A stretch of 64,000 nucleotides of DNA from an uncultured Chitinophagaceae bacterium (GTDB lineage: Bacteria > Bacteroidota > Bacteroidia > Chitinophagales > Chitinophagaceae). A program made the translations under genes and the position numbers. The notes below the pieces were generated by a model. It saw only the letters and a program-made list of their open reading frames with translations, ran no database searches and was not told the DNA's origin. Positions 1 to 64,000 of this stretch are shown one piece after another. The stretch is taken from positions 1 to 64,000 of the forward strand of contig CALJNC010000007.1 of assembly GCA_937981995.1 (NCBI GenBank). Direction: 5' to 3'. How positions within the stretch are numbered: position 1 is the first letter of the stretch; each line of letters begins with the position of its first letter.

Positions 1-999
1 GACGAACAGCTAAGCAACTGGTATGTGCGCTTATGCCGTCGAAGATTTTGGAAAGGCGAATATGACCAAAGCAAAATTGCTGCTTATCAAACTTTATATG
101 AATGCCTTGAAACATTACTAAAGCTTATGGCGCCTATTGCACCTTTCTTTACTGATTGGATGCATTCTGAGCTGAATAAAGTTTCAGGACGTAATACAAC
201 GGAAAGCATTCACTTGGTAGACTTTCCTGTATCTGACCCAAAAATGATTCAAATAGAATTAGAAGAGAAAATGGCTTTGGCTCAAGATATCTGCTCCTTG
301 ACCTTATCACTTCGTAAAAAAGCTACGCTAAAAGTTAGACAGCCATTACAAAAGATTTTGATTCCTAAATTAAATGAGAATACTGAGCAATATGCTAATG
401 CAATGTCTAATTTGATTAAAACGGAGACCAATATCAAGGAAATTGAGTTCTTAGAACGAGATAATGATGTAATTAAGAAAAAAGCCAAAGCAAACTTTAA
501 AACCTTAGGAAAGAAATTAGGTGGTAAGATGAAGGAAGCAGCTGGTATTATTCAAAAAATGGATGACACTATGATTCAGTCATTTGAAAAAGATGGAGCT
601 ATTGACTTAGATATCAATGGTGACATGGTAAAATTAGAAGCAGAGGATATAGAAATAACCTCAGATGAAATACCGGGCATGCTAGTGGCTAACAAAGGCA
701 CTTTAACGGTAGCCCTAGATGTGGAGCTTTCAGAAGATTTGATTCAAGAAGGCTTAGCCAGAGAAGTAGTAAACAAAGTGCAGCGAATAAGGAAAGATGA
801 GCAATTTGAGCTTACCGAACGCATACAAATGACCGTAGAGAGCCACACGGAAATTAATAACGCCTTAAAAGCTTTTAATACTTATATTTGCACGGAAATT
901 TTGGCAGATAGCTTGGAGATAGTCTCAAAAATTGAGAATGGAATGGAAATTGAGGTGAACGAACACCAACTTAAACTTTTAATAAAAAAAACACACTAA
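1..999 (+). CDS. ileS: Isoleucyl-tRNA synthetase, C-terminal part (5' end outside window)
   Basis: The reading frame is open from the first base and ends at 999, so this is the last 333 residues of a longer gene. The first residues (DEQLSNWYVRLCRRRFW) are the class I IleRS segment that leads into the helical anticodon-binding domain, followed by 'PIAPFFTDWMH' and 'LRKKATLKVRQPL', both typical of IleRS. The enzyme charges tRNA-Ile in the cytoplasm; the Rossmann catalytic domain and the HIGH and KMSKS motifs lie upstream, outside the window. The tail 'LSEDLIQEGLAREVVNKVQRIRK' resembles the C-terminal domain of the long, eukaryote-like IleRS type common in Bacteroidota. The next gene begins one base after the stop codon, so the two are probably cotranscribed. 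Confidence 0.95.
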   Translation, partial: DEQLSNWYVRLCRRRFWKGEYDQSKIAAYQTLYECLETLLKLMAPIAPFFTDWMHSELNKVSGRNTTESIHLVDFPVSDPKMIQIELEEKMALAQDICSLTLSLRKKATLKVRQPLQKILIPKLNENTEQYANAMSNLIKTETNIKEIEFLERDNDVIKKKAKANFKTLGKKLGGKMKEAAGIIQKMDDTMIQSFEKDGAIDLDINGDMVKLEAEDIEITSDEIPGMLVANKGTLTVALDVELSEDLIQEGLAREVVNKVQRIRKDEQFELTERIQMTVESHTEINNALKAFNTYICTEILADSLEIVSKIENGMEIEVNEHQLKLLIKKTH

Positions 1000-1000
1000 T

Positions 1001-2038
1001 ATGGCTAAAAAGAAAGCAGCAGCTAAGAAAAAAGCAGCATCAAAAAAGAAAGCACCAGCCAAAAAGAAAGTAGCTAAAAAAGCTCCTGCAAAGAAAAAAG
1101 CAGCAGCTAAAAAGAAGGTAACTAAGAAGAAGGCAGCTCCGAAGAAAAAAGTAGCAGCTAAAAAGAAGGTAACCAAAAAGAAAGCAGCTCCCAAGAAAAA
1201 AGCAGCAGCTAAAAAGAAGGTGACCAAAAAGAAAGCAGCTCCCAAGAAAAAAGCAGCAACTAAAAAGAAGGTTGCCAAAAAGAAAACAGCATCGAAGAAA
1301 GCAGCTCCTAAGAAAAAAGCAGCAGCTAAAAAGGCTCCTGCTAAGAAAAAAGCCCAAAAAAAAGCCGTTAAAAAGGCTCCTGCTAAAAAAGCTGTGAATA
1401 AAGCTCCAGAAAAAACAGTATCAAGAAGAGCTGTTGTAATTGAGCAAAAAGCAAAAGTAAAAAAACCACCTACTACTATAAGAGAGAACTCAAAGCGATA
1501 TAAGCCAAATGCTCCTACCAACGTAAAAACTATTAAGAATACAACTGGTAAGATTTTGGGCCATAGAGCTACACATGAGTTAAATCAATTGACTAATAAA
1601 ACAAAAAAGAATGCACCTAAACCAAAAACAAGAAAATCAATTCTTGGTGGTGGTAAAGGCAAAGGAGCATTTAAACGCTATAGCGATAAAGACTTACAAC
1701 GTTTTAAAAAGGCAATAGGTGTTAAGCTTGAAAAGGCAAGAACAGAACTAAGCTATTTACAAGGCTTAATTACTCGTAAGGATAGCTCAGGAACGGATGA
1801 TACTGAAAACCGTTATACAAGTATGGAAGATGGCAGCTTAGCTAACCAGCGTGAGCAATTGAACCAAATGGCAGGACGTCAAATTAAGTTTATCAATAAT
1901 CTTGAAAAAGCCTTGATTCGTATTAAGAATAAAACATATGGTGTTTGTAGAGAAACAGGGAACTTAATCTCTAAGAAACGTCTAATGGCGGTACCACATG
2001 CTACTTTAAGTAAAGCAGCTAAGGATGCAAGACGATAA
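1001..2038 (+). CDS. Histone H1-like Lys/Ala repeat protein fused to a TraR/DksA-like domain
   Basis: The protein has 345 residues in two parts. Residues 1 to about 145 are almost only Lys, Ala, Pro, Val and Thr, in KKKAAPKKK-type repeats like the tails of eukaryotic histone H1 and bacterial H1-like DNA-binding proteins. Residues of about 225-345 resemble the coiled-coil and C-terminal motif of the DksA/TraR family (LNQMAGRQIKFINNLEKAL, then YGVCRETGNLI and RLMAVPHATLS). DksA normally carries a four-cysteine zinc finger; here only one Cys, near residue 316, remains at that site. A TraR/DksA gene directly after ileS is a common Bacteroidota arrangement. The usual short protein lacks a tail this long. 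Likely a nucleoid- or RNA-polymerase-associated factor; that role is inference. Confidence 0.8.
   Translation: MAKKKAAAKKKAASKKKAPAKKKVAKKAPAKKKAAAKKKVTKKKAAPKKKVAAKKKVTKKKAAPKKKAAAKKKVTKKKAAPKKKAATKKKVAKKKTASKKAAPKKKAAAKKAPAKKKAQKKAVKKAPAKKAVNKAPEKTVSRRAVVIEQKAKVKKPPTTIRENSKRYKPNAPTNVKTIKNTTGKILGHRATHELNQLTNKTKKNAPKPKTRKSILGGGKGKGAFKRYSDKDLQRFKKAIGVKLEKARTELSYLQGLITRKDSSGTDDTENRYTSMEDGSLANQREQLNQMAGRQIKFINNLEKALIRIKNKTYGVCRETGNLISKKRLMAVPHATLSKAAKDARR
1103..1306 (+). repeat. 51-bp in-frame tandem repeat, four copies, coding for a Lys-rich tail
   Basis: Four copies of a 17-codon unit start at 1103, 1154, 1205 and 1256. Each begins gca-gct/act-aaa-aag-aag and encodes AAKKKVTKKKAAPKKKA or a close variant. 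Copies 2 and 3 are nearly identical; copy 4 is degenerate. The unit length is a multiple of three, so gain or loss of copies keeps the frame and changes tail length. Confidence 0.85.
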
Positions 2039-2061
2039 TAATCATTTATAAAAAGTAAAAG

Positions 2062-2088
2062 CGGCCATACAACATGGCCGTTTTTTTT
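2062..2088 (+). terminator. Rho-independent terminator after the H1/DksA-like gene
   Basis: A perfect 7-bp stem (CGGCCAT/ATGGCCG) with a 5-base loop is followed by eight T. It lies 23 bases after the stop and before the convergent fabH, and closes the ileS operon. Confidence 0.85.
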
Positions 2089-2104
2089 GTCTTGTAATAA
2101 TCAA

Positions 2105-3100
2105 TTAACTGTCATAAGCCCACTTAATATAAGTAGCGCCCCAAGTAAATCCTCCACCAAAAGCAGCTAGGATAATATTGTCACCTTTTTTTAGTTTTTT
2201 CTCCCATTCCCAAAGACATAAGGGCAAGGTACCATTGGTAGTATTACCATATTTTTGAATATTAATCATCACCTTATCTTCAGCAACACCCATACGCTGG
2301 CGCGTTGCGTCTATGATTCTTTTATTAGCTTGGTGTGGTACGAGCCAGGCTACATCATCAGCAGTTAGTTTGTTGCGTTGCATAATTTCGTACGCTACAT
2401 CAGCCATATTAGTTACGGCAAATTTAAAAACCGTTTTACCTTCTTGGTATACAAAGTGCTCTCTGTTCTTCACTGTCTCCTCAGAGGCTGGGCTAACACT
2501 ACCGCCTGATTGCTGATACAAATATTGCTTCCCACTTCCATCTGATTTTAAAACACTATCTACTATACCTACATCTTCTGTTGTAGGCTCCAATAATACA
2601 GCGCCACCGCCATCTCCAAATATGATGCAGGTAGCACGATCCTCATAATTTAATATAGAACTCATTTTGTCTACACCTACTACAATTACTTTTTTATACT
2701 TTCCCGTTTCAATAAATTGACTACCCGTAGTAAGCGAGTATAAAAAACCACTACAAGCTGCACTTATATCATAACTAAATGCATTGATCAATCCGCAGTT
2801 ATCACTTATTATATTTCCTGTAGCAGGGAATACATGATCCGGAGTGGTTGTAGCGCAAATTAATAAATCTACTTCTTCAGGCTTGGTGCCACTTTTTTCT
2901 AGTAATTGTTTTACAGCTTTTGTTGCCATATAGGAAGAACCTAAACCTTCTCCTTTTAATATTCTTCTTTCCTTAATTCCAGTACGAGTAGTAATCCACT
3001 CATCATTTGTATCTACAATTTTGGCTAGGTCATTGTTGGTTACAATGTCCTCTGGTACATAACCGCTTACTGCAGTTATTGCTGCGTTGATCTTTGGCAT
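2105..3100 (-). CDS. fabH: 3-oxoacyl-[ACP] synthase III (FabH)
   Basis: This 331-residue cytoplasmic enzyme starts fatty-acid synthesis by condensing acetyl-CoA or a branched acyl-CoA with malonyl-ACP. The Cys-His-Asn triad is visible: Cys116 in 'AACSGF', His256 in 'VPHQAN' and Asn286 in 'GNTTNG'. The N-terminal '[14 protein letters not shown]' and the terminal 'FGGGFTWG' are also typical, and the length is normal. Some Bacteroidota carry several FabH-like paralogues, so it could prefer branched primers; the sequence alone does not settle this. It is transcribed alone, convergent with the preceding gene. Confidence 0.95.
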
Positions 3101-3145
3101 TCTAATTATTTATAAATCGTAAAGTTATTGTATTGTTTCCCTAAT

Positions 3146-3178
3146 AAAGAAAACCCTCTCAATATAAAATCAAGAGGG
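3146..3178 (-). terminator. Terminator of the 177-residue repeat protein gene
   Basis: Read on the minus strand, CCCTCT pairs with AGAGGG (3154-3159 with 3173-3178) across a 13-base loop, followed by TTTTCTTT. It lies 25 bases after the stop at 3204. Confidence 0.65.
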
Positions 3179-3203
3179 CGTTAGTAAGTTTTTATTAAAT
3201 ATT

Positions 3204-3737
3204 TTATCGGCCAGCTACGTCTTTACGCATCACACCATAGAATTGGAATGTCTTATGTCTCCATCCTTTTTTGATATACTTATCAGTATCACCAAACTCA
3301 GGTACAGTAACCCAATCTTTAGCTTTAGGCTTGTACCAATTGTAAACTGCTACGTGATTTTGATCACGGCGAATTGGCGCATAAAACTGTAATGATTTTA
3401 ATGTATATCCTTGTTGCATCATATCAGCATCAGGAATAAAATCTCCTGCTACACTTACTTGATCCTTAGTTACAGGATTTGTCCAACGATAAACTGCTAC
3501 TCGATTAGGACCCGGAGTTTTATATCCATAAAACAACAAGGTTTTGTCCTTATACTTCCATTGTAATAATTGTCCTTCTTGAATCTCACCTTCAGCAAGA
3601 GTTACGTAGTTTCTATCCACTGAGCTATACCAACGGTATACCTTTACCATATCATCATCATATTGTGCAAATGCCTCTGTAATGTTCATAAAGAACATAG
3701 AAGCCAAAACAACTAGGCCGAAAATTCCTTTTTTCAT
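3204..3737 (-). CDS. Exported protein made of three VYRW...FY repeats
   Basis: This 177-residue protein has a signal peptide (cleavage expected after AFA, near residue 24). It then consists of three repeats of about 48 residues (about 31-78, 79-127, 128-172). Each repeat starts V-x-VY(R/N)W and contains (D)xVxV, a Gln/Lys-x-G region and a closing LxFYG or QFYxxxR. The pattern recalls the DUF5648-type repeat (VYR..., GW..., FY) found in secreted proteins, but the match is by eye only. Such repeats often make small beta domains that bind ligands or surfaces. The gene has its own promoter-like box and terminator, so it is probably monocistronic. Function unknown. Confidence 0.75.
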   Translation of the reverse strand: MKKGIFGLVVLASMFFMNITEAFAQYDDDMVKVYRWYSSVDRNYVTLAEGEIQEGQLLQWKYKDKTLLFYGYKTPGPNRVAVYRWTNPVTKDQVSVAGDFIPDADMMQQGYTLKSLQFYAPIRRDQNHVAVYNWYKPKAKDWVTVPEFGDTDKYIKKGWRHKTFQFYGVMRKDVAGR

Positions 3738-3786
3738 ATTTTTAATTCTAAAATTGATAGTACAATGATAATAAATATCTTGTATT

Positions 3787-3794
3787 CAAACCTA
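3787..3794 (-). promoter_or_regulatory. Putative -7 element (TAGGTTTG) of the repeat-protein gene
   Basis: On the minus strand TAGGTTTG matches the Bacteroidota -7 consensus TAnnTTTG, 49 bases before the start codon. No clear TTG box lies at the expected distance upstream. Confidence 0.45.
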
Positions 3795-3853
3795 ATTTTT
3801 GGGTATAAATTGTTGGTGAATAAAGACTTTGTTGAGCTTTCTTACTGAAAAAA

Positions 3854-4342
3854 TTAACTTTTGCCAAGAAGCACTACGGCATGAGCTTCAATTCCTTCTT
3901 CACGGCCTACGTAGCCCATTTTTTCGGTTGTTGTAGCTTTTATTGAAATAACGTCTGAAGACACGCCAATTACTTCTGCTATTGTATTTTTCATAGTATC
4001 TATATGTGGTCGTAGCTTGGGTTGCTGTAAGCATACTGTACTATCTAAATTAATTAGTTTGTATCCAGCCTCCTGTACAATCTCATATGTCTTTTTCAAT
4101 AAAACCTTGCTGTCAATTCCCTTGTATTGCGCATCCGTATCAGGGAAGTGCTTTCCTATATCTCCTTGATTAATGGCACCCAATAAGGCGTCGCATATTA
4201 CATGTAGCAGCACATCAGCATCAGAATGGCCTACTGAACCCTTGTCATGCTCTATTTTTATACCACCAATAATTAAGTCGTAGCCAGCTGCTAATTGATG
4301 AAAATCAATACCTTGCCCTATGCGTAAATCGAATGAACTCAA
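3854..4342 (-). CDS. ispF: 2-C-methyl-D-erythritol 2,4-cyclodiphosphate synthase
   Basis: This 162-residue enzyme of the MEP isoprenoid pathway converts CDP-ME 2-phosphate to MEcPP and releases CMP. The metal-binding Asp13 and His15 (in 'GQGIDFHQ') and His47 ('DADVLLH') are present, as is '[11 protein letters not shown]'. The C-terminal '[20 protein letters not shown]' is the family signature. Length and fold match the trimeric IspF family. The start lies 10 bases after the porV stop, so ispF is probably cotranscribed with porV. That link between a housekeeping isoprenoid gene and a secretion gene has no obvious functional reason. Confidence 0.95.
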
Positions 4343-4352
4343 AGGTTAGAAT

Positions 4353-5627
4353 TTATTCGCCGTCCTTACTATCTCGGCTATTCTTGCTTTCTTCTTTTGG
4401 TTTTCCTTTTACGATACTTGAGAAATCATCAAAGTCAAACATAAGCGAGAAACGTAGCGTATTAGATAATGGATTACGATTTGCTCCATTACCCGAAGGA
4501 ACTAAGTAAGCAAAGTTTAAACCAAAAATATTATACTTTACTCCAAGACCTAGTGTAAAATATTGACGATCTCCTTTCAATTCGCTTTCGCGGAAATAAC
4601 CTGCACGAGCAAAAAACTGATTTTGATATGCATACTCAGCTCCAAAGCTTAGCATCACCTCTTTCAATTCTTCCGATCCTCCTTCTGGCGCATCGACAAA
4701 AGATGAAAATACTCCATCAATAACTGATTTATCTGTAGGATAAGAACGTCCAATAATTAAACCAGCAGAATCTCTTACATACTGCGGTGAAGGAACCAAT
4801 AATTTATTTAAGTCTAAAGCAAATGTCAATTTGTTATACTCATCAATATTATATTCATACGCAGCACCTAAGCCAAGATTAGTTGGTAAGAAATCTTGAC
4901 GATCCGTTGAGTAAGAAACTTTTTGACCTAGGTTAGTAATTGCAAAACCAACGTTTAAACGTTGACCTAATCCTTCGCCTAAATTCTGACCAAGCGGTGT
5001 AGTATAAAACGCACCAAAGTCAACTCCAAACGAACTACCAGGACTATAGTTAGAACCAGCAGTAGCTGCACCATTAATTATATTCGAGCTTATATATTTA
5101 CCACTCAAACCAATAGAAACTTTCTCAGATAATTTTCTTGAATAACCAGCATCTAAAGCAAATTCTCTTGGTTGTCCTGTACCAATACCTTGTGCATTTA
5201 CATCGGTGTAGCTAATACTACCCAATGAAAAATAACGCATACCTAAACTAATAGCCTGATTTTTATTTCCTTCTTCACCAAATTTAAAATACCCTGCTAG
5301 GTAAGAAAGATTAATATCGTTTACTAAGTCTCTTAACCATGGAGTATATGAAATAGAAAAACCTGCATCCTTTTCACTCATTGCAATTTTTGCAACATTC
5401 CAAAACTGAGCATTTGCATCAGGGCTTAACGCCAATCCAACATCTCCCATTGCACCACTTCTTGCATCAGGGCTTATTCTCATAAAAGGAACGGCAGTTG
5501 TTATTGTATTATAATCTAGGCCTTCTTCATCTATTTGTTGGCCACTTCCGTTTACTTGAGCCGTACTTACTTCTGGCAAAATCATAACAACTATCGTTGC
5601 TACGAGCATCATCTTTTTTAACATCAT
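4353..5627 (-). CDS. porV: T9SS outer-membrane protein PorV (LptO family)
   Basis: This is a 424-residue FadL-like beta-barrel with an N-terminal signal peptide (residues 1-23). The segment 'NTITTAVPFMRISPDARSGAMGD' followed by 'LSPDANAQFWN' is the PorV signature, and barrel strands fill the rest. PorV receives cargo from the SprA/Sov translocon and hands it to the PorU sortase; it acts as the shuttle of the attachment complex in the outer membrane. The last 30 residues are charged and disordered (KPKEESKNSRDSKDGE), which may be periplasmic. A second Met one codon downstream is an equally good start. It lies downstream of porU on the same strand with a gap of about 97 bases. Confidence 0.93.
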   Translation of the reverse strand: MMLKKMMLVATIVVMILPEVSTAQVNGSGQQIDEEGLDYNTITTAVPFMRISPDARSGAMGDVGLALSPDANAQFWNVAKIAMSEKDAGFSISYTPWLRDLVNDINLSYLAGYFKFGEEGNKNQAISLGMRYFSLGSISYTDVNAQGIGTGQPREFALDAGYSRKLSEKVSIGLSGKYISSNIINGAATAGSNYSPGSSFGVDFGAFYTTPLGQNLGEGLGQRLNVGFAITNLGQKVSYSTDRQDFLPTNLGLGAAYEYNIDEYNKLTFALDLNKLLVPSPQYVRDSAGLIIGRSYPTDKSVIDGVFSSFVDAPEGGSEELKEVMLSFGAEYAYQNQFFARAGYFRESELKGDRQYFTLGLGVKYNIFGLNFAYLVPSGNGANRNPLSNTLRFSLMFDFDDFSSIVKGKPKEESKNSRDSKDGE

Positions 5628-5724
5628 CTGTATTTAATTTCTAATTAAGAAAGTAGTGTTTTAATCGATATGTAATTATTTATTTGGCAACGTAGTATGC
5701 CGTTATAAGGACTAGCAAATATAA

Positions 5725-8700
5725 CTATCTCAAAATGAATAATTTCTGAATTTTGTCATCAGAAAATCCATTTTCACTTTTTATTGACAATTTGTATAAA
5801 TACACGCCATTGGCAAGTTTTTCATTAAAAGCGTCATTACCATCCCAAAGTATACCATCATAACGGGTTCCTGGGGTATTTATTGTCTCTCTAAAGCGTT
5901 TTACCACCTTACCCGTCATGCTAAAAATCTTTATGCTTACATCAATGTTTTGATTAGGCATATTATGCTCAAACATAAAACGGGTACTTGTACTGAATGG
6001 ATTTGGATAATTATAAACTCGCGCGAGCTTACCTTCTTCAGTATTTACCACCACAAAATCAAGCGACACTTCAGAGGAATTGTTTAATACATCCCAAGCT
6101 TTAATACGAATGGTATGTTCACCTTCAGATAAATCCTCTAATGGAAAACGTACAATTCCTTTTTGATAGTCATCTAATTCTGTTTCGTAAAAAGTATTTA
6201 ATACATACGTTTTTTGAGCATTGCCATCCAATACAGCTGTAATATCATGCCCAATAGAAGAGCCCGAATAATTGATGCCATTTTCATCAAAAAGCTTTAC
6301 TAAAAGGGTAGAATTTGCCGTAGTAATACCGCCATTTACAAAGTTCTCATCATTCATAAACGGATTAATATCTGGACCATCATTATCACTTAAGCTAGTA
6401 GAAGAACTGCCACCTATCAAAACTGTTTTATCATAACCTGTAGCATCTACTTCACCGTTATGTGCATAGTAAGAAATTTTACCATTGTTTACACTATAAT
6501 TTATATCCTTAGGAACTACAAAGGTGAATTGAAACAAGCCATCCTTTACAGTTGCCTGTCCTTTATAAATTGAATTATTCTGAACCAAAAAGTTTGTTAC
6601 TGAGCTGCCTACGTCATTCCCTAATGTAGTTAGAGACTTAGGCTTATCAAATATGGTTGGAAAAACAGTGCCATTAAACCAGTTCAATAAATTAGTACTT
6701 TTATCCGTTACCCTACCGCTTATTGTATACTTGCCCAGCGCCTTTAAAGTATCGGTTACCGTATTACCATTTGCATCCAATATACTATCAGTAAGTACCT
6801 TATGCTTAGGAAAAGCTAATGGTAAACCTGGGTCACCAATTAAAGCAAATTTTCTAAAATTAGCCGCATCCCATTCGCTCATACTGGTAACGTATCGTAT
6901 GTTTTTAGATAAGCGATACGCATCGCCAAGTGTAGGCATTTCGCCCGTATCCATTTCATCAAATCCAGTAGATAAATAGTTTATATTCATCTGTCGATTT
7001 TGATATTGATACACCAAGCGGGTTGTACTCATAAGAGCAATTGCACCACCATTTGGATTAGCAAAGAGTACCTCCCCTGCTGATTTCTGATCTGGATTAT
7101 CAAATTGTGTAAAATCACATGTGGCAGTAATAAAGAGTGGTAATTTATCCTTGTTCTCAAGACCTTGAATATCCTCTAAGTTTAGGATACGCTCATTACA
7201 CCAGCCTAGCGGACCACCGTGGCCATTATAATTTACTAAAAAAGTACCGTTGAATAAATGCTCCTTTATCGCCCTGTTAGCCTCTGGTGTTCTAGTACCA
7301 GCGGGTGTAGAAATTTGTTGAAAAGCATCTACATAAATCTTATAATTATTATACTGTGGTAAACTATCGCCAACATACTTGGCCATTATTTCTGCGTCCT
7401 CTAAATGAATATTTCCATCTTCATCATCAGCATTAAATACCATGGTATTTTTCCAATCTCCAAAAGAATTTGGACTATCATAATTTTTAATTTTTGCAAC
7501 AGCGCTATTTGCTTCTGCCGTGTTCCCAGCTGGTATACGCCCTACACCTACATCTAATGTATTTACAAAAACAGGACTACTAAATAAGTTAGGATTTTCT
7601 TGATCATCCAAAAATCCAAAAAAGTCATCAGTACAATAGCCAGTCGTTTTATCCTCGCTTTCGCCTGTTTGATAGGAAGGCACAAAATTTGTGTTGCTGC
7701 TCAATCTGTCTTTAAAATCATAAGAAGCATCTCCAAAGAATAAAACATTTTTAGGAGCATCAACAGCAGAAGTTGCTTTGTCATAAAACATTTTTATAAA
7801 ATTTCGCAAGGCACTTACATCCTGCGAGCCACTTGAAAATTCATTATAGATTTGTTGTGGTGTAACCACTAAAGTTTTATAAGATCTTTTTTGAGCATGA
7901 TACGCGGCAAGTTCTTGTGCTTGACTCAAAAAAGAAGGGTGAGCTATTACTATATAATCTACGCTACCATTAGCATGTAAATTTTGATTACTTACCTTGC
8001 CAACAAATTCTGGGGTGGAAAAACTACTCCCATGAAAAGCAACAAAACTTCTTAATTCAGAAGCAGATTGGCTAAAGCTTAATGTGCCTGAATTAATGGC
8101 AGTATTCATGGCAATAGGTTCTAAAGGATTGCTAACATCCCATACGGCACTATTGGCATTGGCTGCATTCAATTCATACTTAGCTATATTGCCAGGGCCT
8201 ACACTATTCCAATCCATAAAATGAAGACCCGAATAGTATGTAAGTTCCACGCGACCATTTAATTCAATAAAATCAAGATAGCCAGTAGCTGAACTATTTG
8301 AAGGAGTAAAAACTGTATTGATTCCAATGCTACTTCCTGTTAGGTTCATGTCAGTGCTTACATCACTTTTGTAAATAAAATCATCATAAAACTGACTCCC
8401 AATTGCACTAAACGGAATATTGTGTACCGTTTGACTATTAGCAGAAACTCTAAAATTACTCGTTCCCGAAAATGCAATTCCGCCCGCACGCGTTCTAATA
8501 TTTACAGGTGTGCTTTGATCAATATTTCGGACGCCTACAGTAAAGTTTTTGCTTAAAGATTTACCGGGCAAATCTCCGTATGCATCGCTCCACCAAGTTT
8601 TACCTACTTTACCTACATTGGTTACATCTTCTTCAATAAATCTAAAAAAGTTAGCAGTAGTAACTGTTTGATTTGACGGCCCAATTGCACCCTGGTTTTG

Positions 8701-9531
8701 AATACGCTTACCATTAACCGTGCCTACATTTATATAGTAGTATGATTTCTCATCATAGTTATTAAAAAGGTGTGTAAACTTTTTATTTGGACTATCAGGC
8801 ACAATCGTATGTGGCCCATTTGCATAAAATAAAATGTAATCATTTGCATCAAAACTACCATCAGTACCACCTACTACTTGAATATGATTTTCAACCAAAT
8901 CGTCATGCGGTATCACATTATTATCTTCAGGAAGCATTTCGCCACCATTACCAAAGATTCTAATTTTTGCAGGATTTAAACCTGACATACTAAGACCTAA
9001 CTTATCTTTTAAAAAGTTATAATCTATTTTATACAACCCTCTTTTGCTAATAGAAATTTTAGACCAGTTACCAGACGACAAAACAGAATTTGCCGCATAC
9101 ACTCTATTACCAGAAGTTTTTCTTAAAGGAGCTTGTCCTTCAGAAACATCTAAATCATACGAAACGATTTTTTTTATCGTACCACTAGCATCTTGAATAT
9201 ATTGAGGAACAAAAGCAAAGGCAATTGCTTGCTTACGTTCAATACTTACATACGTTTTTACGGTAAGGTTCTGGGGCAATACTATTTTTTCGCCTTGCGC
9301 AACGTTTACTTTTTTATATTGAACATTTTTTAGTTTTACGTTCGGCTTAACAGCAGATCGAATTTTTAATTTTTCTACTTTGTACAATTGGCTTTTATCT
9401 ACTAACTCTTCCTGAGCAACTTTTGTTGCAGTTGCCACAGTAAGTTTACTTTCATTATTGGTAAACTGCGATTTTGCCTTGGGAACAAGGAAAACAATAA
9501 AGGCTATTACTAAGCAGATTTTAGATTGCAT
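5725..9531 (-). CDS. porU: T9SS C-terminal signal peptidase (sortase) PorU
   Basis: This 1268-residue gingipain-like (C25) cysteine peptidase is surface-bound. It removes the sorting domain of T9SS cargo and joins the new C-terminus to anionic lipopolysaccharide. A signal peptide (about 1-21) is followed by a propeptide-like beta region. The catalytic His lies near residue 771 in 'NYNGHGG' and the catalytic Cys near 806 in 'TATCDF'. The last ~90 residues (from 'YNYPNPFSTST', with 'GVYLYKL' and 'KLFILR') form a type A-like sorting domain that, as in known PorU, is probably kept. porV lies immediately downstream; PorU works with PorV in the attachment complex. A -7 element lies only seven bases before the ATG. 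Confidence 0.94.
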   Translation of the reverse strand: MQSKICLVIAFIVFLVPKAKSQFTNNESKLTVATATKVAQEELVDKSQLYKVEKLKIRSAVKPNVKLKNVQYKKVNVAQGEKIVLPQNLTVKTYVSIERKQAIAFAFVPQYIQDASGTIKKIVSYDLDVSEGQAPLRKTSGNRVYAANSVLSSGNWSKISISKRGLYKIDYNFLKDKLGLSMSGLNPAKIRIFGNGGEMLPEDNNVIPHDDLVENHIQVVGGTDGSFDANDYILFYANGPHTIVPDSPNKKFTHLFNNYDEKSYYYINVGTVNGKRIQNQGAIGPSNQTVTTANFFRFIEEDVTNVGKVGKTWWSDAYGDLPGKSLSKNFTVGVRNIDQSTPVNIRTRAGGIAFSGTSNFRVSANSQTVHNIPFSAIGSQFYDDFIYKSDVSTDMNLTGSSIGINTVFTPSNSSATGYLDFIELNGRVELTYYSGLHFMDWNSVGPGNIAKYELNAANANSAVWDVSNPLEPIAMNTAINSGTLSFSQSASELRSFVAFHGSSFSTPEFVGKVSNQNLHANGSVDYIVIAHPSFLSQAQELAAYHAQKRSYKTLVVTPQQIYNEFSSGSQDVSALRNFIKMFYDKATSAVDAPKNVLFFGDASYDFKDRLSSNTNFVPSYQTGESEDKTTGYCTDDFFGFLDDQENPNLFSSPVFVNTLDVGVGRIPAGNTAEANSAVAKIKNYDSPNSFGDWKNTMVFNADDEDGNIHLEDAEIMAKYVGDSLPQYNNYKIYVDAFQQISTPAGTRTPEANRAIKEHLFNGTFLVNYNGHGGPLGWCNERILNLEDIQGLENKDKLPLFITATCDFTQFDNPDQKSAGEVLFANPNGGAIALMSTTRLVYQYQNRQMNINYLSTGFDEMDTGEMPTLGDAYRLSKNIRYVTSMSEWDAANFRKFALIGDPGLPLAFPKHKVLTDSILDANGNTVTDTLKALGKYTISGRVTDKSTNLLNWFNGTVFPTIFDKPKSLTTLGNDVGSSVTNFLVQNNSIYKGQATVKDGLFQFTFVVPKDINYSVNNGKISYYAHNGEVDATGYDKTVLIGGSSSTSLSDNDGPDINPFMNDENFVNGGITTANSTLLVKLFDENGINYSGSSIGHDITAVLDGNAQKTYVLNTFYETELDDYQKGIVRFPLEDLSEGEHTIRIKAWDVLNNSSEVSLDFVVVNTEEGKLARVYNYPNPFSTSTRFMFEHNMPNQNIDVSIKIFSMTGKVVKRFRETINTPGTRYDGILWDGNDAFNEKLANGVYLYKLSIKSENGFSDDKIQKLFILR

Positions 9532-9538
9532 ATACTAT

Positions 9539-9546
9539 CAAATTTA
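9539..9546 (-). promoter_or_regulatory. -7 element (TAAATTTG) of porU, almost touching the start codon
   Basis: TAAATTTG on the minus strand matches TAnnTTTG and ends seven bases before the porU ATG. A transcript from this box would have almost no leader. No TTG box is seen at the usual spacing. Confidence 0.5.
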
Positions 9547-9664
9547 AGGAGAATGAGGGGTAATACGAGTTATATCCTTATACGAATCAACAAATTTTAC
9601 AATGTACTGACGTAAAACTTTTAAACTTATTGCAGAATATGGGTATTTTATTTAAAAAACGAGA

Positions 9665-10666
9665 CTATTCGTCTTCAATCTCTCCAATAATCTCTTCAGT
9701 GATATCCTCCAGGGTAACGAGGCCAGCAAGGCGTTTACCAGTATTTAGCACCAGCGCCATATGATTTTTACTTTGTTGGAATTGCCTAAGGACCTGCTGC
9801 GCATTATCTCCTTCTTGCACATATAAAATGGGGCGTATATACTGCTTCCAATTTAGCCTATCCTTATCCGTATGTGGCAATAAATCTTTACAATGTACAA
9901 TACCTAATACCTTACTCCAATTACCCTCATACACGGGTAGACGAGAGAATTGACTCGAATCGATTTTTTGCAATACTTCCTTAAAATTATAATTAGATTT
10001 AATGCCTTGTAACTCGCTTTTAGGTCGCATCACCTGTTTTACTTTTAGCTTATCAAAACGAAAAATTTGCTTATAGAGATTCAAATTAGCTGTACTAATT
10101 ACTTCCTTTTCATTATCTGCCAAAGCCGTTTTTAATTCTTCAATGCTTAGCTCATTATTTGAACTTTGATTCTTTGTGGGCACAATGTAATTTGTTATCC
10201 CCGCACAAAATGTAAGCAGCGGATTAGATATCCAAAAACCAAACTTAGGAAAAGTCCCTTTTTGCTTAAACGCAATGGGTAATAACCAACTTACCATAGC
10301 AACTACACAAAAAATAATAAGAAAAATCAAGTAAAACGGCACCCAAACTGAAGACAGTATGAAGTACAATAAATAAGCCACAATTGTCGTTAGAAGGCCT
10401 TTTGCCATAGCATAGCTTAAACTTATACTATTTGTATTTCGGTATAAAAAGCTAAGTCGCTTAAAAGATATTAGATCATTTTCCTCAAGCTCTTCTAAAG
10501 CTTCGGTATCAATGGTAGTAAGAAAAAGTTGAGTATGACTTATTAAAAATAGTAGGTACAGCCCTAAGCCAATCAGGAGTAAAACAAACACATTGAATAA
10601 AGAGAATACAAGAAATAAAGGGGTAGAAAAAAGTACGGGGAATAAACTAAAGGGATCTGGGTCCAA
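9665..10666 (-). CDS. gldE: GldE-like CNNM/CBS-pair membrane protein, short at the C-terminus
   Basis: The protein has 333 residues. Residues 1 to about 165 hold hydrophobic segments of a CNNM/DUF21-type domain. A linker is followed by a CBS pair (about 190-333) with 'VKQVMRPKSEL', 'SRLPVYEG' and 'LAGLVTLEDITEEIIGEI'. The gene order mutY-ssb-gldE is typical of the Bacteroidota gliding locus and is the main reason for choosing GldE over a CorC/HlyC haemolysin-like protein. The chain stops right after the second CBS motif, so the transporter-associated C-terminal domain (about 80-100 residues in full-length relatives) is absent. gldD, often next in line, is not in the window. Its role in gliding or T9SS stability is family knowledge and not shown here. 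Confidence 0.8.
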   Translation of the reverse strand: MDPDPFSLFPVLFSTPLFLVFSLFNVFVLLLIGLGLYLLFLISHTQLFLTTIDTEALEELEENDLISFKRLSFLYRNTNSISLSYAMAKGLLTTIVAYLLYFILSSVWVPFYLIFLIIFCVVAMVSWLLPIAFKQKGTFPKFGFWISNPLLTFCAGITNYIVPTKNQSSNNELSIEELKTALADNEKEVISTANLNLYKQIFRFDKLKVKQVMRPKSELQGIKSNYNFKEVLQKIDSSQFSRLPVYEGNWSKVLGIVHCKDLLPHTDKDRLNWKQYIRPILYVQEGDNAQQVLRQFQQSKNHMALVLNTGKRLAGLVTLEDITEEIIGEIEDE

Positions 10667-10690
10667 GGTTTCTAATATTTATTTACTGGG

Positions 10691-10698
10691 CAAAGATA
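10691..10698 (-). promoter_or_regulatory. Putative internal -7 element (TATCTTTG) before gldE
   Basis: TATCTTTG on the minus strand matches TAnnTTTG in the 45-base gap between ssb and gldE, 24 bases before the gldE start. It suggests that gldE can be transcribed apart from mutY-ssb. Confidence 0.45.
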
Positions 10699-10711
10699 AT
10701 CAAAAGAAAAC

Positions 10712-11110
10712 TTAGATATTGTCAATATTGTCATCCGCTTGAGCAGTTTCCGTTGCATTGCTCATTTCGTCTGCATCTGTCTTTTTATCCAGCATAACTA
10801 AGTTCGTTGCTACAATCTCAGTTGCCTGGCGACGCTGCTTATCTTTATCTTCCCAAGAACGGGTGCGCAACCTTCCTTCGATATGCACCAAGCTGCCTTT
10901 GTGTAAGTATTTATTAGCCAATTCGGCCAATCCGCGCCACAGTACTACTGTATGCCATTCAGTTTGTGAGTTTAGCTTGCCATGTTTGTCTTTAAAGGTT
11001 TCAGTAGTGGCTATAGGAAAGGTAGCTACGGGAATATTTCCTTCGAGATACTGAATTTCGGGTGCTTTACCCAAGTTACCAATAAGAAATACTCTATTTA
11101 CTCCGCGCAT
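10712..11110 (-). CDS. ssb: Single-stranded DNA-binding protein
   Basis: This 132-residue protein has an OB-fold of about 108 residues ('NRVFLIGNLGKAPEIQY', 'TEWHTVVLWRGLAELANKYLHKGSLVHIEGRLRTRSW') followed by a short acidic tail. It coats single-stranded DNA during replication and repair. The tail ends in DNIDNI and lacks the classic DDDIPF tip, though it stays acidic, as in several Bacteroidota SSBs. It sits between mutY and gldE on the same strand; the upstream gap is 38 bases, consistent with cotranscription with mutY. Confidence 0.93.
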   Translation of the reverse strand: MRGVNRVFLIGNLGKAPEIQYLEGNIPVATFPIATTETFKDKHGKLNSQTEWHTVVLWRGLAELANKYLHKGSLVHIEGRLRTRSWEDKDKQRRQATEIVATNLVMLDKKTDADEMSNATETAQADDNIDNI

Positions 11111-11148
11111 AATTTTTCTAATTTAATCCTTACTAAAACAGCCATGGC

Positions 11149-12216
11149 TTAATCTTTAGCGAGCTCAAGATACTTAAATTCTTGTAAAAAATCATAAACA
11201 CTCTTAGGATAGGCTTTTTGAGCAAGTTGTTTACGGCTCACTTTTGAGTATGAATCAATATCTATAGGCACTTCACTAGGTGTGTTAAGGATATAAAAAC
11301 GAATATCTAATTGTTGATGACTGAGTTTTTGTGACTTTTTTGAAACAGCCTTATGTTTTTTTAACCAATCTGGTACAGATGATTGCTCTATTAAAATGGG
11401 CTCATATAATGACTGCCAAATATCTTTTGCATTACGCTGCCTTACATAAATCGATTTTCCTACTTGCAATATCACATAATGGAACGTTCTCTTTTTTAGT
11501 TTTAGTTTTTTCTTTTTGGGAGGATATTTTTCAATTCCATCAAGCGCATATGCCTTGCATTTACGTTTGATAGGACAAATGCCACAAGTAGGATTTTGAG
11601 GCATACAAACCGTTGCTCCAAAATCCATAATGGCTTGGTTGTACTCACCTGCTTTTTGTTTTGACAAAAAGCTATTAGCTATTTCCTGATAAAGTCTTTT
11701 GTCACTGGCAGTAACCAATTGTTTATCCAAGGCTAAAAACCTACTGATTACGCGTACTACATTTCCATCCACTACAGCGTAGGGTAAGTTATAGGCAAAT
11801 GAGGCAATAGCGGCGGCAGTATATTCTCCCACTCCCTTTAAGTTTAAAATATCATCATATGTAATAGGAAAAATGCAATTAAGCTCATCTCTAATATAAC
11901 GAGCTGTAAAAATCATATTCCTACATCGGTTGTAATAACCTAAACCTTCCCATTTTTTAAATACCTCATCATCAGGAGCATTTGCTAGGTCAGATATAGT
12001 AGGATAATTTAATATAAAATCATTGTAATATTTAAGACCTTGTGCTACACGTGTTTGTTGAAGAATAATTTCGCTTAGCCAAATTTTATAAGGGTCTTTT
12101 TCACCTTTCCAAGGCATTTTTCTATCGTTATTTTCACGGTTCCAGGCTAATATTTTACTCCTAAAGTATTGTAAATTAGCGCTTTGTAAGTTCAAACTGC
12201 TTGTTAATTTGTGCAT
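11149..12216 (-). CDS. mutY: A/G-specific adenine glycosylase MutY
   Basis: This 355-residue base-excision repair enzyme removes adenine mispaired with 8-oxoguanine or guanine. The helix-hairpin-helix is at 'LNLKGVGEYTAAAI', the catalytic Asp150 in 'VVDGNVVRV', and Glu49 in 'SEIILQQTRV'. The [4Fe-4S] cluster cysteines Cys204, Cys211, Cys214 and Cys220 show the family spacing C-x6-C-x2-C-x5-C. The C-terminal ~120 residues form the NUDIX-like 8-oxoG recognition domain. Divergent from the HU-like gene, with only 47 bases between the two start codons. Confidence 0.95.
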   Translation of the reverse strand: MHKLTSSLNLQSANLQYFRSKILAWNRENNDRKMPWKGEKDPYKIWLSEIILQQTRVAQGLKYYNDFILNYPTISDLANAPDDEVFKKWEGLGYYNRCRNMIFTARYIRDELNCIFPITYDDILNLKGVGEYTAAAIASFAYNLPYAVVDGNVVRVISRFLALDKQLVTASDKRLYQEIANSFLSKQKAGEYNQAIMDFGATVCMPQNPTCGICPIKRKCKAYALDGIEKYPPKKKKLKLKKRTFHYVILQVGKSIYVRQRNAKDIWQSLYEPILIEQSSVPDWLKKHKAVSKKSQKLSHQQLDIRFYILNTPSEVPIDIDSYSKVSRKQLAQKAYPKSVYDFLQEFKYLELAKD

Positions 12217-12243
12217 AAATTACCTAATTGCTAAAGTTTATTA

Positions 12244-12251
12244 TATCTTTG
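12244..12251 (+). promoter_or_regulatory. -7 element (TATCTTTG) of the HU-like gene
   Basis: TATCTTTG matches TAnnTTTG and ends 12 bases before the ATG at 12264. This argues for that start over an in-frame ATG at 12228, which would lie upstream of the promoter core. Confidence 0.5.
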
Positions 12252-12263
12252 AATTATTGTATT

Positions 12264-12578
12264 ATGAAAAAGGCTGATTTAATAAACTTGATTTCCGAGA
12301 AAACCGGAGTTCCAAAAGTTGATGTACTCGTTTCCCTTGAAAGTTTTTTTGCTAACGTAAAAGAAACTATGGCTAGTGGTGAAAATATATACATTCGCGG
12401 ATTTGGAAGTTTTATAGTTAAACAACGTGCCGCCAAGGTAGGTAGAAATATTAAGAAAAACACCTCTGTCTATATCCCCGCGCACAAAATTCCTGCTTTC
12501 AAACCTGCAAAAGAGTTTGTAGAACAGGTAAAAACATTACCGGTAGAAGAAGAAAACGAGGTTACTAAAGAATCCTAG
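12264..12578 (+). CDS. HU/IHF-family DNA-bending protein
   Basis: This 104-residue nucleoid protein carries the beta-arm signature 'IRGFGSFIVKQRAAKVGRN' and the N-terminal dimer helices 'KKADLINLISEKTGVPK'. Family members dimerise, bend DNA and assist replication, recombination and chromosome packing. The C-terminal extension (EEENEVTKES) is acidic. The start at 12264 gives a standard HU N-terminus and lies just behind a -7 box. Divergent from mutY and followed by the TPR gene after 33 bases; HU-TPR-small basic peptide-RNase G looks like one information-processing cluster. Confidence 0.93.
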   Translation: MKKADLINLISEKTGVPKVDVLVSLESFFANVKETMASGENIYIRGFGSFIVKQRAAKVGRNIKKNTSVYIPAHKIPAFKPAKEFVEQVKTLPVEEENEVTKES

Positions 12579-12611
12579 TTTATTTCCACTCCCCTAACAA
12601 AGTAAATTTAC

Positions 12612-13466
12612 TTGCAAAAAAATCAAATTATACTTATAGCTGCAGGCGTTCTGATTCTTGCATCTATGTATTTTATGGGAAAGCGCACTACTGATGCTCA
12701 TGCCGGTCATGATCATGCTAAAGGCGCCGCACCCCAAGGACAAGCACCAGGCGGCATGCCACAAAACAATGTGGAACCAGCTAAGTATGAAGACATTTAT
12801 ACAAGTGCCGTAAGTAAACTAACTGAAGAAGCAAAAGCGAAAGCGAATACATTAGATAAAAACGTATCTGATAAACAAACAGCTATAGCAAATAAAGATG
12901 CAGCTGAGTTTTGGGAAGATAAAGATTTAAATATTGCATCTCATTATTACAAAAAGGGAGCTTTATTGGAAAATACTGAAAAAAGTCTCACCTTTGCGGG
13001 GAATTTATTTACGCTTCAGATGTCAAAAACCCCTGAAGCCGAGATAAAAGAGTGGCAGGCGAATGAGGCAATTGAATGTTTTAATAAAGCACTCGAACTA
13101 AACCCCAAAAACCCTGAAACAAAAATTGCTCTTGCAAGTTGTTATATTGATGGCACTGGTGAAATAATGAAAGGTGTTGGCGCTTTAAAAGAAGTGACTG
13201 CTACAGATAGCATGAACTCTGCCGCTAATCTCCTACTAGGAAAACTCTCAGTACAATCAGGACAACATGAAAAAGCATTAAAACGATTGAATACAGTTCT
13301 TTCTCAAGATTCGAAAAATACAGAGGCCCTCTATTTTCTTGCCGAAACGCATAAAAATATGGGGAACAAAGACAAAGCCATTGAACTCTTTGAGCAATGC
13401 AAAAAAATTGTAAATAATCCTGATTTTTCGGCAGAGATTGATAACTATATCAAATCGTTTAACTAG
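12612..13466 (+). CDS. Membrane-anchored TPR protein, probable TTG start
   Basis: The protein has 284 residues: an N-terminal hydrophobic anchor (IILIAAGVLILASMYFMG), a His/Gly/Pro/Gln-rich linker (residues about 25-55), and a helical body with tetratricopeptide repeats. The clearest repeats are 'AIECFNKALELNPKNPETKIALASCY' region (about 150-180) and 'ALKRLNTVL...AIELFEQC' (about 215-270). TPRs bind protein partners. No in-frame ATG precedes the anchor: a stop lies three codons upstream and TTG at 12612 is the first usual start. The next Met (12666) would delete the anchor. Its partner is unknown; it sits between the HU-like gene and the ribosomal peptide/RNase G pair. Confidence 0.75.
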   Translation: MQKNQIILIAAGVLILASMYFMGKRTTDAHAGHDHAKGAAPQGQAPGGMPQNNVEPAKYEDIYTSAVSKLTEEAKAKANTLDKNVSDKQTAIANKDAAEFWEDKDLNIASHYYKKGALLENTEKSLTFAGNLFTLQMSKTPEAEIKEWQANEAIECFNKALELNPKNPETKIALASCYIDGTGEIMKGVGALKEVTATDSMNSAANLLLGKLSVQSGQHEKALKRLNTVLSQDSKNTEALYFLAETHKNMGNKDKAIELFEQCKKIVNNPDFSAEIDNYIKSFN

Positions 13467-13502
13467 ATATATTATTTTTTTAAACAAAAAAAACAAAACA
13501 TT

Positions 13503-13595
13503 ATGCCTTGCGGAAAAAAACGTAAAAGACACAAGATTGCAACACATAAACGTAAAAAGCGTTTACGTAAGAATCGTCACAAGAAGAAGAAATAA
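13503..13595 (+). CDS. 30-residue basic AURKAIP1/COX24-domain ribosomal peptide (bS22/mS38-like)
   Basis: A 30-codon gene encodes a peptide of which more than half is Lys, Arg or His (MPCGKKRKRHK... ending in KNRHKKKK). This is the short peptide annotated in many Bacteroidota as AURKAIP1/COX24 domain-containing. It is related to mitochondrial mS38 and mycobacterial bS22, which sit in the small subunit near the decoding centre. The leader is very A-rich and has no Shine-Dalgarno sequence. It lies between the TPR gene and RNase G. The size and composition make a chance ORF unlikely; the ribosomal role here is by homology. Confidence 0.88.
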   Translation: MPCGKKRKRHKIATHKRKKRLRKNRHKKKK

Positions 13596-13624
13596 TTCTT
13601 TTCATACTTTATTTTATTAACTTT

Positions 13625-13717
13625 TGTGCTCATCATGCTATGGCGTGATAGAACAAATGGTGTATTGCTACCATGTAATGTGGTAAGGATATATACATCT
13701 GCGAAGTTTTGAGCACA
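13625..13717 (+). promoter_or_regulatory. Structured leader upstream of RNase G with competing helices
   Basis: The 140-base gap before rng holds several perfect inverted repeats. TGTGCTCA (13625-13632) pairs with TGAGCACA (13710-13717) and encloses the rest. ATCATGC/GCGTGAT (13632-13638 with 13643-13649, loop TATG, one G-U) and ATGGT/ACCAT (13657-13661 with 13670-13674) lie inside. TACCA (13669-13673) can instead pair with TGGTA (13681-13685), so two helices compete for the same bases. This looks like an RNA control element. RNase E autoregulates through its leader in E. coli; a similar role here is inference. Confidence 0.5.
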
Positions 13718-13735
13718 TGCAAAACAAACATTCGT

Positions 13736-15292
13736 ATGGATAAAGAATTAATCATACAGTCAGGTAAAGACGGCATTGAAATTGCCCTTACCGAAGACAA
13801 AAAACTAGTTGAACTACATTATGATAACTCAGGAGGAGAATTCAATGTAGGAGATTTATACCTAGGGCAAGTACGTAAAGTGGCCAATGGGCTCAATGCA
13901 GTATTTGTAAATATTGGTCATAAGAAGGATGCCTTCTTGCACTACACTGACTTAAGCCCCAACTTTAAAAGCCTTCAAAAGTTTACGGATCATGCACGTA
14001 AGTATGAAAAGTTTAGTTGGGAAAAATTTAAAGCAGAACCTGAAATACAAAAAGCAGGTAAAATCAATGAGGTAATATCTACCAAGCAAAAAATACTAGT
14101 ACAGGTTTTAAAAGAACCCATATCTACCAAAGGACCGCGCATAAGTTGTGAGGTTTCTTTACCAGGAAGGTTTTTAGTACTGGTACCCTTTATAGATCAG
14201 GTAAATGTTTCTAAAAAAATAGAAAGCCGCGAAGAGCGTCATCGTTTAAAAAGCATTATTACCAATATTAAGGAATCTCATTACGGAGTAATTGTGCGTA
14301 CAGCAGCTAAAGGTCGCAGCACAGCAGAATTACACCAAGACTTAACCGCTCTTGCTGACTCTTGGAAAAGCATACAGCATAATTTATATAAAGCTGATGC
14401 ACCTAAAAAGATTTTAAGCGAGCAAAATAAAACAACCTCCTTATTACGTGATTTATTGAATGATGATTTCAATAAAATTGTAACCAATGATGAAAATGTA
14501 CATTCCCAAACAAAAGAGTACATTCAAAAAATTGCACCAGGTAAAGAAAGTATTGTTTCATTACATCAAAATGGTAAATCAATATTTGATCACTTTGGAA
14601 TTAACCATCAAGTAAAATCTGCTTTTGGTAAAACAGTGATGATGGAAGGCGGTGGCTATCTAGTCATAGAGCATACCGAAGCTTTACATGTAGTAGATGT
14701 AAATAGTGGACATAAATTTTCGGCAGATAATCAAGAGCAAACGGCTTTAAATACTAATTTAAGTGCTGTAAAAGAACTTGCACGCCAGTTACGATTGCGT
14801 GATATTGGTGGTATTATCATTGTAGATTTCATTGATATGCGATCAGCCGAAAACCGCAGAGCTGTATCAAAAGCAATGCAAGATGCCATGAAGGATGACA
14901 GGGCAAGACATAGCATATTAGGAATTACCCGCTTTGGACTATTACAAATAACAAGGCAGCGTTTGCGCCCAGCAATTAAAATTGCTACCGGTGAGCAATG
15001 TCCTAGTTGTGATGGCACAGGAAAAGTACGTTCAACACATGTATTGATTGAGGATATTGAAAAACATGTAAAATATCTTACCCGTAATTCTCAAGCTAAT
15101 AATACTATTGTACTTAAAGTACACCCTATAGTTTATTCTCATTTAACTAAGAAAGCTGGTTTTTTCAAACCATCCATTGCTAAAAAATGGAATAAAGCCT
15201 ATGGCAAATTTGAAGTACAAATAGAAGATAATTTAGGGTTCCTCGATTATCAATTCATGGTTAAAGAAACTGGAGAAGAAATAAAATTCTAG
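13736..15292 (+). CDS. rng: Ribonuclease E/G family endoribonuclease
   Basis: This 518-residue protein matches the catalytic region of RNase G, which cuts single-stranded A/U-rich RNA and takes part in rRNA maturation and mRNA decay. An S1-like domain is at about 35-140 ('VGDLYLGQVRKVANGLNAVFVNIG'). The catalytic Mg site shows 'VVDVNSG' and 'IIIVDFIDM' with the conserved Asp residues. The Zn-link cysteines are in 'CPSCDGTG'. There is no long RNase E-type C-terminal scaffold. The ATG at 13736 gives the usual N-terminus (MDKELII...); an in-frame TTG nine codons upstream lies inside the structured leader and is less likely. pnuC follows after four bases. Confidence 0.94.
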   Translation: MDKELIIQSGKDGIEIALTEDKKLVELHYDNSGGEFNVGDLYLGQVRKVANGLNAVFVNIGHKKDAFLHYTDLSPNFKSLQKFTDHARKYEKFSWEKFKAEPEIQKAGKINEVISTKQKILVQVLKEPISTKGPRISCEVSLPGRFLVLVPFIDQVNVSKKIESREERHRLKSIITNIKESHYGVIVRTAAKGRSTAELHQDLTALADSWKSIQHNLYKADAPKKILSEQNKTTSLLRDLLNDDFNKIVTNDENVHSQTKEYIQKIAPGKESIVSLHQNGKSIFDHFGINHQVKSAFGKTVMMEGGGYLVIEHTEALHVVDVNSGHKFSADNQEQTALNTNLSAVKELARQLRLRDIGGIIIVDFIDMRSAENRRAVSKAMQDAMKDDRARHSILGITRFGLLQITRQRLRPAIKIATGEQCPSCDGTGKVRSTHVLIEDIEKHVKYLTRNSQANNTIVLKVHPIVYSHLTKKAGFFKPSIAKKWNKAYGKFEVQIEDNLGFLDYQFMVKETGEEIKF

Positions 15293-15296
15293 CATA

Positions 15297-15914
15297 ATGT
15301 TAGCGGATCTTATCCAACAATTTAAAGCAACGCAACCTATAGAATGGTTTGCGTTTTCTTTTGCTATTTTACAAGTCATATTTGCTTATTTTAATAAATC
15401 AATAAATTTCTTGTTTGGCGCTATCAGCGTTTGTTTATACACCTACATTTTTTTTGAATACTCTTTATTGGCCGAGAGTATTTTAAACGCATACTATTTC
15501 ATTGTAAGTATTTACGGCTTAATCCTATGGAATCGAAAACAAGCTGAGGAGACTCAGATAAGAAAAGCATCTTCAATAAATTGGCAAATCACAGTTCTTA
15601 TAATAGCTTCAAGCTTCGTTGCTTTTTTATGTGTTTATTATTACAAAAAATCTCATTCTGCTGCTTTCTTTGAACTTACAAATTTTGCAGATGCACTAGT
15701 GGCATCTTTGGCATTTGGCGGAACGTTCCTTTTACTTAAACGAAATATTGAAACTTGGATTGTTCTTAATATTTCTAACTTGATTGCTATGCCTTTGCAA
15801 TGGAATAAAGGGCTTTATTTAACAAGTGTTTTGACCTTTATTCTTTTTAGCGTGGCCGTGGCAGCTTGGTTTAGGTGGAGGTGCGAGCTACTCGAGCTCA
15901 AAAGAAATGAGTAA
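15297..15914 (+). CDS. pnuC: PnuC-family nicotinamide riboside transporter
   Basis: This 205-residue integral membrane protein has about seven hydrophobic segments. The motifs 'NAYYFIVSIYGLILWNRK' and 'ADALVASLAF...RNIETWIVLNI...QWNKGLYLTSVLTF' match PnuC, which brings nicotinamide riboside into the cell for NAD synthesis by facilitated diffusion. The length is normal. It starts four bases after rng and ends 15 bases before the esterase, so all three are probably cotranscribed. Some relatives carry thiamine or riboflavin (PnuT, PnuX); no TPP or FMN riboswitch is visible upstream, so nicotinamide riboside is the default. Confidence 0.87.
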   Translation: MLADLIQQFKATQPIEWFAFSFAILQVIFAYFNKSINFLFGAISVCLYTYIFFEYSLLAESILNAYYFIVSIYGLILWNRKQAEETQIRKASSINWQITVLIIASSFVAFLCVYYYKKSHSAAFFELTNFADALVASLAFGGTFLLLKRNIETWIVLNISNLIAMPLQWNKGLYLTSVLTFILFSVAVAAWFRWRCELLELKRNE

Positions 15915-15929
15915 CTTAGCTTCTAGTAG

Positions 15930-17105
15930 ATGAAAAAAATACTTGGCATATGGATAGCAATCTTATTATGTGTTCCTTTTGCAAAAGGGCAACGCTATCT
16001 AAAACAAGTATTCCCTGCTTCTAATTTAACCTCAAATATTCAATACGGTTCCAACACAAATTATATTGGAAGCACCCAAAACCTTTTCTTAGATTTTTAT
16101 GAACCACAAGGTGATACTGCCTTAAAACGCCCACTCATTTTATACGTTCATGGCGGTGGATTTGTTGATACAAATCAATCAAAAGCATTAATTCATATTA
16201 AAGCGTTTGCCGATAGTATGGCTAGGAGAGGCTATGCCGTGGCCTGTATAAATTATAGATTAGATACTTCAATATCAAACCGTGCGGTAATTAATGCAAT
16301 GCATGATGCCAAGGCGGCTGTTCGATTTTTTAGGGCAAATGCTAATCAGTATAAAATTAATACGGACTTTATATTCATTGGTGGGGAGTCTGCAGGTGCA
16401 GTAACTGCCTTAACTGCAACTTATATTGACAACTTATCAGAAGTATCTTTTCCAACAACCTTACCGCTTGCAACTGATAATTCTGTAGACGGGAATAGTG
16501 GCAATCCGGGATTTTCATCTGATATAAAAGCAGCGCTATGCTTATGTGGTGGCACTAAAACTATCCTTAACGAACAACTTTTTGATACTGCTGCTATTAC
16601 TACGGGAGACCAACCAATCCTCTTGGTACATGGAACCAATGATCAGTTAATCCATGTGGCTCAGTCATTAGAAGTAGCACAACGTGCAACTAATTTAAAC
16701 ATCCCTAATCTGTTTTATACAATGCCTGGTGCAGGTCATTGTCCTTGGTATTTTCCTTTGCAAAATTCTTGGAACTATTTGGATACGATTATTGATTATA
16801 CTGTGCCGTTTCTGTTTGCTTGTATCCAAGGTGGCACATCAACTAATAATTATACCGCACCTAAAGCACTAAACATCTACCCAAATCCTACGAAATCAGA
16901 GTTTACTATAAGTATTAACAATCCCACTAGCTCTAAATCAAGGCTACTGGTATATAATACCTTAGGAATCTGTATTGCTGCTAAAGAGATTATACTAGAA
17001 AATGGCCAAGCCAAAATTAATTTGACTAATTATTCTCCTGGGTTCTACTACATCAAATATTTTTCTGGTTTAGACTTATATACGGGCAGTGTACTTTTAA
17101 GGTAA
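15930..17105 (+). CDS. Secreted alpha/beta-hydrolase (carboxylesterase-like) with T9SS sorting domain
   Basis: The protein has 391 residues. Signal peptide (1-20); esterase/lipase fold with oxyanion motif 'HGGGF' (74-78), nucleophile Ser154 in 'GGESAGA', Asp238 in 'HGTND' and His270 in 'GAGHC'. The last ~80 residues ('LNIYPNPTKSEFTI', 'NYSPGFYYIKY') form a T9SS type A sorting domain. It should therefore be exported by the type IX system whose parts are in this window and either released or fixed to the surface. Substrate unknown; an acetyl- or feruloyl-esterase on polysaccharide is possible. It follows pnuC closely on the same strand. Confidence 0.87.
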   Translation: MKKILGIWIAILLCVPFAKGQRYLKQVFPASNLTSNIQYGSNTNYIGSTQNLFLDFYEPQGDTALKRPLILYVHGGGFVDTNQSKALIHIKAFADSMARRGYAVACINYRLDTSISNRAVINAMHDAKAAVRFFRANANQYKINTDFIFIGGESAGAVTALTATYIDNLSEVSFPTTLPLATDNSVDGNSGNPGFSSDIKAALCLCGGTKTILNEQLFDTAAITTGDQPILLVHGTNDQLIHVAQSLEVAQRATNLNIPNLFYTMPGAGHCPWYFPLQNSWNYLDTIIDYTVPFLFACIQGGTSTNNYTAPKALNIYPNPTKSEFTISINNPTSSKSRLLVYNTLGICIAAKEIILENGQAKINLTNYSPGFYYIKYFSGLDLYTGSVLLR

Positions 17106-17259
17106 GAACTAGCATTTATAGTACTTGAATCGCTGTATGAGCAATTTCGGTCCTATTTTTATTAAACATAATTGTAAAGGATGTTTTAGAAAGAATGACG
17201 CCATTCCACATTTCTTCAATAATTGTTGAAAAAAAAGCTTTTTTCCTAAAAATATCAGC

Positions 17260-17267
17260 TACATTTG
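17260..17267 (+). promoter_or_regulatory. -7 element (TACATTTG) of rpsO
   Basis: TACATTTG matches TAnnTTTG and lies 47 bases before the S15 ATG, leaving a leader that contains a short hairpin. Confidence 0.5.
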
Positions 17268-17270
17268 CAT

Positions 17271-17285
17271 CCCGAATAAATCGGG
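17271..17285 (+). promoter_or_regulatory. Hairpin in the rpsO leader
   Basis: CCCGA-ATAAA-TCGGG is a perfect 5-bp hairpin right behind the -7 box, near the probable 5' end of the S15 mRNA. S15 represses its own translation through leader structures in several bacteria. The hairpin could serve that role or protect the 5' end; this is inference. Confidence 0.4.
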
Positions 17286-17314
17286 ACTTAAGACGAAAAC
17301 TAAAGCTATACATC

Positions 17315-17587
17315 ATGGCAGCAATAACAAAAGAACGTAGAAAAGAAATATTCGCTGAATTTGGCGGAAACGAAGCAAACACTGGAAGCATTGAAGCTCA
17401 AGTAGCATTGATGACTGAAAGAATTAACCACATCGCTGGTCACTTGAAAGATAATAAAAAGGATCACTCAAGTAAAACAGGTCTTATGACTATGGTAGGT
17501 CGTCGTAAAAGATATTTGCAGTATCTAGCCAAAACTGACTTAGAAGGCTACCGTGCCTTAATAGCTAAGTTAGGACTTAGAAAATAA
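17315..17587 (+). CDS. rpsO: 30S ribosomal protein S15
   Basis: This 90-residue protein matches S15 over its length ('[24 protein letters not shown]', '[10 protein letters not shown]'). It binds 16S rRNA early in assembly and forms a bridge to the 50S subunit. The ATG at 17315 gives the standard N-terminus; upstream in-frame starts lie before the promoter-like box. rpsO followed by pnp is a very old gene pair, also seen in E. coli, here separated by a terminator. Confidence 0.96.
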
Positions 17588-17599
17588 TTTTAATATTAC

Positions 17600-17636
17600 A
17601 ATCCCTCGAGCTTTGCCCGAGGGATTTACTTTTTTA
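17600..17636 (+). terminator. Terminator between rpsO and pnp
   Basis: A perfect 9-bp stem (AATCCCTCG/CGAGGGATT) with a 9-base loop is followed by TACTTTTTT. Confidence 0.8.
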
Positions 17637-17642
17637 GCCCTA

Positions 17643-17696
17643 AATGCTATCCAAAAAGTTGGTTAGCATTTTGTGCTTTTATAGCCCAAACTGGGC
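17643..17696 (+). promoter_or_regulatory. Two consecutive hairpins in the pnp leader
   Basis: Hairpin 1: AATGCTATCCA (17643-17653) pairs with TGGTTAGCATT (17660-17670), 11 bp with one mismatch. Hairpin 2: GCCCA (17684-17688) with TGGGC (17692-17696), loop of three. They sit between the rpsO terminator and the pnp ATG at 17729. In E. coli pnp mRNA is cut by RNase III in a leader hairpin and autoregulated; a similar role is possible here. Confidence 0.45.
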
Positions 17697-17728
17697 AGAT
17701 CATTTAATCAATTTAAAAACAAACAATT

Positions 17729-19852
17729 ATGTTTAACGTACATTCACAAACCATAGATCTAGGAGAAGGAAGATCTATCAAACTAGAAACAGGCAAGCTA
17801 GCCCGTCAGGCGCATGGTGCTGTTTTAGTAACTTCGGGCAACTGTGCCCTTTTGGCCACAACGGTTGCGGCTAGAGAACCGAGACCAGGACAAGGATTTT
17901 TTCCTTTGACGGTTGATTATCAAGAAAAATTTGCGGCCGCTGGTCGTATACCAGGTTCATTCTTTAAGAGAGAAGGCCGTTTAAACGATTATGAGATTTT
18001 AATCTCTCGTTTAATCGATAGAGCGCTTCGTCCTTTATTTCCTAAAGATTATTTATGTGAAGTACAGGTAATGGTGCAATTACAATCTTCTGATGAAGAA
18101 GTAACACCAGATAGTTTAGCCGGTTTAGCAGCTTCTGCGGCATTAGCAGTTTCTGATATTCCAATTACAGAAATTACTTCTGCAGTGCGTGTAGCAAAAG
18201 TAGATGGTGCGTTTGTTATCAATCCTACTCGTTCTCAAATAGCTGAAGCTAGTTTAGAATTCATAATTGCTGGTACTGCCGACAATATTATGATGGTAGA
18301 AGGTGAAAGTAATGAGTGTAGCGAAGAAGAATTAATCGAAGCAATTGAGGCAGGACATGCTGCAGTAAAAGAGCAAGTAGCAGCTATTGTTGCCTTGCGT
18401 GAGGCTGTAGGTGTAGAAGGTCCAAGAGAATACACAAAAGGTTATGTAAACGAAGAATTGAGAACTAAGATTTTTGGTTTAGCGGAAGAAAAAGTAGCAG
18501 CAGTAGTTCGTGGTCACTTGGCAAAAGGTGAGCGCAGCGCAGCTTACGGAAAAATTCATGACGAAGTAGTTGAAGCTTTAGGTGAATTGTCTGAAGAAGA
18601 TGCAGCATTAGTTGGAAAATATGTAGGTGAAGTACAAAAGCAAACGACTCGTAACATTATGCTTGACGAGGAAACTCGTATTGATGGGCGTAAATGGGAT
18701 GAGGTTCGTCCTTTGAATATGGAAACAGATTACTTAGCATCTCCACACGGTAGTGCATTATTTACTCGTGGTGAAACGCAGAGTTTGAGTACAGCAACTT
18801 TAGGAACTCCTGAAGATGAAAAAATGTTGGAAACAGCAGCAACAAAAGAATTCCAAAAATTCTATTTACACTATAACTTCCCTGGCTTTAGTACAGGTGA
18901 GCCAAGACCAAACAGAGGTCCTGGACGTAGAGAAGTAGGTCACGGTAACTTGGCACAACGTTCGTTGGAAAAAGTTATGCCAGAAGATTATCCTTATACA
19001 GTACGTATCATTTCTGATATTTTAGAGAGTAATGGTTCGTCTTCTATGGCAACAGTTTGTGCTGGTTCATTAGCTATGATGGATGCAGGTGTTCCAATCA
19101 GCAAACACGTTAGTGGTGTAGCCATGGGAATGATTTCTCGTGCAGAAGATGGTAAGTTTTGTGTACTAACCGACATACTTGGAGATGAAGATCACCTTGG
19201 TGATATGGATTTTAAAGTAACCGGTACGCGCGATGGTATCACTGCGGTACAAATGGATATTAAAGTGGATGGTTTAAGTATGGATGTAATGCGTCAAGCA
19301 TTAGCACAAGCTAATAAAGGTCGTTTGCACATATTAGATGCGATGTATGAGGCAATGCCTGAGCACCGTGCTGAAATGAAACCACAAACTCCTCGCATGT
19401 TGTCTATCAATATTGATCGTGAGTTTATCGGTGCCATTATCGGACCAGGTGGTAAGGTAATTCAAGAATTACAACGTGAAACAGGAACGAACATTAGTAT
19501 TGAAGAAGTAGATGAGCAAGGTATTGTAAAAATATTCTCAGCTGATGCGGCAGGTGCTGATAAAGCAATGGCCTTTGTAAAAGGAATTGTAGCTACACCT
19601 GAAGTAGGTGAAGAATATGATTCCGTTGTAAAATCTATCATGCCTTATGGTGCCTTTGTAGAGTTTATGCCTGGTAAGCAAGGTTTATTGCATATCTCAG
19701 AAATTTCTCACTCTCGTCTTGAAAATATGGACGGTGTATTTAGCGAAGGAGATACAATAAAAGTGAAACTTGTAGGCTTAGATAAAAAGACTGGTAAGTT
19801 TAAACTTTCTCGTAAGGTGTTATTGCCGAAAGAAGAAAAGAAAGAAGCTTAG
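17729..19852 (+). CDS. pnp: Polynucleotide phosphorylase
   Basis: This 707-residue 3'-5' exoribonuclease degrades RNA with phosphate and releases nucleoside diphosphates. It contains two RNase PH-like domains ('FFPLTVDYQEKFAAAGRIPGSF', 'DGRKWDEVRPL', 'SDILESNGSSSMATVCAGSLAMMDAG'), a KH domain with 'IIGPGGKVIQ' near residue 570 and an S1 domain from about 628 ('MPYGAFVEFMPGKQGLLH'). The length is normal for the trimeric enzyme. It probably works with RNase G encoded 4 kb upstream. A terminator follows. Confidence 0.96.
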   Translation: MFNVHSQTIDLGEGRSIKLETGKLARQAHGAVLVTSGNCALLATTVAAREPRPGQGFFPLTVDYQEKFAAAGRIPGSFFKREGRLNDYEILISRLIDRALRPLFPKDYLCEVQVMVQLQSSDEEVTPDSLAGLAASAALAVSDIPITEITSAVRVAKVDGAFVINPTRSQIAEASLEFIIAGTADNIMMVEGESNECSEEELIEAIEAGHAAVKEQVAAIVALREAVGVEGPREYTKGYVNEELRTKIFGLAEEKVAAVVRGHLAKGERSAAYGKIHDEVVEALGELSEEDAALVGKYVGEVQKQTTRNIMLDEETRIDGRKWDEVRPLNMETDYLASPHGSALFTRGETQSLSTATLGTPEDEKMLETAATKEFQKFYLHYNFPGFSTGEPRPNRGPGRREVGHGNLAQRSLEKVMPEDYPYTVRIISDILESNGSSSMATVCAGSLAMMDAGVPISKHVSGVAMGMISRAEDGKFCVLTDILGDEDHLGDMDFKVTGTRDGITAVQMDIKVDGLSMDVMRQALAQANKGRLHILDAMYEAMPEHRAEMKPQTPRMLSINIDREFIGAIIGPGGKVIQELQRETGTNISIEEVDEQGIVKIFSADAAGADKAMAFVKGIVATPEVGEEYDSVVKSIMPYGAFVEFMPGKQGLLHISEISHSRLENMDGVFSEGDTIKVKLVGLDKKTGKFKLSRKVLLPKEEKKEA

Positions 19853-19888
19853 TATAGCGAAGAGCGATTAGTGAAAAGCGATTAGTAT

Positions 19889-19916
19889 GCCCTGCCTTTT
19901 GGCGGGGCTTTTTTTT
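19889..19916 (+). terminator. Terminator after pnp
   Basis: GCCCTGCC pairs with GGCGGGGC (one G-U) around TTTT, followed by eight T. Just upstream, a 10-bp direct repeat AGCGATTAGT occurs twice (19863-19872 and 19877-19886). Confidence 0.85.
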
Positions 19917-19927
19917 GTTTTAATTGT

Positions 19928-19935
19928 TAACTTTG
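19928..19935 (+). promoter_or_regulatory. -7 element (TAACTTTG) before the zinc-ribbon microgene
   Basis: TAACTTTG matches TAnnTTTG directly after the pnp terminator, 73 bases before the ATG at 20009 and directly upstream of an open frame joined to it. Confidence 0.4.
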
Positions 19936-20008
19936 ATAAATCAATATAAACAAAGAAATAATAATTTACGATGAATGTAATTCTGAATATTACAAGCTGA
20001 AGTCAAAA

Positions 20009-20116
20009 ATGTCTAAGCTTTGTCCCGACTGCGCCCATAAATTTGAAAATAGTAGGTGTATTAATTGTTTTTGGAATGGAGAAACATCAGACTTCCTAAA
20101 AGGCAAATCAAAATAG
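20009..20116 (+). CDS. Candidate zinc-ribbon microprotein (CxxC...CxxC)
   Basis: From the ATG this is 35 residues with two knuckles, CPDC and CINC, 9 residues apart, and a Trp-rich turn (CFWNG). The frame is open upstream to 19940 and continues protein-like (IIYDECNSEYYKLKSK before the Met), but has no ATG, GTG or TTG there; only ATA/ATT codons lie at 19958-19966. A third Cys (DEC) lies in that upstream part. The true start may be non-AUG, or the gene may be decayed at its 5' end. Its own -7 box sits right upstream. I recall similar short 'ECNS...CPxC...FENGRCxxCxWxG' proteins in Bacteroidota but cannot name a family. Zinc binding is inferred from the cysteines. Confidence 0.5.
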   Translation: MSKLCPDCAHKFENSRCINCFWNGETSDFLKGKSK

Positions 20117-20298
20117 AATCGAATTCTTTCCAAGCAACGTCTCACTTGCCTTCAAAGTTGACGTGGCGTTTATGTAATGGCATGGATAGTACATTGATAC
20201 GCAACATTCAGCCACATAAATATGGCTGAGACGATTGCTATGAAAATATTAGCACCACATTAACCGAGCAGCCATTGCATATGCCCATTTTATTCTAT
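20117..20298 (+). other. Intergenic stretch without a supported gene
   Basis: No convincing frame is present on either strand. The only structure noticed is a 7-bp hairpin, TCAGCCA (20208-20214) with TGGCTGA (20223-20229), loop of eight, with no T run. It could be remnant DNA or part of an untranslated region. Confidence 0.4.
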
Positions 20299-20306
20299 TA
20301 CCTTTG
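20299..20306 (+). promoter_or_regulatory. Promoter of the DUF4878-like lipoprotein gene
   Basis: TACCTTTG matches TAnnTTTG, with TTG at 20275-20277 (spacer 21). The start codon at 20325 lies 18 bases downstream. Confidence 0.55.
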
Positions 20307-20324
20307 CGGCTAATTATAACAATT

Positions 20325-20750
20325 ATGAAAAAAGTATTCAACTTACTAATGATCGCTACTGTTTGTGCAGTTGCTTTCCAATCATGTAAATCAAAGCCTA
20401 GCGAAAAAGAGGTTCAAGGTGTAGCAAACGATTTTATATCAGCAATTGCTAATGAAGATTATGATAAGGCTAAAGACCTTGCAACGGATAATACAGATAA
20501 AATGCTTGAGCAAATGAAAATGTTCTCTTCTATGGTGCCAGATTCTTTACAATCAGAGATGGACTCAGCACGTGCAGTAGCTAGAAATGCAAAATATACT
20601 TTTGGTACAACTACTTTTAACGAAGAAGGAACTGAAGCAACCATTAAATTTTCAAGCAGCGAAGCGCCAGAAAGAGAAGAAACAATTGTTCTTAAGAAGG
20701 TTGACAAAAAATGGTTAGCTGACTTAGAAGCAGGAGTACCATCTAACTAA
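20325..20750 (+). CDS. Small lipoprotein with a DUF4878/NTF2-like domain
   Basis: This 141-residue protein has a lipoprotein signal peptide whose lipobox (AFQS-C) puts the lipidated Cys at residue 21. The rest ('VANDFISAIANEDYDKAKDLA' then beta-rich 'VLKKVDKKWLADLE') has the helix-then-sheet plan of DUF4878/NTF2-like lipoproteins, which are common in Bacteroidota and of unknown function. An in-frame ATG at 20304 lies inside the -7 promoter box, so the start at 20325 is preferred. It is monocistronic and ends at a terminator shared with the convergent gene. Confidence 0.82.
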   Translation: MKKVFNLLMIATVCAVAFQSCKSKPSEKEVQGVANDFISAIANEDYDKAKDLATDNTDKMLEQMKMFSSMVPDSLQSEMDSARAVARNAKYTFGTTTFNEEGTEATIKFSSSEAPEREETIVLKKVDKKWLADLEAGVPSN

Positions 20751-20774
20751 AAATAATACACTACTTAATCTACT

Positions 20775-20806
20775 AAAAAAAAGCCACGCAATGCGTGGTT
20801 TTTTTT
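20775..20806. terminator. Bidirectional terminator between convergent genes
   Basis: CCACG (20784-20788) pairs with CGTGG (20794-20798); the hairpin is flanked by eight A on the left and eight T on the right, so it can serve both the lipoprotein gene (+) and the PQQ-propeller gene (-). Confidence 0.8.
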
Positions 20807-20820
20807 GGTTTATAATTAGT

Positions 20821-21951
20821 TTAATTAGGGCTTATGCCACTTACTCCGCTGTAAAACTCAGCAGTTATATTATCTACTACCGGTGAGCCATCAGCGCTAT
20901 AGTCCATATTAGTTTTCCAAACTAAGCTCCCTGTACGTATATCAATACAATAAAGGTACTTATCATATGAGCTGAAGTAAGCTTTGTTTCCAACCACAGT
21001 TGGAGAAGAGTTGATTAAACTACCCGTTGGATATTTCCATTGTAAGTCTCCAGTTACGTGATCAATTGCATATAAATTATAATCATGACACCCTATTAAT
21101 ACTGTGTTGCTAGGAACATGTATAGCTGCTGAAGATCGAACACGCTCCTGCGTAGGTAAACTCCAACGCAAAAGTCCTTGTTGACCAGCACCTGGTAAAA
21201 AATCTACACAATAAATAGTATTATCATCGCTGCCTGAGATACTCATACCACCATACACTAGTGGAGACGATTTTACCTGAGCCGCTGTAGTATAAGACCA
21301 TATTAATGCTCCTGAACTACGATTAATACTGTACATTTTATTATCATCATCACCAAAGTAAAGTGCATCACCATTTGGTTTCACGGTAGTGGTAATATTA
21401 CCAAAACCAGTTGCTATCCAATCTGCAGTACCTATCGTATCAACACAATGTACTTCATTGCCAAAGGCAACGTACATTTTTTCGTTTACCAAACTTACCC
21501 CTGATGTAGCTAAACCATTATTTCCATTGTAATCCCATTTCAAATCTCCGTTAGGAAAATAACAATACAATCGCGTACCCCCTGCTACATATATAAGCGT
21601 ATCTGAAGCAGCAATAGATAATCCATTGGAATTTGCAATGGATCTTTTATGCAATTCATCTTGGTTTCTTAGGTCCCAAGCATAAAATGTACCATCTTGG
21701 GTAATTACGTATAAAGTGTCACCAAGTATTACAGGCGAGCCAGATAATTTATCAGATAATGACTTTTCCCAGGTCTTATTACCTGTTTCGGCATTGTAGC
21801 CATACAATCTATTACTATTGGTGGTAGTAAATACAGTATGCTCCCGCTCATCCGGTAAGGGATCATCAGGGCTCATATCTTTTTCGCAGGCTGTAAAGGC
21901 TACGGACATAACTAGCAATAGGAAAATAGAAGCTATTTTTTTTTGAAACAT
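20821..21951 (-). CDS. PQQ-like beta-propeller lipoprotein
   Basis: This 376-residue lipoprotein (lipobox FTA-C, Cys22) has an all-beta body of repeats such as 'SPVILGDTLYVITQDGTFYAWDLR', 'SPLVYGGMSISGSDDNTIYCVD' and 'SSPTVVGNKAYFSSYDKYLYCIDIRTGSLVWK'. These are PQQ/BamB-type propeller blades. BamB is the lipoprotein partner of BamA, and bamA lies 0.9 kb away on the other strand, so a Bam accessory role is possible. Many Bacteroidota propeller lipoproteins are unrelated to Bam, so I leave the symbol empty. No PQQ cofactor is implied. Confidence 0.82.
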   Translation of the reverse strand: MFQKKIASIFLLLVMSVAFTACEKDMSPDDPLPDEREHTVFTTTNSNRLYGYNAETGNKTWEKSLSDKLSGSPVILGDTLYVITQDGTFYAWDLRNQDELHKRSIANSNGLSIAASDTLIYVAGGTRLYCYFPNGDLKWDYNGNNGLATSGVSLVNEKMYVAFGNEVHCVDTIGTADWIATGFGNITTTVKPNGDALYFGDDDNKMYSINRSSGALIWSYTTAAQVKSSPLVYGGMSISGSDDNTIYCVDFLPGAGQQGLLRWSLPTQERVRSSAAIHVPSNTVLIGCHDYNLYAIDHVTGDLQWKYPTGSLINSSPTVVGNKAYFSSYDKYLYCIDIRTGSLVWKTNMDYSADGSPVVDNITAEFYSGVSGISPN

Positions 21952-22101
21952 ATAAACGATAAGTTGTATAACAAATATAATAAAGCTGAAGCGATAAAAT
22001 AACCATTCCTCAAACTAAAATGAGCCACTATTTTCGCTGTGAAAGCTGTGTTAAACTATTTATAGTATTAAGTTTTAACAGCGTTTAAAATATCGAAAGC
22101 T

Positions 22102-22109
22102 TATTTTTG
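22102..22109 (+). promoter_or_regulatory. -7 element (TATTTTTG) of the uppS-bamA operon
   Basis: TATTTTTG matches TAnnTTTG and ends seven bases before the uppS ATG, so the mRNA would be leaderless or nearly so. Confidence 0.5.
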
Positions 22110-22116
22110 TGGGTTA

Positions 22117-22857
22117 ATGATTGACCTCATTCAAAAAGAAAAACTGCCAAGACACATTGCCATTATAATGGATGGGAATGGACGATGGGCTAAAGAGCGG
22201 AATCAAAACCGACTTTTTGGGCATCAGCAAGGTGTATTGAGTGTGCAGGAAGTAGTAGAAGGTTGCGCTGAAGTAGGTATTGAATATCTGACATTGTATG
22301 CTTTTAGTACAGAAAACTGGAAACGTCCACAAGCTGAGGTAAATGGTTTAATGGAGCTTTTGGTTTCTACATTACAATCAGAAATTGAAAAACTGCACGA
22401 GAATAATATACGCTTGGATGTTATAGGCGATATAGAAAGTTTACCAGCCATATGTATTAAGCAACTTGATGCTGCAAAAGAACTTACTAAAAATAATACA
22501 GGTCTTACGTTGGTTTTAGCCTTAAGCTACAGTGCCAAATGGGAAATTATTAATGCAATAAAAGAAATTGCAAGAGATACCAAAGAAGGAAAAATTAAAG
22601 AAGAAGATATAAATGATGATCTAATCAATCAGCACTTAAGCACAAGTCATATACCCAACCCTGAGTTTATGATTCGCACAAGTGGTGAGCATCGTATTAG
22701 TAATTTTCTTTTATATCAACTGGCATACGCCGAATTATACTTTACCAATACCCATTGGCCAGACTTTAGAAAAGAAAACCTTTTTGAGGCCATACTTAAT
22801 TATCAAAACCGAGAACGCCGCTTTGGACAAATAAGCGAGCAGCTCAAACCAGCATAA
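22117..22857 (+). CDS. uppS: Undecaprenyl diphosphate synthase
   Basis: This 246-residue cis-prenyltransferase extends farnesyl diphosphate with isopentenyl diphosphate to the C55 carrier for peptidoglycan and O-antigen. 'IAIIMDGNGRWA' carries the catalytic Asp19; 'LTLYAFSTENWKRP' and 'MIRTSGEHRISNFLLYQLAYAELYF' are also family motifs. bamA follows after seven bases. The pairing of uppS and bamA in an envelope operon is widespread in bacteria. Confidence 0.96.
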   Translation: MIDLIQKEKLPRHIAIIMDGNGRWAKERNQNRLFGHQQGVLSVQEVVEGCAEVGIEYLTLYAFSTENWKRPQAEVNGLMELLVSTLQSEIEKLHENNIRLDVIGDIESLPAICIKQLDAAKELTKNNTGLTLVLALSYSAKWEIINAIKEIARDTKEGKIKEEDINDDLINQHLSTSHIPNPEFMIRTSGEHRISNFLLYQLAYAELYFTNTHWPDFRKENLFEAILNYQNRERRFGQISEQLKPA

Positions 22858-22864
22858 TATTTAC

Positions 22865-25510
22865 ATGAATACAAATTATAAAATCGTACTTTGTTTTTTA
22901 GCATCCATCATTTTTACATGGTCTGATGCCAATGCGCAATTACAATTAGGAGGTAAAAGACAAGCAAGAAACTCATTTGGGAGTGCGCCAAACCAATATA
23001 CCATTGGAGGTATCACTGTAAGTGGATCAAAATTTATTGATGGCGAGTTACTAGTATCCATCTCAGGCCTTACGCTTGGAGAAAAAATAACAATCCCCAA
23101 TGATCAAAAGTTAAGTAAAGCCATACGTAACCTTTGGAAGCAAAAACTTTTCTCAGATATTGAAATAAATGCAACCAGATTTGTAAATGACAAGGTTTTC
23201 TTAGACATTGAAATTACAGAACGTCCAAGATTATCAAAATACAATTTTAGAGGTATAAAAACCAATGATGCCAAGGAACTAAAAGAAAAAATAGGCCTCG
23301 TACGCTCAAGAGTAATAACTGAGAGTATGAAAAAAAGTGCCTCTCAGCGTATTAAAAAATTCTATGGTGATAAAGGCCACATTAATACATCAGTTCGAAT
23401 AACCGAAACTAGAGATACTGCCTTTACGAATATGAGCATCTTAACCTTTAATATCAATAAAGGTCCTAAGATTAAAATTAATCAGATTAATATTTTTGGT
23501 AACAAAACAGCTAACACCATGCGTTTAAAGCGTAGCATGAAAGAAAGCAAGGAAATGGCTCGCTTATCCTTACACCCGGTGGCTAACGAAAGTGTATACG
23601 GCCAAAACGATATGAGCGCTAAATCTTATATCAAAAACAAGGGTTTTTTAAGCCTGTCTAAAACGGCACAACTATTGGACCCGTACTTACGATATAAAGT
23701 TTTCTCGCCATCTAAGTTTAATAAAAACGAGTTTGAAAAAGATAAAACTTACATTGTAGATCATTACAATTCAATTGGTTTTAGAGATGCAAGCATCGCA
23801 AAAGATACTACCTACTTTGCTGAGAATGGTCACTTAAATATTGATATCAAAGTTGACGAAGGGCGTAAATATTATTTCGGTGATTTTAATTGGAAAGGAA
23901 ATACACGTTTTAATGATGAGCAACTAAATAAGCTACTTGGTATTAAAAAAGGTGATATTTATAATCAAGAATTATTGGACAAGCGATTAGGAAAAATACC
24001 TACCCAAGAAAGTGATGATATTAGTTCACAATACCTAGATGATGGTTACTTAAGTTTTAATACCAATGTAACCGAGCGCTCAGTAATTGGAGATACTATT
24101 AATTTTAATATCCAACTTATAGAAGGTGATCAGTATACGATTCGTAATGTAAATATTTCGGGTAATGATCAAACGCATGAGCATGTAATACGTCGTGAAA
24201 TGCGTATTTTACCCGGTAATAAATTTAGCCGAGCAGATTTAATTCGTTCGCAACGTGAGATTGCAAACCTTGGATTTTTTGATGCTGAAAAAATTGGTAT
24301 TACACCAAGACCAAACAATGATGGTACGGTTGATATAGATATAACGGTTGTTGAAAAATCTTCTGATCAATTAGAGTTACAAGCTGGTTTTGGTGGTGGA
24401 CTAGGAATTACTGGAACCGTAGGTGTTTCGTTTAATAATTTCTCGCTTAAAAATATTGGTAAAAAAGGTGCTTGGGATCCATTACCAATGGGAGATGGTC
24501 AAAAGCTATCCCTACGTGGTCAAGCAAATGGAAAATGGTACAACTCTATAACTGCAAGCTTTACTGAGCCGTGGCTTGGAGGTAAAAAACCTACCGCTTT
24601 ATCATTAAGCGCTTACAGAACATTCTTCGCTGGTACATTTGGTTCATCAACTACTGGTAATATGACAACTTTAGGTTTGGGTGCAAGCATTAGTAAAAGA
24701 CTACGTTGGCCTGATGATAACTTCATTGTGTCTTACGGTTTAAACTATCAGCGTTATAATATTAATAATTACACCTTCTTTGAAGGATTTGATAACGGAC
24801 AAGCAAATAACTTAAGCTTCAAGCTTACATTGGCAAGAACTTCAATTGATCAACCTTTATACCCTCGTAGTGGTAGTAACATTCGTTTTGTAGGTCAAAT
24901 TACTCCACCTTATTCTTCTTTTAGTGATTTAAATTACGAAACGGCTACGCAGGAGCAAAAGTATAAATGGATTGAGTATCATAAATATCGTTTTACGGCT
25001 GAGTGGTACCAGCGTATTAAAGGAAACTTAGTACTTAAATTAGCTACAAAACATGGTTACTTAGGATACTATAATAATGCAGCACAATCACCCTTTGAGC
25101 GTTTCCAAGTTGGTGGTGATGGTATCCAAGGTTTTACAATTTTTGGTCGTGATATTATTGCACATCGTGGTTATGAAATTTATTCTAATTCAGGTGGTGC
25201 GACTATTTTTAATAAGTATACCGCTGAGTTGCGTTATCCTTTATCATTAAACCCTAGTTCTACTATCTATGCTTTAGGATGGTATGAAGCAGCAAATGCT
25301 TGGGACAGTTTCAATCAGTTTAATCCGTTCGAGCTTAATCGTTCAGCTGGTTTAGGTGTACGTATTTTCTTACCTATGTTTGGTTTATTAGGACTTGATT
25401 ATGGTGTACGATTTGATACGGCTAATGGCACACAGCAGTCTATTGGAAATGGTAATAATATAGGAGCTTCGGCTAAATTTACCTTTATGTTAGGCCAGGA
25501 GCCTGATTAA
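22865..25510 (+). CDS. bamA: Outer-membrane protein assembly factor BamA
   Basis: This 881-residue Omp85 protein inserts beta-barrel proteins into the outer membrane. A signal peptide (1-24) is followed by POTRA domains (about 40-515; for example 'ITVSGSKFIDGELL', 'INQINIFGNKTAN', 'YYFGDFNWKGNTRF', 'YTIRNVNISGNDQTHEHVIRREM'). The C-terminal barrel (about 520-881) holds 'FQVGGDGIQGFTIFGRD' near the VRGF-like lid-lock site and 'GLDYGVRFD' near the end. It ends in an internal-looking MLGQEPD tail after the last strand. Upstream partner uppS; downstream are two Skp-like chaperones, so the operon-like block runs uppS-bamA-ompH-ompH. Confidence 0.95.
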   Translation: MNTNYKIVLCFLASIIFTWSDANAQLQLGGKRQARNSFGSAPNQYTIGGITVSGSKFIDGELLVSISGLTLGEKITIPNDQKLSKAIRNLWKQKLFSDIEINATRFVNDKVFLDIEITERPRLSKYNFRGIKTNDAKELKEKIGLVRSRVITESMKKSASQRIKKFYGDKGHINTSVRITETRDTAFTNMSILTFNINKGPKIKINQINIFGNKTANTMRLKRSMKESKEMARLSLHPVANESVYGQNDMSAKSYIKNKGFLSLSKTAQLLDPYLRYKVFSPSKFNKNEFEKDKTYIVDHYNSIGFRDASIAKDTTYFAENGHLNIDIKVDEGRKYYFGDFNWKGNTRFNDEQLNKLLGIKKGDIYNQELLDKRLGKIPTQESDDISSQYLDDGYLSFNTNVTERSVIGDTINFNIQLIEGDQYTIRNVNISGNDQTHEHVIRREMRILPGNKFSRADLIRSQREIANLGFFDAEKIGITPRPNNDGTVDIDITVVEKSSDQLELQAGFGGGLGITGTVGVSFNNFSLKNIGKKGAWDPLPMGDGQKLSLRGQANGKWYNSITASFTEPWLGGKKPTALSLSAYRTFFAGTFGSSTTGNMTTLGLGASISKRLRWPDDNFIVSYGLNYQRYNINNYTFFEGFDNGQANNLSFKLTLARTSIDQPLYPRSGSNIRFVGQITPPYSSFSDLNYETATQEQKYKWIEYHKYRFTAEWYQRIKGNLVLKLATKHGYLGYYNNAAQSPFERFQVGGDGIQGFTIFGRDIIAHRGYEIYSNSGGATIFNKYTAELRYPLSLNPSSTIYALGWYEAANAWDSFNQFNPFELNRSAGLGVRIFLPMFGLLGLDYGVRFDTANGTQQSIGNGNNIGASAKFTFMLGQEPD

Positions 25511-25679
25511 TATTGGCTACCCTATTAAGTCAAGCCTAGACATATAACGACTTCAAGGCACTTTCTGTTGTAAAAAGCAATGCGTTTAAATAACTGTTGC
25601 CCATAAAATAACGTTAAAGCCTTTATAGTCTCTAAACTTTTTTGTCTATTTGTAGTCGAAGAACAGTACAAAAATAATT

Positions 25680-26219
25680 ATGAACATGAGTAAAAAAATT
25701 ATCCTTCTCTTAATTGTAGCCATTGGGCTATCCACTTCGCCTGCAATGGCACAACGCTATAGTGTAATCGATTCAGAATACATACTAGATAACTTGAACG
25801 ATTATAAACGAGCGCAAAGCAAACTAGACGAATTTTCTAAAAAATGGCAAAAAGAAATTGACGCCAAAATACAAGAAGTAGAACGTTTATATAAATCATA
25901 CCAAGCAGAAGCAGTAATGCTAAGCGATGAAATGAAAAAAAGGCGTGAAGACGATATTATACGCAAAGAAAAAGAGGCTAAAACATTACAAAAGCAACGT
26001 TTTGGTTTTGAAGGTGACTTATTTTCTAAGCGTCAGGAGCTTGTAAAGCCTGTACAAGACAAGGTTTACAACTCAGTACAAAAAATTGCTAAGCGTAAAG
26101 GCTATGACATCATATTTGACAAGTCAAGCGATCTTAGCATATTTTATAGTATCCCAAAAATTGATATAAGTGACGCTATTCTTCTTGACTTAGGTGTAAC
26201 AAATCCTAAACGTAAATAA
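25680..26219 (+). CDS. OmpH/Skp-family periplasmic chaperone, copy 1
   Basis: This 179-residue protein has a signal peptide (cleavage near AMA-QRYSVIDS) followed by long charged helices (about 40-130, KEIDAKIQEVERLYKSYQAEAV). These are the coiled-coil tentacles of Skp, which hold unfolded outer-membrane proteins between Sec and BamA. The family start 'YSVIDSEYIL' and the C-terminal 'AKRKGYDIIFDKSSDLSIFY' fit OmpH. An alternative start is the Met at 25686. A second copy follows, and bamA precedes it. Confidence 0.9.
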   Translation: MNMSKKIILLLIVAIGLSTSPAMAQRYSVIDSEYILDNLNDYKRAQSKLDEFSKKWQKEIDAKIQEVERLYKSYQAEAVMLSDEMKKRREDDIIRKEKEAKTLQKQRFGFEGDLFSKRQELVKPVQDKVYNSVQKIAKRKGYDIIFDKSSDLSIFYSIPKIDISDAILLDLGVTNPKRK

Positions 26220-26232
26220 GAGACTTTGAACT

Positions 26233-26240
26233 TATATTTG
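26233..26240 (+). promoter_or_regulatory. -7 element (TATATTTG) before the second Skp-like gene
   Basis: TATATTTG matches TAnnTTTG, 31 bases before the ATG at 26272, suggesting that copy 2 can be transcribed alone. Confidence 0.45.
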
Positions 26241-26271
26241 CCATCCGACAAAAAAGATATAAATAATTAGA

Positions 26272-26775
26272 ATGAAAAAAATAATAACAATACTAGCCGT
26301 TTGTCTACTTACTAGTTTTAGTATGCAAGCACAGCAAAAGATAGGACACATTAATTCTCAACTTTTACTATCTATTATGCCCCAAATGAAAAAGGCACAA
26401 GATGACGTAAAAAAGTATGCTCAAACATTCCAGACAAAATTGACTGCAATGCAAAAAGAGTATGACGCTAAAGTGAAAAAATTACAAGCTGAAGCTAATG
26501 GGATGAGTGATGCCATCAAAGAAGTACAAATTAAGGAAATCCAAGATTTAGAAGGGCGTATAGTACAGTTAAGCAAAACGGGCGAGAAGAAAGTTTCTGA
26601 AAAAGAGCAAGAACTTGCAGCACCTATTATTAAAAAAGCTGATGTAGCTATAAAAGCAGTTGCTAAAGAACAAGGGTTCTCTTATGTAATTGATTCAAGC
26701 ACAGGAGCTCTTTTACATGCTGAGTCAAAGGACAACTTATTAGACGCAGTAAAAGCGAAATTGGGCATTAAATAG
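26272..26775 (+). CDS. OmpH/Skp-family periplasmic chaperone, copy 2
   Basis: This 167-residue protein has a signal peptide ending at MQA-QQ and the OmpH start 'KIGHINSQLLLSIMPQMKKAQDDV'. A coiled coil (about 35-115) follows and a C-terminal 'AIKAVAKEQGFSYVIDSSTGALLH'. It is clearly homologous to copy 1 in plan but diverged in sequence, so the duplication is old. Tandem Skp copies next to bamA are common in Bacteroidota. The two may form mixed trimers or favour different clients; nothing here decides it. Confidence 0.92.
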   Translation: MKKIITILAVCLLTSFSMQAQQKIGHINSQLLLSIMPQMKKAQDDVKKYAQTFQTKLTAMQKEYDAKVKKLQAEANGMSDAIKEVQIKEIQDLEGRIVQLSKTGEKKVSEKEQELAAPIIKKADVAIKAVAKEQGFSYVIDSSTGALLHAESKDNLLDAVKAKLGIK

Positions 26776-26797
26776 TCCTAAAAATTAAGAAATAATC

Positions 26798-26824
26798 AAA
26801 GGGAGCTTTCAGCTCCCTTTTTTT
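26798..26824 (+). terminator. Terminator after the tandem Skp genes
   Basis: GGGAGCT pairs with AGCTCCC around TTC, flanked by AAA and seven T. Confidence 0.85.
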
Positions 26825-26981
26825 ATGCAAAAATTACTCAATACTACTTAGTGTAAATTATCCTAAGAGTCAATAATATTAAGTATTAGAAGGAATAATC
26901 AACAATATTTCGAGAAGCTTACAGCGTAAGTAAATTAACTCAAAAAAAGTAGGAAAAAATCAATTTTACTCCCTTTCTGCC

Positions 26982-26989
26982 TATCTTTG
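26982..26989 (+). promoter_or_regulatory. -7 element (TATCTTTG) of rpsA
   Basis: TATCTTTG matches TAnnTTTG, 62 bases before the rpsA ATG. Confidence 0.55.
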
Positions 26990-26993
26990 CCGA

Positions 26994-27042
26994 CCGCTCA
27001 AAAGCCTTAGGTACGTGCTACCTATTTAAAAATTTATAGCGG
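26994..27042 (+). promoter_or_regulatory. Structured leader of the S1 mRNA
   Basis: CCGCT (26994-26998) can pair with AGCGG (27038-27042) and enclose a perfect hairpin TAGGTA-CGTGC-TACCTA (27008-27024). The outer stem begins just behind the -7 box and closes nine bases before the ATG. S1 represses its own translation through leader hairpins in gamma-proteobacteria. The sequence here is unrelated, so a similar role is inference. Confidence 0.45.
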
Positions 27043-27051
27043 AACATAAAA

Positions 27052-28968
27052 ATGGAAGATAATATAGAACAGCCAAAGGCTGAAAATCAAGAATCAACCG
27101 AAACTACGTCAACAGAAACAACTACGACGCAGGAAACTCCAAAACCAGAAGCAACAGTAATTGAGCACCCACAAGCTAGTGGCGCGCACGATGATTTTGA
27201 CTGGAGTGTAGACAAGAAACATGTAACTGGTTACACAGATGCAGAAATTGTAGAATTTGATAAATTCTATGAGCAATCCTTCTCAACCATTAATGACGGC
27301 GAAATCAAAAGCGCTATTATTATGGCCCTTACAGAAACTGATGCTGTTGTAGACATTGGATACAAAAGTGATGGTTTAATTTCTTTAAATGAATTTAGAG
27401 ATTTAGATGAAGTAAACGTAGGTGATGAAGTAGAAGTATTTGTAGTAGAAAAAGAAAACCGCGATGGCCACTTAGTATTGAGCCGCAAGCAAGCAAGAGC
27501 ATATCGTGCTTGGGAAAAAATCGTAAACTTCTACAAAACTGGCGAGGTAACTTCAGGTTTGATTACACACAAAACAAAAGGTGGTTTAATCGTAGATATC
27601 TTTGGTATGGAAACATTCTTACCAGGATCTCAAATTGATGTGAAGCCTGTTACTGACTACGATCAGTTTGTAGGTAAAACTATGGAGTTTAAAGTAGTTA
27701 AAATCAACGAAGAAATCCGTAATGCAGTAGTATCTCATAAAGCACTTATTGAAAGTGATATCGAAGCACAACGTGCTGAGATTATGGGCAAACTAGAGAA
27801 AGGACAAGTACTAGAAGGTACAGTGAAAAATGTTACTGACTTTGGTGCGTTTATTGACTTAGGTGGTATTGATGGTTTATTATATATTACTGATATCTCT
27901 TGGGGTCGTATTAAGCACCCAAGCGAGGTATTGGAAAATGGTCAGAGCTTGAATGTTGTAATTCTTGACTTTGATGATGATAAGAAACGTATCTCTTTAG
28001 GTTTAAAACAACTTACAGATCAGCCATGGGAAAAGCTTCCTGAAGAAATTAAGGAAGGAAACGTGGTGAAAGGTAAAGTAGTAAACATTGAAGATTACGG
28101 TGCATTTATCGAAATTGAGCCAGGTATTGAAGGTTTAGTTCACGTAAGTGAAATCACTTGGAGTAACCAGCCTATCAACGCTAAGGAGTACTTTACTGAA
28201 GGTAATGACTACGAAGCTAAGATTGTAGCCATTGATAAAGAGGAGAAGAAAATGAGCCTTTCTATCAAAGCTATGACGGAAGATCCTTGGGATAAAATCG
28301 AAGTTGAATTTGCTGAAGGAACTCGTCATACAGGTGTAGTTAAAAACTTAACTCCTTATGGTGTATTCTGTGAGTTTAATGATGGTATTGGTGGAATGAT
28401 TCACATATCTGACTTAAGCTGGGTTAAGCGTTACAACCACCCAAGTGACTTTACCAAAGTAGGTGATGAGCTTGAGGTTATGGTATTAAACGTTGATAGC
28501 GAAACACGTAAACTTTCTCTTGGACATAAGCAATTAGAAGATGATCCTTGGGATACATTCGAAAGTACATTCCCTATGGGAAGTACGCATGAAGGTCTTT
28601 TGATTCGTAAAGAAGATAAAGGTGGTATCGTACAATTACAATATGGTTTAGAAGCATTTGCTCCTACACGTCACTTACGTAAAGAAGACGAGAAATCTGT
28701 TGCAGCTGATGAAACAGCGCAGTTTATGATCATTGAATTTGATCGTAACGAAAAACGTATTCTTGTTTCACATTCTAAAACTTGGGAAGCTGAGAAAGAA
28801 ATGGAAAAAGAAGCGGGTCGTCAGGAAGCAAGAGCTAACCATGATCGTACAAAGAAGTCAATGAAGTCTATGCAATCTAAGATTGAGAAAGCTACATTGG
28901 GTGATTTAGATGTATTAGCTAATCTTAAGAAGAAAATGGAAGGAGAAGAAAAAGGAGGCGAAAGCTAA
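27052..28968 (+). CDS. rpsA: 30S ribosomal protein S1
   Basis: The 638 residues hold six S1 OB-fold repeats: starting near 'EIKSAIIMALTETDAVVDIG', 'GEVTSGLITHKTKGGLIVDI', 'GQVLEGTVKNVTDFGAFIDL', 'GNVVKGKVVNIEDYGAFIEI', 'GTRHTGVVKNLTPYGVFCEF' and 'GSTHEGLLIRKEDKGGIVQL'. S1 binds mRNA on the 30S subunit. That matters more here than usual, since Bacteroidota mRNAs mostly lack Shine-Dalgarno sequences. The first ~40 residues are Thr/Glu-rich and disordered; the tail after repeat six is Lys/Glu-rich. The first two repeats are the most diverged and probably contact the ribosome. Confidence 0.95.
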   Translation: MEDNIEQPKAENQESTETTSTETTTTQETPKPEATVIEHPQASGAHDDFDWSVDKKHVTGYTDAEIVEFDKFYEQSFSTINDGEIKSAIIMALTETDAVVDIGYKSDGLISLNEFRDLDEVNVGDEVEVFVVEKENRDGHLVLSRKQARAYRAWEKIVNFYKTGEVTSGLITHKTKGGLIVDIFGMETFLPGSQIDVKPVTDYDQFVGKTMEFKVVKINEEIRNAVVSHKALIESDIEAQRAEIMGKLEKGQVLEGTVKNVTDFGAFIDLGGIDGLLYITDISWGRIKHPSEVLENGQSLNVVILDFDDDKKRISLGLKQLTDQPWEKLPEEIKEGNVVKGKVVNIEDYGAFIEIEPGIEGLVHVSEITWSNQPINAKEYFTEGNDYEAKIVAIDKEEKKMSLSIKAMTEDPWDKIEVEFAEGTRHTGVVKNLTPYGVFCEFNDGIGGMIHISDLSWVKRYNHPSDFTKVGDELEVMVLNVDSETRKLSLGHKQLEDDPWDTFESTFPMGSTHEGLLIRKEDKGGIVQLQYGLEAFAPTRHLRKEDEKSVAADETAQFMIIEFDRNEKRILVSHSKTWEAEKEMEKEAGRQEARANHDRTKKSMKSMQSKIEKATLGDLDVLANLKKKMEGEEKGGES

Positions 28969-28991
28969 TTGATTCTCATTTTATAAAATAC

Positions 28992-29023
28992 AATCCCCCA
29001 CGCTAAGCGTGGGGGATTTTTTT
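28992..29023 (+). terminator. Strong terminator after rpsA
   Basis: A perfect 12-bp stem (AATCCCCCACGC/GCGTGGGGGATT) with a three-base loop is followed by seven T. Confidence 0.9.
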
Positions 29024-29034
29024 ATCTTTATTGT

Positions 29035-29181
29035 ATGCTATTATTAGTTGTTGTTATAGGAATAGGAGTAGCTTATTATTTTGACTATAAAAAAAGTCCT
29101 GAATACTTTAAGCAAAAGATCCCTATTCTAATTGTAATTGGGATTATAATTACACTCTTCTTGCTATGGCTAAAGAGTTAA
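29035..29181 (+). CDS. 48-residue two-helix membrane microprotein
   Basis: The gene encodes an N-terminal hydrophobic helix (LLLVVVIGIGVAYYF), a short charged turn (DYKKSPEYFKQK) and a second helix (IPILIVIGIIITLFLLWL), ending in KS. This is the plan of a small bitopic hairpin membrane protein. A near-consensus -7 box (TATCTTTA, 29023-29030) lies a few bases upstream and the gene follows the rpsA terminator. The convergent VWA gene ends four bases past its stop. I do not recognise a family. The regular hydrophobic pattern and promoter position argue for a real gene, though chance cannot be excluded at this size. Confidence 0.55.
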   Translation: MLLLVVVIGIGVAYYFDYKKSPEYFKQKIPILIVIGIIITLFLLWLKS

Positions 29182-29185
29182 CAAC

Positions 29186-31243
29186 TTACTGAAGAATAAG
29201 CTGCGTTGTTTTATTACTTACAACTTTAAACTTTAATTGTTTTCTGCCCGCTTGCGGTGTGCCTGGTACTTTATCAAAATGTACTTTATAAGTTCCTGGT
29301 CTCATCATTTCTTTTTGATCAATCACATTCCCATTAATCGTCATTACATGAAAACGAGAGTCTGCATCGTTTAATTCACGGGTAAAATGAATAGTTCCTA
29401 AACGGTTTGAATTATTTATTTGTACAAAACCAGGCTCTGGCAATTGCACGATATGTGTTGCTGCAAAGCTAATATCATACATCGCAAATTTTAAAGGTGG
29501 CAACGTATTGATTTGGATATAATAGGTCCCGGGAGAATAATATAAAAGTTCTTTACACTCCTGTACTACCGTCTTATCCTTATTTTCAAATCGAGGGTTT
29601 ACAATAGCCTGAAATTCTTTAACTGGTCTACCCGGATTATTTGCATAAACAAACTGTAACGTTCCATCCGTCACCTCAATAAAAATTTTGTTGATACTAT
29701 TTTTATCTATTCTTACACCAGCTGTAGTCAAACTATTATCTCCTTTTACGGTAAATGAGTAACTGCCTGGATCAATTAATTTCATATCTGGTTCTCCCCT
29801 TGTTACCGATCGTATAAATCGTTTAACTTCTTTCTTTGAGGTAGCATCTTGCATTACAATCGTAGGCGTAGCATTACGATACATTTTTTTCTTCTGATAC
29901 TTATTTACAAAATACACCTGTACCAAAGTTTCGTTATGAGGAATAATTTCTCTGCTTACTTTTACTTTGCCATCGTTTTTTACAGTGCCCGGCGGTGGGA
30001 TTATCGTTTTTGGCTTTGGAGTTGTTTTTACTACTTTTTGAACAGGTGTGGTATAATTAAAAGTATACTCCAACTTTTTATATAAAGGAGGCACATAAAT
30101 AGGACGCGGCACTCTAAAAGCATATACCAAACGATGTCTTGGCTCAAAAGGTCTTAAGGCTGTAAGTTTTTCCGTAACTTTTTGAACCGGAGGTTCCGGC
30201 TTTTCAAAATTAAAAGTATACTCCAACTTATTATAAAGTGGTTTTACACGCAGTGGCTTAACGGCAGCAGGTTGTGCTTTGGCTAGCATGCTAGTTAAAG
30301 GTGATATCCTAGACAAGTTAGTTGTAAGCCTTTTTACAGGCGGTGTCATATCAAAAGTGAACGTATACTCAAGCACACGATACAAAGGGCTTAAAGTCAA
30401 CGGACTTGGGGCAGGTAACAAATTTGATTCAACTTTACCTGAGAAAGGATTAAGCACTTGTAAGCCTATGGTGTTTCGCTTCACGATTTCCTTAGGTTCT
30501 ACAACTCTAGGCTTCACTACTTTAGGCTTTGAATTTTTGATAGGCGTATTAGAAAAAACCGTTTTTAAGTTTAGATTCTTTTTCTTATTAAGAATAGGTC
30601 TATTTTCATCAACTATTAATTTTACAGCCTTAGGTATGTCATTTACATCCTGAACCGCCACGTATTTACCTAGGCAGTTGTAATACGTTTTTAAGTTAGA
30701 ATTATTATCAAGCCCAATAATGTATGGCGTAATGCTAATTTTATTTTTTAGTAAATCACTAAACGTTTGACAAATATCTCCGCCGCACGACTCTCCCCCG
30801 TCCGTTATAAATATTATGGAATAATCATAATCGTTTGTATTATTCATTTCATTGCTGGCAGCTTGGCGTAAGCTATAGGCAATTGGTGACCAGCCAATGG
30901 GTGTGGTATGTAATAAGGATTGTTTAATCTGATTTGCATTTTGCAAATTAAACGGTACAATCAATCTTGAATCGGTACAGTTTTTGAGCTGCGAAGGGTA
31001 CTCGGTACCATAAGCACGAACCCCAAATTCAATTTCATTATTTACAGCATAAATACTATCCACTATTTGTAGTAGAATATCACTAGCAATAGAAAAACGA
31101 TTATAATCGTCATTCCACTTATAGGTCATACTAGATGAGGCATCAAGTATAAATAAAATTCTAGTTTTTTTAGTTTGGGCTTGCGCCGAAAAGCTTAGTA
31201 AGCATATAAGAAACAAAAAGTAATATGTAAGCCGTTTAGCGAT
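29186..31243 (-). CDS. Secreted VWA-domain protein with Pro-rich tandem repeats, apparent non-AUG start
   Basis: A von Willebrand A domain follows the signal peptide: 'ILFILDASSSM' is the DxSxS metal site, and 'IIFITDGGESCGGD' is its later strand. It covers about residues 25-215. Residues about 240-420 hold diverged repeats with 'PLY(K/N)KLEYTFNF' and 'PPVxKxT', and the C-terminal third has three PEGA-like beta segments with 'PGTYYIQI' and 'PGTYKVHF'. The signal peptide reads well only from an ATC codon at 31243 ('AKRLTYYFLFLICLLSFSAQAQ'); the first usual start, TTG at 31216, removes its charged end. A -7 box lies four bases before that ATC. The protein should be periplasmic or on the surface. 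Function unknown; there is no T9SS sorting domain. Confidence 0.7.
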   Translation of the reverse strand: MAKRLTYYFLFLICLLSFSAQAQTKKTRILFILDASSSMTYKWNDDYNRFSIASDILLQIVDSIYAVNNEIEFGVRAYGTEYPSQLKNCTDSRLIVPFNLQNANQIKQSLLHTTPIGWSPIAYSLRQAASNEMNNTNDYDYSIIFITDGGESCGGDICQTFSDLLKNKISITPYIIGLDNNSNLKTYYNCLGKYVAVQDVNDIPKAVKLIVDENRPILNKKKNLNLKTVFSNTPIKNSKPKVVKPRVVEPKEIVKRNTIGLQVLNPFSGKVESNLLPAPSPLTLSPLYRVLEYTFTFDMTPPVKRLTTNLSRISPLTSMLAKAQPAAVKPLRVKPLYNKLEYTFNFEKPEPPVQKVTEKLTALRPFEPRHRLVYAFRVPRPIYVPPLYKKLEYTFNYTTPVQKVVKTTPKPKTIIPPPGTVKNDGKVKVSREIIPHNETLVQVYFVNKYQKKKMYRNATPTIVMQDATSKKEVKRFIRSVTRGEPDMKLIDPGSYSFTVKGDNSLTTAGVRIDKNSINKIFIEVTDGTLQFVYANNPGRPVKEFQAIVNPRFENKDKTVVQECKELLYYSPGTYYIQINTLPPLKFAMYDISFAATHIVQLPEPGFVQINNSNRLGTIHFTRELNDADSRFHVMTINGNVIDQKEMMRPGTYKVHFDKVPGTPQAGRKQLKFKVVSNKTTQLILQ

Positions 31244-31247
31244 AGAG

Positions 31248-31255
31248 CAAATTTA
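31248..31255 (-). promoter_or_regulatory. -7 element (TAAATTTG) of the VWA gene
   Basis: TAAATTTG on the minus strand matches TAnnTTTG and ends four bases before the apparent ATC start, leaving no room for a leader. Confidence 0.45.
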
Positions 31256-31352
31256 CGTATTAATAGAAACGCAAAGTTCAAAAGCTCATTATTGTTCTGT
31301 TATAATATCAACCGATAAATAGCATATATTTAAAACTATATGCCTCTCGGTG

Positions 31353-32189
31353 CTAATAGTCGCCTAAGGTCTCGCTTAACTGACCAAGAGCATCAGCCAA
31401 TTGGTCATCGTTAGGAGCAATACCATGCCACTTATGCGTGCCTTCCATAAAATCAACTCCTGCACCCATCTCAGTTTTCATAAGGATACCAATTGGTTTG
31501 CCATTACCCGTTGCAGCTTTTGCTTCACCTAATACTTTTACTACATCAGCCATATCATTGCCATTCATTTCAAACATTTGCCATCCAAATGTTTCCCATT
31601 TAGCCTTAATATCTCCCATGCTCATTACGTCATCGGTGCTACCATCAATCTGCTGACCGTTAAAGTCAATAGTTGAAATTACATTATCTAATTTATGATG
31701 AGCTGCAAACATAAGCGCTTCCCAATTTTGACCTTCTTGCAATTCGCCATCACCATGAAGGGTGTATACAATACTTGCATCATCATTCATTTTCTTGGCC
31801 ATGGCTGAGCCGCATGCTACGCTTAAACCTTGCCCTAAACTACCTGAAGCAATACGCACACCCGGTAAACCTTCGTGTGTAGTAGGATGTCCTTGTAAGC
31901 GTGTATTTAATTTTCTAAATGTACTTAGCTCATCTATTGGAAAATAACCTGCACGAGAAAGTACACTGTAAAATACAGGAGAAATATGACCATTTGATAA
32001 ATAGAAAACATCTTCGCCATGTCCTTCCATTGTAAAGTTCTCCGCATTATGGTTCATTGTTTCAAAGTATAGTGCAACTAAAAAATCTGTGCAACCTAAT
32101 GAACCACCTGGGTGACCACTTTGCACACCATGCACCATTCTTACAATATCTCTTCTTACTTGTGATGCAATTTCTTGTAGTTTCTCCAT
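31353..32189 (-). CDS. Transketolase N-terminal subunit (thiamine-diphosphate half)
   Basis: The 278 residues match the N-terminal half of transketolase. The family start 'MVHGVQSGHPGGSLG' and the diphosphate-binding motif 'TLHGDGELQEGQNWEALMFA' are both present. It ends at 'DQLADALGQLSETLGDY', where the split form stops. Many bacteria encode transketolase as two adjacent genes; the C-terminal (Pyr-binding) subunit is needed for activity but is not a neighbour here. The start at 32189 is preferred because the extra 27 residues possible upstream run into the terminator of the M36 gene. It acts in the pentose phosphate pathway. Confidence 0.88.
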   Translation of the reverse strand: MEKLQEIASQVRRDIVRMVHGVQSGHPGGSLGCTDFLVALYFETMNHNAENFTMEGHGEDVFYLSNGHISPVFYSVLSRAGYFPIDELSTFRKLNTRLQGHPTTHEGLPGVRIASGSLGQGLSVACGSAMAKKMNDDASIVYTLHGDGELQEGQNWEALMFAAHHKLDNVISTIDFNGQQIDGSTDDVMSMGDIKAKWETFGWQMFEMNGNDMADVVKVLGEAKAATGNGKPIGILMKTEMGAGVDFMEGTHKWHGIAPNDDQLADALGQLSETLGDY

Positions 32190-32213
32190 AATAGTGGTGT
32201 TATAAATACTTCC

Positions 32214-32221
32214 CAAAGGTA
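32214..32221 (-). promoter_or_regulatory. -7 element (TACCTTTG) of the transketolase subunit gene
   Basis: TACCTTTG on the minus strand matches TAnnTTTG, 24 bases before the ATG at 32189 and just behind the upstream terminator. Confidence 0.5.
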
Positions 32222-32227
32222 GTGGTG

Positions 32228-32262
32228 AAAAAAAAATCCCGTCTCCTAAATGAGACGGGATT
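32228..32262 (-). terminator. Terminator of the M36 protease gene
   Basis: On the minus strand AATCCCGTCTC pairs with GAGACGGGATT (11 bp, six-base loop), followed by a T run. It lies 22 bases after the stop at 32285. Confidence 0.9.
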
Positions 32263-32284
32263 CCTACCAATTTATAAACAATAT

Positions 32285-35206
32285 CTAGTGTGCTATTGTT
32301 AGTTTCTTTATACTCATTTTGCTATCCTGATAGACTCTTACATAATATATCCCGGCAGATAGGAAAGAAGTCTCCACCTGCACTAGCTTTTGACTATCTG
32401 TCTTCTGAAGGCTTAATACCTGCCCTACACTACTCAAAATTTCAATACTTGCTTCTTTACCTTCTGGTAAAACAACATTTACGCTTTTAGTAGCAGGGTT
32501 TGGAAATAACTGAAATGATAGTTTGCTAAGATCTGTTGTAGCTAATGGAGTTTCTCCAATATCGAAAATCTCAAATGCATCAACCGCAGCTTCAACAAGT
32601 GATCCTCCATTACCAGCAGTTGGATCATCTTCAGCAATAAATCGTACCTGAATTTGACCACCTGTATTTTGAATTAAAGGAACAACTTGCCATCTCCAAC
32701 TTACGTCTGGCTCAAAAGTTCTATCTAAAAAGTACCAATTGGCACCTCCATTATACGTAATCTGTACTGTCCATACATCTTCACGTGGATTAGTTCCTTG
32801 GCTATTACTAAACCAACGGGAATAACCTAAAACAGGAGTTGTATAACTCGAAATATCAATTACTGGCGATAAAACGGTTGTCATGCCAGCATCCACATCG
32901 GCCGTTCCAATAGACGCATTAGCATTGCTTGCATTTCCTGTAACTAAACATCCTCCACCTCCATTGGCATCATTAAATGTTTGAACTACGGTAGCAGAAT
33001 CATTTGGATCCTCAAAAGAACCTACTGGAGTACCATGCTCCCATACACCACGAATGGCACCATCACCTGCAACATTTCCAATAGTCCAACCCGCTGGTGC
33101 TGCTCCGGCATCAAATAACTCTTGATACTTTGGAGTATACCCAATCATGATATAGTATGGTAAATTTCTTTGGAAGAAATTAGTTGTAAATTCTGAATTT
33201 TTAGGGAAGGCTACTGTGTAACTATTTAAGTTATCGCCAACATCAAAGTAATACTCATAAATTTCACCTGCTGTTTGAGAAGGGAAGGTCACGTCATACG
33301 CTAAATTATTTTTTGTCATTAATAATGACTGTAAGGTACCACCTGATCGTGGTCTATATTTTAATGTAACATCCCCTACAAATGGTGAGAAGTCTGTAAG
33401 AACATCAGCATGTATATTTAATGCAATTCCTGAGTTTTGATAACCAAGCTCAGGATGTTCAAGTTCTGTATTATTTAATAAATAAATTCCATGATCAGCA
33501 AAACCTTTTACAATAAAATTGAAATGCGGCGTACCGTTGGCAATGTTATTATCATTATCATCATATTGTAAAGCATCAATTAAAATATCAAAGTAAACTT
33601 CGCCCTCGGTACCATTAGGTCCAGTTGCTAAACCATAATGAGACTGAGCAAATAAAGCAGAAATACTATCTAAACTACCCCAATATTGATACGTATCCCA
33701 CCAAGCTCCTGCTATAATTTCACCATCAGCGTGCACTTGACCTTGAATATCCTGCGGGTAAACTTTTGGATTAATGTCATATCGTCTAATATTTGTATTG
33801 GCACTTGAAAAACCTTCACCAACTATAGGACCATTATTAATAAAAGTTGCCCATACGTCTGAGTAACCTTCACCCATACCTCCATTACTAAAGTTTGATC
33901 CTTGATCATTATAAAATACTCTTGATATTCCATGACCATATTCGTGATAGATTACGGTGTTTACAAGTGACAAAGCGTTACAACCACTATTCGTAGTATA
34001 AAAATTTATACTATTCCCATTATAAAAAGCATTGCAACTTCCATCGGTTCTATCAATTCTTGTAGTCAATGGATTGTCCATAGCAGTAAACAATGGAATT
34101 TTTGATTTCATATAATCATGCACCACGTTTACGTGATGATACGTTGTAAAATGCTGAATCTGAGGCTCAGGAGCACTTGGAGGAAATGTATACACTCCAT
34201 TATTCATTACCGCCGTAGGCATAATTGAAGGAGACACAGTTCCATTTTGTGAAGTTACAATATCACAATAGCGCCCATCTAAATGAATGGTACCGCCAAA
34301 GGTTGTTCCAGGAATTGTTACGTTCCCAGTTGCATCAGTGTAATATGTATTTGCACCACTTTCAATTCTTAAATGCTGTAGCTCTAATAGTTGACTCGGG
34401 TTATACAAGTTGGTAGGATATAAATCTGCATTAACCGTAAAACCAATTTGCTTTACATCATTATCTCTGTACCATACTTTACCAGTTTCAGCATCTACGT
34501 AGCTCAAATATTTTCCGGGCATATCCTTAGTATCCTGTGTGTTGGTTATTACCTCATATACTACATGATATTCATATACTCCTTCTACTGGCACTGGTAT
34601 TACTTTTTTATCAGCGCTTACTGTTGAGTTTAGTACGGTAGTTGTCAATGCATCTTCAGCTTTTTGTTGTGCTTGGTTAGCAGTTAAGCTTATTGGCAAT
34701 GCATCAGAAATATTTCTGTGAGCGTCCAAACCAAATAAAACAATATCACCATTTTGAGCATATCGAACCATTACGTTGCTCCATAGTATTTCCATACCTT
34801 GATGCATTTGTTTAAAATCTACATTTATATATTTCCCATCATTATAATTTCTTGTAGAAATTAGGTTGTGGGTAGGAATTTGAAATTCAGCAAACTCAGT
34901 ATTAATAAAGTCTAAAGATTTAGCTACTAAATCCTGCTGGCTACTACCATAAGAAAAAGGTGTACCAAATGCTCGGTGCGGCAACTTGGTATATCTATTA
35001 AATCGAGCACCCCAATCGCTATGTTTTGATACAAATGATTGCCAAGCAGCATGTTTTTTTAAGTGTTGAATTTTATACCCACTTAATGCTTCTTTGGCAT
35101 CATTATAGGGTGTAATTATTTCATTTACATGCTCATCACCATGCGCAAAAAGTTGTGTGCTTAATGTGGTAAGTACAAGTAGTAGTACTGATTTTAATAT
35201 CCTCAT
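32285..35206 (-). CDS. Secreted M36 (fungalysin-like) metalloprotease with T9SS sorting domain
   Basis: The protein has 973 residues. Signal peptide (1-22), FTP-type propeptide (about 40-230, 'VDFKQMHQGMEILWSNVMVRY'), then an M36 catalytic domain. The zinc motif HEYGH lies near residue 420, with 'GGMGEGYSDVWATF' supplying the third ligand about 25 residues on. A jelly-roll-like beta domain (about 710-890) follows, and a type A sorting domain ends the chain ('LFPNPATKSVNVVL', 'LSAGIYYVRVYQ'). It should be exported through the type IX system as a zymogen and degrade external protein. gldKLMN lies directly upstream on the same strand, after a terminator. Confidence 0.9.
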   Translation of the reverse strand: MRILKSVLLLVLTTLSTQLFAHGDEHVNEIITPYNDAKEALSGYKIQHLKKHAAWQSFVSKHSDWGARFNRYTKLPHRAFGTPFSYGSSQQDLVAKSLDFINTEFAEFQIPTHNLISTRNYNDGKYINVDFKQMHQGMEILWSNVMVRYAQNGDIVLFGLDAHRNISDALPISLTANQAQQKAEDALTTTVLNSTVSADKKVIPVPVEGVYEYHVVYEVITNTQDTKDMPGKYLSYVDAETGKVWYRDNDVKQIGFTVNADLYPTNLYNPSQLLELQHLRIESGANTYYTDATGNVTIPGTTFGGTIHLDGRYCDIVTSQNGTVSPSIMPTAVMNNGVYTFPPSAPEPQIQHFTTYHHVNVVHDYMKSKIPLFTAMDNPLTTRIDRTDGSCNAFYNGNSINFYTTNSGCNALSLVNTVIYHEYGHGISRVFYNDQGSNFSNGGMGEGYSDVWATFINNGPIVGEGFSSANTNIRRYDINPKVYPQDIQGQVHADGEIIAGAWWDTYQYWGSLDSISALFAQSHYGLATGPNGTEGEVYFDILIDALQYDDNDNNIANGTPHFNFIVKGFADHGIYLLNNTELEHPELGYQNSGIALNIHADVLTDFSPFVGDVTLKYRPRSGGTLQSLLMTKNNLAYDVTFPSQTAGEIYEYYFDVGDNLNSYTVAFPKNSEFTTNFFQRNLPYYIMIGYTPKYQELFDAGAAPAGWTIGNVAGDGAIRGVWEHGTPVGSFEDPNDSATVVQTFNDANGGGGCLVTGNASNANASIGTADVDAGMTTVLSPVIDISSYTTPVLGYSRWFSNSQGTNPREDVWTVQITYNGGANWYFLDRTFEPDVSWRWQVVPLIQNTGGQIQVRFIAEDDPTAGNGGSLVEAAVDAFEIFDIGETPLATTDLSKLSFQLFPNPATKSVNVVLPEGKEASIEILSSVGQVLSLQKTDSQKLVQVETSFLSAGIYYVRVYQDSKMSIKKLTIAH

Positions 35207-35236
35207 GTATAATCTTATTTAAGAGTGCTAAAGTTA

Positions 35237-35244
35237 CAAAATTA
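35237..35244 (-). promoter_or_regulatory. -7 element (TAATTTTG) of the M36 protease gene
   Basis: TAATTTTG on the minus strand matches TAnnTTTG, 30 bases before the ATG at 35206 and downstream of the gldKLMN terminator. Confidence 0.5.
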
Positions 35245-35273
35245 GACGCAGTTTTAGTCTTGAACTTGCAGCT

Positions 35274-35311
35274 AAAAAGAAAAACCTCATTCAAGTTTTG
35301 CTTGAATGAGG
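35274..35311 (-). terminator. Terminator of the gldKLMN operon
   Basis: A perfect 11-bp stem (CCTCATTCAAG/CTTGAATGAGG, five-base loop) is followed on the minus strand by TTTTTCTTTTT. It lies 35 bases after the gldN stop. Confidence 0.9.
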
Positions 35312-35346
35312 CTTATAAAGTCTTTTTTTACTTTAGTATGACAATA

Positions 35347-36243
35347 CTAGTATACCCAAAGGTCATGTTCTTTATTAAAGATTTTCTCTTTAATTTTTTC
35401 AGACTCATATAATCTGTAAATTCCTTTTTTATAAGAACGTATATCGTTTTGCTGTGGATTGTTAAATGTTGATTTTACAATGAAAGAACTAAACATTCTT
35501 TTCTCAAAGAAATCATCCCATGTCATTCTGAAAACATCATTATCAGGATTGTATACTTCATACTTTACATGAGACTCTCTGATATCTGGGTAGTAAATCC
35601 AAAACATTGGATAAGAACCTTGATATACTCCACTCTCAGTAGAATACTTATCTAGGTAAGGAGATATACCTAAAATACGACAAACCATACGTCCTACTTT
35701 TCTATCAAATATCCAATCTTCTTTAATTCTAAATTTAGTTACATTATCTGGGTCAAATTGCTTTTGGATAATCTTCATTTCCAATTCACCTGTTACCGCA
35801 TTCTCTACATAAATAGTATCAGCTGATCCTACTAGTGTTTTTTGAACGTCTTCAAAGCTTACCGGAGATGTAAAACGCTCATCTCTAAAGGCAGTAATTT
35901 TACCTGTTTTTATTGAGTTTAATAAAATCTCAATATACATTCCACCACCACTGTACTCATCGCCAGGATAACGGAAAGGATAATTTTGTTTTTGACGAGT
36001 ATCGATCTCACGCCAAACTCTTTTTTTCCAAAGCACATCCGTTTCGCGGATTGGCTGCCAAGGAGTCAAATAGTTGTTGTGCGGTACTCGGTCTATTACA
36101 CCATCCTTACGTAAAGAAGGTTGCCAAGAATCATTTACAGCCTTATACGAATTTGTATTGCTCGATGGGTCTGTAGTTTGTCCTGTTACTACACCAGAAG
36201 TGGCAATAGCTAAAACTAAAATGATTAAACTGCGTAATTTCAT
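35347..36243 (-). CDS. gldN: T9SS/gliding periplasmic protein GldN
   Basis: This 298-residue exported protein (signal peptide ending at VTG-QT) matches GldN/PorN. The segments 'VPHNNYLTPWQPIRETDVLWKKRVWREIDTRQKQNYPF', 'FRIKEDWIFDRKVGRMVCRILGI' and 'MFWIYYPDIRESHVKYEVYNP' are characteristic. GldN binds GldK to form the large periplasmic ring under the outer membrane and contacts GldM. The start at 36243 gives a clean signal peptide; an in-frame TTG/ATG 15 codons upstream would abut the gldM stop and lengthen the n-region. Last gene of the operon, before a terminator. Confidence 0.95.
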   Translation of the reverse strand: MKLRSLIILVLAIATSGVVTGQTTDPSSNTNSYKAVNDSWQPSLRKDGVIDRVPHNNYLTPWQPIRETDVLWKKRVWREIDTRQKQNYPFRYPGDEYSGGGMYIEILLNSIKTGKITAFRDERFTSPVSFEDVQKTLVGSADTIYVENAVTGELEMKIIQKQFDPDNVTKFRIKEDWIFDRKVGRMVCRILGISPYLDKYSTESGVYQGSYPMFWIYYPDIRESHVKYEVYNPDNDVFRMTWDDFFEKRMFSSFIVKSTFNNPQQNDIRSYKKGIYRLYESEKIKEKIFNKEHDLWVY

Positions 36244-36288
36244 AATTTGTATTTTCTTTATTCTTATTATCTCTACTATTAATTTCAA

Positions 36289-37935
36289 TTAGTTTGGGAA
36301 GTAGAAACTTAGTCCACCTAATTTTCTTGTTTCTCCATCTGGGCCTTTTGCTCTTACATCTTCAAAGAACAAACGATCTCCAACTTTTAGTGTGTTCAAC
36401 AAAGCTTTTGCTGCACCACGATTTAAAAACTTACCCGTTACCGCAAGAGGTGCAGGCATTTCTCCACGTTTTGGTACATGTACCATATTAAATGAAGTTA
36501 CATTATACTTCAAATCATAAGGGAAGCCTTTCAACTTAGCAAATACAGCTTGTTGTACTTTCATCGCGTTTACTGGCATTGCTCCACCAGTTTTATCTGC
36601 TACATATGCAATTGGATCCGGCACTCGCCCTAAACGATATTCAATTTTTCCAAAATTCTCAATAGACCCATCACTACGTTTACCTGTAATCTGAACCCAT
36701 GTTTTTCCACTATTTTTAGATGCTAATACATTGTATTTACCAAGTCCAGTTTTTACTAATTTGATATTCGGACCACCAGTTACACTGATATCACTCATAC
36801 GAACACCTGAAGCTGAAACTGTCATAGGATTTTTAAGACCTTTATAAAAGATTTTCATTTTATCCAATGAAATCGTTGCCTGTGGCTGACCTACATAATA
36901 CGTAATAACTTCCTCTTTTACAGGTACCCAACGAGCAACAGCATCATCACTTTTTCCTTTATCTAAATATTGCGCTCTAACTCTTATGCTATGCTTACCT
37001 GGTTTTGAGTTAGCTCTGATTTTCATCTTGGCAATTCCTTTCTTTGGCGATACTGGTCTACCATTCACCCAAATACGCAAGCCCTTAGAATCAGCATTGA
37101 ACGCACCTAACATTGAGGTAAGGTTTAATGTTTGACCTGGTAACGCATAACTATTATCTAAACTAGCAATAACGCCGTACTGATTAAATTTTTCATCCGG
37201 AACAATTGGAATAGGAGGCTCAACAAATTTTTGCTTTCTCTTTTCACCCATCGCACTAGCCCATAGTTCATCAAGAACTGCAGACTCAGAATTCATTACA
37301 TCATTCTTATATTTATTGATAATTGTAACAGCTGCAACGGCTGGAACCATTTCAAACATATTCTCAGACCACGACTTCTCAGAATTATCAATATCAAAGT
37401 TTATTGGCAAATTTTTCTCAAAAGGATCTGCGTCTTTAGATAATTTCATGTCAGCGCCTAAACTATCAATAAATTTAGCCATTACTGCTTTATGGGCTTC
37501 CAATTCTGATTTCATTCTAGCACCGTTACCTTGGGTAATCATATAACTAGTAGCAGACTCTAAATCAGCTTCTCTTTTAATCTTACCGGTTTCAGGAACA
37601 ATCCCCCCAGCTCCAGTTATAATCGCCTCTTTGTAAGCTTCTAGCTTAGCAACCATAGCACTTGTCTTTTTCCTTGCTTCTTCAGCAATTTCCATTGCTT
37701 TCGCAACCTTTTCGCGTTTTTCTAGTTCTAACTCATCATCATCTCTTGATAATTCAAAGTTTTTCATTGTAGATAAATTCTTACTCTCGATGTTTGTATT
37801 TGATCGACCAATACTTTTATCAACAATCGTAAATGCATTGATTACTTCCTTAGATACATTCATTGCAAGAAGTGCAGTGAGTACTAAGTACATCAAATTA
37901 ATCATCAACTGCCTGGGTTCCTTAGGTAAAGACAT
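36289..37935 (-). CDS. gldM: T9SS/gliding motor rotor protein GldM
   Basis: This 548-residue protein has one N-terminal membrane helix ('QLMINLMYLVLTALLAMNVSKEVINAF') and a long periplasmic part: a helical segment, then several Ig-like beta domains ('YGVIASLDNSYALPGQTLNL', 'TISLDKMKIFYKGLKNPMTV'). GldL and GldM form the proton-driven rotary motor in the inner membrane, and GldM reaches the GldKN ring. The start matches the family (MSLPKEPRQ). It lies 58 bases after gldL. All residues expected for the anchor and the first periplasmic domain are present. Confidence 0.96.
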   Translation of the reverse strand: MSLPKEPRQLMINLMYLVLTALLAMNVSKEVINAFTIVDKSIGRSNTNIESKNLSTMKNFELSRDDDELELEKREKVAKAMEIAEEARKKTSAMVAKLEAYKEAIITGAGGIVPETGKIKREADLESATSYMITQGNGARMKSELEAHKAVMAKFIDSLGADMKLSKDADPFEKNLPINFDIDNSEKSWSENMFEMVPAVAAVTIINKYKNDVMNSESAVLDELWASAMGEKRKQKFVEPPIPIVPDEKFNQYGVIASLDNSYALPGQTLNLTSMLGAFNADSKGLRIWVNGRPVSPKKGIAKMKIRANSKPGKHSIRVRAQYLDKGKSDDAVARWVPVKEEVITYYVGQPQATISLDKMKIFYKGLKNPMTVSASGVRMSDISVTGGPNIKLVKTGLGKYNVLASKNSGKTWVQITGKRSDGSIENFGKIEYRLGRVPDPIAYVADKTGGAMPVNAMKVQQAVFAKLKGFPYDLKYNVTSFNMVHVPKRGEMPAPLAVTGKFLNRGAAKALLNTLKVGDRLFFEDVRAKGPDGETRKLGGLSFYFPN

Positions 37936-37993
37936 ATTCTATTCTTAAAATTTTATTTACTTTTCTTTTCTCTCGCGTATAGTCTATTCATTC

Positions 37994-38839
37994 CTAAGAA
38001 CGTCCCTGCATTGCAGATAGCATATTTCCATATACTTGATTTAATGAATTCAAGTTTCCGGCCAATACACCCATTTGCTCCTTAGCACGGTTAGCATCAT
38101 CAACACTTGATTGCATAGCGTCAGAAGCATTTACCAAGTTGCTATAAAACTTATTCATAGCTTTTAAATGGTTATTTGCGTCCTGTAATTCAACCTCATA
38201 TATTTGATTAAGGGAACCAAGGTTTTTAGTAAGTACAGTAACTTGATCATGAAACTTAGCTGTTTCATTTGCTGCATTATTAAAAGAAGCCAATGTGTTA
38301 GAAGCTCCTACAAATGTATCTTTCATTTCAGTAAGAGCAGAAGCTGCCTCTCTAGCTTTTGTGCTATACTCGTTTGTAGCATCAGCTACACTGCTAATGT
38401 CTTTTACTTGATCAACGGTATTACTAAATTTATTAAAATTATCATTCAGTCGATTCAAATTTGCTGGATTAATGTTGGCTTCCTCCAACATTTTATCCAA
38501 AGATGCTGTAGCAGAAGCTCCGCTCCCTGAACCTCCTACACCTGCAAAAGCTGGTGTTTCAAATTTTGTTCCTTTCTTATAAGCCTCCACGTGTGGGTTC
38601 TTATCAATATCTGGGTAGTAACGCTCCCAGTAGTAATCCTTGTGAGGAGGTAGTAAACCTAATAAAGCAAAAATAAATGCCTCAGTACACATTCCTACAA
38701 TTAAGGCATAACTTGCCCACCACCAGTGCTCTAATTTTGCTAATGCTCCAATTAGTACTACTGCCGCACCCAAACCAATAATTAGGTTTTTAATATATTT
38801 CCCTCTCTTCGTCTCAAAGAATAATGCAATTGATTTCAT
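37994..38839 (-). CDS. gldL: T9SS/gliding motor stator protein GldL
   Basis: This 281-residue inner-membrane protein has two N-terminal helices ('LIIGLGAAVVLIGALAKLEHWWWASYALIVGMCTEAFIFALLGLLP') and a long cytoplasmic coiled-coil tail. The Glu residues near the helices (in KLEHWW and CTEAF) match positions linked to proton flow in GldL. The cytoplasmic start 'HKDYYWERYYPDIDKNP' is conserved. Residues about 110-281 are Ser/Asn/Ala-rich helices with repeated 'AGNLNSLNQVY'-like segments ('TKNLGSLNQIY', 'AGNLNSLNQVYGNM'). Confidence 0.95.
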   Translation of the reverse strand: MKSIALFFETKRGKYIKNLIIGLGAAVVLIGALAKLEHWWWASYALIVGMCTEAFIFALLGLLPPHKDYYWERYYPDIDKNPHVEAYKKGTKFETPAFAGVGGSGSGASATASLDKMLEEANINPANLNRLNDNFNKFSNTVDQVKDISSVADATNEYSTKAREAASALTEMKDTFVGASNTLASFNNAANETAKFHDQVTVLTKNLGSLNQIYEVELQDANNHLKAMNKFYSNLVNASDAMQSSVDDANRAKEQMGVLAGNLNSLNQVYGNMLSAMQGRS

Positions 38840-38876
38840 CTTTTTATATCTTTTAATTTAAGTTAATTTGTTAGTC

Positions 38877-40145
38877 TTATTTTTTACCTGGTCGCTTGTT
38901 AGTTAATGATGGCGCAACCTGTTGAGTAATCGTTCTAAATCCAATGTACGCTTTCGCAGTATCAGCAAATTCATAATCTCTTGAGCTTACTTGCAAGTAG
39001 TAAGCAACATCTCTCCAGCTACCACCTCTTACGGTTTTACGCTTGTACCATTGTGGATCAGTATCTTTTGTTTTTAATTTTACACCTGGGTTTATATCCG
39101 CTACAAAGCCATAAGCATTTGAAACATAAGGAGACATTGTCCACTCAGCTGCATTACCACTCATATTATATAAGCCATAATCATTTGGCCAATATGCATC
39201 AGCACGCACAGTGTATAAACCACCATCAGCACCATAGTTACCACGGTTCGGTTTAAAGTTTGCTAAGTAGCAACCTTTTTTGTTTACGATATACGGCCCA
39301 CCCCATGGGTATGGAGATTGTGATCTTCCGCCACGTGCAGCCCATTCCCACTGCTCTTCAGTAGGAAGTTTGAAGTTTCCTTCAAGGTATAATTTCTTAG
39401 AACTTCTATAATTTCTCCAATATTTTGATCTCCAATCACAAAATGCATTTGCTTGGAACCAGTTTACACCTACAACAGGATAGTTGTCAAATGCTTTATA
39501 CCAGAAATATTGGTGTGTAATAGGCTCATTATATGAGTATGAAAACATTTTCATCCAAACTGTAGTGTCAGGATATGCTTTTACGTTAAACTCACGTTTG
39601 AACGAAGAACGTGCTTGATTTGGATTTTTAACCATTGCCTCAAAATCAAATGACTTGTAGTTATAAACCAGTTTATTATTATCAAATTCTTTCTTACCCC
39701 AAATGCTTTCGCTAGCAGGAACAAAATAAGCTAGCATTGCATCTTGCAACTCCTCATCATTCCAGTTTAACTTTTTACGCCAATCGATACGTTGCGAGCC
39801 ATCATCAAGATCTTTATAATTTCCTAGTAATGAGTGAGCTGATGAATCACGAATCCAATCAATATATTGTCTATATTCTGAATTGGTAATTTCCGTAGCA
39901 TCCATCCAGAAACCTAACATTTGAACCACGCGGTTTTTTACATCCCCTGCGTTTCTTATATCTTGGTCACTAGCACCCATGTGCATAACTCCAGATGGTA
40001 CCCATACCATTCCTTTGGGAGCTGGATCACTGTAATTGATTCTGTTCGGGCTTCCAACTAGTTCCCCTCTTGGTCCGCCGTTACAGCCCCATGCTGCCAC
40101 AATAACTCCTAAGATTACTGCTTTTAATGAAAAGTTTTTCATCAT
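38877..40145 (-). CDS. gldK: T9SS/gliding lipoprotein GldK (formylglycine-enzyme fold)
   Basis: This 422-residue outer-membrane lipoprotein has the lipobox AAWG-C near residue 22, then an FGE/sulfatase-modifying fold ('KGMVWVPSGVMHMGASDQD', 'WMDATEITNSEYRQYI', 'YPVVGVNWFQANAFCDWRS', 'LPTEEQWEWAARGG', 'VRGGSWRD', 'IGFRTI'). GldK and GldN form the ring of the T9SS core. The start (Met-Met at 40145/40142) follows the promoter; earlier in-frame codons lie upstream of that promoter. First gene of gldK-L-M-N, which are separated by 37, 58 and 45 bases. Confidence 0.96.
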   Translation of the reverse strand: MMKNFSLKAVILGVIVAAWGCNGGPRGELVGSPNRINYSDPAPKGMVWVPSGVMHMGASDQDIRNAGDVKNRVVQMLGFWMDATEITNSEYRQYIDWIRDSSAHSLLGNYKDLDDGSQRIDWRKKLNWNDEELQDAMLAYFVPASESIWGKKEFDNNKLVYNYKSFDFEAMVKNPNQARSSFKREFNVKAYPDTTVWMKMFSYSYNEPITHQYFWYKAFDNYPVVGVNWFQANAFCDWRSKYWRNYRSSKKLYLEGNFKLPTEEQWEWAARGGRSQSPYPWGGPYIVNKKGCYLANFKPNRGNYGADGGLYTVRADAYWPNDYGLYNMSGNAAEWTMSPYVSNAYGFVADINPGVKLKTKDTDPQWYKRKTVRGGSWRDVAYYLQVSSRDYEFADTAKAYIGFRTITQQVAPSLTNKRPGKK

Positions 40146-40175
40146 ACGTTCGTTTGTGTTTTTTGAGTAAGATAA

Positions 40176-40205
40176 CAAATGTATTTCTTTTTTAGTTATT
40201 AACAA
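40176..40205 (-). promoter_or_regulatory. Near-consensus promoter of the gldKLMN operon
   Basis: On the minus strand TTTG (40203-40206) is followed after 19 bases by TACATTTG (40176-40183). This matches the Bacteroidota TTG-N19-TAnnTTTG layout exactly and lies 30 bases before the gldK start. Confidence 0.75.
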
Positions 40206-40206
40206 A

Positions 40207-40583
40207 TACTTGCACAAGATATGCAAGAATTTTGTTTCCTACTCAATAATCCTGTTTATTTTTTAAGTTATATGAAGCGATAAAACTGCGAAAATTTGAT
40301 TTCCCCAAACCCTTTATTTTTCACCCCTTCAAATCCGTCAGCCAAATAACGCCACAATTCGCATTTTGCAAAATTTTAGCAAAGAAATATTAGGTCCATA
40401 GCCTAATTAAATTCTAAGTTTTAAGTGCCAATTTTTTGTTTTATAAAACAATTTGTTTTAGCAAGTACTAACCTTATTTTATGCTGTGTATCCTTCAAGA
40501 CTCTTCAACTCCTTTGAGATACTCTTATAACAACGCAGACTTGATTAATTTTATTGTATCCCTATTGATATATTTTTAGAATG
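40207..40583. other. Long divergent intergenic region with two palindromes
   Basis: No gene is supported in this gap between gldK (-) and the next gene (+). It holds two perfect palindromes. ATTTTGCAAAAT is at 40363-40374. TTGTTTTA-TAAAACAA is at 40436-40451, followed by a third TTGTTTTA half-site at 40453-40460. These could be operator sites for a regulator of either gene. Confidence 0.4.
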
Positions 40584-40591
40584 TACTTTTG
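40584..40591 (+). promoter_or_regulatory. -7 element (TACTTTTG) of the 284-residue envelope protein gene
   Basis: TACTTTTG matches TAnnTTTG and ends eight bases before the ATG; a TTG lies 16 bases upstream (40565-40567). Confidence 0.5.
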
Positions 40592-40599
40592 AAAATCAT

Positions 40600-41454
40600 A
40601 TGAAAAAACAAGCCCCCTATACCCTTCTAATTTTGATTTTGCTTATTTGTAGCTACTCTGCCCAAGCAAAAAAGAATAGCAGTAAGGATAAAACGCCTAC
40701 TAAAAAATTTATTATAGGATCCAGTAATGGAGGATTAAATGTATCAGGCGATATAAGAAGTAAGAATTTATTCAACCTACCAAAACAGCGTAAGAACACA
40801 ATTGGATTTGGACTATTAGTACAGATGAGCATTTACAAAAACCTTATTTATGCTGAGCTTAATTACATACAAGGAAAAGCGCATGGTTATAATTACGCTT
40901 CATCAAAAGGATATGTAAATGCTAATAGTACCAACCCATGGGTGAGAGCTGGATATACAAATGGTGTCTTTTATAACTACTTAACCAATTTAAAAATGGC
41001 TAACATTGGTGCGGTAGTTACCTCGAATAAAAACAGAAGATTGTCAGTAAATTTAGGAGTTGGATTAGGCTTTGTAGCTTACTCCACTTGGACTGATGCA
41101 TTAAACTCCCGCGGCAATCGATACGAAAATGGTTTTGAAGCAATAAACCAAAAAGTATACCCCGGAGGCATTAAAGCTTATAGTACCGATCTAAATAATT
41201 TGTTTGATGGCGAGTATGAATCACCTGCTGAACGACATAACCCCAACAACGATGTAACCTTAACACCATCCGGCACCCTAAGCATTGGAACCACAATTAA
41301 TTTAAGTTCAAATTTATCATTAGAATTGCGCAACAAGGTTTTTATAACTGGCGATGACTTAATTGATGGTCAGCGTTGGCAAGAACGATCATCCATAACC
41401 CAAGATGCGGATAATGTAAATTATTTATCCATTGGTTTACGATACGCTTGGTAG
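40600..41454 (+). CDS. Predicted outer-membrane beta-barrel protein, unknown function
   Basis: This 284-residue protein has a signal peptide (cleavage at AQA-KK) followed by alternating strand-like segments (for example 'NTIGFGLLVQMSIYKNLIYAELNYIQG', 'RLSVNLGVGLGFVAY', 'NLSLELRNKVFITGD'). It ends on an aromatic strand 'VNYLSIGLRYAW', as barrel proteins recognised by BamA do. Residues 22-40 are Lys/Ser-rich. I do not recognise a family. It may resemble the barrel part of OmpA-type Bacteroidota proteins but has no OmpA peptidoglycan domain. It is divergent from gldKLMN across a 450-base gap and convergent with the DUF6048 gene. Confidence 0.7.
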   Translation: MKKQAPYTLLILILLICSYSAQAKKNSSKDKTPTKKFIIGSSNGGLNVSGDIRSKNLFNLPKQRKNTIGFGLLVQMSIYKNLIYAELNYIQGKAHGYNYASSKGYVNANSTNPWVRAGYTNGVFYNYLTNLKMANIGAVVTSNKNRRLSVNLGVGLGFVAYSTWTDALNSRGNRYENGFEAINQKVYPGGIKAYSTDLNNLFDGEYESPAERHNPNNDVTLTPSGTLSIGTTINLSSNLSLELRNKVFITGDDLIDGQRWQERSSITQDADNVNYLSIGLRYAW

Positions 41455-41455
41455 T

Positions 41456-42202
41456 TTACCGCTTGCCAAAGCCATACAGCAAATAAAAATTATACCCAAT
41501 AACAGGTTGCTTTTTAGCAGCACCATACCCTGCCAAATAGGTAGGCGTTAGCTCCCTAATCTTAGCTGGGTTAAAAAAAGTTTTGCCTCTCATATTCCAA
41601 CCTACAAAAATACTTTTGGTTAGTTCTATTCTAAAACCAGCCGTCAACTCGAGCCAGTGAAACATATTAGTACTAGCCTCTTTGGTAATGGTAGTATTGC
41701 CATAATAAGGATCCCAAAGTTGAGCAGTTGCCTCTTGCCTATTATTTAAAGCCGATGCCAATCGCAAGCCAAAAAATGCATTATCCAAATCGCCTTTATA
41801 AAGTTTGCCAAAAAAATATTTATCAAAACCTAAACGTAAAAAATAGGAGTTGGCCTCAAACTGAATATTCTCACCCCTATTTGATGAGGTAGCAAAACCA
41901 CCTTCGGCCACATAATGCATTTTCGGTTTCCATACTCCTTCAAAAAGAAATTCTACTGTGTTATAGTCATCGGTTAGGGCAGACCGTATCAATTTAGATG
42001 CATCAATACCTATTCTAAAATATTGAAAATGTTTTTCCTTGGGCTCTTCTTTTTTTGCAAGTAGCGATGAATCGCTTACAATCTTTGTAGTGTCCTTAAG
42101 CACCTTCAAAGAATCTGTAAGCACAGTATCAGCCTTCTCTTGAGCGTAGGATGGCACACTCCAAAACAGAAAAAATAATATGCTACTTATAAATAACTTC
42201 AA
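41456..42202 (-). CDS. DUF6048-family outer-membrane barrel protein
   Basis: This 248-residue protein has a signal peptide (ending YAQ-EK), a Ser/Lys/Asp-rich linker and a barrel-like part: 'YFRIGIDASKLIRS', 'YVAEGGFATS', 'YFLRLGFDKYFF', 'FHWLELTAGFRIELTKSIFVGWNMRGK' and the final 'PVIGYNFYLLYGFGKR'. This agrees with the DUF6048 family, which is paired with DUF6452 in Bacteroidota. Its start overlaps the end of the DUF6452 gene by 20 bases, so the two are translationally coupled. The function of the pair is unknown. The name is from memory of the motif pattern, so moderately sure. Confidence 0.78.
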   Translation of the reverse strand: MKLFISSILFFLFWSVPSYAQEKADTVLTDSLKVLKDTTKIVSDSSLLAKKEEPKEKHFQYFRIGIDASKLIRSALTDDYNTVEFLFEGVWKPKMHYVAEGGFATSSNRGENIQFEANSYFLRLGFDKYFFGKLYKGDLDNAFFGLRLASALNNRQEATAQLWDPYYGNTTITKEASTNMFHWLELTAGFRIELTKSIFVGWNMRGKTFFNPAKIRELTPTYLAGYGAAKKQPVIGYNFYLLYGFGKR

Positions 42203-42641
42203 GGTGACGATTTTGTAAAATGTTATCTACTTTAGTTACTTTGATGTTTACAGAGTCGTAATTGAGACGACTGTGCGTTACGTTTTGAATATCAAAATAC
42301 GTTTGATACCCACAACCATTTGAAATAAAAATATCTTCCTTGATATAAGATACTGTAATCGTATCTCGAGTGGATTGATGCCTGAAAACTAAAATTTGCT
42401 GATCTTCAGTACGATCTAATGGAATATTAATGGTTGCCAAATTAGAAGCAGATTCGTAATACTCATAAGAATTCACGGCATCGTAAACACTTAGATCATT
42501 CAAAAAAGTATCTACCAGTTTTGTTGAATCATAGGTTTTAAAATCTATGGTCATTACAACCGCATCTGGATCAATGCAAAAATCATCTTTCACACACCCA
42601 AAAAGTGATATGATACAAACTATAACTACAATGAACCGCAT
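42183..42641 (-). CDS. DUF6452-family lipoprotein
   Basis: This 152-residue protein has a short lipoprotein signal (SLFG-C, Cys16), followed by 'VKDDFCIDPDAVVMTIDFK', the usual DUF6452 start with a second Cys shortly after the lipidated one. A later 'ISNGCGYQTYFDI' gives a third Cys. The rest is beta-rich. It overlaps the DUF6048 gene and lies three bases after korB, so all three appear to be one transcript. In many Bacteroidota the pair lies near rlmD; here rlmD is about 9 kb away. Confidence 0.78.
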   Translation of the reverse strand: MRFIVVIVCIISLFGCVKDDFCIDPDAVVMTIDFKTYDSTKLVDTFLNDLSVYDAVNSYEYYESASNLATINIPLDRTEDQQILVFRHQSTRDTITVSYIKEDIFISNGCGYQTYFDIQNVTHSRLNYDSVNIKVTKVDNILQNRHLEVIYK

Positions 42642-42644
42642 GCC

Positions 42645-43670
42645 TTATTTAACCTCCCAGGTTTCTGTACCGGCAATCAGTTCGTTTAAGTCTCCTAATC
42701 CCTTTTGCTCTTTAGCAAGTTCTATCTGATCGTTCAATTGTTTTTCGTACGTAGGTTTTTCTATTGCATATAATACGCCAAACGGACGAGGCAATGCACC
42801 TTCTTCTCTTGGATCATCAAAAAATCGTGCAAGTAATTGGGCTTTTGCCAAATCTTGCTCATCGTGTATCCACAAATCTTCATCGCTGTAATCAGCTCGG
42901 TTTACAATTTGAGGATTCAAACCATCCAATCGGATTCCTTTTTCTAACTCAGCTCCAAAAACCAATGGCTTACCATGCTCCAACATAAGTGTTACACCCG
43001 CCTTGGTTTTTTTATCGGTCATCATTCCAAACGCACCATCATTAAAAATGTTACAATTTTGGTATACCTCTAATAAGGCACTACCCTTATGTCCTTCACT
43101 GCGGCGCAGCATTGCTTGTAAGTGCTTAGGATCACGATCCATGCTACGAGCAAAAAAAGTAGTATCCGCACCCAAAGCCAAAGCTGCAGGATTAAACGGA
43201 TTATCTATACTACCAAAAGGTGTAGACTTGGTTACTTTATTAGTTTCTGATGTAGGCGAATATTGCCCTTTGGTTAAACCATAAATTTGATTATTAAAAA
43301 GCAACACTTGCACATCAATATTTCTTCTGAGTAAATGAATAATATGATTCCCTCCAATACTCAAAGCATCTCCATCACCAGTTACAATCCATACACTCAA
43401 CTCAGGACGCGTCATTTTTAATCCCGATGCTACAGCCGGAGCTCGTCCATGAATGGAGTGCATCCCGTATGTATTCATATAATACGGAAAACGCGACGAA
43501 CAACCAATCCCAGAAATAATTACAATATTTTCCTTAGGAATATCCAAGGTGGGTAATACAGTTTGTACTTGTTTAAGTATTGAATAATCTCCACAACCCG
43601 GACACCAGCGTACCTCTTGATCGGTAGCAAAATCCTTGGCTGTTAATGGAGCTGTTGTAGTATCTGACAT
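42645..43670 (-). CDS. korB: 2-oxoacid:ferredoxin oxidoreductase, beta subunit
   Basis: This 341-residue TPP-binding subunit shows 'VRWCPGCGDYSIL', 'GIGCSSRFPYYMNTYGMHSIHGRAPAVA' and the TPP motif 'GDGDALSIGGNH', followed by 'NNQIYGLTKGQ'. With the alpha subunit it converts 2-oxoglutarate (or a related 2-oxoacid) and CoA to acyl-CoA, CO2 and reduced ferredoxin. The alpha subunit usually precedes it but is absent here: upstream is a divergent TonB receptor gene. The ATG at 43670 is preferred over a TTG four codons earlier that overlaps the -7 box. Substrate (Kor versus other) is by resemblance only. Confidence 0.88.
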   Translation of the reverse strand: MSDTTTAPLTAKDFATDQEVRWCPGCGDYSILKQVQTVLPTLDIPKENIVIISGIGCSSRFPYYMNTYGMHSIHGRAPAVASGLKMTRPELSVWIVTGDGDALSIGGNHIIHLLRRNIDVQVLLFNNQIYGLTKGQYSPTSETNKVTKSTPFGSIDNPFNPAALALGADTTFFARSMDRDPKHLQAMLRRSEGHKGSALLEVYQNCNIFNDGAFGMMTDKKTKAGVTLMLEHGKPLVFGAELEKGIRLDGLNPQIVNRADYSDEDLWIHDEQDLAKAQLLARFFDDPREEGALPRPFGVLYAIEKPTYEKQLNDQIELAKEQKGLGDLNELIAGTETWEVK

Positions 43671-43679
43671 ATCTTGATA

Positions 43680-43687
43680 CAAAAGTA
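43680..43687 (-). promoter_or_regulatory. -7 element (TACTTTTG) of korB
   Basis: TACTTTTG on the minus strand matches TAnnTTTG and ends nine bases before the korB ATG at 43670. Confidence 0.5.
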
Positions 43688-43779
43688 CGGCAATTAGTAG
43701 TGAGTAGCGAGCAGGAAGTAGGAAGATTTTATTAATGAAAATGTAAAAAGCATTTCATCCTATTGTGTTTACTTACCAC

Positions 43780-43815
43780 TAAATACTATTTACTTAAGAC
43801 TATAAATACTATTTA
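43780..43815 (+). promoter_or_regulatory. Two identical 13-bp dyads upstream of the TonB receptor gene
   Basis: TAAATACTATTTA occurs at 43780-43792 and again at 43803-43815. Each copy is itself an inverted repeat (TAAAT-ACT-ATTTA), and the copies are 23 bases apart, about two helical turns, so a dimeric regulator would bind both on one face. The second copy ends five bases before the -7 box. Confidence 0.5.
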
Positions 43816-43820
43816 TCCCT

Positions 43821-43828
43821 TACTTTCG
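43821..43828 (+). promoter_or_regulatory. -7-like element (TACTTTCG) of the TonB receptor gene
   Basis: TACTTTCG is one base from TAnnTTTG and lies 12 bases before the ATG at 43841. The same octamer lies just before rlmD (51595-51602), so it may be an accepted variant in this organism. Confidence 0.4.
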
Positions 43829-43840
43829 TTATTACGTAAA

Positions 43841-46294
43841 ATGCAGAAATCGTTCCTTATACTGTTGTGGGTTATCTTACCTAGTTTACTTTTTGCGCAA
43901 GCAAATCAAGGAACAATTCAAGGTAAAGTTTTAAACCAGGATAATATTCCTATCCCAGGTGTAAACATTGGTATAAAAGGCACTTCAATTGGTAGTAAAA
44001 CGGATCGTAATGGAGATTTTTCTATTTCGGTACCTGCTAATAAAAATCTTGTTCTTGTTTTCTCTTCAGTAAGTTATAAAAGAAAAGAAATTGGTAAACG
44101 CTTAAAGCCAAATCAAGTTTTAAGACTTGCTGTTTCTATCAATAGAAAAATAACGCAAACCAAGCAAGTAACCATAACCCGCAAAACAAGAAACGAAGCC
44201 GGGATGACTAATCTTGACCCTAAAAATGCCGAGCTTCTGCCTACGCCTATAGGTGGCATTGAAGGATTACTTAAAATATTTGTAGGCTCACGCAATGAAA
44301 TGACATCGCAGTATAACGTACGTGGTGGTAACTATGATGAAAACTTAGTTTATATAAATGATTTTGAAGTGTACCGCCCCTTCCTTGTACGCAGTGGACA
44401 ACAGGAAGGGCTTAGTATTATCAATGCTGATTTAACGAGCGGCGTAGCATTTTCTACAGGAGGTTTCCAAAGTAAATACGGCGACAAAATGAGCAGTGTT
44501 TTGGACATTGATTACAAAAAACCAAAAGAATTTGCAGGTAGCGCACAGCTAAGCCTATTAGGTGTAAACGCTCACTTAGAAGGTACAGGCCTGAAAGATA
44601 AAATGACCTACCTCGTAGGTGTGCGGCAGAAATCAAATCAATACTTATTACAATCACAACAAACGCAAGGAATTTACAACCCAACATTTACCGATGTACA
44701 AACATTTGTAAATTATAAATTTAATGAACGTTGGCAATCAGATGTATTCCTAAACTATGCTCGTAATCGTTTTGATTTTACACCCGAAAGTAGCACCCAG
44801 AGTTTTGGATTAATTAATCAAGCATTTCAATTACGTACGTTTTATAATGGTTCCGAAACTGATAAATTTGACTCTCGCTATGGCGGCGTTTCATTTACCA
44901 ATACGCCAAATAATAAATTGTCTTTAAAGTTTTTGGCTAGCGGATTTCAAACCCGTGAGCAAGAAACTTTTGACATTAAAGGAGAATACCTTTTAGGCGA
45001 AATAGAAACCGACCTAGGCAAAGATAATTTTGGACAATTAAAATTTGCAGTAGGTACGGGTATTATACATGAGTTTGCTCGTAATTATTTAAATATCAAT
45101 GTAGGTAATATAGGTCATAAAGGCGCATACGATGCCGGAAAGCACTTTGTGCAATGGGGATTAAATACTGAAATTGTAAGCATCAATGACGACTTACACG
45201 AATGGGAACGCCGAGATAGCGCCGGCTTTACACAGCCGTATAACGATAGTACTTTGGGCATTACTACTTTTTATAACTCGCAGCAAAACTTTAACTACAG
45301 CAGGTTTACTGCCTACATGCAAGATAATATTAGTTTTGACTCAGTAGGAGTTGTAATGACAGCCGGAGTGCGCGCTAATTATAATCAGCTAAATAGTGAG
45401 CTTTTAATCTCACCTAGGTTGCAACTATCTTGGAAGCCCAAAAAATGGAAAAATGATTTTGTATTTAGAGGCGCAACGGGGCTATATCATCAACCACCTT
45501 TTTATAGAGAAATGCGTGATTTAAATGGAGTGGTAAATAAAAATATCAAAGCGCAAAAAAGTTTTCATGCGCTTGCAGGTTTTGATTATAACTTTAAGGG
45601 CATAGGCAAGCGACCATTTAAACTAACCTCAGAGTTTTATTATAAATCCATGTGGGATTTAGTGCCTTATGAGTTTGACAATGTGCGTATCCGATACTTT
45701 GGAGATAATCTTGCTAAAGGATATGCAATGGGTGCAGAGTTTAGATTATATGGCGATTTAGTAAAAGATGCAGAAAGTTGGGTAAGCCTTGGCTTTATGA
45801 AAACAGAAGAAGATATTTTGAATGATGAAATCGTTTTTCAAAATCAAGCGGGTGCTGATAGTGCTACATTTAACCCTGGTTACATACCTAGACCAACCGA
45901 TGCGCGTGTAAACTTTGGTTTGTTCTTTTCTGATTATTTGCCAGGCAATAAAAACTTCAAGGTCCACATTAGTGGCTTATACTCTACCGGTTTACCTTTT
46001 GGACCACCCGATCAAGCCCGTTATGGCGATACCTTACGAGCACCTAGTTACCGCCGTGTAGATATTGGCTTCTCAGCATTATTATTGGACGGTCAAAAAA
46101 AGCAACGACCCCATTATAGTTTCTTCAAAAACTTTAATAGTATTTGGTTAAGCATGGAAGTATTTAATCTGTTAGCGATTCGTAATACACTTTCATATCA
46201 GTGGATCCAAGATCAAACAAGTGGCAGAACATATGCTGTGCCCAATCGACTAACCTCTCGTTTATTAAACGCTAAGTTGGTGGTTAAGTTTTAA
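43841..46294 (+). CDS. TonB-dependent outer-membrane receptor with carboxypeptidase-like regulatory domain
   Basis: The protein has 817 residues. Signal peptide (ending LFA-QA), a carboxypeptidase D regulatory-like domain (about 22-110, 'GTIQGKVLNQDNIPIPGVNIGIKGTSIGSKTDRNGDFSI'), a plug domain ('GGIEGLLKIFVGSRNEMTSQYNVRGGNYDENLVYINDFEVY', 'GFQSKYGDKMSSVLDI') and a barrel (about 270-817) ending 'LNAKLVVKF'. No SusD partner gene is adjacent, so a polysaccharide locus is not indicated; the substrate is unknown. The start at 43841 gives a regular signal peptide. Preceded by paired operator-like dyads, divergent from korB, and its stop is one base from the stop of the convergent T9SS cargo gene. 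Confidence 0.88.
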   Translation: MQKSFLILLWVILPSLLFAQANQGTIQGKVLNQDNIPIPGVNIGIKGTSIGSKTDRNGDFSISVPANKNLVLVFSSVSYKRKEIGKRLKPNQVLRLAVSINRKITQTKQVTITRKTRNEAGMTNLDPKNAELLPTPIGGIEGLLKIFVGSRNEMTSQYNVRGGNYDENLVYINDFEVYRPFLVRSGQQEGLSIINADLTSGVAFSTGGFQSKYGDKMSSVLDIDYKKPKEFAGSAQLSLLGVNAHLEGTGLKDKMTYLVGVRQKSNQYLLQSQQTQGIYNPTFTDVQTFVNYKFNERWQSDVFLNYARNRFDFTPESSTQSFGLINQAFQLRTFYNGSETDKFDSRYGGVSFTNTPNNKLSLKFLASGFQTREQETFDIKGEYLLGEIETDLGKDNFGQLKFAVGTGIIHEFARNYLNINVGNIGHKGAYDAGKHFVQWGLNTEIVSINDDLHEWERRDSAGFTQPYNDSTLGITTFYNSQQNFNYSRFTAYMQDNISFDSVGVVMTAGVRANYNQLNSELLISPRLQLSWKPKKWKNDFVFRGATGLYHQPPFYREMRDLNGVVNKNIKAQKSFHALAGFDYNFKGIGKRPFKLTSEFYYKSMWDLVPYEFDNVRIRYFGDNLAKGYAMGAEFRLYGDLVKDAESWVSLGFMKTEEDILNDEIVFQNQAGADSATFNPGYIPRPTDARVNFGLFFSDYLPGNKNFKVHISGLYSTGLPFGPPDQARYGDTLRAPSYRRVDIGFSALLLDGQKKQRPHYSFFKNFNSIWLSMEVFNLLAIRNTLSYQWIQDQTSGRTYAVPNRLTSRLLNAKLVVKF

Positions 46295-46295
46295 A

Positions 46296-47969
46296 TTAAT
46301 CCTTGCGCAATTTTATACTCTTACTACCGCTGGGTGTAGATAGTTTCAAAAAGTAAATTCCACTGGCCAAACTATTATCATTTAGCTTGAGATTCAATTC
46401 ATGGGTTCCAGTAGTATACACTTTACTCTGCATTAAAAACCTTGATTGTACTATTCCCAAAATATCAAGTAACTCGATAGCCACTTCTTCAGTTTTGGTA
46501 AGCTCCATGCTCAATTGAATTTGACTAGTAAACGGATTAGGAGATGCAGAAACGGCACCAATATTCTTTACATCCCAAATAGAATTTGGGCTTCCGCTAG
46601 CAAATAAATGATGTGCGAAAATGTCATCGAAGGCACTCGTTCTTTCATCTTTCCAAGCAATGATAGTTCCGCCTTTATTGTCCGGTATATTCTTGGGTGC
46701 TTCTTGATCTCCTATTGCATTACATACAATTTCACCATTATTAGCCCAAACCGTTACACCGTTTTTATCAATACGTTGCGCATAAATATCCCAATCGGCA
46801 CCACGCTCGTCTTGCCATGTAATAATCGCGCCTGAGTCTTTATCACTTATAATATTGGGGTTCAATTGATCATTTAATGCATCACATATTTTCACACCAT
46901 TGGTTGTCCATTGTGGTGAGCCAGTAGATTCTAATTTTTGAGCATAAATATCAAAGCTTCCGCTTCTTTTATCTTTCCACGTAATAATTACCCCATTAAT
47001 TTTATTATTACTTACAATATCCATTGCACTTTGATTATCTGTAGCAGTGCATACTGGCATACCTCCGGGCCCCCATAACGAAGTTCCATTAGAGTCTACT
47101 CGTTGGCAGTAAATGTCATAATCTGAACCATTGCGCCCATCAATCCATGATATATATACTCCATCTCGTTCCTTTTCAGGATCAATCTTAGGCGTTGTTT
47201 GTACCCCATTAGCAATGCAAACCACCGCTGCATTATCACCCCATAATCTTTGCCCATTTGCATTTAAACGCTGCGCATAAATATCATAGGTACCCGAGCG
47301 TTCATCTTGCCAAGTTATAATTGCTCCACCTTTACCATCGCGCTGTGCTTTGTGGTTTATACGGTTGCTATTATTTGTACAAGCTGATATCCCACCATTG
47401 GCCCATACGGCCTGTCCTGAACTATCAATGCGCTGTGCCCAAATATCCCAACGAGATCCTACTCTTTTTTCCCAACATGCTATTAATCCGCCGTGATCAT
47501 CGCGTATAATTTTTTGACTATGTTCCCTAGCAATCTCGGTAGTAATGGGTGCACCATTTGCTTGCCACATTAAATTACCATTTCCATCTATTCGTTGCGC
47601 ATATAAATCTCTTTCGATACCCGAGCGCCAATCACTCCAGGCAATTAATACGCCACCTCTTCCATCAGATATAATGGCTGGAGTACTTTGATCAGCAGAT
47701 AAAGTACATACGCCTACTCCGTTTTTTGTCCATAAAGGAAAACCTAAGCTATCCAATCGTTGTGCATAGATGTCTGAGCTGTTGGTTCCTTTTCTATAGT
47801 CTCTCCATACCATAAATACTCCTCCAGCACCATCTGATGTAAGGCGCACATCTTTTTGTAAACCAGCAGTATCGCAAACTACTGTATTGATCATAGGATT
47901 CATGCTCCATTGTGCAGAAAGGGTGCCGGCAAAAAAAGTAAACAATAGTAATACTCGTAAAAATTTCAT
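46296..47969 (-). CDS. T9SS-secreted protein of tandem ~54-residue W-x-D-x-R repeats
   Basis: The protein has 557 residues: signal peptide (ending LSA-QW), seven full repeats of about 54 residues plus a partial eighth (to about 470), then a type A sorting domain ('SASPNPFTSQIQLSM', 'LASGIYFLKLST'). Each repeat reads roughly G-x-x-x-x-W-x-D-x-R-x-G-x-x-D-I-Y-A-Q-R-(L/I)-D-x-x-G-x-x-x-W-x-x-x-G-(V)-x-(V/I)-C. The repeats are likely blades of a beta-propeller. Cys sites recur at the end of several repeats. Exported by T9SS and probably surface-bound or released; ligand unknown. It is preceded by no clear -7 box within 60 bases. Confidence 0.83.
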   Translation of the reverse strand: MKFLRVLLLFTFFAGTLSAQWSMNPMINTVVCDTAGLQKDVRLTSDGAGGVFMVWRDYRKGTNSSDIYAQRLDSLGFPLWTKNGVGVCTLSADQSTPAIISDGRGGVLIAWSDWRSGIERDLYAQRIDGNGNLMWQANGAPITTEIAREHSQKIIRDDHGGLIACWEKRVGSRWDIWAQRIDSSGQAVWANGGISACTNNSNRINHKAQRDGKGGAIITWQDERSGTYDIYAQRLNANGQRLWGDNAAVVCIANGVQTTPKIDPEKERDGVYISWIDGRNGSDYDIYCQRVDSNGTSLWGPGGMPVCTATDNQSAMDIVSNNKINGVIITWKDKRSGSFDIYAQKLESTGSPQWTTNGVKICDALNDQLNPNIISDKDSGAIITWQDERGADWDIYAQRIDKNGVTVWANNGEIVCNAIGDQEAPKNIPDNKGGTIIAWKDERTSAFDDIFAHHLFASGSPNSIWDVKNIGAVSASPNPFTSQIQLSMELTKTEEVAIELLDILGIVQSRFLMQSKVYTTGTHELNLKLNDNSLASGIYFLKLSTPSGSKSIKLRKD

Positions 47970-48010
47970 TTGTAAAAGGGTTTAAACTTTAACTAAGATA
48001 AGAATTTTAA

Positions 48011-48042
48011 AACAAAAAGCCCTGTTCTTTTAAAACAGGGCT
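48011..48042 (-). terminator. Terminator of the parvulin chaperone gene
   Basis: AGCCCTGTT pairs with AACAGGGCT (9 bp, seven-base loop), with a T run on the minus-strand side. It lies 24 bases after the stop at 48067. Confidence 0.85.
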
Positions 48043-48066
48043 TTGAAATTTTCGTTTATAATTCCT

Positions 48067-50031
48067 TTATTTAATCAAGGAGCTAAACACTCTTTTATTT
48101 ACCTTAAGCGGATACTTTGCACGAAGTTCTTGCTTCCAAGTACTTTCCAATGCGTCTTGATAATCGCTTATCACATAGCCTTTTGCTTCTCTTAATGTTT
48201 TTTGCGTAGGGTTGTTGTACACCTTATCTACCATTAGTAAAGAGTAACTTCCATCCTTATTTGTAAAGTAAGGCATGTACTTCCCAGCTACGATTGGCTT
48301 TTTAAATGAGAAACGACTTTGCTCAAACTTTCCTTCTTCCAAGCTCAATTTATCTTGTGGTCCATCACCGTTTACATTCTTGGTAATTTCAGATGGCGAT
48401 ACTTTTTTCATTGCATTTAGCTCTTTCACCAATTTCATTATATCTTCTTTTTTCTTTGCCGTATAAAGCTGTCCTTCTACTGCGGGTGTCCACATATAAT
48501 TGGCTCGATTTTTTTGATAAAATGCTTTAAGGCCTGTAGTATCAAGTGGCGCTTTGTCCCAAACTTTTTGCTTTGTTAGTTCAAAAATCAATATTCCTTC
48601 TCTGTACTCCTGCAAAATATTTTTGTACTCAGGGTTGGTTTTTTCTAGTTGGGCTTCTTCATAATCTGTCAATACCTTTTTAGAATAATTATCCAACAAA
48701 CTTGTAAGAGCATTCTCTTTCGCTCCATAAATTCTTCCCTTGGTGTACACCTTTATATAGTTTGCAAAATCTGCTTGCTTAAAAGTAGTACCGTCCATTG
48801 TAAAAATTGGTTTTACCATTTTACGGTAGCTTAATGGGTTAAACTTTCCATTGCGCAAATTACTATCTGGTATGGCACGTATAAGTTCCATTAGGGCAGC
48901 ATCGTTTTGCTTATAGTTCAATTTTTCTTTTAACTGCGCAGTAAATGCATCTTGTGCTACTTTAATTCGACCGTCGCGCTGTATTAATCTTTCAATAATT
49001 GGCTTATCCTCTTCAAAGCTTTTTAAAGGTATTTTTTTCATTAAGCTAATAATATGAAACCCATTGTCTGTTTCAATCACACGAGAAAAATCACCTTTCT
49101 TATCTAATGAGAATGCAGCATTTTCAAAAATAGAAACCATTTTTCCTACTCCAAATACGGGCATTACACCACCAGAGTTTTTTGTAAAACGATCTTCATT
49201 AAATCGTTTTTCTACCACTTCAAAATCAACGCCTTTTTTAAGCATGGTATATGCTGAGTCAATTTTTTTTCTTGCAGCTAATCTTCCTTTGTCGCCGCCA
49301 CTCTTGCGCACTTCTGTCATAATCTGCGCTACTTGTATTTGACCACGCGCCTTGCGCTCATTTATCTTTTTTACAATGTGGTAACCGTATACTGTACGGA
49401 AAGGTTTAGACATTTTTCCTTTAGGTGTATTGTAAGCTACATTTTCAAAAGGATAAACAATTTGCAAAGCAGTAATATATCCAATACCACCACCATGTAC
49501 AGCACTTTGTTTGTCATTGCTGTAAAGTTGTGCAGCTTTTTCAAAAGTTATATTTCCTTGCTTGATTTGATTGTAAATACTATCAATTGTTTTTCTTTTA
49601 AAAATTGTGTCCTTTGTATTTGGCTTTAAAGCTATAAGAATATGCGCAACGTTTACGTCTTTCTTCTTACGTTCAAATGCTTCTTTGATTAATTTATCTT
49701 TTGCTGTACGATTGGTCAAAAATGTTTTAGATAACTGCTTCCGGTATGAATCTATTTCACGACGTACCGAAGGAATTGTATCTAAATGAGCATCATACGC
49801 TTGCGATACCTTCATTTTAAATAAAGAGTATAAATCCAAATATTCGTTTAAAGCATCTTTTGAATAATCTACTTTTTTATTCATTTGATTTTTAGTGTAC
49901 ATGTGCAAAAATTCTGAGCTGCTCACGGAGCGATCACCTACAGAAAACAATTCAGCACTTTTCTTTTGAGCAGTTGCTCCTAAACAAAGGAATAAAACAA
50001 GGATGCTAACTAGAGATTTTTTCATTTTCAT
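48067..50031 (-). CDS. SurA-like peptidyl-prolyl isomerase with two parvulin domains
   Basis: This 654-residue exported protein (signal peptide ending ATA-QK) has an N-terminal helical part and two parvulin (PpiC) domains: about 125-225 ('VNVAHILIALKP', 'GGGIGYITALQIVYPFENVAYNTPKGKMSKPFRTVYGYHIVK') and about 230-335 ('IQVAQIMTEV', 'NGFHIISLMKK'). SurA and PpiD fold and guide outer-membrane proteins to BamA. The C-terminal ~300 residues are helical and not of a known catalytic type. The TlpA-like gene upstream on the same strand ends ten bases before it, so the two probably form a periplasmic folding operon. Confidence 0.88.
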   Translation of the reverse strand: MKMKKSLVSILVLFLCLGATAQKKSAELFSVGDRSVSSSEFLHMYTKNQMNKKVDYSKDALNEYLDLYSLFKMKVSQAYDAHLDTIPSVRREIDSYRKQLSKTFLTNRTAKDKLIKEAFERKKKDVNVAHILIALKPNTKDTIFKRKTIDSIYNQIKQGNITFEKAAQLYSNDKQSAVHGGGIGYITALQIVYPFENVAYNTPKGKMSKPFRTVYGYHIVKKINERKARGQIQVAQIMTEVRKSGGDKGRLAARKKIDSAYTMLKKGVDFEVVEKRFNEDRFTKNSGGVMPVFGVGKMVSIFENAAFSLDKKGDFSRVIETDNGFHIISLMKKIPLKSFEEDKPIIERLIQRDGRIKVAQDAFTAQLKEKLNYKQNDAALMELIRAIPDSNLRNGKFNPLSYRKMVKPIFTMDGTTFKQADFANYIKVYTKGRIYGAKENALTSLLDNYSKKVLTDYEEAQLEKTNPEYKNILQEYREGILIFELTKQKVWDKAPLDTTGLKAFYQKNRANYMWTPAVEGQLYTAKKKEDIMKLVKELNAMKKVSPSEITKNVNGDGPQDKLSLEEGKFEQSRFSFKKPIVAGKYMPYFTNKDGSYSLLMVDKVYNNPTQKTLREAKGYVISDYQDALESTWKQELRAKYPLKVNKRVFSSLIK

Positions 50032-50040
50032 TTGCGTATT

Positions 50041-51495
50041 CTATTTATTTTTTTTGTCATTCATCTTCTTTTCATGAAACTTTATCACGTCCAGAATGTT
50101 TGCATGATTTACACGACGACCAATTATGATATTATTTTCGTCGAGCAAATATATGGTGGGCGTTACATATACATCATAAAAACTTCTGAACTTCGTAATA
50201 CGCTCAGGGTCATATAAATGCAACCAACCAGATCGTAGTTTTTTCTCTTGCACCACCTTCTTCCACTTTTCTACTTCATTGCTTGATTCTACTGCAACTA
50301 TTTGTAAGCCGTACTTATACAAGTCTTTCTTGTATAATGAGTCAAGCTTGGGTAACTCCTTTTTACAATGACCACAATCTGCCTCCCAAAATATAAGTAA
50401 CTTATACTTTGCCTCTATGGCCGTTAGGTTTACAAACTGATTAGCCATATTACGCAATTTTAAGTCCATAGCAGGTTTCCCTATCATATTAGGAGAAATA
50501 TCTCCCGCGCGCTTTATGTATTTTTTGAGCTGCTCTTCTTTTAGCCAAGTTGCTTTGCCCTTCATATAATATTCTTCTACTAGGTATACAAATACTTCTT
50601 CCATACCCATAATTTTGCTCGTCTCTGCCCATCGAGTTAGGTACCACAAGGTATACTTATAGGTTTCTTCAGCACCTTCAGCCTTAGCAATTAATTTATC
50701 GCATTCTTTTTTTACTGTATCTGGCATGGGTATCACCCACTTATCCATGTAATTTTTAAGCTTAGGCTCATACATAGGAGTAAATATCAAGCGGTCATCC
50801 TGAAAATTATATCCATCCCAGTAGTGTTGTTTATAATAATTGCTTGGGAAGGTTGAATCTTTTTTTCCTTCCCTATTCAAAGGCCAATCTTTATACTCTG
50901 GCACTTCGGGCTCAGCTAATGCATTAAACAAAGTGGCAAGGAATGTTTTAGGATTACGCTTGGCAACACTTTTTCTATAATTTACTAGTTCCTTGCCTTT
51001 ATTGCGCATTTGATCGGCTAATACATTACTGTCTTTTTTAGTTTTAGCTTGAGCATAAGCCGTTTTCAATTTATTAAATCCTTTGCCATAATCAAGCAAA
51101 AAACGCTGGTAACCATAAAATTGATTATTCTCAGACTTCCCTTTAAGCTTCAAATTTGGTACGATATCTTTTTTCTGAGTAGTTAAAGAAAAATTATCTC
51201 CATTTTGAAGAATAATTTCCATATTGGCCGTTTGATCCTTAAAAAGCAAAAGGTAAATACCTCCTTTTATTTTATTGGAGGATTGCATGGTGCCTTTACC
51301 TAGTTTTAGGGTAGTAGAATCGTCTTTAAATACAGTGCCTCCTTTGCCATAATAATGGCAAAGAAAAATTTTGGCATCCTCCTTTACATCGGTAAAGTGT
51401 AATTGCAATTTATATCCATCCTTGGCTACTGCAACATTTGATAACATTACAATTGCTAGGATACTTAGAATGATTGATAATCTTAATTTATTCAT
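50041..51495 (-). CDS. Thioredoxin-fold (TlpA/DsbE-like) periplasmic protein with long N-terminal domain
   Basis: The protein has 484 residues: a signal peptide (ending AVA-KD), a DUF4369-like beta domain (about 25-110, 'VFKDDSTTLKLGKG', 'GGIYLLLF'), a helical middle part, and a C-terminal thioredoxin fold. The active site is 'WEADCGHCKKE' (Cys374, Cys377) and the cis-Pro is in 'YVTPTIYLLD'. CGHC is a PDI/DsbA-type dithiol, more oxidising than CGPC of thioredoxin, and would suit disulfide exchange in exported proteins. Directly upstream of and probably cotranscribed with the parvulin gene. Exact partner unknown. Confidence 0.87.
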   Translation of the reverse strand: MNKLRLSIILSILAIVMLSNVAVAKDGYKLQLHFTDVKEDAKIFLCHYYGKGGTVFKDDSTTLKLGKGTMQSSNKIKGGIYLLLFKDQTANMEIILQNGDNFSLTTQKKDIVPNLKLKGKSENNQFYGYQRFLLDYGKGFNKLKTAYAQAKTKKDSNVLADQMRNKGKELVNYRKSVAKRNPKTFLATLFNALAEPEVPEYKDWPLNREGKKDSTFPSNYYKQHYWDGYNFQDDRLIFTPMYEPKLKNYMDKWVIPMPDTVKKECDKLIAKAEGAEETYKYTLWYLTRWAETSKIMGMEEVFVYLVEEYYMKGKATWLKEEQLKKYIKRAGDISPNMIGKPAMDLKLRNMANQFVNLTAIEAKYKLLIFWEADCGHCKKELPKLDSLYKKDLYKYGLQIVAVESSNEVEKWKKVVQEKKLRSGWLHLYDPERITKFRSFYDVYVTPTIYLLDENNIIIGRRVNHANILDVIKFHEKKMNDKKNK

Positions 51496-51611
51496 AAGGT
51501 AGTGTGAATTTACGTAGGTAAGACGTAACCTAAATGGTTAGGGTTGATTTTTTAGGCTAATTTAACGCAGCTTTTGCATGATAAAATATTGTAATACTTT
51601 CGCGTTGCAAA

Positions 51612-53009
51612 ATGAGTAGAAGAAAAAGAAAGTTTCAACTAGAGAATATAACGATTGAAAAATACGCTGCTGAAGGCAAATCAATCGCTTATTGGGAAGA
51701 AAAAGTCCTTTTTGTACAAGGCGCAATACCCGGCGATGTAGTCAATTGCTTTGTTTTTAAGAATAAAAAAGACTGGGCAGAAGCTAGGATAAATGAGGTT
51801 GTAACGCCTTCTCCACTTAGGCAAGACGCATTTTGTAAGCATTTTGAGCTTTGCGGTGGTTGCAAATGGCAAATGCTAGCTTATGACCAACAAGTAATTT
51901 ATAAAGATCAACAAGTACATGATCAACTAGAGCGACTAGGAAATATTGAAATTGAGGAATACTTACCTATAATTCCATGTGCAACGGACCGCTTATACCG
52001 CAACAAAATGGAATTTACATTTAGCAATAAGCGTTATTTAGGAAAAGAAGATATGGAAGCTCGTCTTCCTTTTGAAAAAAACGTACTTGGGTTTCATGCC
52101 CCTAAAGTGTTTGACAAAATAATAGATATTGAAACTTGTTACCTACAAGCTGAACCAACCAATGCAATTAAAAACTTTATAAGACAATACGCAGTTGATA
52201 ATAACTTGTCGCATCAGGATATTAGAATGCACGAAGGTTTTTTACGAAACCTAATTATTCGCTTAAACAAAAAAGGCGATGCACTCGTAAATATTGTAGT
52301 GCGAGATAATGACCAAGAAAAAATTAGCGGTCTGTGCAATGCATTACAAAAAGAGTTTCCTGCTATAACTTCCTTACATTATACAGTAAATGGCAAAATG
52401 AATGACAGCATTTACGATGTAGAAGTAACTCACCATTCAGGAGAAAAATTTATTACTGAAACTTTAGGCGACCTATCTTTTAAGATAAGCCCAAAATCGT
52501 TTTTTCAGACAAACTCAAAGCAGGCAGAGGTACTTTACAATGTAGTAAAAGACTTTGTAGGCCAAACAAATATTTTGTATGACTTATACTGCGGTACGGG
52601 TAGCATAGGATTATACCTTGCGCAAAATTGCAAAAAACTTATAGGTGTAGAAACAGTTGAAGATGCCATAGCTGATGCTAAAATAAATGCAGATAATAAC
52701 AAGATTGAAAACACACACTTTTTTGCAGGAGATGTAATTAAAGTATGCACTACATCCTTTTTTGAAAAACACGGCAAGCCAGACTGTATAGTGGTAGATC
52801 CGCCACGTGCTGGTATGCATAACAAATTAGTTCAAAAACTGATAGAAATTGCAGCACCTCGTATTGTATACGTGAGCTGTAACCCTGCTACTCAAGCCCG
52901 CGACTTGGCCGAGCTTGCAACTATTTATGCAATCAAAAAATCTCAAGCGGTTGATATGTTTCCGCAGACACATCATATCGAAAACGTTGTTTTGTTAGAA
53001 TTAAAATGA
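51612..53009 (+). CDS. rlmD: 23S rRNA (uracil-5-)-methyltransferase of the RlmD/TrmA family
   Basis: This 465-residue enzyme has a TRAM domain (about 1-62), [4Fe-4S] cysteines Cys75, Cys81, Cys84 and Cys176, and a Rossmann-type methyltransferase domain ('LYDLYCGTGSIGLYLAQ', 'IVVDPPRAGMHNKLVQKL'). The nucleophile Cys423 is in 'VSCNPATQARDL'. It uses AdoMet to make m5U in 23S rRNA; family members differ in target (U1939, U747 or tRNA U54), which cannot be read off directly. Stop codon and the NUDIX start overlap by four bases, so the two are cotranscribed. A TACTTTCG box lies just before it. Confidence 0.93.
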   Translation: MSRRKRKFQLENITIEKYAAEGKSIAYWEEKVLFVQGAIPGDVVNCFVFKNKKDWAEARINEVVTPSPLRQDAFCKHFELCGGCKWQMLAYDQQVIYKDQQVHDQLERLGNIEIEEYLPIIPCATDRLYRNKMEFTFSNKRYLGKEDMEARLPFEKNVLGFHAPKVFDKIIDIETCYLQAEPTNAIKNFIRQYAVDNNLSHQDIRMHEGFLRNLIIRLNKKGDALVNIVVRDNDQEKISGLCNALQKEFPAITSLHYTVNGKMNDSIYDVEVTHHSGEKFITETLGDLSFKISPKSFFQTNSKQAEVLYNVVKDFVGQTNILYDLYCGTGSIGLYLAQNCKKLIGVETVEDAIADAKINADNNKIENTHFFAGDVIKVCTTSFFEKHGKPDCIVVDPPRAGMHNKLVQKLIEIAAPRIVYVSCNPATQARDLAELATIYAIKKSQAVDMFPQTHHIENVVLLELK

Positions 53010-53635
53010 TAAAACAACTTCAGCAAAATATACTTACCAACTTACCCGCTTGGGAGGCCCACAAAAAAATGGCGCCACCTATAAGAAAACCCGGTGCTCA
53101 AATTCCCACATCTGTTCGTTATGGAGCAGTTTGTATTTTGCTTTATTACAAAAAAAATGAACTACATACCCTTTTAATAAAACGCACAGAAGATGGTGGA
53201 ACCCATAGTGGTCAAATTGCCTTACCCGGCGGCAAAGTAGATGCCAATGATTTTAGCTTTACTCATTGCGCCCTGCGCGAATGCGAAGAAGAAATTGGCC
53301 ACAAACAAGAAAAGATAAAGATAATTGGTTCGCTAACTCCACTTTACATTCCCCCTAGCAATTATATTGTAGCACCCATTGTTTGCTTTAGCCAAGAAGT
53401 AAAAAATTTAGTTGCTTCACCTAATGAAGTAGCAGAAATAATTGAAGTACCCCTGGCTTATTTTTTTTTAAATGAGAATAAAGGCACCAAAACCGTAAAG
53501 CAAAGTAACGACCATACGCAAACTATGGAAACACCTATTTATACATATGCCCACCATATTATATGGGGCGCTACTGCCATGATGCTTGCGGAGTTTGAAG
53601 AAATTTATCAGCGTACGCAAACTGGTACTAATTAA
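53006..53635 (+). CDS. NUDIX CoA pyrophosphatase (NudL-like)
   Basis: The 209-residue protein shows the NUDIX box at about 75-99 ('LPGGKVDANDFSF', 'ALRECEEEIG') preceded by the CoAse signature 'LLIKRTEDGGTHSGQIALPGG'. Family members cleave CoA and its derivatives, including oxidised CoA, to phosphopantetheine and 3',5'-ADP. The start codon lies in the last codons of rlmD (four-base overlap). Confidence 0.9.
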   Translation: MIKQLQQNILTNLPAWEAHKKMAPPIRKPGAQIPTSVRYGAVCILLYYKKNELHTLLIKRTEDGGTHSGQIALPGGKVDANDFSFTHCALRECEEEIGHKQEKIKIIGSLTPLYIPPSNYIVAPIVCFSQEVKNLVASPNEVAEIIEVPLAYFFLNENKGTKTVKQSNDHTQTMETPIYTYAHHIIWGATAMMLAEFEEIYQRTQTGTN

Positions 53636-53687
53636 TGTAGCTCCCCGTTTTTAAGGAAGACGCAAGAACAATATTACCTTTACCAAT

Positions 53688-54389
53688 ATGAATGCTATCA
53701 TTACAGGTGCTACAAAAGGAATAGGTAAAGCAATTGCTTTAAAATTTGCCAGCGAAAATATAAACTTAGTTGTTTGTGCTCGCTCGCAAGAAGGTCTCGA
53801 TGCTTTAGCCGCTGAAATCAAAGAAATGAACCCTCGTGTTTCAGTCCAAACTAAAACCTGCGATGTAAGTATACCTCAAGAAGTAAAAGACTTTGGTACT
53901 TTTTGCCTTTCTTCATTTGATAAAATAGATATCCTTATAAACAATGCAGGTTACTTTTTACCTGGCGATATTCATAAGGAAGAAGAAGGCCTTTTAGAAA
54001 AAATGCTCAACACAAATCTTATGAGTGCCTACCATTTAAGCAGATGTATTGTACCTCAATTACAAAAACAAAAAGAAGGTTTGATTATAAACATTTCTTC
54101 AGTAGCAGGTTTACAAGCCTATTCACAGGGTGGTTCCTACAGCATTTCTAAATTTGCACTTACAGGCTTTTCTAAAAACTTACGCGGCGAGTTAAAAGAC
54201 GATGGAATAAAAGTTAGTACCGTTTACCCTGGCGCTACCTATAGCGATTCATGGAAAGGAAGTGGCGTAGAAGAAGGTAGAATAATGGAAGCAAATGATA
54301 TTGCCGAAAGTATATTCGCCTTGACAAAACTTTCTAAACAAGCCGTAGTAGAAGATATTATTCTTAGGCCACAGCTGGGTGATTTGTAG
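53688..54389 (+). CDS. Short-chain dehydrogenase/reductase
   Basis: This 233-residue classical SDR has a Rossmann fold: cofactor loop 'TGATKGIG', 'INNAG', and the catalytic Ser-Tyr-Lys ('NISSVAGLQAYSQGGSYSISKFALTGF', Tyr and Lys four residues apart). The Ala-Arg-Ser after strand beta2 ('VVCARSQEGL') suggests NADP(H). It is shorter than FabG by a few residues, and not in a fatty-acid cluster, so the substrate is open. 52 bases after the NUDIX gene, possibly the same transcript. Convergent with the DUF1761 gene. Confidence 0.9.
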   Translation: MNAIITGATKGIGKAIALKFASENINLVVCARSQEGLDALAAEIKEMNPRVSVQTKTCDVSIPQEVKDFGTFCLSSFDKIDILINNAGYFLPGDIHKEEEGLLEKMLNTNLMSAYHLSRCIVPQLQKQKEGLIINISSVAGLQAYSQGGSYSISKFALTGFSKNLRGELKDDGIKVSTVYPGATYSDSWKGSGVEEGRIMEANDIAESIFALTKLSKQAVVEDIILRPQLGDL

Positions 54390-54395
54390 CCCTTT

Positions 54396-54869
54396 TTAGT
54401 ACCAGGCGCTAATAATACCGCCCATTATAGCAAGTGAAATTGTCCAATACGCAGAATTTATTAAAATCAATTTCCAACTTCTGAGTTCAAACATTCCGTT
54501 GGTTGCAAATACAGGAAAAATAAGACAAATACCAAGAAAAGTGCCGTGTAAAGCCCCATGTCCAAATGTTCTAAACTCATCGGCATAGGTAGTCAAAATC
54601 TTTTGAGCTTCTTCTGGGTGTTTATTTAGTAATGAAAATGCACCCCATTGATGAACAACTTCATGAGAAACAATCATAATCGTCATTACCAAACAAAAGA
54701 AAATTGATAAGCCCATAATAACTGCCATGTTTGAGTTTTTCATTTTCTCGTCGGTTATTCCTGTTTCCTTTACCCATATGGCACCCATAGGTGTTTTAGG
54801 ATTATACCAAATAAAACCTATAACCATTGGTACGAATGATGCTACAATCATCGCAGGCCAATTCATCAA
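54396..54869 (-). CDS. DUF1761-family membrane protein
   Basis: The 157-residue protein has four hydrophobic segments. 'FVPMVIGFIWYNPKTPMGAIWVKETGIT' at the start is the DUF1761 signature, followed by 'AVIMGLSIFFCLVMTIMIVSHE', 'GALHGTFLGICLIFPVF' and 'ILINSAYWTISLAIMGGIISAWY'. The family has no known function. A His/Glu pair in the second helix (SHEVVHQWG) resembles a metal site but is not established. It stands alone, about 100 bases upstream of the next minus-strand gene's stop. Confidence 0.85.
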   Translation of the reverse strand: MMNWPAMIVASFVPMVIGFIWYNPKTPMGAIWVKETGITDEKMKNSNMAVIMGLSIFFCLVMTIMIVSHEVVHQWGAFSLLNKHPEEAQKILTTYADEFRTFGHGALHGTFLGICLIFPVFATNGMFELRSWKLILINSAYWTISLAIMGGIISAWY

Positions 54870-54974
54870 TTGCGATAAAAGTTCATTAATTATCTGATCT
54901 TGTATAATTTAAAATTTTAATAGTGTGAATATAATAGCAATTTTCGATTATTAAAAATGTTGTAAGATTCTCAA

Positions 54975-55397
54975 CTATTCATTAATCCAATTCTTTTTTT
55001 CCTGCTCAATGTGATGCACAATAGTTTTTACACCATACTTTTCTTCGAGGAATTTAGCAGTTTGATCCGCGCTATAAACTGATCTATGCTGCCCACCGGT
55101 ACAACCAAAACTTACTATCAAATTTTCAAACCCACGATCAATATAATCATCAACCGTTATGCTAATCGTTTTATGAATTAAATCCAAAAATTCATGGATC
55201 CGTGTTTTTTCCTGCAAGTAATTTATTACACCTTCATCACGTCCTGTTTGTTTTTTATATTCTTCTATTCGTCCAGGGTTTAATATCCCACGGCAGTCAA
55301 ACACAAAACCACCACCATTGCCGCTATCATCTGCTGGGATACCACCTTTTTTATAACTAAAACTATTTACTCGTATTACTAATTTTTTATCTTCCAT
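54975..55397 (-). CDS. RapZ C-terminal domain protein
   Basis: This 140-residue protein is just the C-terminal domain of RapZ/YvcJ: 'GGGFVFDCRGILNPGRIEEYKKQTGRD', then 'LIVSFGCTGGQHRSVYSADQTAKFLEEKYG'. In E. coli that domain binds GlcN6P and the GlmZ sRNA and tunes GlmS. The N-terminal P-loop ATPase is absent. In Bacteroidota it often follows, or is fused to, an aminoglycoside phosphotransferase-like kinase, and the neighbour here is exactly that (six bases upstream). A sensor of amino-sugar or cell-wall status is plausible but inferred. Confidence 0.87.
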   Translation of the reverse strand: MEDKKLVIRVNSFSYKKGGIPADDSGNGGGFVFDCRGILNPGRIEEYKKQTGRDEGVINYLQEKTRIHEFLDLIHKTISITVDDYIDRGFENLIVSFGCTGGQHRSVYSADQTAKFLEEKYGVKTIVHHIEQEKKNWINE

Positions 55398-55403
55398 AAT
55401 TTT

Positions 55404-56435
55404 CTATTTAAATTTTGCAATAAATTCTTCTTTCGAAATTTGCTCAAGCACTTTCATTAATTCAGGATATTCTACTAAGGTATTATCCTGCAACCATTCA
55501 TTAATATTCCCAAGCCCTAAAGGTATGCTACTTATAAAATGCTCCTTCCCTTCTATTAAACCACGCAAACCATAAGCTCCCAATACTTGTAGCAATCTTG
55601 TAAGCGTAAGCATGGTATAATCATTTTGCCATTGTGCGATATCAACTTTTACATCATTAGCTGCAGCTTCCACTTCAAACTCTTTTAAATACATTGCAAC
55701 CAACTCCTGTTTCCACTCTTTAGGGATTTTTGCTTTTGCTTGCCAAAGCAAACTAGCTACATCATAAACAGGATGCCCTTGCAAGCCGCCTTGAAAATCT
55801 ATGAATACAACTTTCTCATTATGAACCATTATGTTTCTTCCTTGACAATCGCGGTACATAAAATAGCTCCTTTCTTTATCTAAAGATGTAGCCAAATTTT
55901 CAAATTCTTTTTCTAAAATATCATCCTTGTAAACAACATCAGATTTGCTTGCAAAATTATTTTTGAAGTAACGTAGGTCAAATAAAATTTGATCATACCC
56001 AAAACTTGGCAATACATTAAACATGTCTTTGAAATATTCATCCTTTGCACAAAGCTGAATTTTTACTAATTGTGTAAGTACTTGTTTATAATATCCTTTT
56101 ACTTGTTCAGTATGTCCTTCGTCTAATACTCTGTCAAGCAAACATTCAATACCTGCATCATTTTGCAGGTATAAATTTTTATTGGAATGAATGGCTAAAA
56201 TTTGTGGAACAGAAATTCCCTTGTCATCAAAGTAATTTGCAAGTAAAATAAAACGCTCATTCTCCTCAATATTGGCACTTTGCGTGGCTATAATGCTACG
56301 ATTTGCTCCGTTTTTAATCCTATAATAAATACGATCAGAACCCGCTTGCGCCAATTGATCAATATCTACCACAGCCGCTTCGGGGTATGCCTCTTGGGCA
56401 AAATGTAATACTTCTTCTATACTTAATTCGCTCAT
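55404..56435 (-). CDS. APH-fold phosphotransferase (amino-sugar kinase-like)
   Basis: The 343-residue protein has the aminoglycoside-phosphotransferase/choline-kinase fold. N-lobe: 'GSDRIYYRIKNGANRSIIATQ'. C-lobe: 'FMYRDCQGRNIMVHNEKVVFIDFQGGLQGHPVYDVASLLWQAK', with Asp in RDCQGRN as catalytic base and Asp in FIDF for Mg. This type is often annotated as AmgK-like (MurNAc/GlcNAc kinase). It follows the M28 gene with no bases between stop and start, and the RapZ-C gene follows after six bases, so it works with them in one transcript. The substrate is not proven. Confidence 0.85.
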   Translation of the reverse strand: MSELSIEEVLHFAQEAYPEAAVVDIDQLAQAGSDRIYYRIKNGANRSIIATQSANIEENERFILLANYFDDKGISVPQILAIHSNKNLYLQNDAGIECLLDRVLDEGHTEQVKGYYKQVLTQLVKIQLCAKDEYFKDMFNVLPSFGYDQILFDLRYFKNNFASKSDVVYKDDILEKEFENLATSLDKERSYFMYRDCQGRNIMVHNEKVVFIDFQGGLQGHPVYDVASLLWQAKAKIPKEWKQELVAMYLKEFEVEAAANDVKVDIAQWQNDYTMLTLTRLLQVLGAYGLRGLIEGKEHFISSIPLGLGNINEWLQDNTLVEYPELMKVLEQISKEEFIAKFK

Positions 56436-57806
56436 CTATAGTCCGTGTTGACTTACCAAATATACCATCATTGTCATAGCAATTGTGCCCATACACAACT
56501 CACGACGATGTACGTTTTCAAAAACATCATTATCGCTATGATGCATATCAAAATAACGATGCCCATCAGGTATCAATCCCATGGTAGGGGTATCAAATTC
56601 TTTATGCAAAGGATTAATGTCAACCCCTCCTCCGCTTCGCGAAAAATTGTAAATATTATATGGGTAAAATAGTTTTTTCCAAGACTGTACTTTGTCTTTT
56701 TTATAGGAAGGCATAGTTAAACCAAAACCATAGGGTGTGGCGCCACCTGCATCACTTTCAATAGCCAAAATATGGTTTTCATTTTTAAGCTTTGCTTGAC
56801 GCATATATTCTTTAGCGCCTCGTGCTCCATTTTCTTCATTCATCCATAGCACACAACGTATGGTTCTTTTTGGGCGAATGCCTAGTTTTTTAAAAGTACG
56901 AATCGCATCAATCGATTGCACTACACCTGCGCCATCATCATGCGCGCCTTCTCCTACATCCCAACTATCCAAGTGCCCTCCAAAACATATAATTTCTTTG
57001 GGTAGTTCTGTTCCATAAATTTCTCCTACCACATTGTAAGACTTTACATCTTTCAACATTTTGCAAGTGGTACGCATATAAATTTTGGGTCGTTTATTAT
57101 TCTCCACTGCTTCCACTAATTTATCGGCTGTTGTATTTCCTACTGCGATAGCTGGTATTTGCGGATAACGCTCGTCATATGAAAGTACTCCGGTATGTGG
57201 CTCATCATCATAGGCCGATGATACAGATCGGATGACTACTGCAGCAGCTCCTTTTGCAGAAGCTCTACTAGGAGCAGCCCAACGATAAAACACACAAGGG
57301 CCATAACTATGAAATGTATTGATATTGGTTTGATCAAAATGATAATTAAAGAATATGATTTTACCGCGTACTTCACTCTCTGGCAAACGATTAAATTCAT
57401 GAATGTCATTAACCATTACAATGGGTGTTTTTATTCCAGCCTCACCTGTTCCTACCGCATTTCCTAAGCTAGTAATTTTCATACCGTATCGTTTGCCATT
57501 TACTTCGTAGTATGCTTCTTCTTCACCTCGTACCCAATGCGGCACCATTACTTCTTGCAAAAATACTTTATCACAACCTGCATCTTCTAAAGTTTTCTTA
57601 CCCCAATCTACAGCTTGAGCAGCTTGTGACGAGCCTGTAAGTCTGTGTCCAATTTGCTTACACAAGTGGCGCAAATCCTCATAGCAATTTGCATTACTTA
57701 ATACATAATTGGATATTCTTTTTATAGTCATACTATCCTGAATATAATTTTGACCTGTGGCCGAAAACGAAACCAGAACGAGTATTGTAAAAAATAATTT
57801 TTTCAT
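56436..57806 (-). CDS. Secreted M28-family zinc peptidase
   Basis: This 456-residue exported aminopeptidase (signal peptide ending ATG-QN) has the M28 metal ligands: 'GGHLDSWDVGEGAHDDGAGV' (His, Asp), 'WMNEENGARGAKEY' (Glu/Glu), 'IESDAGGA' (Asp) and 'YFDMHHSDNDVFEN' (His). A PA-like insert precedes the catalytic part ('KGAAAVVIRSVSSAYDDEPHTGVLSY'). It trims peptides from their N-termini in the periplasm or outside. No sorting domain is present. The start at 57806 gives a regular signal peptide; an ATG 12 codons earlier does not. Its stop touches the start of the kinase gene. Confidence 0.9.
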   Translation of the reverse strand: MKKLFFTILVLVSFSATGQNYIQDSMTIKRISNYVLSNANCYEDLRHLCKQIGHRLTGSSQAAQAVDWGKKTLEDAGCDKVFLQEVMVPHWVRGEEEAYYEVNGKRYGMKITSLGNAVGTGEAGIKTPIVMVNDIHEFNRLPESEVRGKIIFFNYHFDQTNINTFHSYGPCVFYRWAAPSRASAKGAAAVVIRSVSSAYDDEPHTGVLSYDERYPQIPAIAVGNTTADKLVEAVENNKRPKIYMRTTCKMLKDVKSYNVVGEIYGTELPKEIICFGGHLDSWDVGEGAHDDGAGVVQSIDAIRTFKKLGIRPKRTIRCVLWMNEENGARGAKEYMRQAKLKNENHILAIESDAGGATPYGFGLTMPSYKKDKVQSWKKLFYPYNIYNFSRSGGGVDINPLHKEFDTPTMGLIPDGHRYFDMHHSDNDVFENVHRRELCMGTIAMTMMVYLVSQHGL

Positions 57807-57861
57807 AATAACAAGGGTAAAAGTACAATGTAGAAAAGACAAATACGACTTGCTAGATGAC

Positions 57862-58812
57862 CTAATGTAATTTTACTCCTAGAAATTCATCAACAGCGGC
57901 ATTCCATGCCGGACCATCATTTGTAAGATAAATTTGATGTGCTGAATTTTCTAAAATTCTAACTGATTTTTTACCTGCCAGATTATTATAAATAGCGTCT
58001 ATCTCTTTTTTAGAAACTCGTGCGTCCTTACCTCCGTTTAATAATAAGCTTGGAATTTCAATTTCCTTGGCATACTCAATAGGATTATGCTCAAAGGCAT
58101 CAAAACCTGTTTGCCAACCTCCAAAAAGAATTAACCATTGCGCCAAAGGCGATGTAGGCAAACCCATTACCTCAAATCGACCTTTGGCTGTTTCAAGCAT
58201 GGAGCCAAAAGGACATTCCAAAATTATTTTATCGGGCTTAATATCATACTGTTCAATTGATTTCATAATGGCTACGGCACCCATAGATGATCCGTGTAAT
58301 ATGATTTCTTGCCCAGGAAATTTTTCCTTAGCATAGTCCAAAGCAACTTTTACATCTAAACCTTCTTTAAAACCAATCGTAGTTTCTAAACCTTGGGAGC
58401 CCCCATGTCCCATAAAATCAATAGCTATTATATGGTACCCTTTATTATAAAAAGCCATTGCATAAGGCATTGTATTGGCCTTGCAGCTCATATATCCATG
58501 AAACAAAATAACCACCCCTTTAGAAATTTCACTTGGTATTTCCCAGCCTTCCAACTGATTATGACTTTGAAGATAAAAAGTAGAATACGGGATGCTTGGC
58601 TCCAAATGATTTACTGGTTTGGGCACACTAACTCCCTTAAAAAGGGCTGTTACTTTTTCTTTTAAATTAAGTTCTTCTGGTTTCTTTGGACGAGTAGTTT
58701 CAGTTTGTGAAAAGTGGGTAAATCTATAAGCGTGATTGTAAACAATTACGTTTGCCATTATGAAAAGTAGTAACCCAAGCCAGAATAATCTTTTAAAAAA
58801 TTTTACGCGCAT
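57862..58812 (-). CDS. Membrane-anchored alpha/beta-hydrolase
   Basis: The 316-residue protein has an N-terminal membrane helix (FFKRLFWLGLLLFIMANVIVY) and an S33-type alpha/beta-hydrolase fold: 'GVVILFHGYMSCKANTMPYA', nucleophile Ser in 'LHGSSMGAVA', Asp in 'LLLNGGKDARVSKKEID' and His in 'LENSAHQIYL'. Family members include esterases, thioesterases and lysophospholipases. No closer assignment is possible. Transcribed toward the M28 gene, 55 bases away, and possibly the first gene of an M28-kinase-RapZ-C transcript. Confidence 0.85.
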   Translation of the reverse strand: MRVKFFKRLFWLGLLLFIMANVIVYNHAYRFTHFSQTETTRPKKPEELNLKEKVTALFKGVSVPKPVNHLEPSIPYSTFYLQSHNQLEGWEIPSEISKGVVILFHGYMSCKANTMPYAMAFYNKGYHIIAIDFMGHGGSQGLETTIGFKEGLDVKVALDYAKEKFPGQEIILHGSSMGAVAIMKSIEQYDIKPDKIILECPFGSMLETAKGRFEVMGLPTSPLAQWLILFGGWQTGFDAFEHNPIEYAKEIEIPSLLLNGGKDARVSKKEIDAIYNNLAGKKSVRILENSAHQIYLTNDGPAWNAAVDEFLGVKLH

Positions 58813-58849
58813 TCAAAGCAAAGAAAAATACTTTATTGTTGGCCTTGTC

Positions 58850-58878
58850 ATAAAAAAAGGTTGAGCAAGCTCAACCTT
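58850..58878 (-). terminator. Terminator of the OmpP1/FadL-like gene
   Basis: AAGGTTGA pairs with TCAACCTT (8 bp, loop GCAAGC), with TTTTTTTA on the minus-strand side, 22 bases after the stop. Confidence 0.8.
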
Positions 58879-58900
58879 AACTATATTATTATTTTAAGTT

Positions 58901-60406
58901 TTAAAACCTAAATCCAACGGTCATAGAAATGAGAGTATTTCCAGTTTGCACATTAGCTGTAGGAACTGCAGCAGTTCTTGCCAAGGTATGCGTTGCATCT
59001 TCCGCTTGTGAAACTAAGTATCTTCCGGCAAGATCAAGATAAAAACCTCTTGCTCTATAGCCTAATCCTAGACTACCACTATGTGCAGCACCATTAGAAA
59101 ACTCCTCATACGGATTGCCATAAAAAGCATAACCACCGCGTATGGCTAATTTATCTATGCGCGCCTCAGCTCCTACTCTTAGGTTAAAGGCATTTTGATA
59201 CGTGTTTTGAATTGCATCGTTTACCAATTGTTCAGCTGCTTCAAAACCATTGTTATATCTATACTGCATGCCTTCGTAATTTACCCATTCAAGGTCAGCA
59301 CTTACAAATCCCTTTTTACCAAAAATTGCTGTACCACTTGCAATGGCTTTCATAGGAGTACTAAATCTATATTCAAATAAATTACTTTGATCTGGCACAT
59401 ATGTATGTATTGAGGATCCTGTTCCCAATAGATTTTCTGTATTTGATTCAATTTCAAGATTACTTACATCCGTAATGCTATACCAAGTAGGTGTGTGTAC
59501 AGCAAGGCCAAAACGCATGGCATTACTTGGCTTAAAAATGGTTCCTAACTTTAAGTTGATACCCGTTCCTTCAATAGACACATTTTGAACTAAGTCTACG
59601 TAGTCAAAGTCATTATCTAAATCTCCTGAATTATCATCCTCAGTTAAAATTTCTGTTTGATTATAACTTACGATAGGTATACCAACAGATAAACCAATCA
59701 ATAATTTTTCATTATAATTTGCACCATAGGTAAAATTCAATTCATTGATTCCACCATTTCTTCTAATTGTTTTAGAACGATTTAAGCCACCTGCATAGGG
59801 CACAAAACTTGCCGCTTGCGTTGTATCATTAAAATCCTGATCAATTAGATACGTTTGATATGCTCCATAAGCACCTTCGCTTACAACTTGTAATGAGCCG
59901 TCATTTAAACCTCCTGTATTATTAATTTCTTCGGCAAAATTTTCAACGAACGAACTCGTATTATCAATCCCCTGATACGAAAAATCAGAATGAATATTAG
60001 CTAAACGATTAAAACCAAAAGCAAAGTTCGAAGTTTTCCATTTGCTTCTTTTATAGCGCTTTCCTTTTTTAGCTTTGGCTACAACATAAGCTGCTTGATT
60101 AAAATTCATTTTACTATCGGTAGTCTTGTTTGAATTACCTTGATATTCTCCATTTGTATTTGTTACAAAAACATTAGGTGTGAAAGTCAACTCAGATCTA
60201 CGGTATAATCCTATGCCCGCAGGGTTGTTATTTATAGCTCCAAAATCAGCACCTAAACTTCCAGTGGCGCCACTAAGTGAAATATTTCTTGCTGTTCCGT
60301 ATTGGTAGGTTCTACCTAGTAAAAGTGCATCATTTTCATCTTGTGCCTGGGCAAACAATCCGAAACATAACGCTCCCAATACAATTGTAATTTTCTTGTA
60401 CATCAT
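58901..60406 (-). CDS. OmpP1/FadL-family outer-membrane protein
   Basis: This 501-residue protein has a signal peptide (ending AQA-QD). The start 'ARNISLSGATGSLGADFGAINNNPAGIGLYRRSELTFTPN' matches the OmpP1/FadL family, whose N-terminal hatch carries the NPAG motif. Fourteen-stranded barrel character is visible through 'GFVSADLEWVNYEGM', 'IDKLAIRGGYAFYGNPY' and the end 'TGNTLISMTVGFRF', a proper barrel terminus with final Phe. FadL proteins pass hydrophobic compounds across the outer membrane. Substrate unknown. It lies 66 bases after the Ser/Arg-repeat gene on the same strand, behind a terminator. Confidence 0.9.
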   Translation of the reverse strand: MMYKKITIVLGALCFGLFAQAQDENDALLLGRTYQYGTARNISLSGATGSLGADFGAINNNPAGIGLYRRSELTFTPNVFVTNTNGEYQGNSNKTTDSKMNFNQAAYVVAKAKKGKRYKRSKWKTSNFAFGFNRLANIHSDFSYQGIDNTSSFVENFAEEINNTGGLNDGSLQVVSEGAYGAYQTYLIDQDFNDTTQAASFVPYAGGLNRSKTIRRNGGINELNFTYGANYNEKLLIGLSVGIPIVSYNQTEILTEDDNSGDLDNDFDYVDLVQNVSIEGTGINLKLGTIFKPSNAMRFGLAVHTPTWYSITDVSNLEIESNTENLLGTGSSIHTYVPDQSNLFEYRFSTPMKAIASGTAIFGKKGFVSADLEWVNYEGMQYRYNNGFEAAEQLVNDAIQNTYQNAFNLRVGAEARIDKLAIRGGYAFYGNPYEEFSNGAAHSGSLGLGYRARGFYLDLAGRYLVSQAEDATHTLARTAAVPTANVQTGNTLISMTVGFRF

Positions 60407-60430
60407 AGTTTATTTGTTCTGTTGTTTAGT

Positions 60431-60461
60431 AAAAGGAAGGCATCTTAATTCAGATGCCTTC
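60431..60461 (-). terminator. Terminator after the Ser/Arg-repeat gene
   Basis: GAAGGCATCT pairs with AGATGCCTTC (10 bp, loop TAATTC), with TTTTA on the minus side. It separates this gene from the OmpP1-like gene. Confidence 0.7.
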
Positions 60462-60472
60462 TTTGGTTTTTA

Positions 60473-61975
60473 TTATCTACGGCGACCACCACCTCCGCGG
60501 CTTCCACTTGATCTTCCGCTACTTCTACTAGGAGAAGAGTAAGAGCGACTTGGTCTGCTACTGCTGCGGCTAGGAGAAGAGTATGAACGACTTCTGCTTG
60601 GCGCTGAGTAAGATCGGCTTGGACTACTGCTACGACTTGGAGAAGAAGTTGAACGACTTCTGCTTGGATTTGAGTAAGAACGGCTCGAGTTATTAGATCT
60701 TGAAGATTGCGTTCTAGTTGAGCGTGTGCTACGACTAGGCGTTGATTGTGATCTGCTTTGTGTTCTTGTTCTGCTCGGTGTACTTCTTTGCTGCGTGCGA
60801 GAAGGACTTGAGTAAGAACGGCTTGGTCTTGTACTACGAGTAGGAGAAGATTGTGTTCTTGTTCTACTTGGCGTACTTCTTTGAGTGCGAGTAGGAGTAG
60901 TTGATCTACTATTTCTATTCGTTCTAGTAGGTGCAGTTCTCGTTGGAGAAGTTGTACCTCTGCTATTTCTGTACGTTCTTGTAGGTGCAGTTTTTGTTGG
61001 AGAAGTAGTCCCTCTATTATTTCTAATCGTTCTTGTAGGAGAAGTTGTTGCTCTATTATTTCTAATGGTTCCAGCATTTCCTCGATTAGTGCGAATTGCA
61101 CCATTATTAATTCCTCTGTTCGTACGTACTGTACTTCTGCTAATTGTACTATTAATACCTGTTCTATTTGCTCTGGTGTTTAACCCAACATTACTAGCTG
61201 ATCTTACTCTACCACCGTTGGTTACACCATAGGTGCGAGATAATCTTCCACGGTTATTTATACTACGTGTATTATTTGATCTTGTGTTCCAAGAATTTCT
61301 TGGTCTGTTGCTAAAGTTATTTGATCTTCTACCAGCCCAGTATCCTTGGTTAAATCCATTATTGAATCCACCTCGGTTCCAACCACCGCCGTAGAAGCCT
61401 CCGCCTCCCCAGCCCCAGTTATTCCAACCGCCGCCATAGAATCCATTGCCCCATCCGGAGTTAAATCCGCAGTAACCATTACCCCAGCCTCCGCCAAAGC
61501 CTCCAAAGTAGTTCCAACCAGGTGCTCCCCAGCCATATCCACCGCCATTCCAACACCAGTTGTTCCATCCCCAACCAGTTCTGAAACCTCGGTTCCAACC
61601 AAATCCACCTCCGTAACTGTAAGGATTACCCCAGCCTCTAAAAGCAGCAGGTCGTCCCCAACCGCCACCCCACCAGAACGGATCCCAGTAAAAGCTATTA
61701 AAGTAACCAAAGTTCCAGCCTGGACGGTTAAAACGTCTGATACGAGATGCGTAATTATATTCATCATCATCGTAATCTATAGTACCATCATCGTAGCCAC
61801 TATTTTGGCCGCGCTGCTGGTTATTAAAATCTTGGTCATTGCTACTACGTCTAAGCTTTTGCTCATACGTTTCTTCTCCAGAAGTAATTTCATACACATC
61901 ATCATAGGTCTGAGCCATAAGTGATATTGGAGCCAAAAAGAGAATGACTGTTAAAAGGGTAATAATTCGTTTCAT
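60473..61975 (-). CDS. Exported two-block low-complexity protein: Gly/Trp/Asn-rich then Ser/Arg-rich
   Basis: The protein has 500 residues. Signal peptide (ending LMA-QT), an acidic stretch, then about 130 residues rich in Gly, Trp, Asn, Phe and Tyr ('GGGWNNWGWGGGGFYGGGW'). After residue ~235 come about 265 residues of Ser/Arg/Thr/Asn/Pro repeats ('SPSRSYSAPSRSRS', 'TSPTRTAPTRT') ending in GGGGRRR. It resembles the RS domains of eukaryotic splicing proteins only in composition. As an exported protein it is more likely an adhesive, polyanion-binding or shell-type surface protein. The start at 61975 gives a normal signal peptide. Function unknown; codon repeats make this locus prone to copy-number change. 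Confidence 0.72.
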   Translation of the reverse strand: MKRIITLLTVILFLAPISLMAQTYDDVYEITSGEETYEQKLRRSSNDQDFNNQQRGQNSGYDDGTIDYDDDEYNYASRIRRFNRPGWNFGYFNSFYWDPFWWGGGWGRPAAFRGWGNPYSYGGGFGWNRGFRTGWGWNNWCWNGGGYGWGAPGWNYFGGFGGGWGNGYCGFNSGWGNGFYGGGWNNWGWGGGGFYGGGWNRGGFNNGFNQGYWAGRRSNNFSNRPRNSWNTRSNNTRSINNRGRLSRTYGVTNGGRVRSASNVGLNTRANRTGINSTISRSTVRTNRGINNGAIRTNRGNAGTIRNNRATTSPTRTIRNNRGTTSPTKTAPTRTYRNSRGTTSPTRTAPTRTNRNSRSTTPTRTQRSTPSRTRTQSSPTRSTRPSRSYSSPSRTQQRSTPSRTRTQSRSQSTPSRSTRSTRTQSSRSNNSSRSYSNPSRSRSTSSPSRSSSPSRSYSAPSRSRSYSSPSRSSSRPSRSYSSPSRSSGRSSGSRGGGGRRR

Positions 61976-62232
61976 ATCGATAAATTTTTGTTTTGTTGGA
62001 GCGGTTTGGCCCAACGGTTTCTGCGTTTGTACTAAAGTAATACATTTCGAATCTTTTGAGCTGAAACAATTGTTAAAACAAGGGTTTGCGCTGTTTTTAT
62101 GTTGTGTTTCTGGCTTCATTTTCATGTATATTACTTGTGTTTTCCCTTAAGAGACTCTTTTCTTAAGTAAAAGTTTAATTTATAGGGCAAAAAAGTTTTA
62201 TTTTGATGACTTAATCATTTGGAAACGAAGAT

Positions 62233-63711
62233 ATGTCAAAAGGAATAACGCCAAGAGCAGAGAATTATAGCAATTGGTATAACGATATTGTGATCAAAGC
62301 TGGATTAGCAGATCATAGTGATGTGAGAGGGTGTATGATTATAAAACCCTACGGATACGCTATTTGGGAGAATATGCGCGATGCATTAGACAAAATGTTT
62401 AAGGAAACAGGACATATGAATGCTTATTTCCCAATTTTTGTGCCCAAAAGCCTTTTTGAAGCTGAAGAAAAAAATGCCGAAGGTTTTGCCAAAGAATGTG
62501 CTGTGGTAACTCACTATCGTTTAAAAAATGATCCGAATAATGAAGGAAAGCTAATTGTGGACCCTGCTGCTAAGTTGGAAGAGGAATTGGTTGTAAGACC
62601 AACATCTGAAGCAATTATATGGAACTCTTATAAAAAATGGATTCAGTCTTACCGCGACTTGCCTATTTTAATAAATCAATGGGCTAATGTAGTACGTTGG
62701 GAAATGCGTACGCGTTTGTTTTTGCGCACTGCTGAATTTTTATGGCAAGAAGGTCATACCGCCCATGCAACCAAAGAAGAGGCAATTGAAGAAACAGAAA
62801 AAATGAATAATGTGTACGCCACTTTTGCAGAGGAGTGGATGGGCTTGCCGGTTATACAAGGTTTAAAATCCGATAGTGAGCGTTTTGCAGGAGCTGAGGA
62901 AACCTACTGTATCGAAGCACTAATGCAAGATGGTAAAGCGTTACAAGCAGGAACATCGCATTTCTTAGGGCAAAATTTTGCCAAAGCCTTTGATGTAAAA
63001 TACATGAATAGCGAGAATAAGGACGAATATGTATGGGCTACAAGCTGGGGCGTAAGTACTCGATTGATAGGTGCATTAATCATGGCTCATAGCGATGATA
63101 AGGGCTTAGTACTGCCGCCTAAATTAGCTCCGTACCCAGTAGTTATTGTTCCTATTACCAAAACAGACGAAGGAAAAGAAAAAGTACTTGCTATTGCAAA
63201 AGAGATTCAAAACAACTTAAAGCAAAAAGGAATTCAAGTAAAAATAGATGACGCAGATAATGTGCGCCCAGGTTTTAAATTTGCTGAGTATGAACTAAAA
63301 GGTGTACCGGTACGTGTTACCATAGGCGAGCGAGATTTGGCAAATAATTTAATAGAAGTTGCACGTCGCGATACAAACGAAAAAGAAACAAAAGAAGTTG
63401 ATGGCGCAAGTGAATATTTAATTTCACTTCTAGATGATATTCAAAAAAATATTTTTGATCGTGCAAAAACGTTTAGAGATACAAACATTCGTGAAGCAAA
63501 TACATGGGAAGAGTTTGAAAACTTAATAGAAAAAGAAGGAGGATTTGTAAGCGCACACTGGGATGGCACAGCCGAAACAGAAGATGAAATAAAAGCTAAA
63601 ACAAAAGCAACCATTCGCTGTATACCATTAGACAACAAACAAGAAGAAGGCACTTGTATACTAAGTGGCAAGCCAAGCAAAGAGCGTGTACTATTTGCCA
63701 AAGCGTATTAA
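62233..63711 (+). CDS. proS: Prolyl-tRNA synthetase (short, archaeal/eukaryote-like type)
   Basis: The 492-residue class II synthetase shows motif 2/3 elements '[27 protein letters not shown]', '[18 protein letters not shown]' and '[36 protein letters not shown]'. The anticodon-binding and C-terminal zinc-like domains follow. It lacks the INS editing insertion of the bacterial-type ProRS, as expected for this form. '[18 protein letters not shown]' is the conserved start. Divergent from the Ser/Arg-repeat gene. Confidence 0.95.
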
Positions 63712-63731
63712 ACTAATTAGCAACATATGAC

Positions 63732-64000
63732 ATGAAACTGCTCTTGCTCAGAGATTATCTTATTTCTTGCCCTATAAAAAAGAGCATTGGGATAGATTGT
63801 TTTGGTTGTGGTTTTCAGCGGAGTATTATTTTACTTTTAGAAGGAAAGTTTGTTGAAAGTATTCAAATGTATCCTGCTACCTTACCCATGATTTTTTTAT
63901 GGGTTTATACATTGTGCCACCTAATTTTTAAATTCAAAAATGGAAGTAAGGTCATTAAGCTTCTTTTTATTTTTGGTGTACTTATCATTTTACTGCACTA
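63732..64000 (+). CDS. DUF2752-family small membrane protein (3' end outside window)
   Basis: The open frame runs off the window edge after 89 codons. The segment 'CPIKKSIGIDCFGCGFQRSIILLLEGKF' is the DUF2752 signature (C-P-x-K-x-x-G-x-x-C-x-G-C-G-x-Q-R). It is followed by hydrophobic segments 'LPMIFLWVYTLCHLIF' and 'LLFIFGVLIILL'. The family is small, membrane-bound and of unknown function. The start is 20 bases after the proS stop, so it is probably cotranscribed. Confidence 0.82.
   Translation, partial: MKLLLLRDYLISCPIKKSIGIDCFGCGFQRSIILLLEGKFVESIQMYPATLPMIFLWVYTLCHLIFKFKNGSKVIKLLFIFGVLIILLH

Follow-up and report, generated by a model that had tools for sequence, protein, structure and literature searches.

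What role does the gap upstream of rng play in an uncultured member of the Chitinophagaceae, and does it hold a regulatory RNA? The question is raised by a 64,000-nt stretch of DNA (hereafter the window) from contig C7 of a Chitinophagaceae-like genome (G000), in which genes for an HU-like protein, a TPR protein and a 30-codon basic protein (bS22-like) are followed by a gap of 140 nt and then by rng. A preliminary description of the window took this gap for a structured leader of rng that might switch between two folds and so might be regulatory.

Structure and conservation of the window leader

The locus comprises the following features.

13503..13595, + strand: bS22-like gene for a 30-codon basic protein (MPCGKKRKRHK...), immediately 5' of the leader
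13596..13735, + strand: untranslated leader of 140 nt separating the bS22-like gene from rng; none of the other leaders examined can be aligned to it
13623..13657, + strand: hairpin that follows the bS22-like gene, with its core at 13632-13638/13643-13649 and an extension at 13623-13627/13653-13657
13625..13632, + strand: TGTGCTCA, 5' arm of the long-range 8-bp pair; unconserved
13660..13694, + strand: predicted stable hairpin (13660-13666/13688-13694, inner helix 13669-13674/13680-13685), which excludes the ATGGT/ACCAT helix
13706..13725, + strand: predicted local hairpin GTTTTG/CAAAAC (13706-13711/13720-13725), which competes with the 3' arm of the 8-bp pair
13710..13717, + strand: TGAGCACA, 3' arm of the long-range 8-bp pair, which stops 18 nt short of the rng ATG; unconserved
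13736..15292, + strand: rng, RNase E/G family (PF10150, TIGR00757), with an N-terminal S1-like region and an ATG start

The 30-codon protein has no Pfam or NCBIfam match and is bS22-like by name; almost all relatives have its gene immediately before rng. The window has no Rfam match at the gathering score, and its leader contains no Bacteroidota promoter of the form TTTG-N18-22-TAnnTTTG, a pattern found at chance level within the window. A perfect 9-bp pair, TAATTCTTT/AAAGAATTA (13593-13601 with 13742-13750), spans the whole leader.

The preliminary description had reported the perfect 8-bp pair and a 7-bp hairpin at 13632-13649, and both are present with those letters and at those coordinates; the hairpin joins ATCATGC to GCGTGAT in seven pairs including one G-U, and A13632 is used twice, by the 8-bp pair and by the hairpin. 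It had further proposed that a helix of ATGGT (13657-13661) with ACCAT (13670-13674) alternates with a pairing of ACCA to TGGTA (13681-13685). All of these segments lie where they were placed, but the ATGGT/ACCAT helix is hardly expected to form, its ensemble probability being 0.002-0.009 against about 0.8-0.99 for the ACCA/TGGTA pairing, which amounts to a 6-bp helix (13669-13674/13680-13685), and a switch between the two is not predicted. Two mutually exclusive helices that are both conserved, as expected of a riboswitch, are not seen in the window, where neither proposed alternative is conserved.

The 8-bp pair is missing from the minimum-energy fold of 13596-13735. Imposing the pair costs 0.5 kcal/mol, and because it lies this close to the best fold it could form; its predicted probability in the ensemble varies with the flanks that are folded along and is about 0.25-0.5. 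The competition that the energy models do predict sets the 8-bp pair against the local helices 13623-13627/13653-13657 and 13706-13711/13720-13725. The 7-bp hairpin is stable, with a probability near 1 except at the shared end pair (0.78-0.86). When the 140 nt are shuffled with dinucleotides preserved, 22% of 400 shuffled sequences contain a Watson-Crick inverted repeat of at least 8 bp, and 5.8% contain one that also spans more than 70 nt. The fold of the leader has a z-score of -1.22 (25 of 200 shuffles fold as well), or -1.52 for 13611-13735, and the region around the start is if anything more open than in shuffles (unpaired 0.52 versus 0.43). The coordinates given earlier are thus right, and the significance of the structure was overstated.

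Comparison with close relatives bears directly on the 8-bp pair, the genus of the window being sampled by three genomes only (G000, G001 and G002). In G002 rng is 72% identical and the leader, 93 nt long, has no similarity to that of the window; the leader of G001 (125 nt) is likewise unlike it. The genus closest to this one in the rng tree, g84, provides ten leaders of 94-147 nt. Retention of the paired segments in relatives, on which the preliminary description had made its own reading depend, is not observed: no trace of TGTGCTCA/TGAGCACA or of the neighbouring helices is found in G001, G002 or the ten g84 leaders, and the 8-bp pair was rejected as a conserved element of the genus or its sister genus. 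The g84 leaders have instead a strong, sequence-variable hairpin followed in most of them by a conserved start-proximal segment (TGATTATTGTTGTAAGAAAC-like), which we call class E and describe by a sequence model, R2. The segment GTGTATTGCTACCATGTAATGTGGTAAGGA of the window looks like the g84 segment GTGTATGCGTGTGATTATTGTTGTAAGAAA; this candidate was rejected, as R2 has no match in the window, nor in L005, L169 or L017, even at an E value of 10. One g84 locus (L162, genome G198) carries a single in-frame TAG within the rng reading frame.

Because it is unconserved in the genus, the window structure, including the 8-bp pair and the proposed switch, is most likely incidental, or at most a peculiarity of its own lineage. 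The gap is best explained as a fast-evolving, moderately structured untranslated leader, in which an ordinary hairpin behind the upstream gene is joined by other, AT-rich ones; the hairpin at 13623-13657 occupies the same place as the strong, sequence-variable hairpin found 3' of the bS22-like gene in relatives.

Class A leaders: architecture, covariation and spread

What does not hold for the specific structure of the window, namely that rng has a structured and probably regulatory leader, is supported in other genera by a different structure, a covarying pseudoknot. The motif, here termed class A, occurs in 45 of the 154 distinct leaders between bS22-like genes and rng in the family, and about a quarter to a third of the relatives in the family carry it. 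It lies in an intercistronic leader of roughly 200 nt and reads, from 5' to 3', a strong variable hairpin, the 5' arm of helix P1 (e.g. TATTTGCC), the 5' arm of helix P2 (GCAACTTT), the segment ACCTTTTCCTT, the 3' arm of P1 (GGCAAATA), a variable stretch, the 3' arm of P2 (AAAGTTGC), 3-8 nt and the start of rng. P1 crosses P2, giving an H-type pseudoknot, and the pyrimidine-rich segment ACCTTTTCCTT, which class A keeps, is left by it as an exposed loop. The GCAACTTT/AAAGTTGC helix is near-invariant and always ends 3-8 nt before the start codon (GTG in 42 leaders, TTG in three), while the spacing between its arms ranges from 86 to 199 nt.

Pairing of P1 is supported by covariation. Its arms occur as TATTTGCC/GGCAAATA, CGATTGCCG/CGGCAATCG, CTGCCA/TGGCAG, CAGCTACT/AGTGGCTG, TCGTCACT/GGTGACGA and AAGTAATTA/TAATTACTT, with changes on both sides at 10 of 11 pairs. 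The joint covariation score of P1 and P2 is 0.231 against a shuffled mean of 0.150, none of 500 shuffles scoring as high as the former, and sliding the partner out of register leaves at most 0.112. Native P1 arms also pair better than arms swapped between genomes (19.0 versus 15.9; 0 of 5000 permutations), and this holds with one sequence for each of 26 genera (18.1 versus 14.2; 0 of 20,000).

P2 hardly varies, and its support is therefore of another kind. The helix pairs in 93% of cells and has one compensatory change, C-G to U-A, in L029 (GTAAC/GTTAC). As class A was selected by the P2 arms, their presence in all 45 members is partly a matter of construction, and the fair test is their co-occurrence over all 154 leaders: both arms are found in 45, only the 5' arm in five, only the 3' arm in none and neither in 104 (Fisher p about 1e-33, which serves as a guide only, the sequences being related). 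The proposed pairing of P2 thus draws on co-occurrence, fixed position relative to the start codon, varied spacings and one compensatory change rather than on rich covariation. Matching of T-run to A-run length within P2, considered as additional covariation, was not significant (rho 0.25, p 0.09), and a covarying hairpin P3 in class A was weak (mean z -1.2).

A covariance model whose structure consists of P2 only (R1) gave 49 matches over 197 genomes of the family, 46 adjacent to rng and three elsewhere. The rng-adjacent matches end at the base before the rng start in the listed cases, adjacency in G192 being assumed; the three others are marginal (E 5e-4 to 8e-3) and about what chance would yield over 197 genomes. 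Among 249 genomes of the order, R1 matches only in the Chitinophagaceae. It has no match in the three genomes of the window genus or at the window leader, and the idea that the latter is a diverged class A leader was accordingly rejected; the two best matches within the window lie at 51 kb and 30 kb (E 0.05 and 0.3). In a tree of 38 rng proteins the class A leaders cluster, and the clade of the window (the window, G002, G162 and G035) falls outside them. The absence of R1 matches and this placement together indicate, as far as the sequences tell, that the lineage of the window lost class A or never had it.

Judged by comparative genomics, class A is conserved, covarying, fixed in position and restricted to rng. 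It also seems to be undescribed: an Rfam search of 12 relatives' leader loci at E up to 1 returned no RNase E/G leader family, and a literature search, which covers subscription journals poorly, found no Bacteroidota rng leader.

Other features of rng leaders in the family

A strong, variable hairpin follows the bS22-like stop codon in nearly all leaders, mostly without a U-run, and is possibly a 3'-end stabiliser left after processing of a bS22-rng transcript. The motif TTCTT appears within the first 14 nt, just after that stop codon, in 57 of 154 leaders, against 2.5% elsewhere in leaders (examples come from L018-L126 and others); it is complementary to the lysine codons that end the bS22-like gene and to the rng codons AAAGAA.

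Further leader classes were recognised in other genera. In class C (e.g. L105, L116, L125 and L142) TTACAGC...GCTGTAATG pair locally and overlap the start codon of rng. Some class C leaders keep a CTGCAACTTTATCC segment, and its resemblance to the 5' arm of P2 suggests from sequence that classes A and C are related. Class D, from another group of genera (e.g. L112, L117, L128, L136, L146 and L155; mean fold z about -4), has a covarying hairpin CCTTACAC.../...GTGTAAGG, then a conserved TTTTGTTATT-like segment and then GACGGTAGC-ATG of rng. Classes A, B and E start rng with GTG or TTG, and classes C and D and the window mostly have ATG; the weak starts may fit low expression.

Possible function and alternative explanations

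Ribosomes of the Bacteroidia generally work without Shine-Dalgarno pairing, and in Flavobacterium johnsoniae low structure and A residues at -3, -6 and -12/-13 matter for initiation (PMC8710568). The AAAA of the 3' arm of P2 falls at about -11 to -16 from the rng start, so P2 would hide this upstream A-motif. Formation of the pseudoknot in the class A region, which is presumably transcribed, would plausibly conceal the A-rich stretch used for initiation and thus set an off state that lowers rng translation. The exposed U/C-rich loop ACCTTTTCCTT could in turn serve as a landing or cutting site for the S1-containing RNase E/G, and by analogy RNase G might attack its own mRNA there, closing a negative feedback loop. 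In nested folding the start site of class A is modestly less accessible than in shuffles (unpaired 0.39 versus 0.43). Sequestration of the rng start in every leader class was also considered and is not supported by nested folding, which gives no trend over all leaders (p = 0.31) and a tendency in classes A and C only.

The closest comparisons are with leaders of other RNase E genes. In E. coli, rne is described as subject to feedback by way of its 5' UTR (PMC10989929). The corresponding Rfam family, rne5 (RF00040), is like class A a structured leader of an RNase E/G-family gene, but it is a set of hairpins in a 361-nt UTR, whereas class A is a pseudoknot beside the start codon; its model has no match in the window at the gathering score, nor in the loci of 12 relatives at E up to 1. 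The rne-II motif (RF01756) sits upstream of RNase E genes. It was found by comparative genomics in Pseudomonadales (PMC2864571) and is, like class A, a candidate cis-regulatory RNA, though from another phylum, and its model likewise matches neither the window nor, at E up to 1, any of the 12 leader loci. Synechocystis RNase E cleaves the leader of its own mRNA at a U-rich stretch (PMC10989929). That site resembles the pyrimidine-rich segment of class A, where cleavage would be an analogy, and the passages on it in PMC10989929 describe no conserved pseudoknot.

At a probability of roughly 0.6, we favour the explanation that the pair in the window is incidental and that class A, elsewhere in the family, is a cis-regulatory pseudoknot controlling rng translation, perhaps with feedback by RNase G. 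A wider version, in which an undescribed pseudoknot hides the rng initiation region and is read by RNase G through cleavage or binding, and in which other lineages including that of the window have replaced it with equivalent folds, strikes us as doubtful. Closer to the locus itself, the window leader might be a genuine lineage-specific switch, an analogue of class A with new sequence, in which the 8-bp pair competes with the local hairpins (13623-13657 and 13706-13725) to control rng. The small energetic cost and appreciable ensemble probability of the long-range fold are compatible with this, and the rng leaders of the family are clearly structured, in several forms that differ between lineages (class z means -2.7 to -4.2), so that architectures normally turn over fast here; however, the pair is absent from both other genomes of the genus and from the sister genus, the z-score of the leader fold is only -1.2 to -1.5, the chance level of the pair is 22%, the start region is no more paired than in shuffles, and the 3' arm stops 18 nt short of the ATG rather than the 3-8 nt of class A, which together make such a switch improbable.

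The gap could also be a spacer that carries a 3'-end or processing hairpin of the bS22-like mRNA, in which case rng would share the transcript and escape regulation at this site. The hairpin seen behind the bS22-like gene in nearly every leader, mostly lacking a U-run, fits a stabiliser or processing element, the window has such a hairpin at 13623-13657, and no terminator-like site was found on the + strand between 12200 and 15400; yet at 140 nt the gap is long for a spacer and nothing more, and conserved elements are maintained in the same gap in relatives, so that we consider this rather unlikely. Class A, for its part, might be a riboswitch-like element that binds a metabolite or a protein such as a ribosomal protein, and not an RNase G feedback device. 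A conserved pseudoknot with near-invariant nucleotides beside the start codon is laid out like translational riboswitches and ribosomal-protein leaders, and class A always adjoins a ribosomal-protein-like gene. Its occurrence beside one gene only, rng, in 46 genomes is unlike most metabolite riboswitches, however, and self-cleavage feedback has precedents among RNase E genes in the passages of PMC10989929 cited above; a ligand-binding role seems a less than even prospect, and a fairly remote one.

In enterobacteria it is established that an RNase E/G gene can be controlled through its leader, and the same has been proposed in a cyanobacterium. A conserved pseudoknot leader would mean that Bacteroidota, whose ribosomes generally do without Shine-Dalgarno pairing, arrived at such control independently, and class A is directly testable by reporters in culturable Chitinophagaceae. 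The leaders of rng are replaced fast between genera, which explains how the fold of one genome can mislead.
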